Virus record (IMG/VR): IMGVR_UViG_3300044533_000683 | Span: 1-44,297 of that record | Direction: 5' to 3' (one strand) | Length of the DNA stretch: 44,297 nt | DNA from: a virus | Shown: positions 1 through 44,297 of the stretch, piece after piece | Layout: every line of letters starts with the position of its first letter | How positions within the stretch are numbered: the stretch's first letter is position 1 | The notes under the pieces: model-generated | Database searches by the model: none | Seen by the model: the letters and a program-made list of their open reading frames with translations, nothing else | What the model was told of the DNA's origin: nothing | Made by a program: the position numbers and the translations under genes

Positions 1-187
1 GCAAAAATTGCACCTGCACGATAAACGGGATTTAATGCAGCAATTATTTCAAAAATTGCATCCATATCAACCGCCCCAGTAATGCCACTGACATCAGGCA
101 ATCCACCAGCAGCACCAGAAGGGATATATTGCAACTTACCCCATGCACGACCTGCTTTATCAGTTGTGGTTAATGAAGTTGTGCCAT
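1..187. repeat. Assembly overlap marking a circular sequence (copy 1)
   Basis: Bases 1-187 are repeated at 44111-44297 with one difference (A at 60, G at 44170). The repeat lies inside the major capsid gene, and merging the two copies gives one open frame, so this is overlap from a circular or circularly permuted assembly and not a functional terminal repeat. The difference is in the third base of an Asp codon (GAT/GAC on the minus strand) and is silent, as expected of a population variant. Closed length is 44,110 bp. Confidence 0.93.
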
Positions 188-989
188 AATCCAAAAATCC
201 TCTAGGCTTTCCTACGCCATTACCCGTTACAAACGCAGTGTTTTCAGCGCGGCTCATAATATCAACAATCTTGCCATTTAACCAAGACTCAATATTAATA
301 GTAGCCATATCTAAAAGGCGTTGCGTTGCTCTTGGTTGTGCGTATTGCTCATAAACATAAATCTTTTGAGTGCCAACTTTAGGAGTTCCAGTTGTGGAAG
401 GAGCAGTGGTTTCATCAGTCCAACCGCCACTACTTCCAGATTCGGCATCAATAGGATATTCAATGCTGTCTGTAGTAATTGTTATACTACTTGCAACTTG
501 ACGAACTGGCGAGGTTTCAAATAAGCGTTTCTTAATATCATTTGACATAACAGTAGGAACAAAATAACCACCATCAGGATCAGAGCCAACAGAAAGCGTT
601 GCGCGAATATCAGGCTTATCCATAGCGTTTGATTTTGTTAAAAACACATTAAAAGCCTCAGAATAATTACGATAAGTTTCTAAATCTGTATCATTAACCT
701 TGTAATCCTCAACTTTATTAACGCCAGCAAAAAACTCACGAGCATCTTGCTTGATGTTTTTTTCTTGCTCACCACTTCCAGCTAACGCAGGGCGATTTGC
801 AGCATTTTCAACTGCTTTCAATCTATCCATTGCATCGTCAATCGCATTATTAATGCGGTCAACTTCTTCTTTTTTAATAACATCGTCAAAACCTTTGGCA
901 ACATTATTTATTCGCTCATCATTTGCAGCCTTAAAGTCTGCAAAAGTCTTATTTAACGCCTTAATGGCATCATTTACTTCAGCACTCAT
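1..989 (-). CDS. Major capsid protein, HK97 fold (N-terminal 329 codons; continues at 44110)
   Basis: Main shell protein of the icosahedral head. The ATG at 989 has a GAGGG ribosome site just upstream. Reading runs to base 1 and continues without a stop at 44110-43774, 441 residues in all. Residues 1 to about 75 are charged and helical like an HK97 delta/scaffolding domain. A linker rich in Gly, Ser and Asp leads to the HK97 core, with landmarks such as GGYFVP, the segment ISPV-like SPVRQVAS, and GNGVGKPRGF. It lies directly after the ClpP-like protease (12-nt gap), the usual order in HK97-type phages, so the protease probably removes the N-terminal domain during maturation. The gene looks broken only because the window was opened within it. 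Confidence 0.95.
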   Translation of the reverse strand, partial: MSAEVNDAIKALNKTFADFKAANDERINNVAKGFDDVIKKEEVDRINNAIDDAMDRLKAVENAANRPALAGSGEQEKNIKQDAREFFAGVNKVEDYKVNDTDLETYRNYSEAFNVFLTKSNAMDKPDIRATLSVGSDPDGGYFVPTVMSNDIKKRLFETSPVRQVASSITITTDSIEYPIDAESGSSGGWTDETTAPSTTGTPKVGTQKIYVYEQYAQPRATQRLLDMATINIESWLNGKIVDIMSRAENTAFVTGNGVGKPRGFLDYGTTSLTTTDKAGRAWGKLQYIPSGAAGGLPDVSGITGAVDMDAIFEIIAALNPVYRAGAIF

Positions 990-1001
990 AATAACCCTCT
1001 A

Positions 1002-1826
1002 TTATGTTATATTTTTTATAAAAGCGACTAGATTATTCAAGTCACCAACTAAAATACCAACATCATCGTCACGATGACTTGCTAGCAATTCAGGAACGTC
1101 ACGCTCCCTTAGAATATCAAACCCTTCAACAACGGCAGCTTTTGCAAGCGCATTACCATAACCCTTTTCTCGCAAATTAGCCTCAATATTGCGCTTAATA
1201 GGGGCTGGAGTATTATTAAATATTGAAACATCAAAACAAGCCGATATATCAACACTATTATCAATTATAGCATCAATAAAACCACCGTCAAGTGCTGCAT
1301 TTGCATCTAACCACGTTTCAGCGTCCATCATTGCAGAAATATCATCTTTTTTCTTACCTGTTTTTTTGCGATAAGTATCATTTAATGCACCATCTATCTG
1401 CTCAAGCATATTAGCAGTTGTGCGCATATCCTCTTTATTACCATAAGCAAGCGTCCATGCGTTATGTATCATCAAAAACGCATTGTCTGCCATTTCAACG
1501 CTATCACCTGCCATAGCAATAATTGAAGCAATACTTGCTGCAATACCATCAATACGCACTTTAACAGCCCCTTTATGCGCTTTTAATGCGTTGTAAATCG
1601 CTATTCCATCAAAAACATCGCCACCAAACGAATTAATAGCAACAGTTATATCTTTGCCATCAAGAGCATTTAATTCTTTAGTGAAAGCCTTTGCAGTAAC
1701 GCCAAAATAGCCAATTTCATCATAAATCTGCAATTCAGTATCTTTAACCGCAAAAACGCCATCAATCACGCTTTTTTTTGCATAATTACGCACTTTATTT
1801 GCTTTTAATCCGTCAATTATTATCAT
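1002..1826 (-). CDS. ClpP-like head maturation protease (S14)
   Basis: Serine protease expected to process the capsid delta domain and other prohead proteins. The 274 residues contain the S14 pattern: INSFGGDVFDG near 64-74, a nucleophile in GIAASIAS (Ser98), and the catalytic His in FLMIHNAW (His121). The acidic third residue probably lies in the ETWLDANAALDGG segment around 170-182. It sits between portal and capsid, overlaps the portal gene by 14 nt, and precedes the capsid start by 12 nt, so translation is probably coupled. The C-terminal 70 residues are variable and may act in scaffolding; this last point is inference. Confidence 0.92.
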   Translation of the reverse strand: MIIIDGLKANKVRNYAKKSVIDGVFAVKDTELQIYDEIGYFGVTAKAFTKELNALDGKDITVAINSFGGDVFDGIAIYNALKAHKGAVKVRIDGIAASIASIIAMAGDSVEMADNAFLMIHNAWTLAYGNKEDMRTTANMLEQIDGALNDTYRKKTGKKKDDISAMMDAETWLDANAALDGGFIDAIIDNSVDISACFDVSIFNNTPAPIKRNIEANLREKGYGNALAKAAVVEGFDILRERDVPELLASHRDDDVGILVGDLNNLVAFIKNIT

Positions 1827-3072
1827 TTTCCACGACTCCTACGTTGTTATTTGCATTTGCACGCTCAGGCAATAAATTACCCCCTTCAATAGGCGGTAAA
1901 TCCTCTAACGCACGCACTTCATTAACCGTCATATAAGCTGCATGTCCCCCACTACCAAGTGCCTTAGCATAACTTTCGCTTCTTGACTTGCTATCTCCAC
2001 GTAACAACCCATCAACATTAAACTTAATTTGATGATTAAGTCTATCTTTATCGTTTAATAATTGGCAAGAAATAGCCTCCTCCCAACGTCTAATCCATGG
2101 CATTAACACATAATCCACAAATTGACGTGCCATATTTTCAATATTACTGAAAGTTGCTTTTTCTAAATCACCCGCTAAATGTGGTGGAACATTCCAAATA
2201 CCCGCAATGATTGAACGCTGCAATTTGCGACTATCAAGCAACTGTGCTTGTTCTGCCGTTTGGCTCATTGATTGCCAACTTAAACCACCCTCAAGCAACA
2301 AAGGCTTATGAAAGTTTTGAAGCCCTGAATACATAGATTGTATTTGCTCTTTCAGCCTATCAAATACCGCATCTCCTATTTTTTGCTCAGTGCTAAATGC
2401 GCCACTAGTTGACATTCCATTTTTGAACATCAATGCAGCACTTCTATCTTGAGCCAATGCCAACCCAATTTGATTTCGCATTTTATGAACCACATTAACG
2501 CCAGAAAATCCATTTTCAGATTTACCAAACAAATGGAATATATCATTTGAATTATAAGTGCGCAAATTACCTTTTGCAGAAACAACATCATACAAAACAT
2601 TATAACGCTCATCTTGCCTAACAGTCACGTTTTCAATAGGAATTGGCAATAGTTCTCGCAATTCACCACGGATTTTGTTTTTGAAAAAAAACACATTACC
2701 ACTTAGCGCAACATATGATGTTGCATATTCACGAAAAACAAAACTATTTTGAAAGCCGTTTGGTTTACCATGTGATGATATTAACGCTTGCAAAGGGTGA
2801 TTAGTGGCAATCTCTCTATCATCACCATTAACTTTCAATACATTCAAAGGAAGTTGAGCAATTAATCCAGAAATTAAATTAACTGCAGTCCATACCGCTT
2901 GACATTCCATAGCGGTTTTAGCATTTACATTAACACCAGCGTCATTTTCACCTTCGCCAAATCTAAGCCATAACTCTAAATCCTTAGACGTGCTTATCCT
3001 ATTAGCGTTTGCCTCTATAGGAGGCGCACCACACATTACAGCAACAGCTTTTTCAATTTCGGCTAGTTCCAA
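1813..3072 (-). CDS. Portal protein, HK97 type
   Basis: Dodecameric ring at one head vertex through which terminase pumps DNA and to which connectors attach. The 419-residue protein has HK97-portal landmarks: AVWTAVNLISGLIAQLPLNV near 60-80, NDIFHLFG, and the GIWNVPPHLAGDL region near 290, with an acidic/Asn-rich tail. The best start is a TTG at 3072, preceded by AAGGG at a sensible distance. The next ATG, 13 codons in, would lose little. It follows the large terminase by 47 nt and overlaps the protease by 14 nt. Confidence 0.93.
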   Translation of the reverse strand: MELAEIEKAVAVMCGAPPIEANANRISTSKDLELWLRFGEGENDAGVNVNAKTAMECQAVWTAVNLISGLIAQLPLNVLKVNGDDREIATNHPLQALISSHGKPNGFQNSFVFREYATSYVALSGNVFFFKNKIRGELRELLPIPIENVTVRQDERYNVLYDVVSAKGNLRTYNSNDIFHLFGKSENGFSGVNVVHKMRNQIGLALAQDRSAALMFKNGMSTSGAFSTEQKIGDAVFDRLKEQIQSMYSGLQNFHKPLLLEGGLSWQSMSQTAEQAQLLDSRKLQRSIIAGIWNVPPHLAGDLEKATFSNIENMARQFVDYVLMPWIRRWEEAISCQLLNDKDRLNHQIKFNVDGLLRGDSKSRSESYAKALGSGGHAAYMTVNEVRALEDLPPIEGGNLLPERANANNNVGVVENDNN

Positions 3073-3119
3073 TGTAAGCCCTTATTTTTCATAACATTAA
3101 CATAATAAAAAAAATATGT

Positions 3120-4847
3120 CTATAGTTGCCTTATATTCAATTCAACTGTTATGTTTTTATTATTAGCATTATAAGCAGCTATTGCCATAAGCAGCGCAAT
3201 TATTCCATCAATGCGCCCTGTGCTTTTTATTTTAGACATTTTGCGATTACCCGCAGCATCTTCTTCAATTTTTACTGATGCGGCGTTCCACCTTAAAACT
3301 GGATTTATGTGTATTTTTATTTTTTTGTTAAAAATTAATTCTTCTAATTTTTCAATCGCTGGCGACATATCCTTAAAACCTTGCCCAAATGGCTCAAGTG
3401 GTAATTCATAACCAATGTCTGATAAATGTTTTTTGAAAAAATCTATCCTCCATCTGTCAAAATTAATTTGTTCAAAATCACCCATTGCAATTATATCGGA
3501 AGCCACCACTTCATAATCAATAGAACTGCCAGCGGGCGCATGTAAATACCCTTGATTTAACCATGTTGTATATGGCGCACGGTCTTTTATTTCAGTATCA
3601 TACAATGTATCTTTAGGTTTCCAAAAATCAACAAAAGCGTTTAGCATTCCATCATCATTTTCAAAAACACGAGCTAAAGCCGTTAAATCCAATTTAGAAG
3701 ATAAATCAAGCCCACCATAACACGGCTTGCTAATAAAATCATCAATATCTAATTCATGTTCGCATTCAGTCCATGTTTCACTACTAATCCAAGATGTTTC
3801 AGCGTCTGTCCATTCACAAAAATGCAATCTCATAATATTATTTTTTTTACCTGGAATTTGAATTGCTTGTTTAACCGCCTCTTTAAGCACGTTATCCTTA
3901 ACAACAACTCCTAATAATGGATTTGCTTTAATCCAACATTTGCTATCATTTATTGGGTCATCACCTTTATCCAAAGAGCATATAAAACTAAACGTTTTAT
4001 CGTCCATTACCTCGCCAGCTGCAACTTTAGCAGCGTGATTATGCTCTTCCCAACATGCGCTTTTTTTATCAAAACCAGAGTTTGTTATCATCATCAACAA
4101 AGGGCTACGCCTTCCCTTAAAGCCTAACTCTAACATATCTATAGTTTCACGGCTTGGGTGTTCATGTATCTCATCACATAACGCAAAATGCGGTCTAAAA
4201 CCAGACTTACTGCGCTCAGATGACATTACTCTCATAAAAGAGCCACTTGGAATGTTAGCAATGTTAGGAATATTATCGCCACCAGTTATTTTGCATATTT
4301 TATTTAACTTTTCATTATTGCGCACCATTTCCCTAGCATCTGAAAAAGCAATCATAGCTTGCTCTTTTTTTGCAGCAGCAAAATAAATATGAGCTTCAGG
4401 TTCATTGTCTGCTAACAACCCATAAAGCCCTACTCCTGCCATCAAAGGTGTTTTGCCATTTCCTTTTCCTATTTCTATGTAGGCACGTCTAAAACGCCTT
4501 GCATATCCGTCCATTTGATAAACATCGTTACCTTCTCGGTCTTTTATTGCACGCCCCCTAACATCAAATTGTTGCTCAAAATATGGCGCATACCACCCAA
4601 ATAAATTACCAAGAATAAAACACTGCGAGGAGTGTAAAATAAAATTATCTCCGCCAGTGGTTAATATCCTTTCAAAAAAATTAAATATGCGATTAGATTT
4701 TTCAATATCATAAAAAAGCCCTTTAGCTTTTCCATCCGTCAAATCTGATAAAAATCGCTCACAAGCATTAATCACATTTTGTCCAGCAATTATTTCACCA
4801 GAAACAACATCAAGCGCATATTGATGACATCTATCCAATACTTTCAT
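3120..4847 (-). CDS. terL: Terminase large subunit
   Basis: DNA-packaging ATPase and nuclease. In its 575 residues the ATPase half shows Walker A GKGNGKT (127-133), Walker B LCDE (Asp225, Glu226), and a coupling-like region after it. The C-terminal nuclease half carries GGLDLSSKLDLTAL (near 374) and downstream acidic residues typical of the RNase H-like fold. Length and motifs fit the HK97-type terminase family (Terminase_1). The ATG overlaps the small-subunit stop codon (TAATG). With the neighbouring HNH protein it forms the packaging module. Confidence 0.95.
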   Translation of the reverse strand: MKVLDRCHQYALDVVSGEIIAGQNVINACERFLSDLTDGKAKGLFYDIEKSNRIFNFFERILTTGGDNFILHSSQCFILGNLFGWYAPYFEQQFDVRGRAIKDREGNDVYQMDGYARRFRRAYIEIGKGNGKTPLMAGVGLYGLLADNEPEAHIYFAAAKKEQAMIAFSDAREMVRNNEKLNKICKITGGDNIPNIANIPSGSFMRVMSSERSKSGFRPHFALCDEIHEHPSRETIDMLELGFKGRRSPLLMMITNSGFDKKSACWEEHNHAAKVAAGEVMDDKTFSFICSLDKGDDPINDSKCWIKANPLLGVVVKDNVLKEAVKQAIQIPGKKNNIMRLHFCEWTDAETSWISSETWTECEHELDIDDFISKPCYGGLDLSSKLDLTALARVFENDDGMLNAFVDFWKPKDTLYDTEIKDRAPYTTWLNQGYLHAPAGSSIDYEVVASDIIAMGDFEQINFDRWRIDFFKKHLSDIGYELPLEPFGQGFKDMSPAIEKLEELIFNKKIKIHINPVLRWNAASVKIEEDAAGNRKMSKIKSTGRIDGIIALLMAIAAYNANNKNITVELNIRQL

Positions 4848-5302
4848 TAATTAAGCAACCCAGCAAAAACATCACTCTCTTCTTTTTCATTTTCAGTTAA
4901 TGCTATTCCTATTCTAGCCCTTGCAGCGGGAGTTCCGCCAAACTCTCTAGCTATGCGATACATATAGTCCGATAAGTCTCTAGTAATTTTAACTAAAGGA
5001 TTAGCATAAGAATTACCCTTATCATTAACTAAAACATGACCTTGTTTTTCTAATTCTTTTTCAAAATCTTTTTTAGCAAAAAAAGCCTTGCAATATTCAG
5101 CAATTAAATCAATATCAGCACTTGTCGCAATTATCCCCCAATGAGTTTTTGAAATAAGTGAATAAAATTTATTAGTTTCTTCTTCCCCTAAATAATCAGG
5201 TGCAATAATTTTTGAATGTAACGGCTCAATATCTTTAGGCATTGGATTACCAGAAGGATTGCCCATTATTTCCCTTATTTTTCTCGGTGTTGGATTTGTC
5301 AT
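4847..5302 (-). CDS. terS: Terminase small subunit, P27 family
   Basis: DNA-recognition subunit of the packaging motor. The 151-residue protein has the P27 signature: N-terminal GNPSGNPMP, an inner helical region, and a C-terminal segment YMYRIAREFGGTPAARARIG. No Shine-Dalgarno sequence precedes the ATG at 5302, and a possible promoter -10 lies only 7 nt upstream, so the transcript could be nearly leaderless unless transcription starts further up. It lies next to the terminase large subunit and downstream of an HNH gene, as in HK97. Confidence 0.9.
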   Translation of the reverse strand: MTNPTPRKIREIMGNPSGNPMPKDIEPLHSKIIAPDYLGEEETNKFYSLISKTHWGIIATSADIDLIAEYCKAFFAKKDFEKELEKQGHVLVNDKGNSYANPLVKITRDLSDYMYRIAREFGGTPAARARIGIALTENEKEESDVFAGLLN

Positions 5303-5457
5303 ATATAAATATTATCAAAAATTGTCATTTTTTTCAATTACAAAACACTGCCATTGTGTAAGTTGTACCTCCCGAGCGGTATCAAGGCAAAAAGCCCCAG
5401 AGATTGACTACCCCCCCCTACCTGTGACATAATCGCAACAAAATCGTAACATAAATG
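5303..5457. other. Intergenic region between HNH and terS; candidate cos site
   Basis: This 155-bp gap between the HNH nuclease and terS is where HK97-like phages keep cos. It contains an unusual run of eight C at 5411-5418 flanked by GATTGACTA and TACCTGTGACA, and the pairs GGCAAAAAGCC and CGCAAC/CGTAAC near the HNH end. No gene is seen on either strand. The assignment rests on context; the sequence alone does not define cleavage points. Confidence 0.4.
5309..5337 (-). promoter_or_regulatory. Possible promoter just upstream of terS
   Basis: On the minus strand TTGAAA (5332-5337) and TAATAT (5309-5314) are 17 bp apart. Transcription would begin at about the terS start codon, giving a leaderless message. 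The match may be a by-product of AT-rich sequence. Confidence 0.35.
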
Positions 5458-5763
5458 TCACTTATTCCAATGATGATTAGCATCAATAGGCAGCCCTGAA
5501 ACATCGCAACCTATGTCATATCCTTGGTTTTCACTACGTTGCTTTGTGCTATTGTGATGTGTTGCGCATAATGGTTGCCAGTTGCTCACATCCCAGAATA
5601 GCGTTGTATCGCCTTTATGTGGTTTAATATGGTCAACCACTGTTGCAGCGTTAGTATATCCTGCTTGCTTGCACATTACGCATAATTGATTTTGTTGCAA
5701 GAAATGCAATCGTGCTTTTCGCCATCTGTTATTATAGCCACGATTGCTAGCAGTTTCTCTCAT
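5458..5763 (-). CDS. HNH endonuclease, packaging-associated
   Basis: Zinc-stabilised nuclease that, in HK97-like phages, works with terminase in cos cleavage. From the ATG at 5763 it has 101 residues: ASNRGYNNRWRKAR (5-18), a zinc pair CVMC (28-31), the catalytic DHIKPHK (44-50), Asn61, then LCATHHNSTKQ (65-75), a complete HNH-Cys4 arrangement. A longer frame begins at 5877, but its extra 38 residues cover a likely plus-strand promoter and do not resemble HNH proteins, so the internal ATG is preferred. Position directly before terS supports the packaging role. Confidence 0.88.
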   Translation of the reverse strand: MRETASNRGYNNRWRKARLHFLQQNQLCVMCKQAGYTNAATVVDHIKPHKGDTTLFWDVSNWQPLCATHHNSTKQRSENQGYDIGCDVSGLPIDANHHWNK

Positions 5764-5856
5764 TGCGTTATTATGATTTATATAAATGATTTTGCAAGCA
5801 TTATTTTTATCCACAGAGTTATGCACAAGAAATATAATAAATGCTACCTTTTCTGG

Positions 5857-5885
5857 TTGCCTTTTTTGGTTTCCCATGCTATATT
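5857..5885 (+). promoter_or_regulatory. Promoter for the 5.9-8.8 kb plus-strand operon
   Basis: TTGCCT (5857-5862) and TATATT (5880-5885) are exactly 17 bp apart, about 40 bp before the first plus-strand gene. The element lies in the divergent gap between HNH and that gene, and overlaps the longer alternative HNH frame. Confidence 0.65.
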
Positions 5886-5925
5886 GTTTTTAAGGCAGCA
5901 ATGAAGCTGAAAGGGAAATTAGAAA

Positions 5926-6180
5926 ATGAATTATTTAGAAAAAAAATTAGCAAAACATAACATTAAATTGGCTGATTTTGAAGCGACAATGAACCGTGTT
6001 GCGGTTACGGCAATAGAAAATAACCTTACGCATGATTTTGATGCTGCGTTTCAGTTGATGCTTAAAAAAGACGCTGAGTTTTTGGCTAAGTTTGGAAGTG
6101 ATAAGGATTTCAAAAATAAGGTGACTAATGATATGGCAAAGATTTTACATAAAAACTTAAACACAAAAAAGGCAGCATAA
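5926..6180 (+). CDS. Hypothetical protein, first gene of plus-strand operon
   Basis: 84 residues, not recognised. The protein is helical and rich in Lys, Asn and Ala (LAKHNIKLADFEATMNRVA near the start, a lysine-rich C-terminus). It is the promoter-proximal gene of a co-directional group ending at terminators near 8.9 kb, and a GGGAAA element precedes the ATG. Early expression is likely from its position; no function is offered. Confidence 0.75.
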   Translation: MNYLEKKLAKHNIKLADFEATMNRVAVTAIENNLTHDFDAAFQLMLKKDAEFLAKFGSDKDFKNKVTNDMAKILHKNLNTKKAA

Positions 6181-6201
6181 ACTGCTAACATGGAGAAAAA
6201 A

Positions 6202-6939
6202 ATGAATACACATAAACATTACGAAACAGCTAAAAGAGCATATAGCAACACTAGCTTTTCACCTGAAAAAAGGGCCCAAAGCGAATGTGATTTTTTTGAT
6301 GAAATTATGACGGAGTTTGAAGGTAACGAGCAAGCACAAACAAAGTTTGAAGCACTATTTTTAGCAAGCCTTGCAGCTAAATCACGCTGTATAAGCCCTA
6401 TGATTACAGGAGGAGCAAACTTTCCAGTTAAGCGCAACAGAAAAGCAAATGAAAGCGAACGCAAAAAATCTCAAGCAATGTTTGATTTCATTGAAAAAAT
6501 TAGAAACTTAAACAAACCTTCAATTGAATATTTTGTAAAATCTAATGATGCAAATGTGATTGAAAAATTACAAGCTGAATTAGATGCGGCAAAAGAAAAC
6601 CATGCTAAATTAAAAGCATTACCAGCAAATGAACGCAACTGGTATGAATTACCATATTCTTTGAATAAAATAAAGCGCATTGAAGAACGTTTAACATCTA
6701 TTACAGAATTAAAATCACGCACCAATAAAGAGAAAATGTTTGGTGATGTGAAAGTTGTTTGGAACTATGAAGCAATGCGCTTGCAACTTATTTTTGACGG
6801 CAAGCCATCAAGCGACATAATAACCAAATTAAAAAAAGCAGCCTTCAAATGGTCGCCAACCAATGGCGCATGGCAACGTCAATTAACCCGCAACGCTGAA
6901 ATTGCAGCGGGGCAAGTATTAAACAACGCAGGAGCATAA
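6202..6939 (+). CDS. Hypothetical protein with C-terminal WSPTNGAWQR motif
   Basis: 245 residues from the ATG at 6202, chosen over the one at 6190 because GGAG lies 7 nt before it. The middle (about 85-170) is a charged helical, probably coiled-coil region. The C-terminal 65 residues contain WNYEAMRLQLIFDGKPSSD and FKWSPTNGAWQRQLTRNA. A similar FrWsP-gaWqRqlt ending recurs in many phage and plasmid accessory proteins of unknown role, from memory of such sequences. It may be a DNA-metabolism or antirestriction-associated domain, but nothing here proves that. Confidence 0.78.
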   Translation: MNTHKHYETAKRAYSNTSFSPEKRAQSECDFFDEIMTEFEGNEQAQTKFEALFLASLAAKSRCISPMITGGANFPVKRNRKANESERKKSQAMFDFIEKIRNLNKPSIEYFVKSNDANVIEKLQAELDAAKENHAKLKALPANERNWYELPYSLNKIKRIEERLTSITELKSRTNKEKMFGDVKVVWNYEAMRLQLIFDGKPSSDIITKLKKAAFKWSPTNGAWQRQLTRNAEIAAGQVLNNAGA

Positions 6940-6943
6940 CACG

Positions 6944-7162
6944 ATGACTAAAATCACAGACAACGCCACATTTGCAGCATGGTTAAGACAACGCCATAAA
7001 GAAACAAAGCGACACAAATATTTAATTATCAATGAAGTTGCAAATATATTTAAGCCCGCCAAATCACCAGTAACGGTTAATCATTGGTATTTAGGCACTA
7101 AACCACTAACCGCAGGCAACGCAGCCTTAATTAACGCAGCTATTGCGGAGGGGAGAATATGA
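6944..7162 (+). CDS. Small protein, possible helix-turn-helix
   Basis: 72 residues. The central part, KYLIINEVANIFKPAKSPVT followed by VNHWYLGTKPL, resembles the helix-turn-recognition-helix of Cro-like DNA binders, and the end GNAALINAAIAEGR is a short helix. It starts 4 nt after the previous gene and its stop overlaps the next start (ATGA), so it is translated as part of the operon. The DNA-binding role is inferred only from the pattern. Confidence 0.7.
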   Translation: MTKITDNATFAAWLRQRHKETKRHKYLIINEVANIFKPAKSPVTVNHWYLGTKPLTAGNAALINAAIAEGRI

Positions 7163-7332
7163 TATTTGGTGAATATCCATGTTGTGGTGAATATTTGTGT
7201 TTAGATATCCCAGATAATATAAAATTACCAGTTTGGCAGCAAGAAAAATGTCCACATTGTGGAGTTGAAGTTTGGCACAATATGAGCCGTGTTGAACCAT
7301 ATTCAACAATAGAAAAACCAAAAAACTTATGA
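7159..7332 (+). CDS. Small zinc-ribbon-like protein
   Basis: 57 residues, beginning at an ATG that overlaps the preceding stop (ATGA), with GGAGGGGAGA just upstream. Cysteines in PCCGEYLC (8-13) and KCPHCGVEVW (34-43) form two knuckles typical of a small zinc ribbon. Function is unknown; a nucleic-acid or protein-docking role is possible. Confidence 0.72.
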   Translation: MIFGEYPCCGEYLCLDIPDNIKLPVWQQEKCPHCGVEVWHNMSRVEPYSTIEKPKNL

Positions 7333-7394
7333 GCGGGGGGAGAATTGAAGCCCGCTTTGTGTGGGAGTTAAAACAGATAAGCAGGAGAAACAAC

Positions 7395-7574
7395 ATGGGT
7401 AAAATGACGGAGAAAGAAATAAACGTAGCTATTGCAAGGGCTAAAAAAACCTTGCTTGAGATTAAAACTAAACAGGATAAATTAGTTGATGGCAGCTCTA
7501 AACGCAAGCAAATCAGCGATTTGGAAAGTCAAATTAAACAACTTAAAGATTTATTAACAAAAGGAAAAAAATAA
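7395..7574 (+). CDS. Small coiled-coil protein
   Basis: 59 residues from the ATG at 7395, chosen because GGAG lies 8 nt upstream; an earlier ATG at 7329 would add 22 unconvincing residues. The protein is almost wholly charged helix (KEINVAIARAKKTLLEIK, then ISDLESQIKQLKDLLTK with heptad-spaced Leu/Ile). It is probably a small oligomeric accessory protein; no family is recognised. Confidence 0.65.
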   Translation: MGKMTEKEINVAIARAKKTLLEIKTKQDKLVDGSSKRKQISDLESQIKQLKDLLTKGKK

Positions 7575-7575
7575 C

Positions 7576-7872
7576 ATGAAAACATTACCTAACTACACAG
7601 ATTTAACAGAAAAACAGCAAGCGGAATTGCTGGAACGTGAAATCTCAAAACAACTTGAATTAGCGATTTATACGGGGATTTCATTTCAAGATTTTACAGA
7701 TGATGATTTGTCAAAATATCCACAAAAATCCGTGCCTTCCATTTTGTATCATCTTAGCGAAACTTTTAAGCAAGCAATATATGAAAGAGCAATGGTTAAA
7801 TTAAAAAGCAAGCAATATTTACCAGTTGATAGAAAAAGTAATGTAACCATAATTTACACTGATGAGGAATAA
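7576..7872 (+). CDS. Hypothetical protein
   Basis: 98 residues, helical and acidic (GISFQDFTDDDLSKYPQKSV in the centre, IIYTDEE at the end). Starts one base after the preceding stop and ends two bases before the next gene, so it is a firm operon member. Not recognised. Confidence 0.72.
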   Translation: MKTLPNYTDLTEKQQAELLEREISKQLELAIYTGISFQDFTDDDLSKYPQKSVPSILYHLSETFKQAIYERAMVKLKSKQYLPVDRKSNVTIIYTDEE

Positions 7873-7874
7873 TC

Positions 7875-8591
7875 ATGAACACGATAAAAACAGGTGAAAA
7901 CCTAACAATAAATTTGCCAGTAATGAAAGATAAGCAAGTAATCACTGTGCATAATGTTGCTAATAATGAAACATATATTTTTAAATCAGAAATTAAAGAA
8001 GTTGAAATTGAGATAGATATCAAGAAAAGCCAAGATTTTGATTTTTGGGATACAGTTAACCCCAAAGCGGTAGAAGCAATAAAAGAAGCAATAAAAAAAG
8101 CAAAGGAAGCTAAACCCGATAACTATTGTAATTCCAATATACCATACAACTGTCAAAAGTCATTTATGGAAAATAAATTCGAATTAGGAGCTGGAAGTTT
8201 AACTGCTAAAACTAAACGCTGGAAGCCTAAATATCATGGAAAATATGCATTTGTTGATAGTTGTGGCACTTGGATTGTTGCCACATGGAGCAATCATAGA
8301 TTTGACAACCACCGCCACGAAACAGGCAACTGCTACCAGCCACCTGAAACAGAACGTGCTATATGGGAGCAAATCACCCGCAGGAAGTATGAAACGGCAT
8401 TGTGGGACGCTGCTGATTGGGTGGAGGGTGATTGGTATTATGGAATGTATTGTAATGGCAGAATTGATGCAATTTCACTATCATTAATAAATTACGGATT
8501 ACCACGTTTCGCCACGGAGCAATCCGCCATTGACGCACACACGAGAATATTAGGCGATGATGCGGAGAGATATTTTAAGGGGAGGGGGTAG
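7875..8591 (+). CDS. Hypothetical protein, two-part architecture
   Basis: 238 residues. Residues 1-50 look like a small beta domain (TGENLTINLPVMKDKQVI then EVEIEIDIKK), 51-80 a lysine-rich linker, and 100-238 a Trp- and Tyr-rich globular domain (WIVATWSNHRFDNHRHETGN; AADWVEGDWYYGMYCNGRID). Cysteines are scattered without an obvious zinc pattern. Start ATG at 7875 directly follows the previous gene. No family recognised. Confidence 0.72.
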   Translation: MNTIKTGENLTINLPVMKDKQVITVHNVANNETYIFKSEIKEVEIEIDIKKSQDFDFWDTVNPKAVEAIKEAIKKAKEAKPDNYCNSNIPYNCQKSFMENKFELGAGSLTAKTKRWKPKYHGKYAFVDSCGTWIVATWSNHRFDNHRHETGNCYQPPETERAIWEQITRRKYETALWDAADWVEGDWYYGMYCNGRIDAISLSLINYGLPRFATEQSAIDAHTRILGDDAERYFKGRG

Positions 8592-8594
8592 TTT

Positions 8595-8846
8595 ATGAAA
8601 GAACGTAATCGCAACGATGAATTGCTAAATATACCTTACGCTTGCACTAATGAAATGATACAATATGAAGATAAATTAGTTGATTTTGTTGCTAAAAATC
8701 TTTGTAGAATTAACGAAAACAATGAGCGTAAAAAAAATGATGATGGCACGCCGTATTGGCATAAATACAGAAGTATTGCAAAACTTGGATTAAGTGCAAT
8801 GCTTGCATGTGATTTTACCAATAAAGATATTAATGAAAATTATTAA
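8595..8846 (+). CDS. Hypothetical protein, last gene of the operon
   Basis: 83 residues, Asn/Lys-rich (NENNERKKNDDGTPYWHKY in the middle, then a helix IAKLGLSAMLACDF). It starts 3 nt after the previous gene and is followed by strong terminators. Function unknown. Confidence 0.7.
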   Translation: MKERNRNDELLNIPYACTNEMIQYEDKLVDFVAKNLCRINENNERKKNDDGTPYWHKYRSIAKLGLSAMLACDFTNKDINENY

Positions 8847-8862
8847 TAAAACCAAAAACGAA

Positions 8863-8894
8863 AGGAGGGGACGCAAGTCACCCTCCTTTTTTTT
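8863..8894 (+). terminator. Rho-independent terminator
   Basis: AGGAGGG (8863-8869) pairs with CCCTCCT (8881-8887) around an 11-nt loop, followed by a run of eight T. It ends the 5.9-8.85 kb operon. Confidence 0.9.
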
Positions 8895-8900
8895 GTACTG

Positions 8901-8915
8901 CCCGATAAAATCGGG
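8901..8915. repeat. Short perfect inverted repeat between terminators
   Basis: CCCGAT (8901-8906) and ATCGGG (8910-8915) are separated by AAA, giving a stable small hairpin between two terminators. No T-run follows it. Confidence 0.6.
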
Positions 8916-8919
8916 TAAT

Positions 8920-8949
8920 AGAGGGTGCTGTTGCTACCCTCTTTTTTTT
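8920..8949 (+). terminator. Second rho-independent terminator
   Basis: AGAGGGT (8920-8926) pairs with ACCCTCT (8936-8942) around GCTGTTGCT, followed by a T-run to 8949. A back-up for the terminator 26 bp upstream. Confidence 0.88.
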
Positions 8950-8980
8950 GTGTGAACTGGTTATAAAATGTAACCGCTTC

Positions 8981-9005
8981 AACTGGTGACGGATTGTCAC
9001 CAGTT
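8981..9005. repeat. 10-bp perfect inverted repeat between convergent operons
   Basis: AACTGGTGAC (8981-8990) and GTCACCAGTT (8996-9005) flank GGATT. It lies about 60 bp past the minus-strand helicase gene, so it could help end that transcript. Since no clean T-run follows on either strand, an operator or RNA-processing hairpin is also possible. Confidence 0.65.
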
Positions 9006-9064
9006 ATATATGGGTTTAATCGCCCGCAAACCATGTTTTTATGGCAAAATGGGAGCGGGTGGCA

Positions 9065-10513
9065 TCACATATCCCTAAACCTCGCTTTATCGCCCTCAAA
9101 CGCCATATTTACAGTTCCGATTGCGCCATGGCGTTGTTTGGCTATAATAATCTCAGCTTTACCAACAACTTTATCGTATTCCTCCTCCCACGCTGCAAAT
9201 TTTGGACTTTGTCGGTCAGGCTTGATGCGCTCCAAATAATATTCTTCACGATAAACAAACATTACCACGTCAGCATCTTGCTCAATGCTTCCGCTTTCAC
9301 GCAAGTCTGATAATTGCGGACGCTTGTCTTCTCGTGCTTCCACCGCTCTTGAAAGTTGCGATAATGCAATCACTGGAACATTTAGCTCTTTAGCAAGTGC
9401 TTTTAACGCTTGTGTGATTTCAGATACTTCTTGCACTCGGTTGAAGTTTTTGTTGCCACTGGTGGTGAGAAGCTGCAAATAATCAATTACAATCAAACCT
9501 ATGTTGTTTGTGCGCTTAAACCTTCTAGCTTTGGTGCGCAATGATGATATGCTCAATGCAGCCGTATCATCAATTAACAAAGCCATATCCTCCACTTGCT
9601 TGCTGGTTGCCATCAAATTATCAAATTGGCTATCGCTCAAATTGCCACGCATTATGCTGGAAGAGTTCAAATCGCTTTCGGCTGCATAAATCCTAGTTGA
9701 TAATTGCTCAGATGACATTTCAAGCGAAAAAAAAGCTACTGATTGCGGTTTTGTTTCGCCAGCTTCACGCTGGAAGTTTTTTGCAGCTTTATAGGCGATT
9801 GTGGTTGCAAGTGCAGTTTTACCCATAGATGGACGACCAGCCAATATGATTAAATCTGAGTTCTGCAATCCACCAAGCAAAACATCTAGCGATTGCAAGC
9901 TGGTTGATACTCCAACGACTTCGCCTTTATGCTTATGCGCACGCTCTACCATTTCTAACGTTGCTTTGCTTATGGTTTTGAACGGCGTTAAGGTTTTTGT
10001 GGTTGAACCAGTTTCGGCAAGGTTGAATAATTTTTGCTCGGTGCGTTCTAGTAACTGGTTGCTATCCACATCAATTTTTGCGCTATGGATTTCATTTATC
10101 AGATTTTCAGCGATTGCGATTAACTCACGCTTAGCGTGCAAATCAACTAATGCGCTTGAATATTCCTTAACGTTAATCACTGTGACGGCTGCTATGGCTA
10201 GCTTTGTCATATATTCGTTTTCAACATTCACGCCATTTTGTCTGAAATATGGTTGCAGTGTGACATGGTTAGCGTTATTGCCTCGGTCATGAAAATGCAA
10301 CACGGCTCTAAATATTTTTTGGTGCAATGGTTCATAGAAATGCTCAGGGCGCAATCGTTCATCAATCTTATTCAAGGCGTTATTGTTGCAAAATATCGCG
10401 CCAAGCAATATTTGCTCAATTTCAAGACTATGCGGGGCTTGCTTAATGTGTGAGCTTTGAAATATTCCATTTATTTCGTTTTCGTTAAAATCAGCTATGC
10501 TCATTATTTTCAT
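9065..10513 (-). CDS. dnaB: Replicative DNA helicase, DnaB type
   Basis: Hexameric 5'-3' helicase that opens the phage fork. The 482 residues show the DnaB N-domain (SLEIEQILLGAIF near 29-41, LRPEHFYEPLHQKIF near 54-68), linker helices, then a RecA-like ATPase domain with Walker A GRPSMGKT (226-233), Walker B LIVIDYLQLL, and a late SQLSRAVEAREDKRPQLSDL motif. Length is normal. The ATG at 10513 is preceded by AAGGAC. The gene overlaps the upstream initiator by 23 nt, the usual loader-helicase pairing. Confidence 0.95.
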   Translation of the reverse strand: MKIMSIADFNENEINGIFQSSHIKQAPHSLEIEQILLGAIFCNNNALNKIDERLRPEHFYEPLHQKIFRAVLHFHDRGNNANHVTLQPYFRQNGVNVENEYMTKLAIAAVTVINVKEYSSALVDLHAKRELIAIAENLINEIHSAKIDVDSNQLLERTEQKLFNLAETGSTTKTLTPFKTISKATLEMVERAHKHKGEVVGVSTSLQSLDVLLGGLQNSDLIILAGRPSMGKTALATTIAYKAAKNFQREAGETKPQSVAFFSLEMSSEQLSTRIYAAESDLNSSSIMRGNLSDSQFDNLMATSKQVEDMALLIDDTAALSISSLRTKARRFKRTNNIGLIVIDYLQLLTTSGNKNFNRVQEVSEITQALKALAKELNVPVIALSQLSRAVEAREDKRPQLSDLRESGSIEQDADVVMFVYREEYYLERIKPDRQSPKFAAWEEEYDKVVGKAEIIIAKQRHGAIGTVNMAFEGDKARFRDM

Positions 10514-11345
10514 GTCCTTTCAAATAATTTATTCCGTTAATTCTTTCCCATTCGGCTTTACCATGGATTGCTTCCCAGTCACTAAGTTGCTTTTTTTCAA
10601 GAAAGTTCAAAGTGCCTTCTCCATGTAGTTCACGCCTTCTTGCCAATGATGCAATTATTTCATTCTCTGCAACTTTGCGCTTCGGTGGTGATGGTTGGTA
10701 AGTTTGCAAGTTAATATCTTCATTCCACCTTTCATTTTTCAACCATTTAGCAGGATAAGGCGCAAATCCATCTGTAACTTGTTTGGTTTTACCATAACCA
10801 ATAACTGCTTTAATAATTAATTCAGGTTCGGTTTTTTTTATTGCCAACTTCCATTCGCTAAATGCTTTTGGTTTTTCAGTTCTGCGATAATCAGGATAAG
10901 CAAGCCAAAACTTTTCAAAATCATCTGTGTAATTGTTTTTCTTAATTTTCGGGGAAATATTAATATCTTCTGATATTATATCCTCTCCTCTCCTCTCCTC
11001 TGGAGCGTCATTGTGACAACCATCTGACGCCAACTTGACGCCAACCTGATAATCATCTGTCTTATTATTATCAATTAAAAAACCTAATTCTATAAAAAAC
11101 AATAGGTTAGGCTCGCTGTCCAGTTGACATATTTTTTGAATTATTTTGCTATTATAGGGTATTTTACCATCATTTTCTGCTGCTGCTATCCAAATTGATA
11201 CTAGCTGCCCTTTTTGTGCATCTGACAATGCAGACCACTTATGATTACTCATTAGATTGCGGTGAACCTTAATCCACGGGGGACTTCCTCTGTCTTTTCT
11301 AAATGACTGCCATATTTCCCAGTCATTAATATGTAAATATTTCAT
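10491..11345 (-). CDS. Replication initiator / helicase loader-like protein
   Basis: 284 residues. The N-terminal 90 (INDWEIWQSFRKDRGSPPWIK; ALSDAQKGQLVSIWIAAA) resemble the winged-helix DNA-binding region of phage replication initiators. The middle is variable and acidic. The C-terminal part (FEKFWLAYPDYRRTEKPKAF; APYPAKWLKNERWNED) is common in phage O-like and primosomal proteins. It overlaps the DnaB gene by 23 nt, which supports origin recognition and helicase recruitment. Three 11-bp repeats lie 12-44 bp before its start codon, and no clear Shine-Dalgarno sequence is seen. Confidence 0.85.
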   Translation of the reverse strand: MKYLHINDWEIWQSFRKDRGSPPWIKVHRNLMSNHKWSALSDAQKGQLVSIWIAAAENDGKIPYNSKIIQKICQLDSEPNLLFFIELGFLIDNNKTDDYQVGVKLASDGCHNDAPEERRGEDIISEDINISPKIKKNNYTDDFEKFWLAYPDYRRTEKPKAFSEWKLAIKKTEPELIIKAVIGYGKTKQVTDGFAPYPAKWLKNERWNEDINLQTYQPSPPKRKVAENEIIASLARRRELHGEGTLNFLEKKQLSDWEAIHGKAEWERINGINYLKGHENNEHS

Positions 11346-11356
11346 GGTTGCTCGCT

Positions 11357-11389
11357 GGTTGTCATTTGGTTGTCATTTGGTTGTCATTT
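11357..11389. repeat. Three tandem 11-bp repeats before the initiator gene
   Basis: GGTTGTCATTT occurs three times in a row (11357-11367, 11368-11378, 11379-11389). The 11-bp period is close to one helical turn. The repeats straddle the end of the 79-residue gene and the initiator leader. They could be iterons or an operator, or a simple slippage expansion at a gene end. Confidence 0.75.
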
Positions 11390-11601
11390 AGGCAATTAAT
11401 TTCTTTTAGCCCTTCATTTATTGCATTATTTAAGTTATTGCGTAAAGTGATGGCTTGTAACAAATTCATTCTACATTGGCTTGATTGAGAAGCATTAGCG
11501 GTCATAAGATAAATTTCTCCAATCATATAAAAAGTATAAATACCAACCCCAACAGGTTCTTTATCGCCCTCATAATGTAATGCGTATGCTTTCTTAACCA
11601 T
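11362..11601 (-). CDS. Hypothetical protein in replication operon
   Basis: 79 residues: a beta-rich first half (KKAYALHYEGDKEPVGVGIY then FYMIGEIYLMTA) and a helical second half with short Gln/Asn stretches. Two of the tandem 11-bp repeats encode its last residues. The ATG at 11601 has GAGAGGA upstream and overlaps the end of the preceding 46-residue gene by 8 nt. No family recognised. Confidence 0.72.
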   Translation of the reverse strand: MVKKAYALHYEGDKEPVGVGIYTFYMIGEIYLMTANASQSSQCRMNLLQAITLRNNLNNAINEGLKEINCLNDNQMTTK

Positions 11602-11734
11602 AAATCCTCTCTCTTTGTTTTTCTGTTTGTTGTGATTTTTGCGCTTCCATTTGTTTGATAATTATATCAAGCGCACGTCTTCCAGCCTCATGTAACGGTT
11701 GCCATGTTGCGGGTAATTTCTCGTTGTTATCCAT
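11594..11734 (-). CDS. Small hypothetical protein in replication operon
   Basis: 46 residues, mostly helical and charged (LPATWQPLHEAGRRALDIII, then a Gln/Lys/Arg-rich tail). It begins 2 nt after the stop of the ribbon-helix-helix gene and its end overlaps the next start by 8 nt. Not recognised; support comes from tight packing. Confidence 0.62.
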   Translation of the reverse strand: MDNNEKLPATWQPLHEAGRRALDIIIKQMEAQKSQQTEKQRERIYG

Positions 11735-11736
11735 AA

Positions 11737-11901
11737 TCACCCATCTTTATTTTCAAGTTGCAGTAATGGATTGTTTGCGCACGTTTGCATTAGAAGCATT
11801 CTCATATAAGAGCTTATAGTATGCCCTTGCCTTGCTGCGTTTTCTGCAATTTGTTGATGTAGTTTTTCATCTACATAAGTTGTTACTGAGCGTTCCTTCA
11901 T
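11737..11901 (-). CDS. Ribbon-helix-helix DNA-binding protein
   Basis: 54 residues with the CopG/Arc pattern: a short beta strand ERSVTTYVDEKL (3-14), helix QQIAENAARQ (15-24), turn GHT, and second helix ISSYMRMLLMQT (28-39). Such proteins dimerise and bind palindromes. It is the first gene of the replication operon (AGGT upstream of the ATG) and sits beside overlapping divergent promoters with an 11-bp perfect palindrome, so autoregulation and control of the divergent operon are likely. Confidence 0.82.
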   Translation of the reverse strand: MKERSVTTYVDEKLHQQIAENAARQGHTISSYMRMLLMQTCANNPLLQLENKDG

Positions 11902-11923
11902 TGTAATTTACCTCATTTTGTTG

Positions 11924-11952
11924 TTGACTACTGTAGTTTAACATGATATAAA
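11924..11952 (+). promoter_or_regulatory. Plus-strand promoter for the recombination/clamp operon
   Basis: TTGACT (11924-11929) and TATAAA (11947-11952) are 17 bp apart, about 37 bp before the first plus-strand ATG. A GATAT-AAAA-ATATC inverted repeat (11945-11958) overlaps the -10 box. Confidence 0.78.
11927..11937. promoter_or_regulatory. Candidate operator for the ribbon-helix-helix protein
   Basis: ACTAC-T-GTAGT is a perfect palindrome covering the end of the plus-strand -35 box and the minus-strand -10 box, well placed to repress both promoters. Confidence 0.5.
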
Positions 11953-11962
11953 AATATCGCAA
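11935..11962 (-). promoter_or_regulatory. Minus-strand promoter for the helicase operon
   Basis: On the minus strand TTGCGA (11957-11962) and TAAACT (11935-11940) lie 16 bp apart, about 34 bp before the ribbon-helix-helix gene. It overlaps the plus-strand promoter, so the two probably exclude each other. Confidence 0.55.
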
Positions 11963-11988
11963 GCAAAAATAAAGGGAGCGTAAAAATT

Positions 11989-12150
11989 ATGAATAATGAA
12001 ATACTTGAAGCGACAATAACGCAGCTTTGGAAAGATGCTCTTGCTTTGCAACGTGTGCCAGAAACTCAATTTAACGCCTCGCAAACTCGTGATGTGATTG
12101 TGGCAAGAAATGCGTTAAATAACATTTTAGAAAGGATTGAAAAATTATGA
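11989..12150 (+). CDS. Small helical protein, first gene of recombination operon
   Basis: 53 residues, helical throughout (ILEATITQLWKDALALQRV; DVIVARNALNNILERI). GGGAG lies 10 nt before the ATG, and the stop overlaps the next start (ATGA), coupling it to the annealase. Function unknown; a helper of the recombinase is possible from position only. Confidence 0.72.
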   Translation: MNNEILEATITQLWKDALALQRVPETQFNASQTRDVIVARNALNNILERIEKL

Positions 12151-12767
12151 AAGATGCAGAAAAAGAATTAATGAAATCGCTTGATGCTGCAAATATAAAA
12201 AGCAGGAGTAAAGGCGGTGCTGATTTGTCTTATTTGGAGAGTTGGTTTGTTATTGCGGAAGCCAATAGAATATTTGGCAATTTAGGCTGGAGTAGAGAAA
12301 CGATTTTGCTTGAGTGTGTTTCAAAAGAAAAAAATCAAAACGGCAATCATATTATTGGATATATTTCAAAAGTTAAAGTTACTGTTGATGGTGTTATTCG
12401 TGAAGGCGTTGGGTTTGGTAGTGGAATTGCTAAGATGGAAGCAGATGCGCATGAAGGGGCCGCAAAAGAAGCGGAAAGCGATGCGGGAAAACGTGCTTTA
12501 ATGACTTTTGGTTATCCTTTAGGGTTGGCTTTGTATGATAAAGACAAAGCCAATGTTAAAGCCCCAGTTTCTGATGCGGAACAAAAAGCGCATGATGTTT
12601 GCATTAAATCCATAAATAAAATTGCAGAGCCTAATCATGTTATTATGGTTATGAACTCGCCGCATTACAAACTTTTGAAAGATGCTCAATCAGAATTATT
12701 GGTTGAAGTTGATGCTAGATTGCAAGCTAAAGAAAACGAATTAAAAACAGGGGGATTAAATGGTTAA
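12147..12767 (+). CDS. Rad52-family single-strand annealing protein
   Basis: Anneals complementary single strands during phage recombination and repair. The 206 residues carry the Rad52/Rad22 core: LSYLESWFVIAEANRIFGNL (27-46) with GWS directly after it, a beta segment of the form YISKVKVTV, and the signature GVGFGSGIAKMEADAHEGAA, then AESDAGKRALMTFG. The C-terminal 60 residues are a variable helical tail, where such proteins often contact SSB. The SSB gene follows with an 8-nt overlap, a typical annealase-SSB pair. Confidence 0.9.
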   Translation: MKDAEKELMKSLDAANIKSRSKGGADLSYLESWFVIAEANRIFGNLGWSRETILLECVSKEKNQNGNHIIGYISKVKVTVDGVIREGVGFGSGIAKMEADAHEGAAKEAESDAGKRALMTFGYPLGLALYDKDKANVKAPVSDAEQKAHDVCIKSINKIAEPNHVIMVMNSPHYKLLKDAQSELLVEVDARLQAKENELKTGGLNG

Positions 12768-13263
12768 TAAAATTATTTTAATTGGGCGTGTTGGTAATGA
12801 CCCAGATATTAAAGCAACGCAAGATGGGCGTGAAATAGCTAATTTTTCTCTTGCAACCAGTGAAAGTTGGAAAGATAAAAGTTCGGGAGAGCGCAAAACG
12901 ATTACTGATTGGCACAAAATAGTTGTTTATAATGAAGGACTTGTTAAAGTCATTAAGCAATATATTAAGAAAGGAAGTCACTTATATATTGAGGGGGCAA
13001 GTAAAACCCGCAAATGGACTGATAAAGACGGGGGGGAAAAATACATTACGGAAGTTGTGCTTCAAAGTTTTGGCGGTAATATAACCATGCTTGATGGCAA
13101 GGGAGATGATGGCAATAAAACAAACACACAAGAAAAAGCAAGCGGTTACGCAAATAAAAAAGCCGACCCAGCGCATCAATCGCCACAGCTTGATGATGAC
13201 ATTCCATTTGCTTGGATATTGCCATTAATTATGAGTTTTGCATCATTGGCAGGAATGGCTTAA
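12760..13263 (+). CDS. ssb: Single-stranded DNA-binding protein with extended C-terminus
   Basis: Coats single-stranded DNA in replication and recombination. Residues 1-110 form a standard OB fold (VNKIILIGRVGNDPDI; ANFSLATSESW; TDWHKIVVYN; GSHLYIEGASKTRKW). A Lys/Asn/Gln-rich linker leads to the acidic tip DDDIPF at 145-150. In most bacterial SSBs this tip is the end of the protein, where partner proteins dock. Here 17 hydrophobic residues (AWILPLIMSFASLAGMA) follow before the stop, which would bury or alter the docking end. The gene overlaps the annealase end. Confidence 0.93.
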   Translation: MVNKIILIGRVGNDPDIKATQDGREIANFSLATSESWKDKSSGERKTITDWHKIVVYNEGLVKVIKQYIKKGSHLYIEGASKTRKWTDKDGGEKYITEVVLQSFGGNITMLDGKGDDGNKTNTQEKASGYANKKADPAHQSPQLDDDIPFAWILPLIMSFASLAGMA

Positions 13264-13265
13264 TC

Positions 13266-13472
13266 ATGTTCAGTTTGTATCGCACATACAAAAACAAGCA
13301 AGGGCAGGACATAATGCCATTTATTGCATCTTTTGTTATTAAAAAAGATGCGGAATGGTATGCCGAAACTAAAAACGAGGAAGGCGGTTATATCATTCGG
13401 GAGCGTGAAACTGGTATGATATGGCGTATTGATGAAGTGAATGAAAATGAATTGAATAAAGGAGATATATAA
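13266..13472 (+). CDS. Hypothetical protein
   Basis: 68 residues starting at the ATG at 13266, three bases after the SSB stop; an earlier in-frame ATG would overlap SSB by 50 nt. Beta-rich (FSLYRTYKNKQGQDIMPFIA; ERETGMIWRIDEV). Not recognised. GGAG before its end serves the next gene (TAATG junction). Confidence 0.68.
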   Translation: MFSLYRTYKNKQGQDIMPFIASFVIKKDAEWYAETKNEEGGYIIRERETGMIWRIDEVNENELNKGDI

Positions 13473-13699
13473 TGGATTTTTCTTTTTTGATAACCCCTGA
13501 GATTTTGCGAGTTGCAAGAAATGCTTATGAATATGGAGCTTTTGAGAAAGAAAATATTTATTTAAGCGTTAATGAGCAACGCATGAAAAATGCGCTTGAA
13601 GCAGCCTTGGAAGTGGCAACAAGGCAATTTTGCAAAGAAACATTATTGCAAATAAATGAAAAGCAAATACAAAGGTTATCAGTAGAAATCCCATTTTGA
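13472..13699 (+). CDS. Hypothetical helical protein
   Basis: 75 residues, helical (TPEILRVARNAYEYGAFEKE; LEAALEVATRQFCKETLL). The ATG overlaps the preceding stop and has GGAG 6 nt upstream. No family recognised. Confidence 0.68.
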   Translation: MDFSFLITPEILRVARNAYEYGAFEKENIYLSVNEQRMKNALEAALEVATRQFCKETLLQINEKQIQRLSVEIPF

Positions 13700-13714
13700 A
13701 ATAATTTAACCAAC

Positions 13715-13734
13715 GGCGGGGCGAAAGCCCTGCC
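13715..13734 (+). promoter_or_regulatory. GC-rich hairpin before the clamp-like gene
   Basis: GGCGGGGC (13715-13722) pairs with GCCCTGCC (13727-13734), one mismatch, capped by a GAAA loop. No T-run follows, so it may stabilise or segment the mRNA ahead of the strong GAGGAG site of the next gene. Confidence 0.5.
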
Positions 13735-13755
13735 TGCAACAGAGGAGTAAAGAAT

Positions 13756-14445
13756 ATGGAAGAAGAACAATCAAAAATAACATTAACCATGGATAAGCAG
13801 CAAATGCTATTCGCTTTGAAAAACTTACGCCTTTTTGTAAGCACAGAAGAAACCCGATATTATCTTTGCGGCGTATATGTTGAATATGATAAAAATGCGG
13901 ACGAATTGATTTTAACCGCAACAGATGGTCATAAATTATGCACCAGCACGTTAAAGCCAATTCAATCGCTTGGCGCAAAAGTTTCACAAAACGCCATTAT
14001 ACCAACCAATATTGTTGATGTTTGCATTAAAGCAATCCAAGAAAGTATTGATGAACTTGACGGACTTAATTTTATTTTTGACAATGAAACATTTGCGCTA
14101 GATTGTTTCGGTCATAAAGTTGAAGGCAGATGCCTTGATGGAACTTATCCTGATTATCGCCGTGCTATTCCAAAGGCTAGTGATGATGATATTGTGGTTG
14201 GTATGAATGACAAGCAATTTTTAGCAGCAGCAAAGGTTTTGAAATCCAATAAGCAACCAATGAAATGGACGTTTTCAGAAGGCGGAAACGTTACAGTTGA
14301 ACCAGTTGATGAAGAAGGCGTAAAAACAAAAATTGTGCTTATGCCTTATCGTGTCAATGGTGAGAACTATAATGAAAAGCGCAAAAAGAACAGCGCACGA
14401 TGCCAAGAAACTCAAGATATGCTTGAAACAGAGGAGGGTATTTGA
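13756..14445 (+). CDS. DnaN-like sliding-clamp protein, two-domain form
   Basis: 229 residues matching the middle and last parts of the bacterial beta clamp: ETRYYLCGVYVEYDKNADEL then ILTATDGHKL (about 33-61), DGTYPDYRRAIP (near 126-137), and a final VLMPYRV, like the clamp's terminal MPMR. The first clamp domain is absent and the last is only about 75 residues, against a normal total near 366. It probably acts as a processivity or polymerase-docking factor, or as a decoy of the host clamp; which is unknown. GAGGAG precedes the ATG. Neighbours are SSB, annealase and a nuclease. Confidence 0.82.
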   Translation: MEEEQSKITLTMDKQQMLFALKNLRLFVSTEETRYYLCGVYVEYDKNADELILTATDGHKLCTSTLKPIQSLGAKVSQNAIIPTNIVDVCIKAIQESIDELDGLNFIFDNETFALDCFGHKVEGRCLDGTYPDYRRAIPKASDDDIVVGMNDKQFLAAAKVLKSNKQPMKWTFSEGGNVTVEPVDEEGVKTKIVLMPYRVNGENYNEKRKKNSARCQETQDMLETEEGI

Positions 14446-14786
14446 TGGTGAATAACATCACCGAAGCGTCATTGCAAAAAGCAGCTATGCAGTGGTTAAA
14501 ACTGCATGGCGTTTTTGCATGGCGTAACAACACTGGAAGCACCAGAACTGCAAGCGGGGGTTATATATCATTTGGCTTGAAAGGCAGTAGCGATATATTG
14601 GCTTTGCATAATGGTGTTGCTTATGCGATTGAGGTTAAAGGGTATAATAAAGCTGGTAAATTAGGCAGGCAATCACCAGAACAAAAAGCGTTTGCGCAAG
14701 ATTGGATTAATGCGGGCGGGGTTTATATTTTACTCACGCCTAATAATTTTAATGATTTAGATATAATATTAAAGGAAAAAACATGA
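14445..14786 (+). CDS. VRR-NUC family nuclease
   Basis: 113 residues with the PD-(D/E)XK fold as found in phage VRR-NUC proteins: N-terminal Glu7 in NNITEASLQKAAMQWLK, Asp50 in LKGSSDILAL, catalytic EVK (63-65), and Gln80 in QSPEQKAFAQDW. Such proteins cut branched or recombining DNA. The ATG at 14445 shares a base with the previous stop (TGATG) and has GAGGAGGG upstream; a TTG one codon earlier is not needed. Position after annealase, SSB and clamp supports a recombination role. Confidence 0.88.
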   Translation: MVNNITEASLQKAAMQWLKLHGVFAWRNNTGSTRTASGGYISFGLKGSSDILALHNGVAYAIEVKGYNKAGKLGRQSPEQKAFAQDWINAGGVYILLTPNNFNDLDIILKEKT

Positions 14787-15472
14787 AAGATGTAATGAAA
14801 TGTGCAATAGAAAATATGCCAAAAGAACTATATAATGCGTTGGTTGCAAAGCCAATTTTAAGCATACCACTTGAAATTGAACCATGGATTAAAGGTGATG
14901 GAATTGAGTTACCTGAAGATATTTGTAATCAAATACGACAAAAATTAACAGGATTTTATTCTGGTTGGTTTTTTGCAAAATTATCAACTCGCTCCCCAAA
15001 AGATTATTTTTCAAATTCGCTTGGTGAAATATATCCAATGAAGCGTATTGAAGATATACAAGATATGTTAGGCGGTTGTTCTATGCGTATATTTGATGAT
15101 TTAGACAAAGCAATGCAAAATGGCACACAATTACAATTACATATCTTGCCATGGGTTTATATTCCACCGCAAAATGAATGGCGTTGCTATGTTCGGGGCG
15201 GTAAATTAATTGCTATATCGCAATATTTTTATAATATTGGCTTTAAGGATTTTACGCCAAATAAAGATAACATTATTTCATTCGCAAGCCAATATTTACC
15301 ACATTTACCAATGCAGGATATAGTGATGGATATTGTTTATGGTAAAGGATTGCTTGAGCTTAATCCTTATGGCAAGTCAGACCCTTGCTTATTCACTTAT
15401 GATGAATTAAACGCTATGGACGGCAGCGAAGTTGCTTTTAGATATAACGTGATAGATAAGGCGAGCGAATGA
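14783..15472 (+). CDS. CDC123-like ATP-grasp protein
   Basis: 229 residues. Visible motifs follow the CDC123/D123 branch of ATP-grasp enzymes: FAKLSTRSPKD (64-74) for nucleotide binding, PPQNEWRCYV (128-137), LIAISQYFYN (142-151), a likely metal-binding Asp183 in VMDIVYG, and LLELNPYGKSD (190-200) followed by LFTYDEL. ATP-grasp enzymes join a carboxylate to an amine or thiol with ATP. The target here is unknown; modification of a host translation or replication protein is one idea. The start overlaps the nuclease end (ATGA) and the stop overlaps the next start. Confidence 0.75.
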   Translation: MKDVMKCAIENMPKELYNALVAKPILSIPLEIEPWIKGDGIELPEDICNQIRQKLTGFYSGWFFAKLSTRSPKDYFSNSLGEIYPMKRIEDIQDMLGGCSMRIFDDLDKAMQNGTQLQLHILPWVYIPPQNEWRCYVRGGKLIAISQYFYNIGFKDFTPNKDNIISFASQYLPHLPMQDIVMDIVYGKGLLELNPYGKSDPCLFTYDELNAMDGSEVAFRYNVIDKASE

Positions 15473-15630
15473 CAAACAAAAACGAAAAATGCGATAAAAA
15501 CTGCAACTGGATTGTAGCAGATAAAAAACAATGTGGCAGTAGGATATTAAATAATCCACTACATACCCGTATTGTGTTTTTATGCCAAACGTGCGGAAAA
15601 GATAGGGTTGAAAGGTTTAGAAGCGAATGA
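15469..15630 (+). CDS. Small zinc-ribbon-like protein
   Basis: 53 residues with Cys in KCDKNCNWI (7-15), QCGS, and FLCQTCGKDR (38-47), a layout that could bind one zinc. The start overlaps the previous stop (ATGA) and its own stop overlaps the next start (ATGA), so it is an operon member. Role unknown. Confidence 0.7.
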   Translation: MTNKNEKCDKNCNWIVADKKQCGSRILNNPLHTRIVFLCQTCGKDRVERFRSE

Positions 15631-15776
15631 TTAAAATATTAATTAAAATAATTTTGTCGCTACTTCTTTTGTTGCCAATAATGATAATTGGTAATCATAT
15701 TTATCATGGTAACTGGGCTTATTTACTTGAATTATCCTGCTATTTTATAGCTGGTTATTTGTTGACGCGGGTGTAA
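15627..15776 (+). CDS. Small membrane protein
   Basis: 49 residues: lysines at the N-terminus, a membrane segment ILSLLLLLPIMIIG (8-21), a polar turn with His, and a second hydrophobic segment LLELSCYFIAGYLL. Probably an inner-membrane hairpin. Start overlaps the preceding stop. Possible roles include superinfection exclusion or lysis timing, without direct evidence. Confidence 0.62.
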   Translation: MIKILIKIILSLLLLLPIMIIGNHIYHGNWAYLLELSCYFIAGYLLTRV

Positions 15777-15777
15777 T

Positions 15778-16080
15778 ATGACACATAAGAAAAAAGTCAC
15801 AATCGGCGATTGCGTAATGCCACATGATTTGCAAAATAAAATAGCAGAATTGGAGCAAAGATTAAAATATGAACATAATGCTGCAATGGAAATGTATCAT
15901 TCATTAAAATTTATTGAACAGGTAAATTGGCGGGAGCATAGCAGTTTAATCACTCGTCACGCTGGAAATGCCGCTTATCGCTTTATGTGCGCAGCCAATA
16001 GAAATAAAACATGGTGGACGCACACTAAGTCAGAGCAACCAGCAACAATAGAGCGCATGACACAAAAAACGCTAATATAA
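15778..16080 (+). CDS. Hypothetical protein ending the plus-strand operon
   Basis: 100 residues: a helical, possibly coiled-coil segment (LQNKIAELEQRLKYEHNAAM, 18-37), then a basic Trp/Asn-rich end. Begins one base after the previous stop. Similar short proteins are frequent in phage accessory operons; no function recognised. The operon converges with the minus-strand gene ending at 16119, and no clear terminator is seen in the 38-bp gap. Confidence 0.65.
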   Translation: MTHKKKVTIGDCVMPHDLQNKIAELEQRLKYEHNAAMEMYHSLKFIEQVNWREHSSLITRHAGNAAYRFMCAANRNKTWWTHTKSEQPATIERMTQKTLI

Positions 16081-16118
16081 ATCACCTCTCCGCACACATA
16101 TTAGCAGCGCAACCATAG

Positions 16119-16676
16119 TTACCACCGCCTTAATTCAGGAATAGCACCATCATTTGCTATAAATTGTTCATTGCCAAAATCCCATTTATCAACTTTTGCA
16201 GCACGATATTTTTCTTTTTGGGTTGACGTATTAACCTTAATATCAGGACTAGCACGGTCATAATGCACTTTAGCCACAACTCTTTTACGAGCCGTGCTTA
16301 TTTCGTCATCAACCATTATTGCTAATACATATTCACTGGTTATTTTAGTGATATTATGTTTTGCAATAATATCCTTAACAGATACGCCTTTAACATAATC
16401 AAAGACAATAGATTTTAATTGATTGTTTTGAATGTTTTCTAAACGCTGCAACCCAACGCCTAAGTTTTGATTATTAAGGTCACTTTGGAACAATTCAACT
16501 TCTGCAAATGATTTTGTTATATTTTTACGATTGGCAAAATAGCCGTCAATACTTCCAGTGGATACGCCTGTTTTTTCTGATATTTGCCTAACAGTGTAAC
16601 GTTCAGCACGCAATCTAAAAACTTCTTTTCGTTGCTTCCAAACTCGTATGGCTTCTTTTTCTTTTTTTTCAATCAT
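16119..16676 (-). CDS. Probable transcription regulator with two helix-turn-helix segments
   Basis: 185 residues. Residues 26-48 (RYTVRQISEKTGVSTGSIDG) form a clear helix-turn-helix, and 95-118 (GVSVKDIIAKHNITKITSEY) repeats the pattern. The N-terminus is strongly basic (EKKEKEAIRVWKQRKEVFRL). The C-terminal 60 residues are basic and disordered. It is the last gene of a minus-strand operon read from a strong promoter at 18.16 kb. It could be the regulator that switches to late transcription, an inference from its domain content. Confidence 0.7.
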   Translation of the reverse strand: MIEKKEKEAIRVWKQRKEVFRLRAERYTVRQISEKTGVSTGSIDGYFANRKNITKSFAEVELFQSDLNNQNLGVGLQRLENIQNNQLKSIVFDYVKGVSVKDIIAKHNITKITSEYVLAIMVDDEISTARKRVVAKVHYDRASPDIKVNTSTQKEKYRAAKVDKWDFGNEQFIANDGAIPELRRW

Positions 16677-16864
16677 GGTTTATATCCCCCAATATCTAAC
16701 GTTTTCTCAATTTCTAAATTAATTTGTTTGCATAATTCAATAGCGGCTTCATAACTAACGCAATCAATTCTATGCTTTTTAGGTTCATAAACCGCCCAAT
16801 GCTCATAACCGCTTATATTATCAATATATCGTAATTTAACAACCGCAAATACACTTATAATCAC
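16673..16864 (-). CDS. Hypothetical protein
   Basis: 63 residues with a hydrophobic start (IISVFAVVKLRYIDNI), a YEHWAVYEP centre and a helical C-terminal part. The stop overlaps the start of the regulator (ATGA). It follows a region with two strong hairpins. Not recognised. Confidence 0.62.
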   Translation of the reverse strand: MIISVFAVVKLRYIDNISGYEHWAVYEPKKHRIDCVSYEAAIELCKQINLEIEKTLDIGGYKP

Positions 16865-16890
16865 CCATATTGTTAAAGTTAAATGCGCCA

Positions 16891-16954
16891 GCGGTGGTCA
16901 GTCACCCACCGCCGTCGCACGCAACCACCAGAAAAATGACATAAAACTGGTGGT
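16891..16954. repeat. Two adjacent perfect inverted repeats in an operon gap
   Basis: GCGGTGG (16891-16897) with CCACCGC (16906-16912), and ACCACCAG (16924-16931) with CTGGTGGT (16947-16954). Both lie in the 97-bp untranslated gap between two minus-strand genes. Neither has a T-run on the minus strand, so they look like RNA-processing or stability hairpins, or protein-binding sites, rather than terminators. Confidence 0.7.
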
Positions 16955-16961
16955 ATTCTGT

Positions 16962-17324
16962 TTATTTTACCCACGCTTCATTTATTGCGATTGCTAATTC
17001 TCTAATTGCTTTGCTAAATAAAGGGGCTTTATTCATTCCAGTTTCAACGGGAAATGTTATTCCCTTACCAACCTTGGGATTATAAGCACGTGCTTCCCAG
17101 TAACAATCCTTGTAGTATAAATCAAAAGATAATTTCATTTTGTCACATAGATTTTTGATGCAAGTTAAGTAATCAAATAAATCTTGCAATACCCAAGCAC
17201 CTTCTATTGTATGAGGTAATCCGCAATTTTTCAAAAACTCTATATCAGGCTTTGCACGTTCCCGCATCTCCTGAGTTATTTGAAAATCTACATCTTCGTG
17301 TTCGTAATGTGCGCAATCTATCAT
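16962..17324 (-). CDS. Hypothetical protein
   Basis: 120 residues, Tyr-, Cys- and Trp-rich in the middle (DLFDYLTCIKNLCDKMKLSF; DLYYKDCYWEARAYNPK) with a helical C-terminus (PLFSKAIRELAIAINEAW). A GGAG site precedes the ATG. Its length and order in a small-gene operon are typical of phage accessory proteins. No function recognised. Confidence 0.7.
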   Translation of the reverse strand: MIDCAHYEHEDVDFQITQEMRERAKPDIEFLKNCGLPHTIEGAWVLQDLFDYLTCIKNLCDKMKLSFDLYYKDCYWEARAYNPKVGKGITFPVETGMNKAPLFSKAIRELAIAINEAWVK

Positions 17325-17328
17325 TCTG

Positions 17329-17541
17329 TTATCTCCGCTTATAAGATTTGCTTTCTTGTTTCATAAGCGCAATTTGCTCTGCGTAAAGCCCAGTATTTTT
17401 AGCGTTTTTAATTATTGTATCAATTCTATGCTTGGCTTCTTGCATCTCAATAGCAATGCGATTACGCCTTGCATCTTCTTTCATTCCAGCATATTCAATA
17501 TGCTTGCGAACAATGGTTTTTTGTATATCAGTTAGTTGCAT
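17329..17541 (-). CDS. Hypothetical helical protein
   Basis: 70 residues, charged helices (RKHIEYAGMKEDARRNRIAI; ALMKQESKSYKRR at the end). The start overlaps the previous gene by 14 nt and its stop is 4 nt before the next start. Not recognised. Confidence 0.65.
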   Translation of the reverse strand: MQLTDIQKTIVRKHIEYAGMKEDARRNRIAIEMQEAKHRIDTIIKNAKNTGLYAEQIALMKQESKSYKRR

Positions 17542-17806
17542 TGTCGCCTCCCAGTGCTGCGGTTAGTGCTGCTTTCATAGCGTCAAAACTATGGATATTA
17601 TTACGAAGTTGATTTTGATATTCTGCACTTAATGCAAAAACAATCTCATCGGTGATGGGTATGGGCGCAGTTAATGTATCTATGGCTTTAGCTACTAAAG
17701 CTGATGAATAATAAATAGCAGTATGTAAATCAGATTTACAATGATTACAATCCAACTCCCACTTCTTATATTCCGTTAATATTTCAATCGCTTCCTGCCT
17801 ATCCAT
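17528..17806 (-). CDS. Hypothetical protein
   Basis: 92 residues from the ATG at 17806, which overlaps the preceding stop (TGATG) and has GAGGTGA upstream. A GTG one codon earlier is less likely. N-terminal helix (RQEAIEILTEYKKWELDCNH), then a mixed C-terminal part ending in AALTAALGGDNATN. Small phage proteins of this shape are common; no function assigned. Confidence 0.66.
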   Translation of the reverse strand: MDRQEAIEILTEYKKWELDCNHCKSDLHTAIYYSSALVAKAIDTLTAPIPITDEIVFALSAEYQNQLRNNIHSFDAMKAALTAALGGDNATN

Positions 17807-17982
17807 CACTTCACCTCTATTTTTAATAACGGGATAATTTCATACAAAAAATCTTGCAAACTTTGTTGCGCATCATTGTGAGAAACAAATTGCTCAGCAC
17901 TTTCGCAAATTAATTTTCCATTACTGCTATAAATTGCCCATTTCCATTGTCCGTTGGTTAAATTGTTAAATGCTTTTATCAT
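17806..17982 (-). CDS. Small hypothetical protein
   Basis: 58 residues from the ATG at 17982, chosen for the AGGTGG site upstream; an ATG 7 codons earlier has none. Contains KWAIYSSNGKLICESAEQF then a helix DAQQSLQDFLYEII. It overlaps the ribbon-helix-helix frame by 17 nt. Not recognised. Confidence 0.62.
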   Translation of the reverse strand: MIKAFNNLTNGQWKWAIYSSNGKLICESAEQFVSHNDAQQSLQDFLYEIIPLLKIEVK

Positions 17983-18133
17983 TATCCACCTCATAATACG
18001 CAACTAAAACCTTGGTTATTGCTTGTGACTGTGTGCAGTATTGCACCATTTCTTTTTGCTTTATCATTTCTTGGATTTTACCAAGTAGCTCGTAAGCCTC
18101 TTCTGTTAATATAATATGCACTTTTTTATTCAA
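17966..18133 (-). CDS. Probable ribbon-helix-helix protein with TTG start
   Basis: 55 residues starting at TTG 18133, with GGGGATT just upstream and no ATG option. The pattern is a strand KKVHIILTEE (3-12), helix AYELLGKIQEMI, and second helix SQAITKVLVAYYEV, as in CopG-like regulators. It is the first gene after the strong minus-strand promoter at 18160-18187, a typical place for an autoregulator controlling both divergent promoters. Confidence 0.62.
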   Translation of the reverse strand: MNKKVHIILTEEAYELLGKIQEMIKQKEMVQYCTQSQAITKVLVAYYEVDNDKSI

Positions 18134-18159
18134 TTTAATCCCCTTTGTTGTATGTATCT

Positions 18160-18187
18160 ATTATATAGTAAAAAAATATTAAGTCAA
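18160..18187 (-). promoter_or_regulatory. Strong minus-strand promoter
   Basis: TTGACT (18182-18187) and consensus TATAAT (18160-18165) on the minus strand, 16 bp apart, serving the 18.1-16.1 kb operon. Confidence 0.82.
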
Positions 18188-18200
18188 TACAAAATAACCA

Positions 18201-18229
18201 TTGACATTAATATTAATTGCACATATTAT
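18201..18229 (+). promoter_or_regulatory. Strong plus-strand promoter
   Basis: Consensus TTGACA (18201-18206) and TATTAT (18224-18229), 17 bp apart, driving the 18.3-23.4 kb operon. Its -35 box is only 13 bp from that of the divergent promoter, and the spacer holds the palindrome TTAATATTAA (18207-18216). Confidence 0.82.
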
Positions 18230-18269
18230 CACCTTATCAGCAACGGCTGGTTTAACCAACAGGAGCATT

Positions 18270-18284
18270 CGGGGTAACGCCCCG
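18270..18284 (+). promoter_or_regulatory. Leader hairpin of the small-gene operon
   Basis: CGGGG (18270-18274) and CCCCG (18280-18284) around TAACG form a stable hairpin in the leader, 13 bp before the first ATG. It may protect the 5' end of the mRNA or affect initiation. Confidence 0.5.
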
Positions 18285-18297
18285 TTTGAGAATTGAG

Positions 18298-18459
18298 ATG
18301 GATAGTTTTTATAATCAATTTGCAGCAGTGGTGTTTTTAATGGCAGTGTTTATTTTTACGCTGGTATTGCCAGAAATTAACCACACTAACAGGCTAATTG
18401 CAGGTGATGATGTGGTTAGTTATTATGGATTACCTAAACCAGATATTTATGGAGAATAA
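18298..18459 (+). CDS. Small membrane protein
   Basis: 53 residues with one strong membrane segment (FAAVVFLMAVFIFTLVLP, 8-25), then a polar C-terminal half (AGDDVVSYYGLPKPDIYGE). First gene behind the 18.2 kb promoter, so made early and probably abundantly. Single-pass phage proteins in this position sometimes act on the host envelope; no specific role can be read. Confidence 0.65.
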   Translation: MDSFYNQFAAVVFLMAVFIFTLVLPEINHTNRLIAGDDVVSYYGLPKPDIYGE

Positions 18460-18460
18460 C

Positions 18461-18742
18461 ATGGATTACCAATATGACCCGTTATATACGGAATTAGACA
18501 ACCTTAACGACACTTGCGTTGAGTTTTTCAAACAAGGAATAGCTTTATTAAAACAACGTGGCATTGACCACGCAGAAGATGAGCGTTACAGGGGAGAATT
18601 AGCAGAGCATATTTCTGAATGCATACAATATCCAATGCTTGAGGCTTTAGGCTGCAATCAAGAAAATACGCACGAATATTACGTTGCGGAAAGTTTTTAT
18701 CATAATAACGGCTGGACTGATTTGATGGGGGTGGCTGTATGA
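18461..18742 (+). CDS. Hypothetical protein
   Basis: 93 residues from the ATG at 18461 with GGAG 8 nt upstream; a more distal in-frame ATG would overlap the previous gene. Helical and acidic (LYTELDNLNDTCVEFFKQGI; HAEDERYRGELAEHISECI). Its stop overlaps the next ATG (ATGA). Not recognised. Confidence 0.68.
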   Translation: MDYQYDPLYTELDNLNDTCVEFFKQGIALLKQRGIDHAEDERYRGELAEHISECIQYPMLEALGCNQENTHEYYVAESFYHNNGWTDLMGVAV

Positions 18743-19035
18743 AAGAGAGTGAAATAAAAAACTATAAACGCAAAACACTAGAAGGTAAATCGGCTCTTTT
18801 AAGCGGAGTTTTGCTTTCTCACATAGATAGCATTATAAACAAATCTTTTAATTATGAAACAATAAAAGATATCTTAATTCATGGAATGGATAAAGTTCTT
18901 GAGTTTGATGCAGATGAAATCTCTGTGGTTTTTTATAATGGACATGTATTTAAGATTGATGGTTCAGATAACCGAACATATTTTTGTCACCAAGATGTTT
19001 TTAATCAAAATTGGGAGCTGGTAAAAAATGATTAA
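18739..19035 (+). CDS. Hypothetical protein
   Basis: 98 residues: helical first half (SALLSGVLLSHIDSIINKSF) and a beta second half (DADEISVVFYNGHVFKIDGS). Overlaps both neighbours by a few bases. No family recognised. Confidence 0.66.
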   Translation: MKESEIKNYKRKTLEGKSALLSGVLLSHIDSIINKSFNYETIKDILIHGMDKVLEFDADEISVVFYNGHVFKIDGSDNRTYFCHQDVFNQNWELVKND

Positions 19036-19162
19036 CGAATGCGAAAACGCTATTGACAGCGCAAATGTAACACTTGGATTTTGCGAATTGCTAGATAAGC
19101 AGTTGCTAGAAATGCGGGTTGTTTTTGAGGAATATTTAACGGCAGAATTAGGGAGTGAGTGA
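19028..19162 (+). CDS. Very small helical protein
   Basis: 44 residues, acidic helix (FCELLDKQLLEMRVVFEEYL). The ATG overlaps the end of the previous gene by 8 nt, and its stop shares a base with the next start (TGATG). Coding status rests on this packing. Confidence 0.55.
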   Translation: MINECENAIDSANVTLGFCELLDKQLLEMRVVFEEYLTAELGSE

Positions 19163-19365
19163 TGCGTAAAATAGCAGTGAATATAATTGCACTTTTAGGG
19201 CTTTGGTTAATTTCAAGTGTCGTTGTCATGTTTGCAATATTTGCGGGTGGTGCTTTTATTAAATTGGAATTACCAGCTTGGAGTAGTGTTGATTGGCAGG
19301 ATTTTAGGATTAGCGCATTTATTGCTTTTTTGTATTTATGTCATTCATCAAGAACATGGTGGTGA
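19162..19365 (+). CDS. Small two-segment membrane protein
   Basis: 67 residues with membrane segments IIALLGLWLISSVVVMFAIF (9-28) and FRISAFIAFLYLC (48-60). The ATG at 19162 follows GGGAG and overlaps the previous stop. Probably inner-membrane; role unknown. Confidence 0.62.
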   Translation: MRKIAVNIIALLGLWLISSVVVMFAIFAGGAFIKLELPAWSSVDWQDFRISAFIAFLYLCHSSRTWW

Positions 19366-19366
19366 T

Positions 19367-19474
19367 ATGATTACATTTATTGCGGGAATACTTATAGGGA
19401 TTTTGTTATCTGTTTTTACAATAACTTTAGTATGTAAATTTTACCAAGCGCGAGATGAAGATGATTGGGTATAA
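19367..19474 (+). CDS. Very small membrane protein
   Basis: 35 residues: one membrane segment (FIAGILIGILLSVFTITLVC, 4-23) and a charged tail (YQARDEDDWV). Begins one base after the preceding gene, with GGTGGTG as ribosome site. Short but well packed. Confidence 0.55.
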   Translation: MITFIAGILIGILLSVFTITLVCKFYQARDEDDWV

Positions 19475-19625
19475 ATCTATAACATGCGCTACATTGGTTG
19501 CAGTGGTAGTTGCTGCCATAGCAATTAAAGCGCATGAGAAACCAACCAACCATGTGGTTGATAATTCACACATTGGTGAAATAATAAAGCAACCGAAAAT
19601 AACACATACACATGAGAGAGGATAA
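19455..19625 (+). CDS. Small membrane-anchored, His-rich protein
   Basis: 56 residues: a signal-anchor-like segment (ITCATLVAVVVAAIAI, 9-24), then a polar part with several His (NHVVDNSHIGEIIK; ITHTHERG). Likely exposed to the periplasm. It overlaps the previous frame by 20 nt; GCGAG lies just upstream. Confidence 0.55.
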   Translation: MKMIGYKSITCATLVAVVVAAIAIKAHEKPTNHVVDNSHIGEIIKQPKITHTHERG

Positions 19626-19626
19626 T

Positions 19627-19809
19627 ATGAAAAATGAGATAATGCCAGCTATAATAATAGTAATGCTTATTGCCTGCTTTATGATGATTATTTACTTAAA
19701 TAATCCTTCGCAGCAACAGCAAAATGTTTTAGATTGTGAGTTTCATTATGACGCTAATAAATGGCACACAGGCACAACATGCACAATTAAGCAGGAGCAA
19801 GTAAAATGA
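19627..19809 (+). CDS. Small membrane-anchored protein with paired Cys
   Basis: 60 residues from the ATG at 19627 (GAGAGGA upstream). Membrane segment MPAIIIVMLIACFMMIIYL (6-24), then a Gln-rich linker and a small domain DCEFHYDANKWHTGTTCTI with two Cys that could form a disulfide in the periplasm. Stop overlaps the next ATG. Confidence 0.62.
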   Translation: MKNEIMPAIIIVMLIACFMMIIYLNNPSQQQQNVLDCEFHYDANKWHTGTTCTIKQEQVK

Positions 19810-19970
19810 AAAATCAAAATGAGGCAAGGTCAGAGTTTGAACAAAATTATCCTAGGCATGATTGGAGTTATGGGCAACGAGAGCTTAACTTTAAGAAAGA
19901 AGCAAACGGCGAATACGCAGTAGTTAAAACTAAAAAAGTATGGGATTTTGGCAATCCTGCCAGCAACTAA
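19806..19970 (+). CDS. Small hypothetical protein
   Basis: 54 residues, polar and aromatic (EFEQNYPRHDWSYGQRELNF; VKTKKVWDFGNPASN). Starts on the preceding stop (ATGA). Not recognised. Confidence 0.58.
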   Translation: MKNQNEARSEFEQNYPRHDWSYGQRELNFKKEANGEYAVVKTKKVWDFGNPASN

Positions 19971-20077
19971 ACGATGAACGCATAGCAGCAAAAGACGCTG
20001 AGATAGCGAGGTTGCGAGATGATTTAATGACTATAATTTATGGCGCAACTAAAGCACTGGAGGCAACAAATGACTAA
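19940..20077 (+). CDS. Very small helical protein
   Basis: 45 residues; the helix ERIAAKDAEIARLRDDLMTI looks like a genuine short coiled coil. It overlaps the previous gene by 31 nt and the next by 8 nt, leaving no gap in the operon if real. No good ribosome site is seen, so expression may depend on coupling. Confidence 0.5.
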   Translation: MGFWQSCQQLNDERIAAKDAEIARLRDDLMTIIYGATKALEATND

Positions 20078-20258
20078 CATTGAAAAACAAATTGGCACAA
20101 TAGGTAATTATTACGGTGGGCTTACTGTAAAGATGGAAGATGAAAAATATTATTGGAGCATTGAAAATTATGATGGGCATAACTGGCAAGAAATACCCAA
20201 AAAATTATACCAAGAATTATTAAGATTTGATAAAACTTTGCAAAGGCATAAATTATGA
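20070..20258 (+). CDS. Small hypothetical protein
   Basis: 62 residues from the ATG at 20070 (GGAG 8 nt upstream). Beta/aromatic centre (GGLTVKMEDEKYYWSIENYD) and a basic helical end. Overlaps the next gene by ATGA. Function unknown. Confidence 0.63.
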   Translation: MTNIEKQIGTIGNYYGGLTVKMEDEKYYWSIENYDGHNWQEIPKKLYQELLRFDKTLQRHKL

Positions 20259-20473
20259 ACAACATAGAAAAACTAATCGCCAGCACGAAAATTAACCACG
20301 CTGGAACGGAAGCAACGGAAGCTAAACTAGAAACAATGGCTAAGGTGATTGAAATGTTGGTTGATGCTTTAGAAAATTATGCAGACCCAAACAAACATGA
20401 TTATTTGCATGATTATATGATTGCTGTTAACGCACTTCAACAAGCCCAAGAAATAGCGGGGGTTGTATGTTAG
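20255..20473 (+). CDS. Small helical protein
   Basis: 72 residues: helices ATEAKLETMAKVIEMLVDAL and LHDYMIAVNALQQAQEIAG. Its start and end overlap both neighbours. Not recognised. Confidence 0.65.
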   Translation: MNNIEKLIASTKINHAGTEATEAKLETMAKVIEMLVDALENYADPNKHDYLHDYMIAVNALQQAQEIAGVVC

Positions 20474-20880
20474 TTGCTATAGAGGAAATTGAAGGCGTTA
20501 AGCATACGATTGTTTGGCATTTTGATACTTGCAACACAAAGAAAAATAGTTGCGAAAAATGGAAAAAGTTTCAGCACACTTGGGAATTATTCCTTGAAGA
20601 TTGTTATGGGTTACTACACATTGCAACCGCACTCCCACCTTTTCCAAGTAAGCCAACGGCTGATGATGCGAAGTTGCTTCATTTATACGCAGCGCATGGT
20701 TTAATGGTATGGTGGACTGATAACGATGAAGAAAAACCCATGAATTGTGCTTGGTTAGTTAATCGGGATATGCTTCATTATAATTCAATGGTGGAAGCTA
20801 CAGATTTAATTAAGAGAATAACAATCACCCACGCCCTAGACGAGCAAGGCAACCGAATTGAAATCGCATTGAAGGATTGA
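20467..20880 (+). CDS. Hypothetical protein
   Basis: 137 residues, mixed alpha/beta (EEIEGVKHTIVWHFDTCNTK near the start; FPSKPTADDAKLLHLYAAHG in the middle). The pattern recalls small phage nucleotide- or host-interacting proteins but no motif is decisive. Overlaps the previous gene by 7 nt. Confidence 0.68.
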   Translation: MLVAIEEIEGVKHTIVWHFDTCNTKKNSCEKWKKFQHTWELFLEDCYGLLHIATALPPFPSKPTADDAKLLHLYAAHGLMVWWTDNDEEKPMNCAWLVNRDMLHYNSMVEATDLIKRITITHALDEQGNRIEIALKD

Positions 20881-20883
20881 TTT

Positions 20884-21102
20884 ATGACACAACCACCTAA
20901 AAAATACCGCAGAAAATCTACGGATAAAAGTATATTGAAAGGCGCAATGAGAATAAACGCTTTGTATAATATTGATTTTGATGACTGCCTGAAATATTCA
21001 AAAGCAGTCCTTGAAGCCGATGCGGAGGTGATTGAGGTTTATCTTGATAGGCTTTTAACTAACTTAAAACAATTCAACGCCGAATGGGAGGAGATAAAAT
21101 GA
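20884..21102 (+). CDS. Small hypothetical protein, basic N-terminus
   Basis: 72 residues: a basic start (PPKKYRRKSTDKSILKGAMR) then acidic helices (AVLEADAEVIEVYLDRLLTN). Separated from the previous gene by 3 nt; its stop overlaps the next ATG. The charge split suggests a nucleic-acid or protein adaptor, an inference only. Confidence 0.62.
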   Translation: MTQPPKKYRRKSTDKSILKGAMRINALYNIDFDDCLKYSKAVLEADAEVIEVYLDRLLTNLKQFNAEWEEIK

Positions 21103-21449
21103 TGGTTGATGATTTTATTAATATTGCTTCTAGGTTAGCTTTTAAGCAAAAAATATATGATGAAAATCAAAAAGTCATTATGGAAGCCCAAAGACAACAA
21201 TCTAAATTAAAATTAGAAATTGAAAAAATGCAAGCGCAAACAAAAAAAACTTTATGTTTCAGCGACCATGCTGTTGTTCGTTTGCTTGAACGTAAATATA
21301 AATTACCTATTAATGAGGAAGTTAATTTAGTTTTAAGTAAATTAGGCAATAATTTGCCAGATGGTAGATACCCTATAGGTAATGGTTGCCGTGCAGTGAT
21401 TAGAGAAAATAATATAATAACCATAATAGACGAGAGAAACAATGACTGA
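21099..21449 (+). CDS. Hypothetical protein, coiled coil plus small domain
   Basis: 116 residues from the ATG at 21099 (GGGAGGAG upstream, overlapping the previous stop). Residues 15-50 form a Lys/Gln coiled coil. The rest (CFSDHAVVRLLERKYKLPIN; GNGCRAVIRENNIITIIDER) resembles phage-encoded HicA/RelE-size folds only loosely. No toxin motif can be confirmed. Confidence 0.62.
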   Translation: MMVDDFINIASRLAFKQKIYDENQKVIMEAQRQQSKLKLEIEKMQAQTKKTLCFSDHAVVRLLERKYKLPINEEVNLVLSKLGNNLPDGRYPIGNGCRAVIRENNIITIIDERNND

Positions 21450-21816
21450 ATATTTTTACACAACATTGTTGGTTTGTGCAGCAGCAGCGATTGAGCAGGG
21501 GTTTGAAAAACCGCAAGCATGGACTGGAATGATGACAGGTTGGGCGGAAGGCTTATATGGACGTGAAAATGTAGGTAATAATTATCGTTTCCACAAGACC
21601 CCGCACAATGTGGCGTTGATGAATAAGCAAGAGTTTGATGTAGTTAAGCAAATTGGCAAAACTATTGCTTTTAATAAAGTCGGAATTATTGAATATGACT
21701 TAAATCGTAAATTAATTGTGCGACATAGTGGATTTGATGACCCACATATAGATAATTGGGTGATTAATGAACGCAACAACATACCATTCCCAGTTTGGGA
21801 TAAGGAGGGCGTGTGA
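21442..21816 (+). CDS. Hypothetical protein
   Basis: 124 residues, aromatic and Asn-rich (GFEKPQAWTGMMTGWAEGLY; HKTPHNVALMNKQEFDVVKQ). It overlaps both neighbours. Not recognised; intact frame and ribosome spacing support coding. Confidence 0.66.
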   Translation: MTEYFYTTLLVCAAAAIEQGFEKPQAWTGMMTGWAEGLYGRENVGNNYRFHKTPHNVALMNKQEFDVVKQIGKTIAFNKVGIIEYDLNRKLIVRHSGFDDPHIDNWVINERNNIPFPVWDKEGV

Positions 21817-21998
21817 TTTTAACATTAGATTTTATGGGCAATCACCCTATTCTTACATTTTTTTTAGCAATACTAATTGCTAATTTTATATTAAAAATTT
21901 TACATTTACCATTCAGAGCAATTACGCTTTATAAACATGGCTATCCACCATTACATTGCGATGTTGATGGTGACTTAAAAGAGGAGAAATCAAAATGA
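21813..21998 (+). CDS. Small membrane protein with GTG start
   Basis: 61 residues from the GTG at 21813 (GTGA overlap with the preceding stop; AAGGAGGGC upstream). Membrane segment ILTFFLAILIANFILKILHL (13-32), then a Lys/Asp tail. Unknown role. Confidence 0.6.
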   Translation: MILTLDFMGNHPILTFFLAILIANFILKILHLPFRAITLYKHGYPPLHCDVDGDLKEEKSK

Positions 21999-22126
21999 CA
22001 AACCCAGATTACGAAACCATAGACGCACTTATCATAGAACATTTGGGTGAACCAGATGATGTGTTTGGCAAATACCATTTAGATTGTGGTGAGCTGCAAT
22101 ATTTTATTGCTAAGTGCTTTGAATAA
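21995..22126 (+). CDS. Very small acidic protein
   Basis: 43 residues (DYETIDALIIEHLGEPDDVF; CGELQYFIAKCFE). The ATG overlaps the previous stop and follows GAGGAG. Such acidic mini-proteins can be host-enzyme inhibitors; this is speculation. Confidence 0.58.
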   Translation: MTNPDYETIDALIIEHLGEPDDVFGKYHLDCGELQYFIAKCFE

Positions 22127-22143
22127 TTAACAAGAAAGGAACT

Positions 22144-22482
22144 ATGACCACCCCAGAACTGATAACCGATGAAATTATTGAAAAAGCATGTAGAGGATAT
22201 AATGCAGCACGAGGACTTGACACAAGCCATAAAAAGAAAATTAAAGCAGCAATCCTAGCAATCCAAGACGACATCACCCGCCCAGTTTATAATATTTTAC
22301 AAGGCTGGAAGCAAAACTCCAACGCATACGAATTTGGATTAAAAGCAATTATAGGAGCCAACGAAGGCAGTAAAACTTGCATATATTGCGGATTAGATGA
22401 CAATGAGCATAAATATATATGTCCTGTGCATATTGCTAAATCAGCCTTTAACGGCGAATATCACGAACCGAGAGAGGAATAA
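22144..22482 (+). CDS. Protein with C-terminal zinc-knuckle
   Basis: 112 residues: helical N-terminal two-thirds, then CIYCGLDDNEHKYICPVHI (near 80-98), a Cys-x2-Cys pair with a later Cys and His that can bind zinc. An AAAGGAA site precedes the ATG. Possibly nucleic-acid binding. Confidence 0.68.
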   Translation: MTTPELITDEIIEKACRGYNAARGLDTSHKKKIKAAILAIQDDITRPVYNILQGWKQNSNAYEFGLKAIIGANEGSKTCIYCGLDDNEHKYICPVHIAKSAFNGEYHEPREE

Positions 22483-22487
22483 TAACA

Positions 22488-22937
22488 ATGAAAAACAATG
22501 CTTTTATATTTGATATTGACGGCACGTTATCAGATACTGCACGTCGCCGTCACCATGTTGAAAAATCACCAAAGAACTGGGACGCATTTTTTGCAGACCA
22601 AATAAACGATGATGCGTTGCCAACGGCTGAGATATTGCGTAAATTATTTGACCATACTTCTTATGAAATATTGATTGTGACTGGCAGGCGTGAAGAATAT
22701 AGAGAAGTCACACAACAATGGCTAAACAAACATAGGTTGAATTGCACTAAATTATTTATGCGCCCTGCTAATGATAAGCGTGATGACACAAATATTAAAC
22801 TAGAAATATACAATAATTATATTAAGCTACACTATAATGTTTTAGCGGTTTTTGAAGATAGATTGCGTTTAGTTCGCATGTGGCGTGAACAAGGTTTATT
22901 TGTATTTAATTGCAATCAAACAGACGAGGATTTTTAA
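22488..22937 (+). CDS. HAD-family phosphatase, polynucleotide 3'-phosphatase-like
   Basis: 149 residues with the HAD motifs: FDIDGTLSD (8-16, nucleophile Asp9 and Asp11), IVTGRREEY (motif II Thr, near 64-72), a Lys in the DDTNIKLEI region, and VFEDRLRLV (motif IV). This layout matches the phosphatase part of phage polynucleotide kinase/phosphatase proteins and related small phage HAD enzymes. No kinase P-loop is present. It could repair nicked tRNA or DNA ends or process nucleotides. Confidence 0.82.
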   Translation: MKNNAFIFDIDGTLSDTARRRHHVEKSPKNWDAFFADQINDDALPTAEILRKLFDHTSYEILIVTGRREEYREVTQQWLNKHRLNCTKLFMRPANDKRDDTNIKLEIYNNYIKLHYNVLAVFEDRLRLVRMWREQGLFVFNCNQTDEDF

Positions 22938-22938
22938 C

Positions 22939-23136
22939 ATGCTAATACCACACAATAACACATTAATCACAGTAAGCGAAATTAAGAAAGGCGAGTTCAC
23001 CGCAAGCAACAACGTGGCTGGTGATATAAATAAAACCTATGCACCCACCGCAGAATTAGCGATTGAGGCAATGAAGGAGCATTTTTTAATGGTAGGTAAA
23101 AAAACATCTTGCGCACGCCCGCAAAATGGTTTATAA
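22939..23136 (+). CDS. Small hypothetical protein ending in repeat 1
   Basis: 65 residues from the ATG at 22939. Beta/alpha (ITVSEIKKGEFTASNNVA; PTAELAIEAMKEHFLMV). Its last 17 or so codons lie in the first 67-bp repeat and overlap the promoter there, so the C-terminus (KKTSCARPQNGL) may be a recent replacement. No family recognised. Confidence 0.62.
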   Translation: MLIPHNNTLITVSEIKKGEFTASNNVAGDINKTYAPTAELAIEAMKEHFLMVGKKTSCARPQNGL

Positions 23137-23150
23137 TACACTTGAAAAAG
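23084..23150 (+). repeat. 67-bp perfect direct repeat, copy 1 (promoter-bearing)
   Basis: Identical to 23423-23489. Starts inside the end of one gene and runs through a complete promoter into the leader of the DUF3310-like gene. Confidence 0.93.
23109..23137 (+). promoter_or_regulatory. Promoter, copy 1, for the DUF3310-like gene
   Basis: TTGCGC (23109-23114), 17-bp spacer, consensus TATAAT (23132-23137). Transcription would begin near 23144, about 37 bp before the next ATG. Confidence 0.8.
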
Positions 23151-23180
23151 TAATATTCACAATTATAGGGTTATTTAACC

Positions 23181-23438
23181 ATGCAGGATAACATAAACCA
23201 CCCACCGCATTACACATCTCACCCATCAGGAATTGAGTGCGTAGATATTGCCAAGCATCATTGTTTCTGCATTGGTAATGTGTTCAAATATATATGGCGT
23301 GCAGGATTAAAGGATAGCACAACAGAAATAGAAGATTTGAAAAAAGCTGTGTTTTATTTGAATAAAAGAATAGATGATTTAGAGCGTGAGAAAGAAATAA
23401 TAGGTAATATAATAAGCACTAATTTTAATGGTAGGTAA
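23181..23438 (+). CDS. DUF3310-like protein (phage nucleotide kinase-like small protein)
   Basis: 85 residues with the DUF3310 pattern: NHPPHYTSHPSGIECVDIAK (5-24), the central GNVFKYIWRAGLKDS (32-46), and an acidic helical end EIEDLKKAVFYLNKRIDDLE. The family is widespread in phage accessory regions and often annotated as a nucleotide-kinase-like protein; its function is not settled. No Shine-Dalgarno sequence is obvious. The last residues (NFNGR) are encoded by the start of repeat copy 2. Confidence 0.85.
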   Translation: MQDNINHPPHYTSHPSGIECVDIAKHHCFCIGNVFKYIWRAGLKDSTTEIEDLKKAVFYLNKRIDDLEREKEIIGNIISTNFNGR

Positions 23439-23489
23439 AAAAACATCTTGCGCACGCCCGCAAAATGGTTTATAATACACTTGAAAAAG
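23423..23489 (+). repeat. 67-bp perfect direct repeat, copy 2 (promoter-bearing)
   Basis: Identical to 23084-23150, 339 bp downstream. It overlaps the end of the DUF3310-like gene in a different reading frame from copy 1 and leads into the noncoding RNA. Confidence 0.93.
23448..23476 (+). promoter_or_regulatory. Promoter, copy 2, for the noncoding RNA
   Basis: TTGCGC (23448-23453), 17-bp spacer, consensus TATAAT (23471-23476). Predicted transcription start is near 23483. Confidence 0.82.
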
Positions 23490-23783
23490 ATTGCGAACTG
23501 AAACGGCTTTGTATAGAGTTCAAGTTTTATATTTATATAAACTAGGAACGCAATCGCTAATAGGCTCTATAGGATTACACGGTTGCTGACGTGCCTATAT
23601 CCTGTCTCACGTTGCAGGGTTAATCAAATGCTTCAGTTTGAAATTGGGGCTGATATGCTTAATCAGGCAATTACGCTAACTTTGGAATGCGGTTGCGTTC
23701 GGAATTAAGGATTGAGTTTTCTCGGTCGGTTAGCGTCAAGTATTACTTCCCCGCTTTCGTTACTGATGATTGCGGGGGTTTTT
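23483..23783 (+). ncRNA. Structured noncoding RNA of about 300 nt, family unknown
   Basis: No gene fits this stretch, yet it has its own promoter and terminator. Helices seen: a 7-bp closing stem GATTGCG (23489-23495)/CGCAATC (23549-23555); ATAGGC (23560-23565)/GCCTAT (23593-23598), crossed by AGGAT (23571-23575)/ATCCT (23599-23603), a possible pseudoknot; AATTG (23642-23646)/CAATT (23668-23672) continuing as CTGAT (23650-23654)/ATCAG (23662-23666); an 8-bp stem ACGCTAAC (23673-23680)/GTTAGCGT (23729-23736) holding two hairpins, GAATGC (23685-23690)/GCGTTC (23695-23700) and GATTGAG (23710-23716)/CTCGGTC (23721-23727). The last has G-U pairs that keep pairing, a sign of selection. It ends in a terminator and adjoins a tRNA, a context known for large phage ncRNAs such as GOLLD and ROOL, although this RNA is smaller and not recognised as either. 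Confidence 0.75.
23748..23783 (+). terminator. Rho-independent terminator of the ncRNA
   Basis: CCCCGC (23749-23754) pairs with GCGGGG (23772-23777) around a 17-nt loop, with a T-G pair possible at the base (23748/23778), then TTTTT. The U-tract ends one base before the tRNA. Confidence 0.8.
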
Positions 23784-23860
23784 CAGAGTGTGGGAAAATC
23801 TGGTTAATCTTCTGGCTTTGGAAACTAGCGTTGTAGGTTCAAATCCTACCACTCTGACCA
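23784..23860 (+). tRNA. tRNA, probably Pro (anticodon UGG)
   Basis: 77 nt with encoded CCA. Acceptor CAGAGTG (23784-23790)/CACTCTG, discriminator A and CCA; T-arm GTAGG-TTCAAAT-CCTAC is perfect. The D-loop holds the conserved GG. The best anticodon arm is CTGGC-TTTGGAA-ACTAG, giving anticodon TGG; the pair closing the loop is a C-A mismatch, and the D-stem has only about 3 pairs, so identity is less certain than the gene itself. C at position 1 and A at 73 fit bacterial proline tRNAs. Transcripts reaching it must read through the preceding terminator or begin elsewhere. Confidence 0.83.
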
Positions 23861-23899
23861 TTTATCGCTTTGCCACCATTGGCGACCCGATAATCAGTC

Positions 23900-23916
23900 G
23901 GTTACAAATTGTAACC
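23900..23916. repeat. Inverted repeat between tRNA and lysis block
   Basis: GGTTAC (23900-23905) and GTAACC (23911-23916) around AAATT, at the convergence of the tRNA and the minus-strand lysis operon. It could slow transcription from either side; no T-run of terminator quality follows directly. Confidence 0.5.
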
Positions 23917-23919
23917 TAT

Positions 23920-24096
23920 TCACAAATTATTTTTCTTAAATTGTGCTATAACTATATCTTTTATAGTATGTTGCTTATGGATAAACAATTCAGGAAAATC
24001 TTCTCGTAATTTTGCACGAGCCTTATCTATTTTTTCTATGCCTTGCTTAAGCATATCTATTATCACTTCTTGAATTGTTGGGATTTCATTTGTCAT
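23920..24096 (-). CDS. Small hypothetical protein, last of the late block
   Basis: 58 residues, helical and basic (IQEVIIDMLKQGIEKIDKAR; HKQHTIKDIVIAQFKKNNL). The ATG at 24096 overlaps the end of the outer spanin by 11 nt. Not recognised. Confidence 0.65.
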   Translation of the reverse strand: MTNEIPTIQEVIIDMLKQGIEKIDKARAKLREDFPELFIHKQHTIKDIVIAQFKKNNL

Positions 24097-24277
24097 TACA
24101 AAGCCGCTTCCAAGTTTTATTGTGAATTAGCAGCCCTTCCACCAGTTTGTTACTGATGCACGCTTTGTCGCTCGTTTCAACATATATAGGCGTAGCAATA
24201 AGGCAATAATCATTTGCTTGTCCAGTCGTTGAACAACTCGTTACGCTTAGCATCATCAGACATAGCAGCAACGTCAT
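24086..24277 (-). CDS. Outer-membrane spanin (Rz1-like lipoprotein)
   Basis: 63 residues from the ATG at 24277. TLLLCLMMLSVTSC (2-15) is a lipoprotein signal with lipobox VTSC, so Cys15 would be lipidated and sorted to the outer membrane. The mature part is 49 residues with extra Cys, as in o-spanins. An upstream in-frame ATG (24364) gives a poor signal. It overlaps the inner spanin by 68 nt in another frame, the classic embedded Rz/Rz1 layout. With Rz it fuses the two membranes at lysis. Confidence 0.82.
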   Translation of the reverse strand: MTLLLCLMMLSVTSCSTTGQANDYCLIATPIYVETSDKACISNKLVEGLLIHNKTWKRLCNDK

Positions 24278-24455
24278 TTTGCACTTGTTGCTTTTTTGCA
24301 ACATTATCAATAATTTCTTCATTCTGCTTTGCCTCCGCTTGTTGCTTGCCTTGCGATTTACCACGCATAAAGGCGGTGAATATCGTAAGCATGATTGCGC
24401 TTAATGCTGCAATCCAGCCTAGTATTTCGTTTTTGAGGTTGAATAGATTAATCAT
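24210..24455 (-). CDS. Inner-membrane spanin (Rz-like)
   Basis: 81 residues: an N-terminal membrane anchor (EILGWIAALSAIMLTIFTAF, 10-29), then a Lys/Gln/Glu-rich coiled coil (GKQQAEAKQNEEIIDNVAKK) reaching into the periplasm. Size, topology and overlap with a lipoprotein gene identify it as the i-spanin. A GGGGG-rich element precedes the ATG, which lies just after a 29-residue membrane peptide. Confidence 0.82.
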   Translation of the reverse strand: MINLFNLKNEILGWIAALSAIMLTIFTAFMRGKSQGKQQAEAKQNEEIIDNVAKKQQVQNDVAAMSDDAKRNELFNDWTSK

Positions 24456-24456
24456 C

Positions 24457-24546
24457 TCAGCCCCCTATTTGCTTAAGCATCAATGCAAACAATGCAGTTG
24501 CCGCTAAAGATAACGGAACTAATAAAGCTAAAAAAAACCAAATCAT
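24457..24546 (-). CDS. Mini membrane peptide in the lysis cassette
   Basis: 29 residues, almost all one membrane helix (IWFFLALLVPLSLAATALFA, 2-21) ending in LKQIGG. The ATG overlaps the previous stop (ATGA) and its end abuts the spanin start. It may be a pinholin- or antiholin-type peptide or merely a spacer; very short, so confidence is limited. Confidence 0.5.
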   Translation of the reverse strand: MIWFFLALLVPLSLAATALFALMLKQIGG

Positions 24547-24701
24547 CTCCGCCCCCTGTTCATATCTGCTAAAGTATCAGTTATTATAATATCCAATATA
24601 GGAGTAATTTTATCTTTATAAAATTGTTTTCTTAATTCTTCGGGCAGTTTATCCGCTAATTCACATACTTTTAGAATTAATTCTAACGTGCTTGCATTCA
24701 T
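24543..24701 (-). CDS. Small helical protein between endolysin and spanins
   Basis: 52 residues from the ATG at 24701 (GGAGGAAAT upstream, TAATG overlap with the endolysin stop). Helices ELILKVCELADKLPEELRKQ and ITPILDIIITDTLADMN. No membrane segment. Not recognised. Confidence 0.66.
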   Translation of the reverse strand: MNASTLELILKVCELADKLPEELRKQFYKDKITPILDIIITDTLADMNRGRR

Positions 24702-25492
24702 TATTTCCTCCTCCACAACCAATAACCTAAACCAGTTAGTGCAATTATTGCACATACTGCTAATCCTACACGATAATCAACGTTTTGCAAAAAAGATAAT
24801 GCGGGCGTGATGATTTGCGGGTCGGTTATAATAGTTGCTATGCTGCCCGTTGCAATTACGCCCGCACCAGCAACTGCCCCCTGATTAACTTGAGATGGAG
24901 GCAACGGCTCGCCTAATTCTTGTTGTGCGGTTGGCACTGGCAACGTATGATTTGGTATTGGAATATTATTTGGGTCTGGTTGCAATATTTGATTTTGCAT
25001 TACAAAATCTTGAACCACTTGAACTTTTCGTAAAAATAATGCTTTTTCTCTTTCTCGCCTTGCAGTTAATCCTGCCAATGCAACCTTTTTACCTTTAGCG
25101 TCCGTAACCTTATTCCATTTAGTGAACTCTTTTGCAGCACCATTATAATTTTTATCATTTAATTTTTTAAGTAAAGTTGATTTTTCTAATGCACCAGCAC
25201 CAAGGTTATAAACAAAACTAACCAGTGCATCAAATTGGTTTTGCGTTAATTCCACTTGCGCCAAACGATTAACTGCTAATTCAAACCTAGCAATATCACG
25301 CTCAAATAATATAATTGCATCTTCTACAGTAATTGTATCACCTTTTTGCACTGGTGAACCATCAAACTTGGTAGTGCTGCCATAACCATAAGTCCATTTA
25401 TCTATAAACTGCCCTTGTTTAATTTGATAAGCAACACTTCTAAAATCTTCATCTTTTCTAATGGATAATTTGCCATATTCTGAAGTTTTCAT
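24701..25492 (-). CDS. Endolysin (GH24 lysozyme) with C-terminal membrane segments
   Basis: 263 residues. The first 150 are a phage lysozyme: SIRKDEDFRSVAY (catalytic Glu15), DKWTYGYGST (31-40, Thr34), LTQNQFDALVSFVYNLGAGA, and LAGLTARREREKALFL. The spacing between the Glu and the Asp/Thr pair is longer than in T4 lysozyme. After a Pro-rich linker there are two hydrophobic stretches, GAVAGAGVIATGSIATII and VGLAVCAIIALTGLGYWLW, ending WRRK. So the enzyme is probably membrane-tethered or carries a holin-like module. A GAGGGG site precedes the ATG. Confidence 0.88.
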   Translation of the reverse strand: MKTSEYGKLSIRKDEDFRSVAYQIKQGQFIDKWTYGYGSTTKFDGSPVQKGDTITVEDAIILFERDIARFELAVNRLAQVELTQNQFDALVSFVYNLGAGALEKSTLLKKLNDKNYNGAAKEFTKWNKVTDAKGKKVALAGLTARREREKALFLRKVQVVQDFVMQNQILQPDPNNIPIPNHTLPVPTAQQELGEPLPPSQVNQGAVAGAGVIATGSIATIITDPQIITPALSFLQNVDYRVGLAVCAIIALTGLGYWLWRRK

Positions 25493-25611
25493 AACCGCCC
25501 CTCTTTTATTTTATCAACAATAAACTGTGCTATATTTTCTATTAACCAGCTAAAACCACAAGCAACGCACCAAATAATAACCATAAAACATATAATTGCT
25601 AATTCGCCCAT
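25489..25611 (-). CDS. Small membrane protein upstream of endolysin
   Basis: 40 residues: a membrane segment (LAIICFMVIIWCVACGFSWL, 4-23) and a short charged tail (DKIKEGRL). The stop overlaps the endolysin start (ATGA). A possible holin component by place and size. Confidence 0.55.
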   Translation of the reverse strand: MGELAIICFMVIIWCVACGFSWLIENIAQFIVDKIKEGRL

Positions 25612-25613
25612 AT

Positions 25614-25940
25614 TTAATTATTTTCCCTTTTTGATAAACCTTTTAATTCTAAAATTGTATCAACTCTACTCATAAATTTAATCATTGTTTCATTTAATTG
25701 TTTTATTTCATTTCGTGACTGCTCTGCTATATCCAATCTAGCCCTTACACTTTCTTGCTCTCTTTTGAATTCTCTTTTAACTTCATTTAATGACTGGATA
25801 GATGCTTTATTTTCTACGTCTTTTTCTATTTCAGCGGTTTTATTTTGCAAATTAGTAAATCCAATGACCCCTCCACCTATTATAACTAATATAGTTATGA
25901 CATTGGTAATCATGCCACTAGTTATTTGATTTCCTGCCAT
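25614..25940 (-). CDS. Membrane-anchored coiled-coil protein
   Basis: 108 residues from the ATG at 25940. Membrane segment MITNVITILVIIGGGVIGFT (10-29), then a long coiled coil (KTAEIEKDVENKASIQSLNE; ESVRARLDIAEQSRNEIKQL). It overlaps the preceding membrane gene by 23 nt. Topology recalls XhlA- or DUF2730-type lysis accessory proteins, without a firm match. Confidence 0.68.
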   Translation of the reverse strand: MAGNQITSGMITNVITILVIIGGGVIGFTNLQNKTAEIEKDVENKASIQSLNEVKREFKREQESVRARLDIAEQSRNEIKQLNETMIKFMSRVDTILELKGLSKRENN

Positions 25941-26388
25941 AACCAATTCTCATTACTATACCAATTAATAAATGTATAGCCTCTACTGTATATAGTATCA
26001 TTAAATAACTAGTATCGCCACATGCTTTACTACCTATAATCCAATCAAAAACAAAAAGGCAATTACCTGCACCATAAACAACAACAAATAATGTATCTTC
26101 AAACATATCCCATTTACTGCCATTTTGATGTATTTCAAACGCACCATAACCAGCTAATAATATAACAAACGCTTGCCATTTAATTAAAAACTCACCAAAC
26201 AAAGCAGTGTTGATTAAAAGCAATCCAACCAATAACCTAACGCCTAGCCCTGAATGTCCTAATTGATTAACTAAATAACCATACCAATTTGCTTTATACA
26301 CATCAGGCGCAAACGTTTTCTTTAGCTTGCGCCCCGCAACGCTTCCAATAGCAATAGCAGCAATGAAGTATATTATAAAAGCTATCAT
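25918..26388 (-). CDS. Multi-pass membrane protein, holin candidate
   Basis: 156 residues with about five membrane segments (IAFIIYFIAAIAIGSVAG at 2-19; VRLLVGLLLINTALFG; FVILLAGYGAF; TLFVVVYGAGNCLFVF; YLMILYTVEAIHLLIGIV). It opens the lysis cassette just after the spike genes. More segments than classical holins have, so it may instead be an envelope-modifying protein. Overlaps its upstream neighbour by ATGA. Confidence 0.68.
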   Translation of the reverse strand: MIAFIIYFIAAIAIGSVAGRKLKKTFAPDVYKANWYGYLVNQLGHSGLGVRLLVGLLLINTALFGEFLIKWQAFVILLAGYGAFEIHQNGSKWDMFEDTLFVVVYGAGNCLFVFDWIIGSKACGDTSYLMILYTVEAIHLLIGIVMRIGYGRKSNN

Positions 26389-26687
26389 TGATGCAATCCA
26401 ATAAATACTTTACCATTAAATTGTTGCTCACTTAATGCTAATCCTTCAACTTTATTCACATATTTATCATTGAATAAAGAACGTGCAATAGTTTCATTTT
26501 TAGCAATAACCAATAACTGACTAATTTTTACCCCATCACTAGTGATTAACACATCAGTAAAGATAGGCGCAACCTGCCCAGCTTCAATCTGCCCTTGTGT
26601 TGGTTGTATATAAAACAATCCAAAATCATCAGGCAAGGCAATTCTTGCTAATTCATCTCTAACGTAATAAATGTTTAATTCTGTCAT
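26385..26687 (-). CDS. Hypothetical protein following the tail spike
   Basis: 100 residues, mixed alpha/beta (NIYYVRDELARIALPDDFGL; VLITSDGVKISQLLVIAKNE). Its position right after the spike is where fibre-assembly helpers often lie, but no such motif is seen. Confidence 0.66.
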   Translation of the reverse strand: MTELNIYYVRDELARIALPDDFGLFYIQPTQGQIEAGQVAPIFTDVLITSDGVKISQLLVIAKNETIARSLFNDKYVNKVEGLALSEQQFNGKVFIGLHQ

Positions 26688-26705
26688 AAAATATACTCCT
26701 AAAAA

Positions 26706-29591
26706 TCATGGTGCAACAAAAGTTATTGCGGTTGGTTGCAGATTTAATCCAGAGGCAAGGCTTACAGGAATAGTATGTCGTTGGGTATCTTGGAATGAGC
26801 CAAATGGTGCGTCAACGTCCATTATGCTACCGCTTGCAGGGGTGCTTGCTAAGGTTAAAGTTATCCCAAGCGGACTGAGAGTTGTGTTGGTGATTAAAAC
26901 TTCCAAACCATCATCAAAAACCCGAATAAATTGTTTAGCACTACTTGCGCCTTGCGGTGCATAATCTCTTAAATCAGCCCCTAAAGATACTTGCGCACCA
27001 AAAGCAAATATGCTACCAGCCGTGGTGCCACCCGCTACATCAGGATAAATAAAGGCAGCGTAAGTTGCAGCCGTTAATGTTGCTGCAAAAGATATTCGCC
27101 AAACTTGCGTGCCATCTGAAGCAAGGGGCAATTTCTCAATTACGGGAGTTCCAACCAAATTAGTTGAACCCCTATCAACAAATGTGCCATTACCAGTTAA
27201 GCTAAACTCAACCCTGCCCCGCCATGTCACGCCATTATCTGCCGATAATCCCATAGTTACGTTTGTGACGCTACCAGCTTCAACAAACACACTAAAATTA
27301 TAATCAGCAGCCGTGCCTGTAAATGTTTTACTTATTCCACCAGCTAAACCAGTTGCAGCTGCCACAGTTTTAGCAATCGTATCAGCTAGAGTTGTCCCCT
27401 GAACATCTGTGCGTGTATTTGCCGTGGTGGTTGTGGAACTAGCCGTGCCTTGCGTCCAATTATTAAAATCCTGCGCATCAGCAAGCAAATTACTAGCAAT
27501 ACGCATATTAGGAGCGGTTGCAGTAAAGCCAATACCTTGCGGGTCAATTATTGGCAAAAATAGCGAATTACCCGTCAGCACTGGCGTGCCAATGGTTAGG
27601 GGTAAGCTATTATCAAACATTCTTGCGCCCATGCGTTGCATTTGATTAAAATAAGCATCTGGCGAATAATGAGTTGGGTCTTTGGTGAGTAGTCTATCTA
27701 AAAAAAAATCAGCTCCAAAGTTTAAGCGATTTGCATTATCAGCCCGTATTTCATAAAGCGTTTCACGGATAAATTGGAATGATAAGCCCGTGTTATTATT
27801 ACGCCTTGTAATTTCACTGGTGTAAAATATCGCATTTGGAAATTCAGCTTGCAATCTATCTAGCAAATAACTATATGCAGCTTTGATTTTAGCTCGCAAG
27901 CCCGCATCAAGGGTTGCAGCATACCAGAATAATTCATTTTCTAAATTACCAATACTTACGCTAAACTTCTCATATTTGCTAAGTCCCCAAATGGTTGTGA
28001 TGGTGCTAATTGCGTTGGTTAATAATACATCATTAACGAGCGTTGCGGTGCGGTCATCAACCCAAGAATTATTTGCAACATATCCTAACGCATCATTAGC
28101 TTGACGTGATAATGAAGAACCACTTACCGCAGTATTAACATAATGAGTAACATTGCGCCTATTCTGCGCATTGCGATAATCCATCAAGCCCCTTGCACCA
28201 TCTCTGAAATATGGTGACACAGTTGAATGTTTATTTGCCTCGTTAGATTGTCCGACGCCGAACACATATTCAATGTCCGCAATCGCAGCATTTACCGCAA
28301 TAATCTCCGCTTCATTAAGGGCGTATTTGGATATTCCAAAAAATGACATTGTGCCAGTGAATAAACGTGTGCCATTTGTTTCACCACCAATCGCAAAACC
28401 AGTGGTGGTTGAAGGTGCAGCTGGATTTGTGCCAGTAGCAGTCACCACGCCACCATTAAAGCGTAATTCTCTGCTTGAGGAATTAGGCGCAATATTAGTA
28501 TAAGCAATTAAGCATCTGCGCAAATTATGCGTTGCATTATAAGCAGGTAGATTAAATACTGCAAGGTTAGCGTAAGCAGTGCCATTAAAATTACCAACTC
28601 TAATTTGTTGCGATTGTTGGCGCATGATAAATCTATTATCAGTAGCAAGATGCGAATGACATATTGCAGCCCCGTTAGTTGCGTCCGCTTCTATATTATG
28701 TTCGCCCATGGTTATAACAGTATAATCTTGTCCCGCTGATACGGCTTTTTGCAACATAGCTAATGTTGCACCAGACGCAACTAAAGTTCGCCCTGCTTTG
28801 AATGTAAAAGTTCCGTTAGTTCTATTCCATTCAATATCAGTCCCACTTGCAGAGCGTGAAAGCACTGGTTGCAAATTAGCATTATTACTTGCTTCCCTAT
28901 CACGATAAGAAGCAACAATACCATTACCAGCAGCAGTTTCAGTCCAGTTATTTACTTCCGCACCATCAATAACAAGAGCCATATCAGCAGCTTCACGTGC
29001 GCTATCAGGCTTGCGTCTAACTTGCTCAAGTTGATATACATTATTGCCTTTTGAGATAATTAAAGCAACGCCACCATCAATAGGGTAAAACCGCCTTGCG
29101 CCTACTTGACTTATTGCCACGCCATCAATTACTGTGTTAATGGTAACGCCAGCACCCGCAACAATCTCACATAAGCGATTACTATACGCAACTCCTATAA
29201 CGTCTCCGTCACGCAAAGGTAACCCATTAGGAATTGTCACTGTTTGCACTCGTGTTGACGTTACATTAATTAACTTGTTTTTATTAGAGCTGATAATAGT
29301 ATAATTTTCCGCTGATACTTCAACAGTAGACTTAAAACTTGCCATATATTGCGCACCTCCATTAGTGCTTGATTTTACTTTTAATATTGCGCCCCCACTT
29401 TCAGAAAACGCCTCAATGTTTGTGATTATTTTTCCAAAAGTAACAACGTCGTCAATTTCAAGCCCTCTGCCTTGAGCATCGCTAATAAAATCATCTTTTA
29501 ATAATTGCGATAAATCAACTTTCTCTGAATAACTCCAGTATGTTAAATCATCTTTTACGTCAATAATAGTGAGCGCATTTGGATTATACAT
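26706..29591 (-). CDS. Tail spike/receptor-binding protein with SGNH hydrolase domain
   Basis: 961 residues. Residues 1-72 are a small attachment domain shared with the upstream gene. About 200-435 look like a LamG/lectin fold. From 442 an SGNH esterase begins: VFGVGQSN with Ser449, TAVSGSSLS (block II), and DPTHYSPD with Asp638 and His641. The catalytic Asn block is less clear (SIGNLENE). Residues 690-880 resemble a carbohydrate-binding module and the last 80 a beta-rich cap. It probably deacetylates or cleaves a surface polysaccharide during adsorption. The C-terminal module would define host range. Confidence 0.83.
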   Translation of the reverse strand: MYNPNALTIIDVKDDLTYWSYSEKVDLSQLLKDDFISDAQGRGLEIDDVVTFGKIITNIEAFSESGGAILKVKSSTNGGAQYMASFKSTVEVSAENYTIISSNKNKLINVTSTRVQTVTIPNGLPLRDGDVIGVAYSNRLCEIVAGAGVTINTVIDGVAISQVGARRFYPIDGGVALIISKGNNVYQLEQVRRKPDSAREAADMALVIDGAEVNNWTETAAGNGIVASYRDREASNNANLQPVLSRSASGTDIEWNRTNGTFTFKAGRTLVASGATLAMLQKAVSAGQDYTVITMGEHNIEADATNGAAICHSHLATDNRFIMRQQSQQIRVGNFNGTAYANLAVFNLPAYNATHNLRRCLIAYTNIAPNSSSRELRFNGGVVTATGTNPAAPSTTTGFAIGGETNGTRLFTGTMSFFGISKYALNEAEIIAVNAAIADIEYVFGVGQSNEANKHSTVSPYFRDGARGLMDYRNAQNRRNVTHYVNTAVSGSSLSRQANDALGYVANNSWVDDRTATLVNDVLLTNAISTITTIWGLSKYEKFSVSIGNLENELFWYAATLDAGLRAKIKAAYSYLLDRLQAEFPNAIFYTSEITRRNNNTGLSFQFIRETLYEIRADNANRLNFGADFFLDRLLTKDPTHYSPDAYFNQMQRMGARMFDNSLPLTIGTPVLTGNSLFLPIIDPQGIGFTATAPNMRIASNLLADAQDFNNWTQGTASSTTTTANTRTDVQGTTLADTIAKTVAAATGLAGGISKTFTGTAADYNFSVFVEAGSVTNVTMGLSADNGVTWRGRVEFSLTGNGTFVDRGSTNLVGTPVIEKLPLASDGTQVWRISFAATLTAATYAAFIYPDVAGGTTAGSIFAFGAQVSLGADLRDYAPQGASSAKQFIRVFDDGLEVLITNTTLSPLGITLTLASTPASGSIMDVDAPFGSFQDTQRHTIPVSLASGLNLQPTAITFVAP

Positions 29592-29592
29592 T

Positions 29593-29811
29593 CTAAAACC
29601 TTAATACTGCGCCATTGCCTGTGAAATCCTGCACGTTGGTTGCAACGCCACCGATTATAACAACATCATCAAGTTTAATCCCCCGCTCTTTTGCATCACT
29701 TACAAAGCCGTCTTCAAGTATTTTTGATACGCTAACCTCACCAGTATAACTCCAGTATGTTACATCATCTTTTGTGTCAACTACAGTTAGTTTGGTTGTA
29801 TCGTATAGCAT
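29593..29811 (-). CDS. Stand-alone copy of the spike attachment domain
   Basis: 72 residues, clearly related to the first 72 of the spike: both share KDD-TYWSY, a D-FxSDA-xRG block, DDVV-xG, and a TN-x2-F end. It has no further domain. A promoter lies upstream. It might cap or space the spike base, compete for binding sites, or remain from a spike exchange. Confidence 0.82.
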   Translation of the reverse strand: MLYDTTKLTVVDTKDDVTYWSYTGEVSVSKILEDGFVSDAKERGIKLDDVVIIGGVATNVQDFTGNGAVLRF

Positions 29812-29827
29812 AATTCACCTCAAAAAT

Positions 29828-29856
29828 ATTATAAATTAAATGCTTGCTATTTGCAA
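29828..29856 (-). promoter_or_regulatory. Internal late promoter for the spike/lysis genes
   Basis: On the minus strand TTGCAA (29851-29856), a 17-bp spacer and TATAAT (29828-29833), then GAGGTG before the ATG at 29811. This would allow extra or independent expression of spike and lysis genes. Confidence 0.68.
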
Positions 29857-29863
29857 TAAAAGA

Positions 29864-30673
29864 TTAAGTGGGTTTGGTTGGTGATTTGATAAAGTAATCA
29901 GAATTATAAGGGGTTAAAAGGTTATTGTTTGACAAAAGAAGACTACCTTTATTTTTTAACCATGAACCATAACTACCGCTAAAAAACAAATCAGGTATAT
30001 CACCTCTAACACGTTGCCCTCTTAACCCTAGATTCACCTTTTTATTATCTGCGGTAATAAACTTGCGTCTATTAGTTAATTCTGATAAGTCAAATGGATT
30101 GATGTCATGATAAATATCGGCAAACTCTACCAAAGCAGGATCTGCCGTAGGCTCACCACCTAATCCTTTATTTATATTTAGGTAATATCTTCCAAATGGA
30201 GTTCCAGCATTTATGGTTGATGTAGTTGAAAAAAAATACTGGTCATAGCCATCAAATCTAGCTATTTGCATTCTTCCAGTGCCGCCCCCTATTGGTGTAT
30301 ATGATATAGCAAAATGCTGCCATAAATCATTATTGAATGATGCCCCCCCGATTGATTGAGAAAGATAGCATAGGCTAGAACCACTAGTATCTGTCCAATT
30401 TAGATTGATGTTACCTGCTTGATACCATACTCTAAATCCACGGCTATCACTAGCATTTTGATAAGTATCTAAAAAATTAACTACTGCCGAACTGCTTACA
30501 AGTGAAGAAACCTTAATCCAAAAAGCCAGTATGCCTTGCTGAATACCTACAACAGGGGCTTCAAAAACAGTGCCGTAACCTTCTAAGTATGTTTTATTTG
30601 TGGTTTCCTCTAAATCCCATAAACTAACTGCATTATTTGGAGGCAAAGAAGCCACGCCACCGAGAAAGCTCAT
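29864..30673 (-). CDS. Tail fibre protein, LamG-like fold
   Basis: 269 residues. Beta-rich with landmarks of a concanavalin/LamG sandwich (GILAFWIKVSSL; WQHFAISYTPIGGGTGRMQI; RYYLNINKGLG). It probably presents a sugar- or surface-binding domain at the tail tip. The start overlaps the preceding fibre gene (ATGA). Not matched to a named family. Confidence 0.68.
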   Translation of the reverse strand: MSFLGGVASLPPNNAVSLWDLEETTNKTYLEGYGTVFEAPVVGIQQGILAFWIKVSSLVSSSAVVNFLDTYQNASDSRGFRVWYQAGNINLNWTDTSGSSLCYLSQSIGGASFNNDLWQHFAISYTPIGGGTGRMQIARFDGYDQYFFSTTSTINAGTPFGRYYLNINKGLGGEPTADPALVEFADIYHDINPFDLSELTNRRKFITADNKKVNLGLRGQRVRGDIPDLFFSGSYGSWLKNKGSLLLSNNNLLTPYNSDYFIKSPTKPT

Positions 30674-31431
30674 GCTAAAGCCCCCTTAACAATCCAGCTA
30701 TCAGTGCCAATTTTACGTATAGATATTTCCTGCCATTGCTCACTAACTGAAAAACTACCAGCTGATACTCCATTAAGTGATACGCCTGTTGCGCCTGTTA
30801 TAGTGACTACTCCAACACCATGCTGCTCAAAAGTAATCCACGTATCAAGTGGGAAAGCTACACTTGCATTTGCGGGTATAGTAATTGCTTGTGCTGAAGC
30901 ATTACTGCACGATTGATATGTGTTTTCATCTGTAAGCGCAAGGGTTTTTGACGTGCCAGTTACCGCAACCGACGCAGCTTTTAGGTTGACTGTCGCACCA
31001 GCCTGTAGTTTAGCAGCAGTCACCGCACCATTTGCAATTTTACCCGATGTAACCGCATTATTTTCAATTACCCATGCAGTGCCAGCAGAACTAACAACAA
31101 TATCACCCTTGTCGCCATCTGTAACGCCAGCCCCCGCAGCAGCTGCAATAGTTGCATCACGAGCAGCAGTCACAATAGGAACGGCAGCCGAAACAATAAC
31201 CTCATCAGCAGCAACTTCACCCGCAAGCCTTGCCACTGCCAAAGTCACAGTTGAAGCATCAGTTAAAAACTGTGGATAATTACCAGTTTTACCGCCTGAT
31301 ATATCTGAATTATCAGCATCTTTATAGCCAAGCCCTGCCAGCCCATAGCGATTAGTGCCAGCGTTATATGTGTTTGAATTATAAAGCGCAAGCCGTGTGA
31401 CTGCTCCGCTCTCTGGTGTGGTTAATGGCAT
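30670..31431 (-). CDS. Tail fibre protein with NAVTSGKIANGAVT motif
   Basis: 253 residues, low in Cys and rich in Ala, Thr and Val. GDKGDIVVSSAGTAWVIENN followed by AVTSGKIANGAVTAAKL is a hallmark of phage fibre shafts. The N-terminal 50 residues probably attach to the tail and the beta C-terminal part ends in IRKIGTDSWIVKGALA. It overlaps both neighbours by 1-4 nt. Confidence 0.8.
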   Translation of the reverse strand: MPLTTPESGAVTRLALYNSNTYNAGTNRYGLAGLGYKDADNSDISGGKTGNYPQFLTDASTVTLAVARLAGEVAADEVIVSAAVPIVTAARDATIAAAAGAGVTDGDKGDIVVSSAGTAWVIENNAVTSGKIANGAVTAAKLQAGATVNLKAASVAVTGTSKTLALTDENTYQSCSNASAQAITIPANASVAFPLDTWITFEQHGVGVVTITGATGVSLNGVSAGSFSVSEQWQEISIRKIGTDSWIVKGALA

Positions 31432-32312
31432 TAGAGAACCTCCTCAATATTTATTGGTATAGCATCATAAGGGGTTAAAACCCTAGAAAATAAATCAAGC
31501 CCCGCATTTCTTGCTAAAAAAGCATTGCGATTTTGATTTAATACATCGTCAATATCAGGATACCATATAAATGGCGTATCAATATCATTGCGTCTGAATA
31601 ATTCATAAAACACATTTAATGCGGTTGACCTATCATAATATGGCAAAACTCCCGAAAAAACCCTAAACTTATTCCTACGCTCAAAATATTTCGCACCACC
31701 TTCTGATTGTGTCATGGTTGTGCGTGCATTAAATCCATAATTTGCGCCAAGTTGCGGTGCATTATCTAGTGCAACCGCACTTGCAACCTCTAACAATCCA
31801 ATTTGCACAAAGCCATCTGCATTATCTTCGTCATCAATTTCTAACTTAAATGAACGTGCATAATTGCCACCTTGAATATAAATAACCTTATTTCTTGGTG
31901 AACCTGCCAAATCATCAGCAGAAAAAGTCCTATCGTGAAAATTACCACTATCCCATGATGCAAAAGGGCTTTGCCAATCATAAACACTATCATATCGTTT
32001 TAACCAACCTGTGTTAGTTATTTCAGCTGGTGCAGGTGATGATGTTATATCGCCATCGTAAAGCGTTATTTTTATGTTTGCATTAATGCTTATGTTGTCA
32101 TTGCATATCATAAATAATTCAAGCGGTTTGCTAGATGGTAAAACTCCATATAAAATAGTTGAAGCATTTGCGTCATTAGTGGAACGTGCCACTTTTGCAA
32201 ATGGTAAAACTTTTATATTATTAAGCGGATAATTACTCTCCCATGAACCACCGCTATAAGTGATACTTTCAGTATAACGTGGGAAGCCAATTATCCATTT
32301 ACTATTAGCCAT
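31431..32312 (-). CDS. Tail tip/baseplate protein
   Basis: 293 residues, beta-rich (WIIGFPRYTESITYSGGSW near the start; PLELFMICNDNISINANIKI; FIWYPDIDDVLNQNRNAFLA near the end). Gene order, directly after the 521-residue tail protein and before the fibres, suggests a distal tail component connecting fibres to the tip. No named family recognised. Confidence 0.7.
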   Translation of the reverse strand: MANSKWIIGFPRYTESITYSGGSWESNYPLNNIKVLPFAKVARSTNDANASTILYGVLPSSKPLELFMICNDNISINANIKITLYDGDITSSPAPAEITNTGWLKRYDSVYDWQSPFASWDSGNFHDRTFSADDLAGSPRNKVIYIQGGNYARSFKLEIDDEDNADGFVQIGLLEVASAVALDNAPQLGANYGFNARTTMTQSEGGAKYFERRNKFRVFSGVLPYYDRSTALNVFYELFRRNDIDTPFIWYPDIDDVLNQNRNAFLARNAGLDLFSRVLTPYDAIPINIEEVL

Positions 32313-32313
32313 A

Positions 32314-33879
32314 TCAACCCCAAACTTTCAAATTAGCAATGTTAGTTTTTAGATTTAATTCAATACCATGAATATTGAAGTTTTTACCATCGCCTAATCC
32401 TAGCTTAGGATATACTATTTTTGCGATTTTGCCAATATCTATTAACTCAATCGCTTCACTATCATATCTAACTTGCACATCATATTCACGCCTTAAAACT
32501 GAATAAATATCAGCAAACACATCTCTCATTGCATTTGCATCACTTAAATTATAAAGCAAAGTTTCAAAAGTAAAAACTTGTGCATTGAGATATTTAGCCT
32601 CGTTGCCAGCATCTGTTTTTGCTTCGGTAGTTCGCCATTCAGTACTTAAAAAATCTATTCTATTAGCCGTCACAGCACTTGCAATATTAGCTTTATCTAT
32701 AACGGTCCAGTTTTTTTGATATTGCACTCTAATTTCTTTATATGGTATGTAATCATTTGATAAAATAGGCGTGATATTCATTAATTCAAATGTTGTGTCA
32801 TCAGCCACAACTCCTAAATCAAAACGCTTAAATGTCATATCTTCGGTTGCAGGGCTTTGTATTTGTGCCATACGATAAACGCCGAACCTATCAGGCAAAA
32901 ACCACGCTGCAACACTTTCGCATATTTTATTGCAAACTTCCAAATAACTTTCATTTTGAATATAAATACCTAGTTCATAAGGTGCATCAGTATTCAATGC
33001 AGTAACATCTGCGCTTGATATATCACCGCTTGGAACTCCAGCATCTTTAAGAAAATAATCAAGCATTTTACCAGCATATCTATCGCTTGCAGTTGCCTCA
33101 ATAGTTACATCTATTGTTATCGCTCCGTTTAATGCAACAGAACCACCCATCAATATAAGACTTTCAGCTTTGCAAGTGCTATAATGTCCATTGCCTCCAT
33201 GAGTGCCAGCAATTAATGCAGCAGCGGTTGCATAATCAGCGTGAAAATTCCACGGACTGCCATTAAAATAAACGCCATCTATGCTATGCGTTGCATCTCT
33301 AACGCCATCAGCGTCATAATTCCAAGCAAGAACACGATTTACATTATCAATTAAAATAGGAGTGATGTTTTTAACTTTGCCTTTAGTTCTAGGCTTGCGC
33401 TGCCCTTTCAAATCAGCACCACCCTCAAGCCCTCCAGTGCCAGCAAATAATGACGGACTGCATGGATTATCTAATAACGGCTGATGTTTTGCGCTCCACT
33501 GCAACGATAATAAATCACTTGAGCCTATTAAATTATCAATAGTTGCGCTTAAAACTGTTTGTTTTGTGCTATAATCAGCCCCTTCCTCAATTAAATATAA
33601 TTCTGCATTACGCCCATAACCATAATCAAGCCAAGTATCTAATGCACCATCATTATTAACAACTTCAATCACTCCATATTTTATTTCACCAGCACCAAAC
33701 TCACCACGATTAAATATTGCTCTAAATACCTGCACTCCTGCATCGCTAGCAATCCGCCCTTCATAAAAAGCTGGTGCGCTTGGGTGATTATATCCGTCAC
33801 CAGTGCTTACATATATTGTTTGCAACGCTGGTGAATTATCAGTATAAACCGCACATTCAAATAAATAAATACGTGCCAT
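32314..33879 (-). CDS. Tail tip protein, hub-like
   Basis: 521 residues. Order after the tape measure and composition fit a central tail-tip or hub protein. Visible stretches include an N-terminal beta domain (YLFECAVYTDNSPALQTIYV), a hinge rich in Lys/Arg/Gly (GGADLKGQRKPRTKGKVKNI), and a C-terminal beta region (IARIVYP-like KIAKIVYPKLGLGDG). It probably closes the tube and carries the fibres. Confidence 0.72.
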   Translation of the reverse strand: MARIYLFECAVYTDNSPALQTIYVSTGDGYNHPSAPAFYEGRIASDAGVQVFRAIFNRGEFGAGEIKYGVIEVVNNDGALDTWLDYGYGRNAELYLIEEGADYSTKQTVLSATIDNLIGSSDLLSLQWSAKHQPLLDNPCSPSLFAGTGGLEGGADLKGQRKPRTKGKVKNITPILIDNVNRVLAWNYDADGVRDATHSIDGVYFNGSPWNFHADYATAAALIAGTHGGNGHYSTCKAESLILMGGSVALNGAITIDVTIEATASDRYAGKMLDYFLKDAGVPSGDISSADVTALNTDAPYELGIYIQNESYLEVCNKICESVAAWFLPDRFGVYRMAQIQSPATEDMTFKRFDLGVVADDTTFELMNITPILSNDYIPYKEIRVQYQKNWTVIDKANIASAVTANRIDFLSTEWRTTEAKTDAGNEAKYLNAQVFTFETLLYNLSDANAMRDVFADIYSVLRREYDVQVRYDSEAIELIDIGKIAKIVYPKLGLGDGKNFNIHGIELNLKTNIANLKVWG

Positions 33880-34035
33880 TTACCACCAACCAAAAATTCT
33901 ACCCCATAAAGGTAAGAAAAATAAATTTGTAAAAAATAACAAACCAATACTTCTAGTTATTGTTTTTTCGCCATGAAAACAAACTACAAAACTCAATGTC
34001 ATAATTATTATTGTGTATATTTTAATAAAATCCAT
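33880..34035 (-). CDS. Small membrane protein between tape measure and tail tip genes
   Basis: 51 residues: two membrane segments (IKIYTIIIMTLSFVVCF, 4-20; IGLLFFTNLFFLPLWG, 31-46). GGGG precedes the ATG and it ends just before the tail-tip gene. It may be an accessory such as a superinfection-exclusion or DNA-entry factor; context only. Confidence 0.58.
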   Translation of the reverse strand: MDFIKIYTIIIMTLSFVVCFHGEKTITRSIGLLFFTNLFFLPLWGRIFGWW

Positions 34036-34036
34036 A

Positions 34037-37000
34037 CTAACCCCTCATTGCCACCGCACGCTCTAAATTAGCAATCCTAGCATTTGTTGCGCTAATTGAT
34101 TGTAACTCATCATTATTTAATTTACCAGTCATAACAACCGCATTAGTAAGTTGTTTCATGTCCGAACGCAATCCCTTAATTTCACCAATTAAATCGCCTC
34201 CACCATTATTAATAGCTTGCATCGTGCTAACCCCAACCGAACGCACCGCTGCATTATTCATAACAAATTCGCCTTTGGTTAATCGTGCCAAGTTTGCATC
34301 AATACCATCAATGCCACCAACCAAGCCACCACTTGCAAAACCTTGAGAGCGAATAACCGATTGTATAATGTTTTCAAATTGCGAATTTGCAGCACGAAAA
34401 CTAGCAAATTGGTCTACGTTAGGGTTGGAATTAAATATTCCAGTGAAACCAGTTGCATTAGCCAATGCTTGATTTAATAATGGATTACTTCCAAACCTAC
34501 TGCCACCCACCGCACCGCTAATAACAGAACCAGCGGTTACGCCTCCACCAAGCCTTGCGATTGCATCTGTTAAGCCACTAAATCCACTTGCTGCAATAGA
34601 AGCCACTTGCTGCGTTGCTGCTAATTGCATACTTTGTAATGACGCTTGACGCTCTGCAACGCTTATCGTATCACGGCTTAAATCTTCAGCAATTTTTCTA
34701 TCAGCTTCAAAGCTAGCATTAAAGCCATTTACTGAACCAGATAATTCAACAAACTTAGGCAACAATTCTGCTAAACTTTCTTGCGCATTAATGTCACCAA
34801 GTTTTGATTTATTGCCTAAATCCATTACTTGCGAGCGGATACTTGCCAAGTTATCAGTTGGTTTTAATGGTGAATATTGACCATTGGTTAAATCAAACAG
34901 AATATTTTTGAAAGTGCCTTGGATACCCTCATATCGCTTTTGCAAATCCTGTGCGGTTTGCAACCTTTCTTTTTCAATGTCTGCAATATCTCCATTGATT
35001 TTCTCAATATTTAACTTATGCAATAATTCAGCAAGTTGAATATCTGATTGTTTCGCTCCAACTGTATTTAAGTCACGTAATTGCGCTGCATATCTATTGC
35101 GTTCTTGTTGAAGTTGCGCTTCAATAGGTGATGTGATTTGCAATATTTGGCTAGCAATATCGCTGGTAATTCCACCAAGCAATTCATTCATGCGTTTTTG
35201 TTCAGCTTCTCGCACCTTATCAACAGACAAACCCAGCCTATCAGCGGTTTTTGCAGCTTTATCAAATTGCGCCGTCATTTCCTTAACTGCAACTTCTAAT
35301 TCAGTGAACTTTTGCGGGGTTTTTGTTAAATCATCAAACTTAAGAATGAAATTAATATCATTCAAAACATCTTCTGCTTTTTTGCCTGTCGTTTCAATTT
35401 TATTCAGGTTATCAGCAAATTGCTTGCCTTGCTCACTGGTTTTTGCCAGTTGCAAAGCCAATTCTGCCATTGCTTGCGAAACGGCAGCTTCACCACCATT
35501 AGGATTGAAATTAATCGCATTACCACCACCATTGCGCAATGTTAGATAATCAGTATTGCCAACCCCTAAAAATCCTTTATTAGCATCAATCCCACCTTGG
35601 ATAATTTGCCCCGATACATCAATCCCCGAATTGATTAACGCTTTTGCAACTTCCTGCACCCCTTGCGATAATGCTTTTGCAGTTTCAGGGTCGCCCTTGC
35701 CATTTGTGCGGATAACTTCATTATTCAAGCCACCTTGTGCATTAATAGTGCCGCCAAAGTTTGAAGCAACTGATTTGGGTTTTTTCTTAAGTAGGCTACT
35801 TGCTAATGCACCAATCGCAAGCCCTGCAACTGGTAATGCAATAGATGATAAACCAATTCCCGCCCCTCCAAGCAATCCAGCAGCTTGTGGACCTACAACT
35901 CCAGCGATAGGCGCACCAGTTCCAAATATTGAAGGCAATGCAGCAGCACCAAATGCATTAATACTTGAGCCTATGGCAGTGCTTCCAAGTAATGATGTTC
36001 CTTGCTTTAATATGCTTCCAGTTACACTGCCAAATCCACCGCCACCACTTGCGCTACCAGAACCGCCCAACGCACCACCTCGCACGCTACCAGCAATATT
36101 AAGCCCATCAGCACCGAATAATTCAAGTGTTGCAACTTCGGCAGCCATACGTGCAAAAACACCTTTAACACTATCAGCAAAGTCTTTAACGCTATTTAAT
36201 TCTCCTGTTAATCCTTTGGTGAAAACATCGCTAATACTATCTTGTATTCCTTCAAGCGCATTTTCAATCGGTCGGCGCATTGCTTCAGCGTATTCCTCAG
36301 CAGCCTTAATTTGCTCTTCACGAGCTTTATTTGTTGCATCAATTACCTCATTGGCTCTTAATTCGCTTTCAAGCAATTTCTTATTTATGTCATATAATTT
36401 AGTGCCAGAAACAAAACCCTGTTGCTGTAACTTGTTTTTGATTTCTAATTCACGTGATAATTTTTCGTAAGCCTCTGAACCTTTAGTATTTGCATAAGCA
36501 AGCATATCCGCTTGTTCAGCAGCACGCTCATTTTCAAGTGTAGTTTTATTTAATTCTTGCTCTAATCTTAGCCTTTCTTCAATCGCCTTATTAGATTTGC
36601 TGGTTGCGCCACTTAGTTTTTTTTCAACATCAAGTTTGTTGCTAGTAGCCTTTGCAGAACTTTCAGCAGCTTTAGCCTGTGCATTTTCAAGTGCAGTCTG
36701 CCCGCTATATGTCACGGTTATTAATTCGTCAAGTTGTTTTCTTGCAACTATTTCTGCCTGCAACGCACTTTCTGTTAATTTTTTAGAAGCTGGTAAATTA
36801 CCAAAATTAGTTTCACTAATAGCTTTTGCTTTTGCAGATGCAGCAATTGCGCCCTGTAAATCTAATTGTGCTGATTTTATTTGCTCTCTTTGCAATGCAA
36901 TAAGTGCTTCTCTTTGCCCATCAGTTGCAACTTTTAATTCTTCAAAAAGTTCTCTTGCTCTTTGGATTTTGCTACTATGTCCTTCTTGTATTTTTGCAGC

Positions 37001-38149
37001 CGAATTAGTAGCATCTCCAAGGGCAACATATCCAACTGCAAGCCCTGTAATAGCAAGTCCTATAGGTCCACCGAAAAACGCCATTGAGCGAGAAAGTAAA
37101 GTTGTTGCGCTTGCAGCAGCTGTTGCGCTTGATGCAATTCCCAAATAAGCAGGTGCAACCAATCTAGCGGAAGCAGCGGTTTTATATAAAGCGATTTGAT
37201 TTGCGGTAAAAGCAACTGTTGACGCAACAACACTTGATACCAACCTTCCACCCATCACGCCAGCAATCACTGTGGCAGCACCACCCAATAACTCAAAATT
37301 ATTAGCAAGCAAATTAATACTACCTGCCAGCGAATTTGTGCCTGATTTAATTAAATCCTGCCCACCTATGAACTTCAAAAAGGCATTATCAAGGCGTGTA
37401 AGCGATTGCTCAACTGTTATAGCCATACCATCAAAACCACTGTTTATTTTATCAGTAGCTCTAATGGTTGCTTCATAAAAATTATTTAAGTTTAGATTGC
37501 CATTTTCAGCAAACTTTTTCAATGCGCTTGCAGATTTTAATCCTAATTCTTCTGCAATAGCCTTTGTAAGAATTGGCGCACTTTCAATAAGTGAATTAAT
37601 TTCTTGACCAACTGACTTAAAATCAGCTGCGCTTGCTTGAGCAAATTGTAAAATAAACGCTTGTGATTGTTGCGCTTCAACTCCCGTGACAACAAATGCT
37701 TTACCTAGTCTTTCAGTTATATCTAAAACAGAAAAAGTTTTTTTTGCAACCTCAGGCAACGCACCATTTAATGCAAAATATAAATCACCCATATCTTTTA
37801 ATGGTTGACGCACATCTTGCGCAATTCTAAATAATTCACTATTTAATTTATTATATTCACCAGTGCTTTTAGTTGCAGATTTAAGTTTATTTTCATAATT
37901 CGTAAAACTATCAGAAGCCTTGATTATTTCCCTTGCGCCAAGCCCCGCAGCAAGCGTGCTGGTAACATTACGAGAAAAATTAACAAATGATTGATTGGTT
38001 TTTTCTAACCGCTTATCAATAGTTGACATGGTAGTGTCAATTTTTTTAGCGTGCTTATTAAATGATTTTTCAACTTGGCTTAAACCAATAAATAAACCGC
38101 TATTGTCAACTTCCATTCTGACTGTTAGAGTTTCTAAATCAGTTGCCAT
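34037..38149 (-). CDS. Tail tape measure protein
   Basis: 1370 residues, by far the longest gene, fixing tail length (roughly 200 nm by the usual 0.15 nm per residue) and forming the DNA-entry path. N-terminal TMP region (NTT-like SQVEKSFNKHAKKIDTTMST; ELFRIAQDVRQPLKDMGDLY), Ala/Gly-rich hydrophobic segments near 270-380 and 680-800, long coiled coils between, and a C-terminal LTKGEFVMNNAAVRSVG typical of siphovirus tape measures. The start overlaps the frameshifted chaperone end by 11 nt. Confidence 0.96.
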   Translation of the reverse strand: MATDLETLTVRMEVDNSGLFIGLSQVEKSFNKHAKKIDTTMSTIDKRLEKTNQSFVNFSRNVTSTLAAGLGAREIIKASDSFTNYENKLKSATKSTGEYNKLNSELFRIAQDVRQPLKDMGDLYFALNGALPEVAKKTFSVLDITERLGKAFVVTGVEAQQSQAFILQFAQASAADFKSVGQEINSLIESAPILTKAIAEELGLKSASALKKFAENGNLNLNNFYEATIRATDKINSGFDGMAITVEQSLTRLDNAFLKFIGGQDLIKSGTNSLAGSINLLANNFELLGGAATVIAGVMGGRLVSSVVASTVAFTANQIALYKTAASARLVAPAYLGIASSATAAASATTLLSRSMAFFGGPIGLAITGLAVGYVALGDATNSAAKIQEGHSSKIQRARELFEELKVATDGQREALIALQREQIKSAQLDLQGAIAASAKAKAISETNFGNLPASKKLTESALQAEIVARKQLDELITVTYSGQTALENAQAKAAESSAKATSNKLDVEKKLSGATSKSNKAIEERLRLEQELNKTTLENERAAEQADMLAYANTKGSEAYEKLSRELEIKNKLQQQGFVSGTKLYDINKKLLESELRANEVIDATNKAREEQIKAAEEYAEAMRRPIENALEGIQDSISDVFTKGLTGELNSVKDFADSVKGVFARMAAEVATLELFGADGLNIAGSVRGGALGGSGSASGGGGFGSVTGSILKQGTSLLGSTAIGSSINAFGAAALPSIFGTGAPIAGVVGPQAAGLLGGAGIGLSSIALPVAGLAIGALASSLLKKKPKSVASNFGGTINAQGGLNNEVIRTNGKGDPETAKALSQGVQEVAKALINSGIDVSGQIIQGGIDANKGFLGVGNTDYLTLRNGGGNAINFNPNGGEAAVSQAMAELALQLAKTSEQGKQFADNLNKIETTGKKAEDVLNDINFILKFDDLTKTPQKFTELEVAVKEMTAQFDKAAKTADRLGLSVDKVREAEQKRMNELLGGITSDIASQILQITSPIEAQLQQERNRYAAQLRDLNTVGAKQSDIQLAELLHKLNIEKINGDIADIEKERLQTAQDLQKRYEGIQGTFKNILFDLTNGQYSPLKPTDNLASIRSQVMDLGNKSKLGDINAQESLAELLPKFVELSGSVNGFNASFEADRKIAEDLSRDTISVAERQASLQSMQLAATQQVASIAASGFSGLTDAIARLGGGVTAGSVISGAVGGSRFGSNPLLNQALANATGFTGIFNSNPNVDQFASFRAANSQFENIIQSVIRSQGFASGGLVGGIDGIDANLARLTKGEFVMNNAAVRSVGVSTMQAINNGGGDLIGEIKGLRSDMKQLTNAVVMTGKLNNDELQSISATNARIANLERAVAMRG

Positions 38150-38423
38150 TTCCCGCTCCCTGTTGTGCCTTTAATGCTGCATCACTCTTTTTTAAGAAAA
38201 GTGATACTTTTTGCGCATTTTTAAAATCATTATCCGCCTCAGTGTCTTTAATTTCAAAACCTGATATAGTGGCACAATAACAATCTTTTTTACCTTCCAT
38301 AGCAACCAATATATGCGCTATTGGCGCATTAAAAGCCTCAAATCTATTCCAACCTAGCCAACCAGTAGCATATTTGAAAAGTTCATGCGCCCATTGTTCT
38401 AATGTTATGCTTTCACTATTGTC
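38139..38423 (-). CDS. Tail assembly chaperone, -1 frameshift extension (T-like part)
   Basis: 94 codons in the -1 frame after the slippery site, with no start codon of their own near the join: SITLEQWAHELFKYATGWLG, then AFNAPIAHILVAMEG, ending QQGAGNGN. Joined to the first 122 residues of the upstream frame it makes a 216-residue long form. Position between tail tube and tape measure and the A-rich slippery run match the G/GT system of lambda-type tails, where the long form helps wrap the tape measure. Confidence 0.88.
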   Translation of the reverse strand, partial: DNSESITLEQWAHELFKYATGWLGWNRFEAFNAPIAHILVAMEGKKDCYCATISGFEIKDTEADNDFKNAQKVSLFLKKSDAALKAQQGAGNGN

Positions 38424-38788
38424 TTTTTTTTATTATCATCTGATTGCGGTTTTTTGCCACCAAAAGAAATTAACTCTAAATATGCAGCAAGCTGATTAGC
38501 AACGCCAGTTATTCCACCTTCGCTAGATTGGCACATAGCAAATAATTCTTTGTCTGTGAATTGCTCAGATAATCCAAAATGCAGTAATTCTAAAATTGTT
38601 GCAAAATCACTTAAAATTAATTTACGCAAATAAACAGTATGTCCATTCATTATGTAAGGCTTGCCAATTTCTTTTTCTTCAACATAACCAGCCCCAGTCA
38701 CCGCAAGCACGGCTTCTAACGTAACGTGCATGTCAAATTCTTTATCACCTAGCTTAATTTTAATTGTGCTATCAGATAGTTTTGTCAT
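38405..38788 (-). CDS. Tail assembly chaperone, short form (G-like part)
   Basis: 127 residues in frame 0 (IKIKLGDKEFDMHVTLEAVL; HFGLSEQFTDKELFAMCQSS), a normal size for tail chaperones. Near its end AAA AAA AAG sits just before the stop, where a -1 shift gives the longer product. The ATG overlaps the tail tube stop (TAATG). Confidence 0.9.
   Translation of the reverse strand: MTKLSDSTIKIKLGDKEFDMHVTLEAVLAVTGAGYVEEKEIGKPYIMNGHTVYLRKLILSDFATILELLHFGLSEQFTDKELFAMCQSSEGGITGVANQLAAYLELISFGGKKPQSDDNKKKTIVKA
38423..38431 (-). promoter_or_regulatory. Programmed -1 frameshift site (A AAA AAG)
   Basis: Eight A then G on the minus strand, with A_AAA_AAG in frame-0 phase (codon AAG at 38425-38423 is codon 122). 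It is the dnaX-type heptamer. Shifting after AAG joins frame 0 to the -1 extension that reads GAC AAT. Confidence 0.9.
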
Positions 38789-39267
38789 TACGCTGCCTTT
38801 TTAGTGAACGTTGCAGAGTTTTTAGCAATAGAAAAACCATGGGTTAAAATGCTATTTGGAGTAAATCCACCTTTCATATTACTCATAACTTGACCACGGA
38901 AGTAATGACGAGTTGGATTTGATGGTGAACCAGCGGGGTCGTTATTTAACTCAACATAAAAAGCATAATTTGAAGGGCTTGCTTCAGCTGTAATTAAAGC
39001 CGTTTGCCCTGCATCATCTTCATCATAACCAAGTGATAACTCAAGATTTGGCGCACGTCTAATCCCTTTATAAACTTCTGTTCTACCAGTATTAAGATAA
39101 TCCGCCGTTACCTCAGATGCGCTATCACCAATGTCACCAATGTTTAAGATTTTTCCAATCTGAACATAAGGAGTTAAAGCCTCAAATTCTGCCAACGTAT
39201 CAACCGTATCAGCAGCAACAGGACCTATGAATATTTTTACTTGGGTGGAAGTTTGAGTAGTAGCCAT
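38788..39267 (-). CDS. Major tail tube protein
   Basis: 159 residues forming stacked hexamer rings of the tail tube. Features: an N-terminal strand VKIFIGPVAADTVDTLAEFE, the GDIGDSASEVTADYLNTGRT region, and NPTRHYFRGQVMSN. GAGGG precedes the ATG. Location before the frameshifted chaperone and tape measure supports the assignment. Confidence 0.87.
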   Translation of the reverse strand: MATTQTSTQVKIFIGPVAADTVDTLAEFEALTPYVQIGKILNIGDIGDSASEVTADYLNTGRTEVYKGIRRAPNLELSLGYDEDDAGQTALITAEASPSNYAFYVELNNDPAGSPSNPTRHYFRGQVMSNMKGGFTPNSILTHGFSIAKNSATFTKKAA

Positions 39268-39308
39268 GTTTTCCCTCTATATTTTCATTTACAATAACAT
39301 TATTTTTT

Positions 39309-39698
39309 TTAATATTCAACCATTATATGAATAGTAAGATTACCCATATAAGTTACGCCGTCAGCATCTAAATTATTACTTTTGCGCTTCACTATGCAAT
39401 CAATCATTGCGCCAAACTCAAGTGATAGTTTTTTTCTATGCAAAGCAGTATCTATTGCAGAAATAATATCCATTACTTGCTTATTGCCTTTTTCCTGTGA
39501 CCATACTGAAATATAAAAAAAACATTCAGTTTTTCTCTCTGTAAAATAATCATCGCTTATAATTTCAGAACCGCTAATAACAACATAAGGATATGGCGTA
39601 TTTTGTGGCGTAAAATTATAAACTCCAACGCCAGAACCAATATTGCCATTTAATGCGGTATATATCGCTTTTTGAATAGCCACTCCCGCATCAGCCAT
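39309..39698 (-). CDS. Tail completion/terminator protein, DUF3168-like
   Basis: 129 residues from the ATG at 39698 (GGGAG upstream; a longer frame starts 11 codons earlier). GVAIQKAIYTALNGNI near the start and a middle NTPYPYVVISGSEIISDDYF match DUF3168-type proteins that cap or finish the tail tube. It overlaps the previous gene by 8 nt. Confidence 0.83.
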   Translation of the reverse strand: MADAGVAIQKAIYTALNGNIGSGVGVYNFTPQNTPYPYVVISGSEIISDDYFTERKTECFFYISVWSQEKGNKQVMDIISAIDTALHRKKLSLEFGAMIDCIVKRKSNNLDADGVTYMGNLTIHIMVEY

Positions 39699-40233
39699 TA
39701 TCAGAACTCCCTTGAATATTTGCAGCTGCATTTAATGCTTTTTTCACTGCAATAGCAACTTGATTTTTTGCATAACTGCTATTTGCATCAAGCGCACGTT
39801 GCCTAATGTTTAATGCTGGTTGCGGTGGAATATTTCTATCAGGTGCGCCCTTAGTGCCACTATCTAAAAATCTAAAATAAAACACGCTTGCAATATCTGC
39901 CACTTTAGCTTGTGTGGCAACTGTAGCAACCTTACCTTCGCTAGACACACCAAGCACGCCGTATTTTTTTCTATATCTTGCTACAACATCAAATCTATCA
40001 GCTTCAGGACCTATCAACGCTGCCATACCGTCAGGGCTCAATTTATAAGAAACTCTATTCTGCAAATTTCCTGTTAATTCAGGAATTAACGAAATCATGT
40101 CAATTTTAACTGCTTGCGCTGCATTTTCCATTGCAGGGCGCACATATTGCTCAACCAATGCAGGGGTTTCACGTAGCTTTTTACGCAACGCACTAACACC
40201 AGAATAACCACGAGTTTGCTTGCGAGTTACCAT
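39691..40233 (-). CDS. Head-tail joining / minor tail protein, HK97 gp10-like
   Basis: 180 residues from the ATG at 40233, overlapping the previous stop (TAATG), with AAGGAG upstream. SGVSALRKKLRETPALVEQY and PELTGNLQNRVSYK resemble the HK97 gp10 group that links head connectors to the tail. The middle GTKGAPDRNIPPQPALN segment, near 145-160, is the conserved region of this family. Confidence 0.82.
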   Translation of the reverse strand: MVTRKQTRGYSGVSALRKKLRETPALVEQYVRPAMENAAQAVKIDMISLIPELTGNLQNRVSYKLSPDGMAALIGPEADRFDVVARYRKKYGVLGVSSEGKVATVATQAKVADIASVFYFRFLDSGTKGAPDRNIPPQPALNIRQRALDANSSYAKNQVAIAVKKALNAAANIQGSSDNG

Positions 40234-40556
40234 TAAGTACCTACTCCTTCCTCGCACATAAGTGTTAAATATTTTTCACGCTCATCTTTATTCATAACTG
40301 CCCGAATATTGAAAATCCTAGAACCCCACGAAATACGTTGTTTAGGCGTTATTCCAGTGCGATAACGAATAACTACATCATACATTTGCATATTGCGCAC
40401 CTGCATAGCTTCCAACGCTTCACGTCCTGTTTTAGGTTTCACTTGCGCCCATACAGTAACATCATTAACCCACGCAGTTGAAAACCCACCCAAACCGTCA
40501 GGCGTTAGGTTTTCAGATTGAATAATTATGCGTTCTCGCAATGCGCCAGCGGTCAT
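40233..40556 (-). CDS. Head closure protein
   Basis: 107 residues in the connector family that seals the portal after packaging (SPP1 gp16-like): LRERIIIQSENLTPDGLGGF near the start, VWAQVKPKTGREALEA, and RYRTGITPKQRI. All parts of the usual fold are present and its length is normal. The start overlaps the preceding connector (ATGA). Confidence 0.87.
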   Translation of the reverse strand: MTAGALRERIIIQSENLTPDGLGGFSTAWVNDVTVWAQVKPKTGREALEAMQVRNMQMYDVVIRYRTGITPKQRISWGSRIFNIRAVMNKDEREKYLTLMCEEGVGT

Positions 40557-41170
40557 AAATTATAAACTCTATTAATATCAAGTAAAGCCTTCACCGAAAA
40601 AGGCAACTCATACATATTATTATTAAATGAAACAGGCTCTCTGCTTTCGTAAAAATGACTGGTTAGCAACTTAATTGCATGGATAAAATGCTCAGGAACA
40701 TCATCGGTGCTATCACCATAACCAACCACATAATTAATCGTTACTGATTGTGGGTGGTCACGCACACTAGGATATGACTGGTTATATTTTAGCCTAATCT
40801 TGCCAACAATACTATCAGTATCAACCTCATAAATATCTGTGGATAAAGTTTGACTTACGCCGTTAACATCAATATAAGTTATGCTTGTTATACTTGATAA
40901 AGGCGCACAGTTTAGCTCAATGTCACCATAAAAACTTAGCGGAAAATCATCTGTTTTCATGCGCCATGTTTGATTTATAAAAGCCCTGCCTGTGTATTCC
41001 TCGCAATAATTCCTTGCGGCTTTTTGATATGAGGCAATAACTGTATCTTCGCTATTGCCATCAACTCGCAAATGCAATTTCATATCAGCAAGAGAAACAG
41101 GCTCAATCGCACTATCAATTACTTTTACAAACGTTGGCTTATTATTTTTGCGCATAAAGTCCGTAATCAT
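40553..41170 (-). CDS. Head-tail connector protein, gp6-like
   Basis: 205 residues. The core IEPVSLADMKLHLRVD, then YQKAARNYCEEYTGRAFINQ, is typical of phage gp6-like adaptors that bind the portal ring. It is longer than HK97 gp6 by a C-terminal extension (DVPEHFIHAIKLLTSHFYES). Start ATG at 41170; one at 41155 is possible. It overlaps the glycosyltransferase gene by 29 nt, so the foreign-looking cassette is fused tightly into the operon. Confidence 0.88.
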   Translation of the reverse strand: MITDFMRKNNKPTFVKVIDSAIEPVSLADMKLHLRVDGNSEDTVIASYQKAARNYCEEYTGRAFINQTWRMKTDDFPLSFYGDIELNCAPLSSITSITYIDVNGVSQTLSTDIYEVDTDSIVGKIRLKYNQSYPSVRDHPQSVTINYVVGYGDSTDDVPEHFIHAIKLLTSHFYESREPVSFNNNMYELPFSVKALLDINRVYNL

Positions 41171-41816
41171 TGCCTATAAACTCTTTTAATTTTACGTTAT
41201 TATGGTCATTTTGCCAAGTTGAATTATTCTTATGTCCTATTCCAAGCCCATCATGCAGCCCCTTTATTCCAATGCACAAATCGCTTTTAAACTCAATATA
41301 TTTATCAACATCTAATCGCCATAATTCTATATCATAAAATGGGTCATTGCTATTAAATATATTTTTATTCCGTAACAATAATTCTGTTTTTATTCCAGTT
41401 TGGCAAAGGCTAGCATGTTGCATATTTTTATGCACATGATAGTTTTTGTATTTCAAATTATAATATTTAGCGCAACCTTGCCCAAATAAATCATGCTTTT
41501 GCAATTTATTATAATAATATTGCACATATTGCGGTGAATACCAGTCATCATCTTCAAAAAACAATACATTATCAGATTGAATTTTATCCAGAGAAAGCAA
41601 CATATTACTTCCAAGGCTATTAACTCCTTGCTTACGTTTTTTCTTAGATATGATTAAATCAGTAATTAAATCGCTTTCAATATCAGCATTGCCATCATTA
41701 ACAACAATCCATTGGATATTTAAGCCAGTTTTTTGCCTGCCGACATAATGCTCACATAACTTAAACGCTTTGGGGCGGTTGCCAGTGCATGTTATCAAAG
41801 TAATATCATAAGTCAT
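41142..41816 (-). CDS. GT-A glycosyltransferase in the head module
   Basis: 224 residues. Nucleotide-sugar fold: ITLITCTGNRPKAFKLCEHY (5-24), IQWIVVNDGNADIE, and the metal-binding acidic motif VLFFEDDDWY (84-93). Later Asp/His residues (GIKGLHDGLGIGHK) could be catalytic. The sugar and target are unknown: possibly virion proteins, given its position in the head operon. Starts by ATGA overlap with the methyltransferase. Confidence 0.82.
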   Translation of the reverse strand: MTYDITLITCTGNRPKAFKLCEHYVGRQKTGLNIQWIVVNDGNADIESDLITDLIISKKKRKQGVNSLGSNMLLSLDKIQSDNVLFFEDDDWYSPQYVQYYYNKLQKHDLFGQGCAKYYNLKYKNYHVHKNMQHASLCQTGIKTELLLRNKNIFNSNDPFYDIELWRLDVDKYIEFKSDLCIGIKGLHDGLGIGHKNNSTWQNDHNNVKLKEFIGNDYGLYAQK

Positions 41817-42361
41817 TTTTGAGCCACCGCAAATATATGAATTGGAATTTTTCTTTTTTCTTGATGTTCACCAATATTATTTAATATAATATCATATTCG
41901 CCAGCCGTTGTCACCGCAATATTTCTAAACCCTGCATCAACTAGCAAACATCTCATTCCTTCGGGAGTAAATCTCCAATAATCGTTAGGATAACCATGCA
42001 CAGGAAAACTAAATAATGTGGTAAGCACAATCCACCCATCATCTTTAAGCACTCTATGACATTCAGATAAGCCAACCGCTGGATATTGCACATGCTCTAA
42101 GACTTCACTGCATAAGATTGATTGAAAGCTACAATCATTATAAGCTAAATTATGAATATCTGCTATTTCATCTACGCCTTGACCTTCCTGCATATCCACA
42201 CATAGCCAATCACCGCCAGATTGCAAATCTTTGTTGCAATTCCACCATGCGGGGGCATCAAATCGTTTGCTTCCAATTTCTAAAATTGGCGATTGCAATA
42301 ATTCCTTATGTTGCGTCAAATAGTTTTTAATCCTGCCACGCACGCTATTAGGGTATTTCAT
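41813..42361 (-). CDS. SAM-dependent methyltransferase
   Basis: 182 residues, class I fold: SPILEIGSK (24-32) as the SAM-binding loop, GDWLCVDMQEGQGVDEIAD, SILCSEVLEHVQYPAVGLSE (motif with LEH), and DGWIVLTTLFSFPVHGYPND YWRF. Target unknown; small phage enzymes of this group often act on sugars, so it may serve the neighbouring glycosyltransferase. Overlaps both neighbours by 4 nt. Confidence 0.87.
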   Translation of the reverse strand: MKYPNSVRGRIKNYLTQHKELLQSPILEIGSKRFDAPAWWNCNKDLQSGGDWLCVDMQEGQGVDEIADIHNLAYNDCSFQSILCSEVLEHVQYPAVGLSECHRVLKDDGWIVLTTLFSFPVHGYPNDYWRFTPEGMRCLLVDAGFRNIAVTTAGEYDIILNNIGEHQEKRKIPIHIFAVAQK

Positions 42362-42939
42362 AAATCCTCTATATCTTTCATTTCAAAGCAAGTTAAAGCA
42401 GTTTTGCGGGTGCAATTTACAATTTTAACATCATCTAAATATTTTGCAGCATTTTCAAATGATTTTACCCATTTTTCATAAGGGCTTGGCTTGTTCATTT
42501 TTCCCACATGGTCACCAAAAAAATGACGCTTATTATCTGTGATTTGCATGTCATAGCCAAGCAATGCAATTTCTTTAGCACCAAACAATATAGCCAAATT
42601 AACCGCTTGAAAACCACTATTGCCACCAAAATGGATATGATTTTTGCGAGAAAATGTATTGCCAGCCTCACCAGCGATAATATTTAAGCCATATTGTTTT
42701 GCTGCGCTTTCGTCTTGCGTCCATTTCTCAATTTGCAAATCAGGCAAGCCCTGATTATGAACCCACCAATCGCCATCACAAGCATATAATGCGTGCGCTT
42801 GCTCGCACAACTTCCAAGCGTCATTTATTAATATTATTCGCCAACCCTCGGATATTTTTTCTTCGGCTTTTCTGCAATCTTCTCTTGTGAGGCTATTTCC
42901 TGTTGCGATGCAGATAACTCGCCCCCAGCCTCTTCGGTA
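42358..42939 (-). CDS. GNSL-motif protein, probably made by -1 frameshift from the upstream gene
   Basis: 193 codons from 42939, open back to a TGA at 42949-42951 but without ATG, GTG or TTG before 42810. The reading shows conserved-looking content before 42810: RVICIATGNSLTREDC then RIILINDAWKLCEQAHALYA and CDGDWWVHNQG, the pattern of a Rossmann-like family (IxxxGPSL, then NDAxRLAPWAD and ACDxxWW) common in phage genomes, from memory of such sequences. A TTG at 42810 would remove that conserved start. An in-phase slippery heptamer at 42939-42945 would join it to the 137-residue gene, giving a 296-residue protein. Function unknown; neighbours are sugar-modifying enzymes. Confidence 0.7.
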   Translation of the reverse strand, partial: YRRGWGRVICIATGNSLTREDCRKAEEKISEGWRIILINDAWKLCEQAHALYACDGDWWVHNQGLPDLQIEKWTQDESAAKQYGLNIIAGEAGNTFSRKNHIHFGGNSGFQAVNLAILFGAKEIALLGYDMQITDNKRHFFGDHVGKMNKPSPYEKWVKSFENAAKYLDDVKIVNCTRKTALTCFEMKDIEDL

Positions 42940-43247
42940 AAAGGGTTTTCATTAATTCCTTCCTCCTTACCAGCTTCAAAAGTTCCTATTTCAGCACCAG
43001 AGCCAATTAAAACACCCGCCCCATTTTCAGTTAATGTTGCTTGCCAACCCTCACTTTCTGAAATAATTTCTTGTGGCAATTCAACCTCATTTGCAGTTGG
43101 TGCATCTTTTGCAAATACTGCCCACCCTGCACCGATAGCACCTTCTGCAACATCGCTATCAACATCATAAACGCCTTCAATAAAATCAGAAGGGTGAATA
43201 TTTCCTTTAACGCACCACTTAAACGGCTTAATAACTTGTATTTTCAT
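42834..43247 (-). CDS. Small head-module protein (frame-0 product)
   Basis: 137 residues. The start IQVIKPFKWCVKGNIHPSDF then IEGVYDVDSDVAEGAIGAGW is typical of small proteins found near phage capsid genes, with an SH3-like beta content. The rest is acidic, disordered, and ends KPKKKYPRVGE. The frame-0 end overlaps the -1 frame of the GNSL protein by 106 nt. The first 103 residues would be the N-terminus of a frameshift fusion. Confidence 0.8.
   Translation of the reverse strand: MKIQVIKPFKWCVKGNIHPSDFIEGVYDVDSDVAEGAIGAGWAVFAKDAPTANEVELPQEIISESEGWQATLTENGAGVLIGSGAEIGTFEAGKEEGINENPFTEEAGGELSASQQEIASQEKIAEKPKKKYPRVGE
42939..42945 (-). promoter_or_regulatory. Candidate -1 frameshift site C_CCT_TTT
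   Basis: CCCTTTT on the minus strand fits X_XXY_YYZ, and the frame-0 codons are CCT (102) and TTT (103), exactly in phase. A -1 slip leads into TAC CGA AGA, the start of the GNSL frame, only 10-12 nt below the frame's opening stop. Confidence 0.55.
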
Positions 43248-43255
43248 ATAACCTC

Positions 43256-43282
43256 AAAAAAAGGGAGGGCGCAAACCCTCCC
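43256..43282 (-). terminator. Terminator or attenuator within the head operon
   Basis: On the minus strand GGGAGGG (43276-43282) pairs with CCCTCCC (43263-43269) around TTTGCG, followed by seven T. It lies after the capsid and the 156-residue gene, so head-shell genes would be made in larger amounts than the genes beyond. Confidence 0.87.
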
Positions 43283-43289
43283 TATAATA

Positions 43290-43760
43290 TTAGTGTGTAG
43301 TTGGTTTAATATTTGGGTGACCTAGTAACATAGTCACTGCATAAGGCGTGCTACCTGGAGTATTTGCAGCAGTTGCCACAACCCGAACATAACGTTTAGA
43401 AGTAATTAATCCAACCGCATATACCGCAGCATCTTCGGCAGCATTGTCAATAGTTAAAAACACGCCAGTTGATGAATTAGGAGTAGTTACTGGCGATAAA
43501 GAAGAGCCAATAAGCACTCTATCCGCATCAGTCACATCAACAAAACCACTATTTACAGTGTTACTTTCTTGAAACTTAAATGTCCACGAAGGCTGTGGAG
43601 AATTGGCAATATTAGTAACCACGCCAACGTTAATAAGCGCAACCAAACTTTCAAATCCTGCCGTATCAACGCCATTTGTTGGAGTATTAGTTGCCGTAAT
43701 TGCAGCGTTCACAACGTGAACCACTGGTTTAATGTTAGATACTAAATCTCTGCTTGTCAT
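43290..43760 (-). CDS. Head protein of unknown role, after the capsid gene
   Basis: 156 residues, beta-rich with little charge (PVVHVVNAAITATNTPTNGV; YAVGLITSKRYVRVVATAAN). Similar low-charge proteins directly after the capsid gene often decorate the shell or tail interface; this is an inference from place. It ends just before a strong terminator. Start 14 nt after the capsid stop. Confidence 0.72.
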   Translation of the reverse strand: MTSRDLVSNIKPVVHVVNAAITATNTPTNGVDTAGFESLVALINVGVVTNIANSPQPSWTFKFQESNTVNSGFVDVTDADRVLIGSSLSPVTTPNSSTGVFLTIDNAAEDAAVYAVGLITSKRYVRVVATAANTPGSTPYAVTMLLGHPNIKPTTH

Positions 43761-43773
43761 ATCTATTTACTCC

Positions 43774-44297
43774 TTAAGTTGTTGCGAATTTCATTAGCTT
43801 TAATGCGTCAAAATTAACGACATCTCCGCCAGTGTATTTGGTTGTGTAAAACTTAACAAATGGCTTATCAGTAAATGGGTCACGCAATACACGGAAGCCA
43901 CGACCATCAACAATTTGATAAGCAGTGCGGAAATTACCAAACGCAAGTGAAAAACTATTTCCAGCCAAATCAGGCATATCTTCCATAGTAACAATATTAT
44001 AACCACCAAGATTAAAACCTGTTGCGCCTTGAGTGACATTTAAGTCAACAAGGTAACGTCCGTCCGCATCTTTACGAGTGCGGAAAAACTTTTCAACTTG
44101 ACGATTCATTGCAAAAATTGCACCTGCACGATAAACGGGATTTAATGCAGCAATTATTTCAAAAATTGCGTCCATATCAACCGCCCCAGTAATGCCACTG
44201 ACATCAGGCAATCCACCAGCAGCACCAGAAGGGATATATTGCAACTTACCCCATGCACGACCTGCTTTATCAGTTGTGGTTAATGAAGTTGTGCCAT
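43774..44297 (-). CDS. Major capsid protein, C-terminal part (partial at window end)
   Basis: The last 156 and more codons of the capsid gene that begins at 989: from the duplicated segment to VVNFDALKLMKFATT at the stop (43774-43776). Landmarks ALNPVYRAGAIFAMNRQVEK and LGGYNIVTMEDMPDLAGNSF are typical of HK97 A- and P-domains. A TTG at 44244 is an internal codon, not a start. Confidence 0.95.
   Translation of the reverse strand, partial: GTTSLTTTDKAGRAWGKLQYIPSGAAGGLPDVSGITGAVDMDAIFEIIAALNPVYRAGAIFAMNRQVEKFFRTRKDADGRYLVDLNVTQGATGFNLGGYNIVTMEDMPDLAGNSFSLAFGNFRTAYQIVDGRGFRVLRDPFTDKPFVKFYTTKYTGGDVVNFDALKLMKFATT
44111..44297. repeat. Assembly overlap marking a circular sequence (copy 2)
   Basis: Second copy of bases 1-187, one silent mismatch (G at 44170). 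Confidence 0.93.

Follow-up and report, generated by a model that had tools for sequence, protein, structure and literature searches.

Probable recent duplication of a 67-bp promoter-like cassette next to a DUF3310 gene and a predicted structured RNA in a 44-kb phage genome

The 67-bp direct repeat of this phage is a real, recent and ordinary duplication of a regulatory element. Copy 2 is probably the native promoter of a structured non-coding RNA (ncRNA) and copy 1 a recent duplicate of it, made by short-homology or template-switch recombination; on the same reading, loss of the DUF3310 gene between the copies is possible at background frequency, with nothing that points to a regulated switch.

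The window (the whole stretch of DNA analysed, 44,297 nucleotides, record IMGVR_UViG_3300044533_000683) is a metagenome contig that closes into a circle and comes from a mixed population. Its ends, 1–187 and 44111–44297, form a 187-bp repeat with one mismatch (99% identical). The closest large terminases belong to phages that include Pantoea phage AH07 and Klebsiella prophages (genomes 18–59 kb).

Two other contigs carry the cassette. IMGVR_UViG_3300042940_001225 is identical to the window over 16597–24013 and falls to 93–96% identity near its other end. Relative L129 (IMGVR_UViG_3300042894_002964; its genome is G001) was found through the small ORF upstream of the DUF3310 gene. It matches the window in blocks at roughly 77–97% identity and is about 10% diverged. 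When the cassette was sought in other viral contigs, matches were obtained only in these two. Relatives of the terminase, HAD-phosphatase and DUF3310 proteins yielded no further copy of the locus beyond the near-identical contig. In the lysozyme relative L145, matches to the cassette, ncRNA and tRNA were all absent. Searches of phage and plasmid records turned up DUF3310, tRNA and lysozyme matches and a single short unannotated one, and nothing else.

The features of the locus, with the putative recombination genes, are as follows.

12147–12764, plus strand: Rad52/22-family single-strand annealing protein; SSB gene next, at 12760–13260; plausible recombination machinery.
22939–23136, plus strand: small ORF, 65 aa; tail EHLDGESDERNR in L129, replaced here by the cassette-encoded EHFLMVGKKTSCARPQNGL.
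23042–23052, plus strand: 11-bp word CACCCACCGCA; recurs at the DUF3310 start, 23199–23209; recombination joint in L129.
23084–23150, plus strand: copy 1 of the 67-bp cassette, probably the derived copy; −35 TTGCGC 23109–23114, −10 TATAAT 23132–23137; homology to L129 ends exactly at 23084.
23104–23128, minus strand: terminator-like hairpin of copy 1, CATTTTGCG-GGCGTG-CGCAAGATG followed by T7.
23181–23438, plus strand: DUF3310 gene, 85 aa, between the copies; Pfam PF11753, E = 7.8e-13, 48.7 bits versus a cut-off of 24; PHROG 'nucleotide kinase' families.
23423–23489, plus strand: copy 2 of the 67-bp cassette, probably the native ncRNA promoter; −35 23448–23453, −10 23471–23476; at the orthologous position in L129.
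23443–23467, minus strand: terminator-like hairpin of copy 2, same as that of copy 1.
23484–23783, plus strand: predicted structured ncRNA, driven by copy 2 (predicted); intrinsic terminator stem 23748–23778, then a T-run; fold z = −3.3; compensatory changes relative to L129; no Rfam match.
23784–23860, plus strand: tRNA-Pro(TGG), directly after the ncRNA terminator.

The cassette, its predicted promoter and the opposite-strand hairpin

The preliminary description had proposed a perfectly duplicated promoter cassette, and its geometry holds. The copies, at 23084–23150 and 23423–23489, are exactly 67 bp long and 100% identical, start 339 bp apart and each contain TTGCGC-N17-TATAAT. Apart from the 187-bp end repeat, the 44-kb window has no further internal exact direct repeat above 23 bp. 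Each copy overlaps the end of a coding gene in a different frame, as had also been proposed: copy 1 covers the last 53 bp of ORF 22939–23136, the stop of which falls within the −10 box of that copy, and the final 16 bp of the DUF3310 gene fall in copy 2.

The promoter reading is strengthened by L129, in which the TATAATACACTTGAAAAAG block is the same and the −35 hexamer is better (TTGTCA). In the window the −10 hexamer matches the consensus at 6/6 positions and the weak −35 hexamer at 3/6, for which reason a simple promoter scan missed both sites. In a weight-matrix scan of the whole window the two sites tie at rank 10–12 of 442,660 placements. The hexamers lie within the 16–18 bp spacing of sigma-70 promoters in both phages (TTGCGC-N17-TATAAT here, TTGTCA-N17-TATAAT in L129), and a promoter is predicted. 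Its core is the same across the diverged phages: the CAAAATGGTTTATAATACACTTGAAAAAGATTG stretch is unchanged between the window and L129, while the upstream part of the cassette differs.

Judged from sequence, the ncRNA most likely has its native sigma-70-type promoter in copy 2 and would start at about 23483. From copy 1 a transcript would begin about 36 bp ahead of the DUF3310 ATG and, if this copy fires, DUF3310 transcription would rise. DUF3310 and the ncRNA may plausibly be expressed together. The same strength and timing for both, as had been proposed, is plausible too, but the two copies have different downstream contexts, and transcripts that begin at copy 1 can continue into the ncRNA. 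An operator palindrome, TTGCG-N6-CGCAA, was considered and rejected: it is not kept in L129 (TTGTCAACCCCGCCAA), and its perfect sites in the window are only the two copies.

On the minus strand the cassette reads CATTTTGCG-GGCGTG-CGCAAGATG-TTTTTTT, an intrinsic-terminator-like hairpin of −11.7 kcal/mol that went unnoticed in the preliminary description. The larger genes from 24086 to 44297 are nearly all leftward, so late transcription arriving from that side may be halted at the cassette, the hairpin acting as the putative stop. A two-faced unit could then be envisaged, with a rightward promoter and a leftward terminator that stand as an insulator between the early operon, read rightward, and the late operon, read leftward, duplicated because a tandem terminator/promoter was selected. 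This explanation is possible but rather doubtful. It is favoured by the gene orientation and by the scarcity of such structures: a perfect 9-bp stem followed by T7 occurs at four sites in the window, two of them the cassette copies, against an average of 0.27 in dinucleotide shuffles, and within 21500–25500 the cassette copies are the only terminator-like sites on the minus strand. Against it, the L129 hairpin is far weaker (−5.8 versus −11.7 kcal/mol, with a T-T mismatch and a loop of 10), the hairpin thus appearing not firmly conserved between the two phages, and leftward transcripts would first cross the tRNA and the ncRNA in antisense.

Probable origin of the duplicate copy

One-copy and two-copy relatives could be compared, as had been suggested: two copies are present in IMGVR_UViG_3300042940_001225 and one in L129. 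The single L129 promoter stands directly before the same ncRNA and is about 85% identical to its window orthologue over 52 bp. Alignment of the L129 small ORF to the window extends as far as base 23084, where copy 1 begins, and beyond it the L129 ORF ends in EHLDGESDERNR; that of the window continues into the cassette and acquires the tail EHFLMVGKKTSCARPQNGL. A second small-ORF fragment in L129 comprises 43 bp that are 100% identical to window 23042–23084, followed by a TTAGATGGAGAG tail, and is joined to a 5' remnant of DUF3310 at the common 11-bp word CACCCACCGCA. From this fragment it follows that a window-type gene with another tail existed, and copy 1 is therefore likely to be derived. 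The polarity depends on one informative relative, and copy 1 could alternatively have been lost in the rearrangements of L129 itself.

In the proposed course of events, a 67-bp stretch made up of the DUF3310 gene's final 16 bp and the ncRNA promoter would have been copied, recently and in this lineage only. Inserted at the 3' end of the small ORF upstream, the duplicate would have taken the place of that ORF's tail; the most likely route is recombination by short homology or template switching, aided by the Rad52-type annealing protein. Rad52-like phage recombinases are dominant in exchanges over short or diverged homologies, and the minimum homology of Red-beta is 30 bp (PMC3945230), a length that the 67-bp repeat exceeds. 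Short local duplication appears ordinary in this phage group, since relatives have duplicated too and the window encodes both the Rad52-type protein and SSB. Direct duplications of their own are found in G001 (78 bp at spacing 79 inside the ncRNA; 34 bp at 307) and in G002 (55 bp at 80; 34 bp at 33). The G002 contig (L130, IMGVR_UViG_3300042890_003726) ends exactly at window position 23052, the last base of CACCCACCGCA; this end may be where the assembly of that population forked between rearranged forms.

The locus resembles the mosaic joints attributed to phage Rad52-like and Red recombination (PMC3945230, PMC2327257) in its sharp joints within an accessory region, Rad52-family gene, short homologies and differing rearrangements in relatives. 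It differs in that a regulatory element, not a gene, was copied within one genome, with a putative role for the recombinase. It offers a clear young case of a phage gaining a second promoter by local duplication of a short stretch, for which the joint is defined and a relative with a single copy is available. The regulatory consequences would be modest even if all of the above steps hold.

The preliminary description had ascribed the perfect identity to recent duplication or to ongoing gene conversion. The first part is upheld, the copies being identical while the single L129 orthologue is about 15% different over 52 bp. Ongoing conversion would have the same effect, and copy identity by itself is no proof of youth. 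An ancient duplication held identical by gene conversion or by strong selection on both copies is accordingly hard to separate from a young one on identity alone, and is nevertheless unlikely: L129 lacks the second copy and has a small ORF with an uninterrupted end of its own, and the identity of the two copies extends beyond the promoter elements to the rest of the cassette. For copies that predate the split, at about 10% divergence, 67 identical bases would be expected with p of about 0.001 (0.9^67), barring gene conversion.

Promoter-early stem-loops (PeSLs) of T4-like phages are, as cited in PMC4503421 (Arbiol 2010; Comeau 2014), composite promoter-terminator cassettes that mediate shuffling, and similar motifs are reported in haloarchaeal virus HGTV-1 (PMC3950731). 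The present cassette is similar to PeSLs as outlined there in that a short unit of promoter and stem-loop/terminator recurs within a single genome close to accessory genes and has potential for recombination or shuffling. It has a sigma-70-like promoter and a perfect hairpin, but the hairpin, which overlaps the −35 hexamer, forms on the other strand. The 44-kb phage is not T4-like, and two copies are present here versus the high density in T4-like shuffling regions that the same account gives. With respect to gene shuffling, DUF3310 differs among relatives and the L129 joint lies outside the cassette. Assignment to the PeSLs was rejected on phage group, copy number and hairpin orientation; the cassette may be a promoter/terminator unit comparable to those of T4 and not a member of the class. 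That it is a mobile promoter (plus strand) and terminator (minus strand) cassette outside T4-like phages, its copying co-opting the ncRNA promoter for an accessory gene, insulating that gene from late antisense transcription and marking it for exchange, is a speculation to which little credence is given.

A built-in genetic switch, in which selection would hold recombination between the copies, and with it deletion of the 339-bp DUF3310 unit, at a useful rate, had been suggested in the preliminary description and is very improbable. The geometry permits excision of the gene (67 bp of identity, a 339-bp unit, the entire gene between the copies), an annealing recombinase is encoded by the phage, and in L129 only a 5' remnant of DUF3310 is left. 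The one-copy molecule of this phage was not found among the assemblies: the two near-identical ones are both two-copy, with no form lacking the 339 bp. The one-copy L129 was rearranged otherwise, its DUF3310 having been lost through the CACCCACCGCA joint and not between cassette copies, and exact repeats of at least 12 bp flank DUF3310 in 0 of 35 other loci scanned. Deletability is no evidence of design, because any 67-bp direct repeat combined with an annealing recombinase is deletable; the two copies could recombine and so remove DUF3310 as a background event.

An assembly artefact, which a metagenome-type virus contig with a nearly identical end repeat might raise, is scarcely credible, because IMGVR_UViG_3300042940_001225, a separate assembly in that it differs from the window at the far end (though it may come from the same population), holds the same two copies, common read lengths exceed 67 bp, and the left junction of copy 1 is the very point at which the L129 gene departs.

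The predicted structured RNA and other genes

The ncRNA folds better than its shuffled versions (z = −3.3). Between the window and L129, 48 of the 49 proposed pairs hold in both sequences, with three changed on both sides and five on one; shifting the pair partners destroys the agreement. This is supportive, not proof, of a structure kept through paired changes: two sequences were compared, the structure was drawn knowing both, and 62 of 500 shuffles reach the same agreement. In searches against Rfam the tRNA was the only window match at the gathering score, with nothing near threshold in the ncRNA region or in L129, and the ncRNA motif was not found in the bacterial genomes searched.

GOLLD and ROOL are large phage ncRNAs located beside tRNA genes. 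Like them, the present RNA is a structured RNA of phage origin that lies immediately before a tRNA gene. It differs in size (about 300 nt versus several hundred) and has no Rfam match at the gathering score; membership is not claimed. As an undescribed, apparently structure-conserving phage ncRNA beside tRNA genes it is of more interest than the duplication.

In the alignment the L129 ncRNA has two internal gaps, of about 64 and 26 nt. At L129 4590–4746 the 5' domain of the ncRNA is present as a 78-bp perfect tandem duplication that starts just past the promoter −10. An additional tRNA-Met precedes the tRNA-Pro in L129.

Elsewhere in the window, close to the SSB and Rad52 genes, the gene at 13756–14442 matches PF02767 (DNA polymerase III beta clamp, central domain). 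The protein encoded at 14783–15469 matches the D123 and ATP-grasp R2K families and is unusual for a phage. Two genes upstream of DUF3310, at 22488–22937, a HAD_PNKP protein (HAD-type polynucleotide kinase 3'-phosphatase domain) is encoded by an ORF without the kinase half.

Follow-up and report, generated by a model that had tools for sequence, protein, structure and literature searches.

Organization of the locus

The window, which denotes here the entire 44,297 bases of the virus record IMGVR_UViG_3300044533_000683, belongs to a tailed phage. The minus strand carries the genes for the large terminase, portal, head protease, tape measure, and phage lysozyme, and the replication-type genes lie mostly on the plus strand. 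The lysis genes at approximately 24,000 close the late (minus-strand) block, and a DUF3310 gene ending at 23438 closes the plus-strand block. Between these converging blocks, two elements are found on the plus strand: a predicted noncoding RNA (23483–23783) and a tRNA-Pro (TGG) with an encoded CCA (23784–23860). The tRNA, called by ARAGORN, begins right after the T run of the RNA terminator, in agreement with the first-pass annotation, which had placed the RNA next to a phage tRNA.

Several further features surround the locus. A gene whose product has a PNKP-type 3' phosphatase domain (HAD_PNKP, 22488–22934) lies near the tRNA, approximately 550 nt upstream of the RNA, and possibly has a role in RNA or tRNA repair. 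A 67-bp perfect direct repeat (23084–23150 and 23423–23489) is located on both sides of the DUF3310 gene, each copy bearing a minus-strand terminator and a plus-strand promoter. The DUF3310 gene looks like a cassette inserted beside the RNA promoter; in a relative, a DUF3310-like frame is reduced to a truncated start and fused to the tail of a neighboring gene. Elsewhere in the window, two DnaA-box-like 9-mers (TTATCCACA and TTATGCACA; 5807–5827) stand directly upstream of a promoter-like TATAAT at 5833, which precedes the rightward early genes, and this pair may mark a possible origin. Positions 13756–14445 encode a phage protein with the central domain of the DNA polymerase III beta clamp (Pfam PF02767), followed by a D123/R2K ATP-grasp protein (14783–15472).

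Predicted ends of the transcript

The candidate promoter of the RNA (23448–23476) consists of a −35 element, TTGCGC (23448–23453), a 17-nt spacer, and a −10 box, TATAAT (23471–23476). The position of the −10 box and the spacer predict an RNA start at approximately 23483. This promoter had been described as near-consensus, which is accurate for its perfect −10 box. The −35 element is weak, matching the consensus at three of six positions, and the site was not listed by a consensus scan. The real support for the predicted promoter is its conservation in an independent homolog, introduced below, in which TTGTCA (five of six matches), a 17-nt spacer, TATAAT, and an identical AAAATGGTTTATAATACACTTGAAAAAG stretch are found. 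At the other end, a rho-independent terminator (23749–23783) is formed by a stem (23749–23754 / 23772–23777) followed by five T residues. It folds with a z-score of −4.7 and is conserved in the homolog, where three one-sided changes keep their pairs and one pair is broken, and the earlier assignment of this element is thus borne out. The terminator ends at 23783, one base before the tRNA-Pro start.

A terminator scan also predicted an intrinsic terminator for leftward (late) transcription on the minus strand (23444–23467; a 9-bp stem followed by seven T residues). It has an identical copy at 23105–23128, and a related hairpin with five T residues is visible in the homolog. Since this terminator overlaps the RNA promoter, leftward late transcription is expected to run antisense through the tRNA and the RNA and to end at the RNA promoter. 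We infer from this arrangement that antisense transcription would tend to turn the RNA off late in infection.

Predicted fold and modules

The 301 nt from the predicted start to the end of the terminator fold at −91.1 kcal/mol, compared with a mean of −73.5 kcal/mol for shuffled sequences (z = −4.0; none of 100 shuffles was as low). The structure can be divided into modules, all on the plus strand. Module A (23483–23558), the 5' domain, contains a 7-bp stem (23489–23495 / 23549–23555) and a small hairpin (C-T-T-T / A-G-A-G; 23507–23518). A 53-nt block, CAAGTTTTATATTTATATAAACTAGGAACGCAATCGCTAATAGGCTCTATAGG (23521–23573), is identical in the window RNA and the homolog. Hairpin B (23568–23599) is built from the pairings 23568–23573 / 23594–23599 and 23578–23581 / 23590–23593, and its loop, GTTGC, is invariant between the two sequences. 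Module C (23605–23668) is a 64-nt domain present in the window. Module D (23673–23736) comprises an 8-bp stem (23673–23680 / 23729–23736) that encloses hairpins 3a (23685–23700) and 3b (23710–23727). Within the RNA body, structure is strongest in module D: the region 23669–23740 has a z-score of −4.6 in the window (none of 200 shuffles was as low) and of −3.0 in the homolog. The previously proposed 8-bp stem around two hairpins is confirmed. Modules A, B, and C, when folded singly, give z-scores of −1.3 to −1.7, which are not unusual, and without its terminator the homolog does not exceed shuffled sequences in stability (z = −0.42).

Substitutions between the window and the homolog were then set against the fold. 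Their alignment has 210 shared columns, of which 23 are substituted, and the substitutions were re-dealt 5000 times over the centroid fold predicted from the window alone. Two pairs were broken, compared with 6.0 expected (P = 0.018), and two two-sided changes occurred, compared with 0.33 expected (P = 0.035). For the minimum free energy (MFE) fold of the A region, seven pairs were broken against 9.0 expected (P = 0.20), a weak result by which that part of the MFE fold is probably wrong. Compensatory changes are located in three hairpins. RNAalifold, applied to both sequences, supports the hairpin at 23507–23518 with two compensatory pairs (T-A to A-T and T-G to G-C). Hairpin B carries one at 23581–23590 (G-C to A-T), and the top of hairpin 3b shows one two-sided change (23715–23722). 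These sites offer better covariation than the 23673–23736 stem, where covarying pairs had been anticipated; this stem is kept, and only one one-sided change (C-G to U-G) separates the two sequences there. Since there is a single independent homolog, covariation is thin, and the two sequences provide indications of the fold that fall short of proof.

Two other helices proposed earlier fared less evenly. The 7-bp 5' stem is present in the window, but one of its pairs (23494–23550) is lost in the homolog by a change from C-G to A-G. The 3' strand of this stem is invariant, and the GTTGC loop of hairpin B, likewise invariant, could be its partner instead. For the crossing pair, which had been given without coordinates, one conserved but tentative candidate (23550–23554 with 23582–23586) was found, which would compete with the 7-bp stem. 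We hypothesize that this pairing may form as an alternative to the 7-bp stem.

The coding potential of the region is low. The longest frames are a 41-aa frame with a TTG start (23583–23708) within the RNA, in which a 26-aa ATG frame is nested, and a 49-aa frame that runs across the terminator and the tRNA. No peptide frame is conserved between the window and the homolog, where the 41-aa frame is truncated, and the earlier view that the region holds no credible gene is upheld.

An independent homolog with gained and lost modules

Scans of 2.9 million viral contigs yielded one identical copy and one independent homolog of the RNA. The identical copy comes from a second metagenome; it represents the same virus and matches the RNA over its full length at 100% identity. 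The independent homolog is found in IMGVR_UViG_3300042894_002964. The lysis genes next to the RNA in this record are 95–97% identical to those of the window, and the gene upstream of the RNA differs, being DUF3310 in the window and an unrelated gene in the homolog. The −10 box, start region, 53-nt block, hairpin B, stem D, and terminator are all kept. Module A occurs twice in tandem with a 79-nt period, and the two copies are identical in sequence. Module C (64 nt) and hairpin 3a (25 nt) are absent, and hairpin 3b is shorter. The gains and losses between the two RNAs thus coincide with the module borders.

The tRNA-Pro is also retained in the homolog, now behind an extra tRNA-Met. These tRNAs lie more than 100 nt further on, after a separate promoter-like TATAAT site, so that the RNA is more than a leader of the tRNA genes. 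Just 3' of the tRNA-Pro, the window contains a palindrome, GGTTACAAATTGTAACC (23895–23916), whose counterpart in the relative is GGTTACAAAACGTAACC (L055, approximately 13414–13440). The arms are retained and the center is altered; an operator-like element and a processing hairpin are possible readings.

Other relatives differ or break off at this junction. Two better relatives, IMGVR_UViG_3300020044_006787 and 3300043436_002927, are uninformative because each contig ends inside the RNA region. Contig ends within the RNA/tRNA/lysis region, seen in two close relatives (contigs of 43,450 and 34,959 bases), may be a sign of repeats or of population variation at this place. In contig 3300037882_003237, the matching place is occupied by an integrase, and the RNA gave no match. 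A tyrosine integrase at the place corresponding to the RNA/tRNA region was noted in a related contig (L061, 13207–14205); the junction is therefore a hot spot of exchange, and some relatives are temperate.

Searches for related RNAs

In Rfam 15 (cmscan, gathering threshold), the tRNA was the only match in the window, and strict and permissive searches of both the window and the homolog returned tRNAs only, all other best matches being far below the threshold. The GOLLD and ROOL models gave no match in either sequence. The RNA is thus not a recognized one, as had been proposed. A blastn search of the window against phage and plasmid records found the tRNA only, and a search of the homolog against phages found nothing. 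Eight scans of viral contigs were conducted, four by DNA pattern and four by neighboring proteins; pattern matches at 11 other loci were attributed to chance by eye or by the covariance model. The DNA-pattern scan of bacterial genomes produced seven chance matches. With the covariance model, four of 398 Pseudomonadota genomes gave weak matches, of a strength that chance alone would produce. No match was obtained among 248 genomes of one order, the order to which the nearest relative identified for an integrase of a related contig belongs. Among 42 DUF3310-bearing and other related phage records, only the identical contig matched. Since exact-pattern scans reach close relatives only, the RNA is rare at that sensitivity. 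A 14-nt likeness between the 5' loop of the RNA and the leader of a 58-aa late gene was discarded, being at about chance level for a region of such size.

Comparison with known phage RNAs

In phage T4, the small stable RNAs RNAC and RNAD lie in the tRNA cluster. A 2022 study describes them as regulatory RNAs of yet unknown function and validates them by Northern analysis (PMC9697503). The window RNA resembles them as a small phage RNA with a function not yet assigned. RNAC and RNAD are classed as late, whereas the window RNA lies where the early block ends, with a host-type promoter, a length of approximately 300 nt, and its own terminator. GOLLD and ROOL are structured noncoding RNAs of phages and prophages, often near tRNA islands, and are characterized by a homo-oligomeric RNA cage (PMC12286853). 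Many GOLLD members exceed 800 nt, whereas the window RNA measures approximately 300 nt. Closer in length is misc_4 of phiR1-37, a 296-nt phage sRNA that acts in trans and has predicted targets (PMC12197685). Like PreS of lambda, it is an intergenic phage RNA whose presumed targets are mRNAs of the host or the phage.

Racrs, the RNA anti-CRISPRs, are also phage noncoding RNAs (PMC10651486). They share with the present RNA the position directly behind a promoter and, in the homolog, a repeated unit. The repeated unit, at 79 nt, is longer than CRISPR repeats, and inspection by eye revealed no likeness to such a repeat. Nor does the locus have the tandem short repeats, terminator, and toxin gene of a type III toxin-antitoxin system: the unit is present in one copy in the window and in two 79-nt copies in the homolog, and a tRNA follows instead of a protein gene.

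Discussion

A predicted promoter-to-terminator unit that folds, is preserved in an independent lineage, and evolves module by module is apparent from the sequences. Promoter, module order, and terminator are conserved in a phage with a different upstream gene, so the central proposal of a dedicated structured noncoding RNA of approximately 300 nt outside Rfam stands. The further suggestion of a new class goes beyond what is shown: with its two sequences, the RNA makes up a new orphan family within a known kind, the phage sRNAs, which it joins by its own promoter and intrinsic terminator, both conserved in the homolog, and by the absence of a conserved reading frame. We infer for it a regulatory role in trans, and our working interpretation, plausible yet held tentatively, is a stand-alone phage sRNA gene whose approximately 300-nt product acts by base pairing.

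Under this interpretation, a host sigma-70-type promoter would transcribe the RNA rightward at the end of the early gene block, so that it would be made by the host RNA polymerase early or in mid-infection and would end at its own intrinsic terminator. Since the tRNA begins where the T run stops, RNase P would cleave any read-through transcript at 23783/23784 and so leave the RNA with an unchanged 3' end. Module A and its neighbor (23521–23573), conserved, AU-rich, and weakly folded, would serve as the active segment and pair with a host or phage mRNA; a chaperone of the Hfq or ProQ type possibly assists. A stabilizing 3' scaffold would be provided by stem D together with the terminator, and the duplication of module A in the homolog would double the active segment. 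The complementarity of accessible conserved segments to the translation starts of the phage was not above shuffled controls; if the base-pairing interpretation is right, the targets are therefore probably in the host.

The main rival to base pairing is a protein sponge, in which the RNA would bind or sequester a protein or ribonucleoprotein, such as a host RNA-binding protein or a defense nuclease, with the repeated module A as the binding unit. We regard it as possible but doubtful. The identical tandem copies in the homolog are as expected of a repeated binding unit, and sequence in module A is conserved more than structure. Decoys for RNA-cutting defenses would also make sense beside a tRNA and near a PNKP-type phosphatase gene. 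However, the unit occurs in one or two copies only, whereas CsrB-type sponges have many, and no protein partner is known. Instead of the many GGA motifs in hairpin loops of CsrA/RsmA sponges, the RNA has only a pair of conserved AGGA motifs, of which one is duplicated in the homolog, and both lie in predicted helices.

An unlikely alternative is that the 300 nt form a cis-acting leader and, as an attenuator, control how much transcription reads through into the tRNA gene or genes. In the window, the terminator abuts the tRNA-Pro with no other promoter between them, so the tRNA must come from read-through of the RNA unit or of the early block, and attenuation is possible there. It does not fit the homolog, in which the tRNAs are distant and stand behind their own TATAAT site, and no T-box or other Rfam leader was found. 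It is quite improbable that the region lacks an RNA function and is either an AT-rich intergenic stretch in which promoter and terminator arose by chance or an element that works at the DNA level. The genome is AT-rich, TATAAT sites occur in it often, and only one independent homolog is available, but promoter, terminator, and helices are conserved amid high gene turnover, and the z-score of the whole RNA is −4.0. A small mRNA or dual-function RNA that expresses the 41-aa TTG frame or the inner ATG frame is the least probable reading, for although an SD-like AGGA is found 8 nt upstream of the TTG and an AGGG 8 nt upstream of the internal ATG, the frame stops after about ten codons in the homolog, which has no module C, and the SD-containing hairpin B covaries as a helix.

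Phage genomes are interpreted almost wholly in terms of proteins and tRNAs, and the window adds a predicted noncoding gene. The RNA gene survived while the adjoining gene was replaced, which indicates that it probably matters to the phage. It forms a testable unit with defined ends and a search model, and the two lineages provide a natural experiment in which the same RNA bears one or two copies of its 5' module. This module-wise remodeling is the interesting part of the finding. It is conceivable, if rather unlikely, that the RNA exemplifies a new modular class of phage RNAs, built on a constant 3' scaffold of stem D and the terminator, to which copies of a conserved 5' active unit, module A, are added or cut back in cassette fashion. 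In such a class, a phage lineage would change the valency or the partners of its RNA with the expression unit unchanged.

Follow-up and report, generated by a model that had tools for sequence, protein, structure and literature searches.

A putative programmed -1 frameshift joining a small post-capsid protein to a glycosyltransferase-like domain in phage head gene modules

The window analysed here comprises 44,297 nucleotides of the IMG/VR virus record IMGVR_UViG_3300044533_000683, and it raises the question of how a conserved reading frame that has no start codon of its own is translated. This frame, called b, is open on the minus strand from 42948 to 42358, right behind a TGA at 42951–42949, and the first ATG, GTG or TTG in it is a TTG at 42810, with none before codon 47. 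That TTG lies past the GNSL motif (codons at 42889..42900, minus; GPSL is the family version), which is 5' of all usable b starts; the initial annotation had noted that no usable start precedes the motif back to the TGA at 42949–42951, and the ORF check agrees. The start-less frame b overlaps, in a -1 relation, gene a (42834..43247, minus, ATG at 43247), which encodes a small post-capsid protein of 137 aa when unshifted, consisting of an N-terminal domain, a variable linker and a basic C-terminal tail. Upstream of the pair are the capsid gene (44295–43774, minus, Pfam Phage_capsid) and one small gene (43760–43290, minus), and downstream there is a methyltransferase and family-2 glycosyltransferase pair, directly 3' of b (41142–42361, minus), followed by head-tail adaptor genes. 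The methyltransferase/glycosyltransferase pair sits inserted among the head genes, and glycosyltransferase genes are also present near the homologous locus in P1 and S20.

The predicted product of frame b matches phrog_4603 over its full length (E = 2.3e-46, residues 14–195 on profile positions 1–171 of 178), and the window frame is thus a member of the family that contains P1 PmgO and D3 Orf7 and is annotated as 'alpha-2,3-sialyltransferase'. The match to the MptE-like family PF01973 reaches 17.7 bits, under the curated cut-off of 34.6. Among solved structures the best profile match is the GT42 sialyltransferase Cst-II, over the second half of the domain, but the similarity is not significant (E = 0.02 with a 61-sequence profile), and a sugar-transfer activity of b is only inferred. 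Domain b is PmgO-like and glycosyltransferase-like by profile similarity. Twenty of 40 a-family members match phrog_2616, whose function is unknown.

Gene a carries the slippery heptamer C_CCT_TTT (CCCTTTT, 42939..42945, minus), which on recomputation is in phase 0 of frame a, as initially annotated. Translation also reproduces the clean fusion that had been deduced for a -1 slip at this site, a single a-b protein of 296 residues with the join ...GINENPF-YRRGWGRVICIATGNSL..., of which the post-shift part of frame b contributes 193 aa (42361..42939, minus, stop at 42360–42358). Both frames would be read in the stretch 42834..42945 (minus). Folding of the window sequence gives a candidate 6-pair stem 6 nt past the heptamer, with the 5' arm GAGGCU at 42927..42932 and the 3' arm AGCCUC at 42889..42894 (minus), which with z = -0.96 is not significant alone, and few close relatives are available. 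Some of the ribosomes translating gene a would slip back one base at C_CCT_TTT, assisted by the downstream RNA stem, and read on into frame b, so that one start would give two products, protein a (137 aa) and an a-b fusion of 296 aa that has the glycosyltransferase-like domain in place of a's basic tail. Such stem-aided programmed -1 frameshifting is very probably how the fusion is made, a judgement that rests on sequence, without data on proteins or ribosomes. What is inferred is how efficient the shift is, that the fusion is the minor form and what role it has.

By itself the heptamer of the window is modest evidence. CCCTTT or CCCAAA occurs in phase 3 times per 6881 codon steps in the other genes of the window, and the chance of finding one in the 16 codons available is about 0.7%, or about 8% for any XXXYYYZ heptamer; conservation lifts the case far above chance. 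Five other IMG/VR contigs, two of them 100% identical over b and three 89–92% (89–100% in all), retain the TGA and the CCCTTTT and likewise lack the start, with the heptamer conserved in L002–L005 and L008. The sequence AAGGAGG and a third-frame ATG (42950–42968, minus) are absent from 90%-identical relatives. When phages were searched at the nucleotide level with this region of the window, no match was obtained.

Homologues were collected from IMG/VR, GTDB genomes and phage records, which gave 191 distinct homologous loci with the motif. At 86 of them there is no start codon at all before the conserved GPSL, and an own start for b was rejected at these loci. An a-family ORF is found in the -1 frame at 86/86 of the start-less loci, and 84 of these ORFs run beyond the motif. 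Because -1 ORFs served to train the a-family profile, the 86/86 count is partly circular; loci found later are exempt, and a later scan added 31 clusters, of which the 19 start-less ones all carry a in the -1 frame. By the a-family profile an a gene is present in -1 also at 22 further loci with an incidental start, e.g. in D3. Distant start-less homologues, with 37–48% identity, keep the -1 geometry with lineage-specific slip sites, and no close homologue has an own start at the same point. About 75 homologues have their own start and are located elsewhere in the genome, so the b domain can do without the fusion. In 54.1 of 57.6 frameshift clusters (cluster-weighted) the gene immediately upstream is the capsid gene, as against 17/75 own-start loci. 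In two of the loci, L006 (5013–6506) and L042, frame b extends about 300 residues past the glycosyltransferase-like domain, suggesting a further domain.

The phase of the slip sites was counted in 63 clusters at 70% identity, with cluster weighting. XXXYYYZ heptamers are in phase in 41.5/63 clusters, compared to 14.6 and 8.8 out of phase, and CCCTTT or CCCAAA in 15.3/63, compared to 1.0 and 0.0 in the other phases; for the slip heptamers this enrichment has a p of about 1e-6. The new frameshift-like clusters (n = 25) show the same, with CCC in phase in 21 versus 7 and 7 in the other phases, and heptamers in 12 versus 1 and 2. The sites differ between lineages, and C_CCT_TTN, C_CCA_AAN, A_AAA_AAR, T_TTT_TTN, G_GGA_AAG and A_AAC_CCY are all found, with A_AAC_CCY and C_CCA_AAC/G interchanging at the same position in one lineage. 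An alignment of the a proteins contains a single near-invariant proline in the otherwise unconserved linker, which in the window is encoded within the slip site. C_CCN precedes the GPSL codon by exactly 42 nt in the D3/Bordetella/Pseudomonas group, and in several lineages (Bordetella, Pseudomonas) C_CCN is all that is present, the A-site codon being unable to re-pair. An invariant C_CCN with a stem, where re-pairing in the A-site after -1 is impossible, is seen in L117, L118, L121, L127, L130, L134, L138, L146 and L147. At C_CCN loci without A-site re-pairing, slippage by tRNA-Pro alone is possible. In the start-less -1 loci L033, L062, L225, L306 and L331 the 120 nt preceding the motif contain no recognizable slip site, and L020 likewise has none close to the motif.

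The best supported RNA structure is found in the lineage of L006, where a 9-pair stem starts 5 nt after the A_AAC_CCY or C_CCA_AAC heptamer, with both-sided, compensatory changes in 8 of the 9 pairs and 94.9% of the stem cells paired, versus 79.4% in shuffled and 28–58% in slid controls. A stem of up to 10 pairs follows C_CCN in the D3/Bordetella/Pseudomonas group; the z-score of the D3 single-sequence fold is not significant. Rfam searches gave nothing at the gathering threshold in L015, L069, L006 and L121, and in the stretch of the window that was searched only chance matches below it.

Close relatives have 3–5 differences per 111 nt in the dual-coding stretch, compared to 35–42 per 216–228 nt in the part of a that is 5' of the heptamer and 41–54 per 471 nt where b alone is coded, the contrast of b with the overlap not being significant in one of three pairs. 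The linker of a just 5' of the heptamer has changed length among close relatives. Between the heptamer and the stop of a the divergence is low, and both frames therefore seem to be under constraint beyond the slip site. In GPSL, Leu is encoded by CTC or CTT in about 35/38 frameshift clusters and by CTG or CTA in about 2/38, compared to CTG or CTA in 26/48 own-start homologues; CTG or CTA before A would create a stop in frame a. At one locus from the later scan, L322, a and b form one in-frame ORF of 247 aa with a ribosome site, immediately 3' of a 389-codon ORF that occupies the place of the capsid gene, and this predicted natural fusion shows that an a-b protein is a product which selection can retain. 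The Leu codon of its motif is CTA, which is expected because frame a no longer has to stay open.

The pair is also present in known phages. In phage D3 orf6.5 overlaps orf7 with the slip site C_CCA_AAG at AF165214.2 5837–5843, the same overlap and slip-site arrangement as in the window, and in Tetraselmis viridis virus S20 C_CCT_TTG directly follows the b-frame stop. The deposited start of b in S20 is placed downstream of the motif, and in D3 and several relatives orf7 is likewise given a start after the motif (L015 2603–3061, L017 2657–3061, L288 1357–1761 and L290 1357–1761), by which the conserved N-terminal motif is lost. The phi1 record omits orf7, and that of PMG1 uses a non-conserved GTG start. 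As own start in D3 a GTG 66 nt before the motif was considered and rejected, since it is TTG in one relative and missing in most of the group. None of the annotated D3-type records examined contains a joined a-b gene. P1 PmgO and PAJU2 ORF10, in contrast, each have a start of their own, and no a gene overlaps them in -1.

The overlap geometry and the absent start, as well as the slip-site phase, the covariation of the stem in one lineage, the dual coding and the natural fusion, are established by comparison of sequences, and the last four together with the new loci bear out the programmed -1 frameshift that was proposed in the initial annotation. Initiation of b at a non-canonical codon near GNSL (ATC, GTT or similar), coupled to translation of a and without any frameshift, has in its favour that ATC-type codons are located just 5' of the motif in the window and that overlapping phage genes are often translationally coupled. 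It is very unlikely, however, as the in-phase enrichment of slip sites, the covarying stem, the -1 relation in every lineage and the L322 fusion would all remain unexplained, and the listed lineages show no alternative start codon in common. The runs in some lineages (A7 in L106 and L216, T9 in L010) are long enough to bring up transcriptional slippage on homopolymers instead of a ribosomal shift, but in the window no run in the slip region exceeds 4, and CCCTTT or CCCAAA sites with a stem 5 nt downstream have the anatomy of ribosomal frameshifting, making this explanation less probable still.

Split frames in metagenome contigs are often errors, and an indel, from assembly or from gene decay, might have divided one long gene. 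This is hardly credible when the same break occurs in independent contigs and in isolates and prophages (D3, PMG1, phi_D3, S20, Bordetella and Pseudomonas) at differing slip sites, and when both frames show purifying patterns; an indel error at 42939–42945 is excluded by the independent contigs and the isolated phages. Just as little can be said for a start of b at the ATG at 42952–42950, behind the strong AAGGAGG (42968–42962) at a usable spacing, with a +1 shift at CTT_T, since this ATG opens a third-frame ORF of only 19 codons and is missing in L004 and L005, which retain the TGA and the CCCTTTT. The AAGGAGG may instead be an upstream Shine-Dalgarno-like stimulator of the proposed -1 frameshift, not a start.

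The G_GGA_AAG heptamer is of the lambda type and is found in L011. Like the tail chaperone G/GT of lambda, the a/b pair would rely on a heptamer late in a small gene for its -1 slip, but it is located between the capsid and head-tail adaptor genes and not between those for the tail tube and tape measure, and the domains are unrelated. The window has a separate, classical tail-chaperone site of its own, A_AAA_AAG at 38429–38423 (minus). The gene with this site is at 38788–38405 (minus), and a -1 slip would join it to a frame downstream that extends to 38139. Frameshifting is known to add C-terminal extensions to phage head proteins, as in gene 10 of T7 and T3, in Lactobacillus phage A2 and Listeria phage PSA and with Ig-like domains, and such extensions have arisen independently in unrelated phages (PMC5009743). 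The a/b pair resembles them in having a head-module protein in a short and a frameshifted long form, but the carrier is a small post-capsid protein and not the capsid protein, and the added domain is glycosyltransferase-like and not Ig-like. The initial annotation had regarded a frameshift here as new; frameshifted extensions of phage head proteins as such are known, and the novelty concerns at most the a/b pair. In the open-licence full texts searched no report was found of a frameshift for this pair, nor of a phage sialyltransferase with ribosomal frameshift, and a paper on the D3 capsid (PMC12749128) mentions neither frameshift nor 6.5 nor gp7.

The pmgO gene of P1 is non-essential in a CRISPRi screen (PMC10695390), and a conditional role of b is therefore likely. 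Our best guess is that a tethers the enzyme domain to capsids or assembly intermediates, with the result that the enzyme modifies sugars of the head or surface or is carried with the virion; both the tethering to the head and the target of the enzyme are inferred from gene position. A more far-reaching and quite tentative idea, which may well be wrong, is that frameshifting has been gained or re-tuned many times in HK97-like phages and sets how much of a small capsid-associated protein is made relative to a virion-borne form with active glycosyltransferase. If this is true, the virions of HK97-like phages would bring their own sugar-modifying enzyme.

A conserved recoding event seems to have been overlooked in well-known phages, with the enzyme cut short by the annotations. 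Phage D3 in P. aeruginosa PAO1 is an experimentally accessible case with many natural slip-site variants, including the large C_CCN group in which the A-site codon cannot re-pair. With this arrangement, a component of the phage head may be equipped with an enzyme domain at a controlled ratio.
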